Below, one piece after another: positions 1 through 5,485 of a stretch of 5,485 bases of DNA (position 1 is its first letter; the number at the start of each line of letters is the position of its first letter). This stretch comes from Ignavibacteria bacterium (GTDB lineage Bacteria; Bacteroidota; Ignavibacteria; Ignavibacteriales; Ignavibacteriaceae): contig JAOTUT010000131.1 in assembly GCA_029863735.1 (NCBI GenBank), positions 1 through 5,485 of the forward strand. Direction: 5' to 3'. The position numbers and the translations under genes were made by a program. The notes under the pieces are model-generated. The model ran no database searches, had not been told where the DNA came from, and worked only from the letters and a program-made list of their open reading frames with translations.

Positions 1-365
1 AATAGCGTATCTCCTGAGATTGATACTGAGCCTCCAAAATCATCATCCTCAGCACCATCGCTGGCAGTGAGCTTTTGTTCTTCTATCCAATTGGTACCAT
101 CTCTCCTGAATATATACGCTGAACCTGAATTCTCTCCATAATCATCATCCCATTGAGCACCAACAACTGTATAATTTCCTGAGATTGATACGGAGCATCC
201 AAATTTATCACCCGCAGCACCATCACTGGCAGTGAGTTCTTGTTCCTCTATCCAACTTGCACCATCTCTCCTGAATATATATGCTGAACCAAAATAATTA
301 TCACCAAACAGTGCACCAACAATAGCGTAATCTCCTGAGATTGATACTGAGTATCCAAATTCGTC
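1..365 (-). repeat. Tandem FG-GAP coding repeats, 156-165 bp units
   Basis: Two full units (210-365, 156 bp; 45-209, 165 bp) and the start of a third (1-44) are nearly identical in long stretches, for example the shared gagattgata anchor at 16, 181 and 337. The 9-bp length difference is three codons in the loop before GSAYIF (DNYFGSAY versus DDDYGENSGSAY). The high nucleotide identity suggests recent duplication or ongoing gene conversion between units. Confidence 0.9.
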
Positions 366-470
366 ATGTAGTGTGCCATCACCTGGTAAAATTTTAAGTT
401 CACTAACTTGTGCAAGTGATATAACACTGAAAGATAAAAAGCTAATTGTGATTTGCATTAACTTTTTCAT
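1..470 (-). CDS. FG-GAP repeat (beta-propeller) secreted protein, 5' part, runs off the window
   Basis: The first 156 codons are visible; the 3' end lies beyond position 1. An N-terminal signal peptide (MKKLMQ…SVISLA, likely cleavage after A20 before QV) predicts Sec export. From about residue 36 the protein is built of 52-55-residue repeats with the pattern D-x-FG-x-SVSISG-x-Y-x-x-VGA…GSAYIFRRDG-x-x-WIEEQ-x-LTASDGA. This is the bacterial FG-GAP repeat seen in integrin-like beta-propellers, which usually mediate surface binding or adhesion (family knowledge). Units cover residues 36-87 and 88-142, and a third begins at 143. The ATG at 470 is chosen because it starts a good signal peptide and has a strong Shine-Dalgarno sequence (AGGAGGG, 475-481). 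It lies 38 bp after the 57-aa stub ORF and may share its transcript. Any T9SS domain would lie outside the window. Compared with repeat 1, the third unit lacks one base at about positions 9-10, so the ORF may be frame-shifted just at the edge. Confidence 0.88.
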   Translation of the reverse strand, partial: MKKLMQITISFLSFSVISLAQVSELKILPGDGTLHDEFGYSVSISGDYAIVGALFGDNYFGSAYIFRRDGASWIEEQELTASDGAAGDKFGCSVSISGNYTVVGAQWDDDYGENSGSAYIFRRDGTNWIEEQKLTASDGAEDDDFGGSVSISGDTL

Positions 471-474
471 AACA

Positions 475-481
475 CCCTCCT
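475..481 (-). promoter_or_regulatory. Shine-Dalgarno for the FG-GAP gene
   Basis: On the minus strand AGGAGGG lies five bases before the ATG at 470. It is a near-perfect anti-16S match and fixes the start codon. Confidence 0.75.
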
Positions 482-508
482 AAATAATTATTGTGAAATT
501 AATTTTCA

Positions 509-682
509 TCAGCGGGAATCAGGAAGCACATCGATATCCCCATCATCCTCCATATCTATCGCATAGACTGAATTGGCACCATTCGCACTTGTTGTTATGG
601 TATGAGGCATAAATTGCACCTGAGAAAAAATATTTATTGCCATACTAAAAACAATTATCAATAGAACCGAATAGAATTTCAT
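509..682 (-). CDS. 57-aa secreted stub ending in a VCBS/FG-GAP-like calcium loop; probably truncated
   Basis: This short ORF has a clean signal peptide (MKFYSVLLIIVFSMAINIFS, likely cleavage before QVQF). A mature part of only about 37 residues follows: PHTITTSANGANSVYAIDME, then DDGDIDVLPDSR, stop. The segment PHTITTSA-x-GA-x-SVYA-x-DMxxDGDIDVL closely matches the first blade of VCBS/FG-GAP proteins, which normally continue as DVLSAS…DDKIAWYEN for hundreds of residues. Here the reading ends with two consecutive stops (TGA TGA) straight after the loop. A GGAGGAG Shine-Dalgarno precedes the ATG. It sits 81 bp after the beta-helix gene and 38 bp before the FG-GAP gene. I infer a truncated remnant that is still translatable; a genuine small secreted peptide is the alternative. 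Confidence 0.6.
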   Translation of the reverse strand: MKFYSVLLIIVFSMAINIFSQVQFMPHTITTSANGANSVYAIDMEDDGDIDVLPDSR

Positions 683-684
683 AA

Positions 685-691
685 CTCCTCC
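685..691 (-). promoter_or_regulatory. Shine-Dalgarno for the 57-aa stub
   Basis: On the minus strand GGAGGAG stands two bases before the ATG at 682 (four or five if GGAGG is taken as the core). The intact translation signal shows that the stub's 5' end is well preserved. Confidence 0.6.
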
Positions 692-726
692 AGATATATT
701 CTATTAATTAAAAATTACTTCATCAA

Positions 727-783
727 CATTTATCCACCTTAGCCCCGCCAGAGGCGGGCAAGTTTAGCGAAGGAGGACCATTT
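727..783 (-). repeat. Short palindromic element interrupting the 3' end of the beta-helix gene
   Basis: The core is a perfect hairpin, cccgcc-aga-ggcggg (744-758), followed in plus orientation by agtttagcgaaggaggacc. The pentamer cattt occurs on both sides (727-731 and 779-783), which may be a target duplication. On the minus strand, bases just beyond the element read ATG TTG ATG AAG TAA (729-715), that is MLMK-stop. This closely matches the usual T9SS C-terminus KMVLMK-stop found in the 375-aa protein. I infer that a roughly 50-bp element inserted at the last codons, replacing …(V)LMK with VLLR and a new stop. The hairpin resembles the CCGCC-NNN-GGCGG element at 4197-4211. The exact ends are uncertain. 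Confidence 0.6.
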
Positions 784-3358
784 TTCTTGTTTCAATATAG
801 TTTCCAGCCTTCAGTTGATAGAAATATACTCCACTAGGTAAAGTGGCTGCATTAAACTCAACTTCATAATTTCCAATCGTCTTCTCTTCATTAATTAGTA
901 TCGTAACTTCACTCCCTAAAACATCAAATACTTTAATTGTAACAAAACTTAATTCTGGAATAAGATAATTAATTGTTGTTACTGGGTTGAATGGGTTTGG
1001 GTAATTCTGTAAAAGTACAAATTCCTTTGGAACATCCAGGGTTAAGTCTTCGGTGAAATTAACCGAGGTATCAATTTCAACAGCTCCAATGTCTACGATT
1101 GCATTAATAATTCTGGCATTTCCAAGAAAATCAGTTGGTGGAAGATCCGGGCGATTCTCACCAACGTCTATAATCTGAGGACTATCGTGCACAGGTAAAA
1201 GGGTAATAATTGAGTAATTATCACCAATGCTGGCCACATCTGTCAACAAACCATAAACGGTAAGTGTGGTTGCGTCATTGTCAATAATCAAGAACTGTCT
1301 TTTTTGATTGAGGTTGGGATTTATTGTGTTCTGAATAAAAGTGTCAGGTACAAAACTCGCACTCATATCAGTTAAAATTGAAGTTCCTGAAACCGGATCG
1401 ACAGTAATGTTGGAAGAAACGCCTTGCGGCTGTGCTGCGATGATTGGATTTGCAGAGAGATTGTTTGCGGCACCCGGAAGTTGGTTAATCTCGCTGAGCG
1501 TCAGGCTGGTTGAACCATTATAGAAAAAAAGCCCATCAGCATTATCAAAGAAATCATTATGGCGTGGAATACTATTGGTTGATGAAACCATCTCATATAT
1601 TCCATAACCCTGGTTTTCGGTGATAAGATTATTAACCACCTGGGCGGGAGGGATGCTTTGTAGAAGCCTTTGCAGCCGGATTCCATCACCGCCATTACCA
1701 TAGATGGTATTGTTTATAATCCGGATACTATCTCCCGTCGGGTGTTCCTGGTAAAAACCGATCAGGCGGTTGGCTGAAATAACATTATTAACAATGAAAG
1801 GCGAATATCCGCTACTAAAACAGGAAATACCATATCCATCATTCCCACTAATCAGATTTCTCGACACAGGTGCTGAAGAACCCCCGCTTCCCCCAATGAT
1901 CCGAATACCGCTGGCATTGCCAATTATGGTATTCGAATCGATAACTGTGTTACCAGGGCTGGTATCATACATCCAAATAGCGGGGCCGGTATTATTTCCA
2001 ATTGTATTGCCCCTTACCGTGGCTTCCGTTAGATCGGCTGGAAACCCACTCGTCAACTGAAGGGTATTTCCCATGTTCTGTTCTATGAGGCAATTGGTTA
2101 CCTGAAGACTAGACTTGGGACCCTGGGTAATGGGATGACTACCGCCACGACCGGCATAGCGAACGATGCAATTGTTTAAATTTACCTCGCCCCTTGGGGA
2201 AGGGCCGTTTACGGCTGTGACACTTATCTGCCCCCAATCTCCCGGCCCGGGGTCGGACGTACTACCAGTATTGCCGCCGGCCGCAGCGGAAGTGTCATTA
2301 TTGGATGTAAACAAGACCCCTTCGGCATTTAATACACCACCGTCCACTGCTACGTTATGCGGGCCATTCTCTGATTTCAGGATAGTGCCGGTGGATATAT
2401 TCAAGCTGTCTCCGGGGTAAATGTAAATGGTTCCTGCATTAATGAATGGCAGTGAATCACTGCCGCTCCAGGTACTGAGCCGGTTCTCGGCAAGAGAAAC
2501 AAAGCCCATTACGATCGCATTAATTTCGTTATTCACACCTACATTTCCGGTCAGGGAACCAACACTCCCTAGAATGTTAACCGGCGCACCGCAAGTAATG
2601 ATACCTGGAATGGGAGGACCGCTGCAAATAGTGTTGAGGAAGCGGTTGTCATTTAGAATCAGATTAGTACTAGCGGAAGCTAAGGCCGTCCCATCCGCGT
2701 CGCTAAATGTGCAATTCGATATCTCGACTACACCGGCACCGAGTTCCATAAATGGCTGTTGAAAACTACCGAGGAAGTTAAACTCGCAGTCAATAAAGCT
2801 GATACTGGTGGTATCTGTTGTGGCAGCACTCCCAATTATTCCCTCCTGGCCAGGAGCGGAATTAGCAAAGTTGAACTCACAGCCCTCAAAGGTGGCGTAG
2901 CCAGGAGTTTGTATGTGAATAAGCCTGGCCAGACCAGTGCTTGATGAAAAATTGGTACTTATGCAGGAAATGTTACCCAGGATTGAAATCTGTTGAATTG
3001 AGGTTATATCTGCCGAAACAATAGTTAAGGTTGCACCTTGTCCAACAATGAAAATTTGGGGTACAGAAACAACACCCGGTCCAATGATGGTGAGAGACCC
3101 GCCCTGGTCAACAATAAGATTATGTTCCAAAATGAAAGGGGGTCCCGGTGGCAACCCTGCACAGATGCCGTAAGCATTTTGGTAGCTAGCATCCCAGGTT
3201 TCCGAGGTTACGTGGTATTCCTGTATCGAATAAGGACATCCCGGTGGTGGGCCCAGGACCCGGTTTACATATACATCAGCCTGTAAATTTTCCAATGGGT
3301 AAAACAGAGCCAAACTTAAACTGAAGAACACAATAGCAGTTGTTAAGTTCTTTTTCAT
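764..3358 (-). CDS. Secreted right-handed parallel beta-helix protein with T9SS type A sorting domain
   Basis: This 864-residue protein is exported. A signal peptide (MKKNLTTAIVFFSLSLALF…, likely cleavage after LQA27) leads into a long pectate-lyase-like beta-helix. The clearest rungs lie at about residues 445-625, where N-x-I-x-x-N-x-G-x-G-I is repeated (RGNTIGNNTG, DSNTIIGNASGIRI, SRNLISGNDGYGIS, INNTIYGNGGDGIRL, VNNLITENQGYGI). GDWGQISV (373-380) is also typical of this class. Residues 656-717 form a separate beta-rich insert. VDIGAVE (755-761) is the motif that commonly closes such helices. Residues 780-864 are the T9SS domain (LLQNYPNPFNPVTT… DVLGSEV… LPSGVYFYQL… KMVLLR). T9SS cargo is released or anchored at the cell surface. 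The fold is known for polysaccharide lyases and adhesins, but no catalytic set is evident, so the substrate is unknown. The start has an AGGAGGA Shine-Dalgarno. The helix part is clearly richer in G+C than the sorting domain and the flanks. Confidence 0.93.
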   Translation of the reverse strand: MKKNLTTAIVFFSLSLALFYPLENLQADVYVNRVLGPPPGCPYSIQEYHVTSETWDASYQNAYGICAGLPPGPPFILEHNLIVDQGGSLTIIGPGVVSVPQIFIVGQGATLTIVSADITSIQQISILGNISCISTNFSSSTGLARLIHIQTPGYATFEGCEFNFANSAPGQEGIIGSAATTDTTSISFIDCEFNFLGSFQQPFMELGAGVVEISNCTFSDADGTALASASTNLILNDNRFLNTICSGPPIPGIITCGAPVNILGSVGSLTGNVGVNNEINAIVMGFVSLAENRLSTWSGSDSLPFINAGTIYIYPGDSLNISTGTILKSENGPHNVAVDGGVLNAEGVLFTSNNDTSAAAGGNTGSTSDPGPGDWGQISVTAVNGPSPRGEVNLNNCIVRYAGRGGSHPITQGPKSSLQVTNCLIEQNMGNTLQLTSGFPADLTEATVRGNTIGNNTGPAIWMYDTSPGNTVIDSNTIIGNASGIRIIGGSGGSSAPVSRNLISGNDGYGISCFSSGYSPFIVNNVISANRLIGFYQEHPTGDSIRIINNTIYGNGGDGIRLQRLLQSIPPAQVVNNLITENQGYGIYEMVSSTNSIPRHNDFFDNADGLFFYNGSTSLTLSEINQLPGAANNLSANPIIAAQPQGVSSNITVDPVSGTSILTDMSASFVPDTFIQNTINPNLNQKRQFLIIDNDATTLTVYGLLTDVASIGDNYSIITLLPVHDSPQIIDVGENRPDLPPTDFLGNARIINAIVDIGAVEIDTSVNFTEDLTLDVPKEFVLLQNYPNPFNPVTTINYLIPELSFVTIKVFDVLGSEVTILINEEKTIGNYEVEFNAATLPSGVYFYQLKAGNYIETRKMVLLR

Positions 3359-3364
3359 GACTTA

Positions 3365-3371
3365 TCCTCCT
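3365..3371 (-). promoter_or_regulatory. Shine-Dalgarno for the beta-helix gene
   Basis: On the minus strand AGGAGGA stands six bases before the ATG at 3358, at ideal spacing. It supports that start and its signal peptide. Confidence 0.75.
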
Positions 3372-3383
3372 GGTTATTTAGTA

Positions 3384-3470
3384 TTAATTTTTTTCTGAGT
3401 TAAGCAATACAATTGGTAGGGGTAATAAACTAATTACCCACCAAAATCGTTTGATAATTTTATTATTCAT
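3384..3470 (-). CDS. Possible 28-aa hydrophobic peptide ORF
   Basis: The ORF reads MNNKIIKRFWWVISLLPL, then PIVLLNSEKN, stop. A positively charged N-terminus is followed by one hydrophobic stretch of about 16 residues, as in a small membrane peptide or an orphan signal anchor. GGAG lies just upstream of its ATG. It sits 25 bp before the beta-helix start, so translation could be coupled. It also contains the hairpin at 3415-3442. Such an ORF can arise by chance in AT-rich DNA, and I recognise no family. Confidence 0.25.
   Translation of the reverse strand: MNNKIIKRFWWVISLLPLPIVLLNSEKN
3415..3442 (-). promoter_or_regulatory. Intergenic hairpin upstream of the beta-helix gene
   Basis: gggtaat (3420-3426) and attaccc (3433-3439) pair around a 6-base loop. 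The stem extends by ggt/acc on the outside with a 2-base bulge. No U-tract follows on either strand, so it is not a standard terminator. It lies in the leader of the beta-helix gene and could be an operator or an RNA structure. That role is inference. Confidence 0.35.
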
Positions 3471-3488
3471 TATCTCCATCCATATCTT

Positions 3489-3593
3489 CTACATATATAC
3501 CATAATTGTCTTCCAGATTTTTTCACATCCCCGGATCCCGCCAAAGGTTAAGATAGTTAATGCCGCAAGTAGAACTAGTAAATGTTTTTTCAT
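3489..3593 (-). pseudogene. 34-aa secreted stub, apparently frame-shifted at a poly-A run
   Basis: The ORF begins with a signal-like segment (MKKHLLVLLAALTILTF, then GGIRGC) and a GGAGAGAG Shine-Dalgarno (3596-3603), but stops after 34 residues. Adding one A to the six-A run (plus-strand T at 3518-3523) would let the frame continue to 3463 as …CEKNLEDNYGIYVEDMDGDNE, stop (43 aa). The restored tail YGIYVEDMDGD resembles SVYAIDMEDDGD in the 57-aa stub, the start of an FG-GAP/VCBS calcium loop. I infer a broken remnant of a secreted repeat protein. A cysteine (C23) follows the hydrophobic stretch, but the residues before it (GIRG) are a poor lipobox. The bases around 3527-3548 also resemble part of the CCGCC-type palindromic element, which may have disrupted the signal region. 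Confidence 0.45.
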
Positions 3594-3778
3594 AACTCTC
3601 TCCAAATAAGTTGATAGGATATTTATTCCTATTACCTAGGAAAGAATTTTTATGGTAAGAATATTCCGAAAAGTACTGCAGTCCGCTCCACTACCTCTTC
3701 CCAAGGTTTGTAGAGGAATATTTTAAAAACAATTTGCAAATATTAACTGATAGAAACAACAAATGGTTCTGCTTGACC

Positions 3779-3812
3779 ACTGTTGGTGATTGGCTACTGT
3801 TCGTAATTGGCA
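3779..3812. repeat. Two-copy 17-bp tandem repeat
   Basis: ACTGTTGGTGATTGGC (3779-3794) is followed by ACTGTTCGTAATTGGC (3796-3811). They are spaced exactly 17 bp apart and identical at 14 of 16 positions. The pair lies just downstream of the terminator in minus-strand order, in otherwise non-coding DNA. Function unknown. Confidence 0.65.
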
Positions 3813-3814
3813 AT

Positions 3815-3847
3815 AAAAAAACCCTGCCTCTATTCTTAAGCAGGGTT
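3815..3847 (-). terminator. Rho-independent terminator after the 56-aa gene
   Basis: On the minus strand AACCCTGC pairs perfectly with GCAGGGTT across a 12-base loop, and the stem runs directly into a T-tract (seven A on the plus strand, 3815-3821). It lies 32 bp past the stop of the 56-aa gene and has no U-tract in the other direction. It would end the 375-aa/56-aa transcript and separate it from the beta-helix group. Confidence 0.88.
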
Positions 3848-3879
3848 CGATAAATGAAATTGTCTTATTTAGTAGGATT

Positions 3880-4050
3880 TTAACGAGTTCTTTTTCCAGC
3901 CCTTATATCTTTACAGGCTCCACATAATTTTTTATTACTCTTTCCCTTTACTTTTCTTCCTCTTTTAATAGCCCTACCTGCCGTACATTCTCCATATATA
4001 TGATATGATTCTCCTGTTTTAGAATGATAAGGTGAAATCTGTCTAGGCAT
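3880..4050 (-). CDS. 56-aa basic Cys/His protein, possible zinc-binding
   Basis: The ORF starts at an ATG with a GGAGGAG Shine-Dalgarno (4056-4062) and ends 32 bp before a strong terminator, so it looks like a real gene. The protein has no signal peptide and is very basic, with many Lys/Arg in the middle (IKRGRKVKGKSNKK). It has H17-x4-C22 and C43-x2-C46 (LCGAC), enough ligands for one zinc site. I infer a small cytoplasmic zinc-ribbon-like protein that might bind nucleic acid. I cannot name the family. It follows the 375-aa gene after 41 bp with no terminator between them, so the two probably share a transcript, although nothing links their functions. Confidence 0.75.
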   Translation of the reverse strand: MPRQISPYHSKTGESYHIYGECTAGRAIKRGRKVKGKSNKKLCGACKDIRAGKRTR

Positions 4051-4055
4051 AACCG

Positions 4056-4062
4056 CTCCTCC
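4056..4062 (-). promoter_or_regulatory. Shine-Dalgarno for the 56-aa gene
   Basis: On the minus strand GGAGGAG precedes the ATG at 4050 by five bases. This is the main support for calling so short an ORF. Confidence 0.7.
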
Positions 4063-4091
4063 ATAATTTGTTATTATTATTTATGATGTTG

Positions 4092-5219
4092 TTATTTCAT
4101 CAACACCATCTTTTTAGTTTCAACGAAAGAACCTACTTGCAATTTATAAAAATAAATTCCACTGGGCAATTCAACGGCATCTCCGCCGGAGGTGGATCCG
4201 CCTTTGGCGGAAAACTTTACCTCATATATTCCTGCTGGTTTATCTCCATTTACAAGTGTTGCTACTTCATTTCCGAGAACATCGTAGACTTTTAGCGTAA
4301 CAAGTTCAGATTGCTTCGTTCCACTCGCAATAACAGATGGAATTGTGTAACGAATTTTTGTTGTTGGGTTGAAGGGGTTAGGATAATTTTGTTCCAAAGT
4401 AAAATTATCGGGCGAAATCACTTCATTCTCAACAGAAACAATTTCATCAGTTAGTTTTGTCTCAAGTCCAGGTATAAAGAAAGGATCGATTTGTAACAAC
4501 GATAAATCAATTGGATTCGATGGAATTATATCCTGAACAACCCAATTATCAGGCGCAACCCAGATAGTATCATTTGTAGTAATTAATTCAACAGGTGGGA
4601 ATGGTGGTGGAAAGAGCCTGTAAGAAACCTTCCATTGAGTAAGAAACTTTTTGCAATTAAAGCTACCAAGAACTGTTTGTATTGATTCATCCTGCAATCT
4701 ATTTCCGATGTATTCAAATAGAAGAGGATAAACACCAACGGTTGTATCTTTTGAAATAAGAGTGTACGGTGTACCTACTACTGAAGCAAAACGGTAAACA
4801 GAATACCAGTCCTGAAGTGAAGCAAAGAATTCAACAAAACTAAAATTCGGATCTAGGCCCAATGTATCTAACTCAAGAAGGAATTCTTCAATCCTGCTGA
4901 TGTTGAAATACTCAAAACCATTTGTACCTTCAGTATTGAAAAATAGAGAATCTAAAAATGGTTGAAACAGAATAGTCTGTAATGGACCTATCTTAGTCGG
5001 CACGATGTTAGCAAGTTTACCATTAAAATTAGCAACAGATGCAAAAGAATCTATTCTGTATAAAGCTTCGGAAGTTACCGGATCATTAAGAGAATCAAGC
5101 GGAGTTACCTTGAACTTCCATTCAAAACTTGTCTGGGAAGGAAAATAGTCACTTGCCTGCTGTGCATATGATATTCCATATAAAAATAGCAGACAGAACA
5201 CGGTAAATATTTTTTTCAT
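4092..5219 (-). CDS. Secreted protein of unknown function with T9SS type A sorting domain
   Basis: This 375-residue protein has a signal peptide (MKKIFTVFCLLFLYGISYA, cleavage before QQ). Residues 21-270 form an uncharacterised beta-rich region starting DYFPSQTSFEWKFKVTPLDS. It is rich in aromatic residues, with one cysteine in the mature chain (C189), and I see no catalytic motif. Residues 272-375 are a T9SS sorting domain (LEQNYPNPFNPTTKIRY… VYDVLGNEVATLV… PSGIYFYKL… KKMVLMK), so it should be surface-delivered cargo. This domain is 18 residues longer than that of the 864-aa protein. The extra length is two inserts: VIASGTKQSE (296-305, net +8) and AKGGSTSGGDAVE (338-350, net +10), each encoded by a short repetitive palindromic sequence. 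The start is supported by the signal peptide and an AGAGGTGGG ribosome site (5222-5230). The 56-aa gene follows after 41 bp. Confidence 0.92.
   Translation of the reverse strand: MKKIFTVFCLLFLYGISYAQQASDYFPSQTSFEWKFKVTPLDSLNDPVTSEALYRIDSFASVANFNGKLANIVPTKIGPLQTILFQPFLDSLFFNTEGTNGFEYFNISRIEEFLLELDTLGLDPNFSFVEFFASLQDWYSVYRFASVVGTPYTLISKDTTVGVYPLLFEYIGNRLQDESIQTVLGSFNCKKFLTQWKVSYRLFPPPFPPVELITTNDTIWVAPDNWVVQDIIPSNPIDLSLLQIDPFFIPGLETKLTDEIVSVENEVISPDNFTLEQNYPNPFNPTTKIRYTIPSVIASGTKQSELVTLKVYDVLGNEVATLVNGDKPAGIYEVKFSAKGGSTSGGDAVELPSGIYFYKLQVGSFVETKKMVLMK
4182..4211 (-). repeat. CCGCC/GGCGG palindromic element inserted in frame in the sorting domain
   Basis: tccgcc occurs at 4182-4187 and 4197-4202 and its complement ggcgga at 4206-4211, giving a hairpin tccgcc-ttt-ggcgga (4197-4211) with the same stem-3-base-loop plan as 744-758. 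It encodes the Gly/Ser-rich stretch KGGSTSGGDA between FSA and LPSG. The sorting domain of the 864-aa protein has only FNAATLPSG at this place, so the insert adds 10 codons and keeps the frame. Confidence 0.7.
4307..4334 (-). repeat. ATTGCGAG…GAAGCAATC-type repeat inserted in frame in the sorting domain
   Basis: On the minus strand the segment starts GTTATTGCGAGTGG and ends AACGAAGCAATCTG. ATTGC and GCAAT form its inverted ends (4327-4331 and 4310-4314). From memory this matches a dispersed short repeat found in intergenic DNA of many environmental bacteria. Here it encodes VIASGTKQSE in a loop between two beta-strands of the sorting domain, adding 8 codons relative to IPELSFVTIK in the 864-aa protein. 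Confidence 0.7.
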
Positions 5220-5221
5220 AA

Positions 5222-5230
5222 CCCACCTCT
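5222..5230 (-). promoter_or_regulatory. Shine-Dalgarno for the 375-aa gene
   Basis: On the minus strand AGAGGTGGG lies just before the ATG at 5219. It is weaker than the GGAGG sites of the other genes but well placed. Confidence 0.55.
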
Positions 5231-5283
5231 ATAAATTATAATTTATTTAAAAACTCATATTGTATTTTAGCTCTATTAACTTT

Positions 5284-5291
5284 CAAATATA
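5284..5291 (-). promoter_or_regulatory. Candidate Bacteroidota-type -7 box (TATATTTG)
   Basis: TATATTTG matches the TAnnTTTG -7 consensus of Bacteroidota sigma-70-type promoters and lies about 65 bp before the 375-aa start. A second TATATTTG occurs at 5378-5385. Neither has a clear TTTG -33 element at the expected distance, and the region is very AT-rich, so chance matches are likely. Confidence 0.25.
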
Positions 5292-5391
5292 AATTGAAAA
5301 ATGCAAGTAAACGGATTAATACCAGAAAAACTGAAAAATATTTTACTATTTTTTTATCTGATATAAACTGCATACATCAAATATAATGTAA

Positions 5392-5485
5392 TCAGTCATT
5401 GTGCTCTGCAGGCGGAATATTCTCTGCACCTTTCAATCTTCCTATTAACTGTTCTGGATGGTGAATAAGCAATGGCAGACAATGC
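5392..5485 (-). CDS. C-terminal end of an unidentified protein, cut by the window edge
   Basis: The frame ending at the TGA at 5392-5394 stays open to the right edge and reads HCLPLLIHHPEQ, then LIGRLKGAENIPPAEHND, stop. Its composition is protein-like (HHPEQLIGRLKG), and the frame ends just where the DNA becomes extremely AT-rich, as expected at a gene boundary. Only 30 codons are visible and I recognise no family. Another minus-strand frame is also open here (ending RAQ, stop), so the frame choice is tentative. Confidence 0.45.
   Translation of the reverse strand, partial: HCLPLLIHHPEQLIGRLKGAENIPPAEHND

Follow-up and report, generated by a model that had tools for sequence, protein, structure and literature searches.

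In-frame translation of a dispersed palindromic repeat within a predicted T9SS sorting-domain loop of an Ignavibacteria bacterium

A secreted protein of 375 aa that ends in a T9SS type A sorting domain is encoded on the minus strand at 4092..5219 of the window (the whole 5,485-nucleotide stretch of DNA from an Ignavibacteria bacterium that was analysed) and carries repeat DNA in two loops of that domain. We consider it probable that the segment in the first of these loops is a dispersed, GTC-tagged imperfect palindrome of a REP-like kind (hereafter REP1), which occupies, with the frame preserved, an exposed loop of a domain that acts as a tolerant landing place.

The presence of a repeat of dispersed type in this gene is confirmed. 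The 23-mer ATTGCGAGTGGAACGAAGCAATC occurs as one exact copy in the window, at 4309-4331 on the minus strand, and when up to three mismatches were allowed 0/200 shuffles gave a match. Together with the preceding codon the feature spans 4308..4334 (minus strand, with the tag here being GTT) and is translated in frame 0 as VIASGTKQS, residues 296-304 of the protein; the reading frame is kept, as an earlier note on this DNA had proposed. The gain of eight codons proposed there is also found by comparison with the sorting domain of an 864-aa protein encoded in the same window (gene 764-3358), where the counterpart of the REP1-bearing loop is a short ELSF loop without the repeat (944..955, minus strand) and IP-ELSF-VTIKV corresponds to IP-SVIASGTKQSEL-VTLKV. 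In a structure prediction of moderate quality (block pLDDT 66 and 77; mean pLDDT 77, with both loops lower), residues 294-303 are predicted to form a loop without strand, flanked by strands at 286-293 and 304-312. The inverted ends that had been described are present, but they amount to just 5 bp (ATTGC/GCAAT). The window copy folds no better than shuffles (z = 0.45), so we claim no RNA function for it. Because the window holds a single copy, the status of REP1 as a dispersed repeat rests on other genomes.

The C-terminus of the 375-aa protein is assigned to the T9SS type A sorting domains by a profile search in which both TIGR04183 (30.8 bits, cut-off 23) and PF18962 (27.3, cut-off 27) match above their cut-offs. 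These matches cover residues 279-372 of a domain delimited as residues 275-375 (4095..4397, minus strand). A protein search lists at least 120 relatives of the 375-aa protein. A profile comparison also matches the domain to chain D of 8glj (E 0.008), and in a Foldseek search it matches mirolase 8qb1 at the latter's sorting domain (E 7.4e-3, rank 15). It differs from the general TIGR04183/PF18962 type, the recipient domain of the repeats, by the two loops enlarged with repeat DNA. In Porphyromonas, the sorting domain is reported to be cleaved off after export (PMC4804311). The second palindromic insert, absent from the earlier note, lies at 4182..4211 in loop 2 and consists of two CCGCC-N3-GGCGG units, one with a mismatch, within the peptide AKGGSTSGG; residues 338-353 form a long strand-free stretch in the predicted structure. 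A third unit of the CCGCC class is intergenic, at 745..757, just beyond the stop codon of the 864-aa gene. Intergenic copies of this unit also occur in genome samples from two relatives (5 copies in G189 and 7 copies in G316).

The host itself is outside the set of 391 genomes that was searched, which represents the class of an Ignavibacterium MAG, and relatives within the Ignavibacteria were used to characterise REP1 and its 23-bp core. The pattern ATTGCGAG-N(2-16)-GAAGCAATC is present in 110/391 genomes, compared with 2/391 for the reversed control, and the possibility that the segment is unique is thereby contradicted in relatives. A more restrictive pattern, written for a single peptide context, hit 1/294 genomes, because it required fixed letters after the repeat. 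In the fetched loci, a GTC tag precedes 46/56 REP1 copies (TGTC 20, AGTC 18, CGTC 5, GGTC 3). The outer stem begins A-T and extends for 5 bp, followed by a mismatch and a variable inner part, which has a varying stem of its own of at least 4 bp in 37% of 46 inner parts versus 3.1% in shuffles. A CCA tail is present in 4/56 copies, and some copies have inverted neighbours.

The expectation that the repeat usually lies between genes is borne out by eight relatives' genomes chosen for having REP1, in which 42/56 strict copies are intergenic according to simple ORF calls (G189 4, G129 6, G010 4, G002 8, G316 1, G135 5, G174 1 and G008 27 copies; the 33 strict copies of G009 and 14/15 of those of G003 fall outside this classification). 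The other 14 comprise four that touch ORF ends, four in ORFs of <120 aa, three in long genes other than those for sorting domains, and three in sorting domains. In three classified relatives REP1 occupies the same loop of the sorting domain in the same frame, and all 27 strict copies of G008 lie outside sorting domains. The three copies in long genes are found in two orthologous-looking reading frames (1006 and 998 aa) and in one of 677 aa, and all are translated as VIASxxKQS. Because these three other long genes use the same frame, it is not special to the sorting-domain loop. The peptide in the 1006- and 998-aa frames (loci L338 and L341, from G129 and G010) is VIASGAKQS.

Loop 1 is a DNA repeat, more than a conserved peptide. 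The window copy matches the REP1 repeat at 26/27 bases, and 6/200,000 random back-translations, made with the codon usage of the relative G189, are as close. In another genome (L270), a reading frame of 231 aa has the identical 23-mer in its sorting domain. Codon use was compared among 58 long-loop sorting domains of 142 examined, with five pairs that have recent flanks set apart. In loops of shared type, the same residue is encoded by the same codon in 931/1043 cases between genomes and in 585/613 within genomes (0.89-0.95); in the flanks beside such loops, the corresponding values are 3138/6147 and 1586/2947 (0.51-0.54). Codon identity falls within two codons on either side of the loop, with no gradient, and some single flank positions are also high. 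The earlier note would have abandoned a mobile repeat had the peptide been conserved with divergent codons; both the base match of the window copy and the codon identity in the loops contradict this.

Several palindrome classes use these loops, not just the one that had been described. In related sorting domains loop 1 contains GTCACCCTGAGC..TCGAAGGGT (REP3), translated VTLSxVEGS, or REP3 in the opposite orientation, translated VTLRQAQSDN, or a GTCATTCCGGG unit whose antisense reading is IPGQARNDN. In three sorting domains of G003, another palindrome is nested in frame inside REP3. Inserts in loop 2 are LPAGRQG (REP2), AKGGSxSGG (the CCGCC unit), HSDEGQNL and HSGNVRNL. REP1, REP3 and REP2 also occur between genes (13 copies for the last in the G189 sample), as does one copy each of opposite-orientation REP3, the IPGQARNDN unit and the HSDEGQNL unit. 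A search of the G189 and G316 samples for intergenic copies of NPSKGG, HSGNVRNL and the CCCCTCC-type inserts (NPLLGGARGG, SPLPGGDGRGG and others) gave none, and these units are consequently not counted as dispersed repeats. In loop 1 the reading of GTC-tagged units starts from GTC, but in loop 2 it is shifted by one base. This loop-dependent reading frame fits, without proving, a place-specific filter on the peptide. Separately, an antisense GTCATTCTGAGC-type palindrome was observed in a loop of another repeated domain (GFEILR..QND) in the G189 ORFs A_492, A_509, A_70 and B_58. Nested palindromes were also seen in intergenic DNA of this genome (G189 B 63787, 69435 and 353413), where a CCTGCC-type unit lies within a GTCA-tagged unit.

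The suggestion that the sorting domain may be a permissive landing site is supported, as more such repeats are found there than in other coding DNA. The sample of G189 comprised 1.2 Mb with 1013 ORFs and 82 sorting domains identified by simple rules, the latter accounting for ~2% of the coding DNA. Relaxed REP1 has three matches in sorting domains (22 kb), three in intergenic DNA (117 kb) and none in other coding DNA (1060 kb) of this sample. A loose GTCATTCCGG pattern gave 25 'other coding' matches in G189, many of them by chance, and a stem test with control tags was used instead. Using 6-bp stems, generic tagged palindromes in G189 number 5 in sorting domains (21.9 kb), 13 in intergenic DNA (116 kb), 0 in cargo bodies (131.5 kb) and 15 in other coding DNA (931 kb), and all eight control tags give 0 in sorting domains. 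Based on 5-bp stems the counts are 6, 13, 0 and 27, respectively; at this length sorting domains also contain 2 matches to one control tag and 1 to another, out of eight tags, versus the 6 real matches.

Strict REP3 has 31 copies, in five of ten genomes. Twelve of the 31 lie in sorting domains (G008 6, G003 3, G189 2, G316 1), 13 are intergenic, two are at ORF ends, three are antisense in other genes and one is in a 97-aa ORF. When only copies in ORFs of at least 120 aa are considered, 12/15 for REP3 and 3/6 for REP1 lie in sorting domains, but common descent makes the enrichment counts less independent: all six REP3 copies in G008 sorting domains belong to a single subtype, and neighbouring paralogues account for three of the five generic matches in G189. 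If each subtype is counted once per genome, REP3 still has ~5 sorting-domain events versus 3 in other genes. Exact word sharing with intergenic DNA sets sorting domains apart weakly. In the G189 sample, shared 13-mers are found in 70/79 sorting domains versus 620/730 C-termini of other genes, 14-mers in 44/79 versus 370/730, 15-mers in 32/79 versus 145/730, 16-mers in 10/79 versus 64/730, and 18-mers in 5/79 versus 10/730.

The presence of the repeat was also followed across orthologues of the 375-aa protein, using a tree of the protein bodies (120/121 rows, with one truncated row dropped). Of these rows, 30 have REP1 in loop 1, 4 have REP3 and 4 have some other repeat-like insert, while the remaining 82 lack all three. 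The tree requires a minimum of 27 changes in loop-1 state and 20 in REP1 presence; with shuffled labels the means are 34.7 and 27.1, and the minima of 100 shuffles are 30 and 23. REP1 presence is thus patchy but partly inherited, because it changes fewer times than in any of the 100 shuffles. Variable presence between orthologues, which had been expected to support insertion, is therefore observed, but as a test of insertion it does not discriminate: whole sorting domains seem to be exchanged between genes, and for this reason patchiness is no proof of insertion at this gene. The Spearman correlation between sorting-domain cores (residues 275-375) and bodies of the 120 orthologues is 0.17. For pairs with 60-70% body identity the mean identity of the cores is 0.70, and for pairs with 85-90% it is 0.71; bins of body identity >90% are biased because the database was clustered at 90%. 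Exchange alone leaves the constancy of the repeat DNA relative to its flanks unexplained; young insertions, copy-by-copy replacement or selection on the hairpin are candidate causes. No otherwise identical pair of sorting domains with and without the repeat was found, and no insertion event was directly seen.

The reading that we favour has two layers, rare palindrome insertion into a tolerant loop and then spread with exchanged domains. Palindromes would be inserted now and then by some activity. Insertions in most genes would be lost, whereas the sorting domain, as a loop-rich address tag, may tolerate them, and frames yielding a tolerated peptide would survive. The exchange of sorting domains between cargo genes would then spread loops already bearing repeats.

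An account that we regard as possible, if rather unlikely, is that palindromes entered these loops a few times in the distant past and are now spread by duplication and exchange of sorting domains, with the loop DNA kept constant through hairpin selection or short-patch replacement. Cores that do not track bodies and the partial inheritance of REP1 on the body tree are both in its favour. So are the six sorting-domain REP3 copies of G008, which have in common the 25-bp REP3 plus CTCGAGT while their flanks differ; this single subtype differs from most intergenic copies of that genome, a sign of spread within sorting domains. However, the loop holds different classes, both orientations and a nested form, the sharp-edged constancy without a gradient does not speak for long conversion tracts, and the window copy alone does not fold better than its shuffles. 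A distinctly more doubtful proposal is that in-gene palindromes are kept as DNA units because they act as recombination handles or hairpin signals for the exchange of sorting domains between cargo genes. If true, repeats and export tags would form a joint system that reshuffles the secretome.

It is improbable that a mobile activity preferentially targets this site of the sorting domain, beyond mere tolerance. Many genes do share the starting point of the insert, the codon junction that follows IP-N/S, but the DNA beside the junction differs from gene to gene and most copies lie elsewhere. Moreover, Y1 transposases are present in 12/12 genomes searched, yet no Y1 gene bracketed by repeat copies was found in 30 loci and 20 regions (partly overlapping, and covering a subset of the Y1 genes). 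The full repeat copies nearest to Y1 genes are ~0.7-1.3 kb away. In the loci and regions examined, no dedicated mobilising enzyme or function for the palindromes was found. The description 'domesticated in frame' is retained for the in-frame translation but not for a gained function.

An assembly artefact is very hard to credit. Both repeats and sorting domains exist in multiple copies, metagenome assemblies make up many of the sources, and most protein matches to the 375-aa protein are metagenomic; but in the classified sorting-domain copies the reading frame stays open across the repeat, the flanking DNA varies from gene to gene, and the single 3.86-Mb contig of G189 contains cases. There is equally little to recommend VIASGTKQS as an ordinary conserved loop peptide with an incidental resemblance to a DNA repeat. 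The peptide does recur in many sorting domains, which gives no frequency since the search query contained it, but the codon comparison contradicts this reading, as do the rare codons and the intergenic copies.

Among known systems, CGTC-tagged REPs are described as imperfect palindromes, short and dispersed, that bear an unpaired tag and lie for the most part between genes, with some in genes, and are reported from Chlorobi and Bacteroidetes among others, with no dedicated transposase known according to that source (PMC3733652). The definition given there comprises a terminal CGTC tag that is unpaired and often takes the form TGTC or CCTC, an 8-9 bp stem starting from A-T, a loop of 4-5, a CCA tail and frequent head-to-head pairs (PMC3733652). 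REP1 is similar in being dispersed and mainly intergenic (42/56 strict copies), but differs in having a 5-bp outer stem and a variable inner part in place of the 8-9 bp stem and loop of 4-5, and a CCA tail that is rare; its tag seems to be reduced to GTC. Because it departs in part from the strict definition, we place REP1 closest to the CGTC-tagged REPs and not as a member. The in-gene copies highlighted for CGTC-tagged REPs are in replication and repair genes (PMC3733652), whereas those described here are in sorting domains.

Comparison with the Rickettsia palindromic elements, made in the earlier note, is apt with regard to in-frame translation inside genes but not to size. Those elements are described as ~150 bp long and translated in frame within unrelated genes (PMC10969869; PMC3733652), whereas the units here are ~23-50 bp and lie in one domain type. 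The nearest kin are instead the CGTC-tagged REPs, which are reported to include Rickettsia RPE-4 and RPE-6 (PMC3733652). There is also a likeness to REP/RAYT (REPIN) systems in that Y1 transposases occur in all 12 genomes and the palindromes may often lie in inverted pairs, but the repeat-bracketed transposase of such systems was not found in the 30 loci and 20 regions.

Palindromes inside genes are already known; their concentration in the loops of one export tag appears to be new. We found no report of palindromic repeats in T9SS sorting domains in the open-access literature searched, a result that leaves absence from print unproven. The sorting domains provide a setting beyond Rickettsia where palindromic repeats become protein, and the place is plausible, being an address tag outside the functional body. 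Because a single genome offers many replicates, statistical comparison of frame, orientation and loop is possible. This makes testable both the movement of REPs without a known transposase and which repeat frames survive in a fold. For annotation, it should be noted that VIASxxKQS and VTLSxVEGS peptides in sorting domains are translated DNA repeats.

Searches of the window gave 0 Rfam matches and 0 tRNA genes. An FG-GAP repeat protein, truncated where the window ends, has its N-terminal part encoded on the minus strand at 3-470, with DNA repeats ~156-165 bp apart. A basic 56-aa reading frame with three cysteines (MPRQISPYHSK..KKLCGACKDIRAGKRTR), under the cut-off of the ORF list, is located at 3880-4050 on the same strand.
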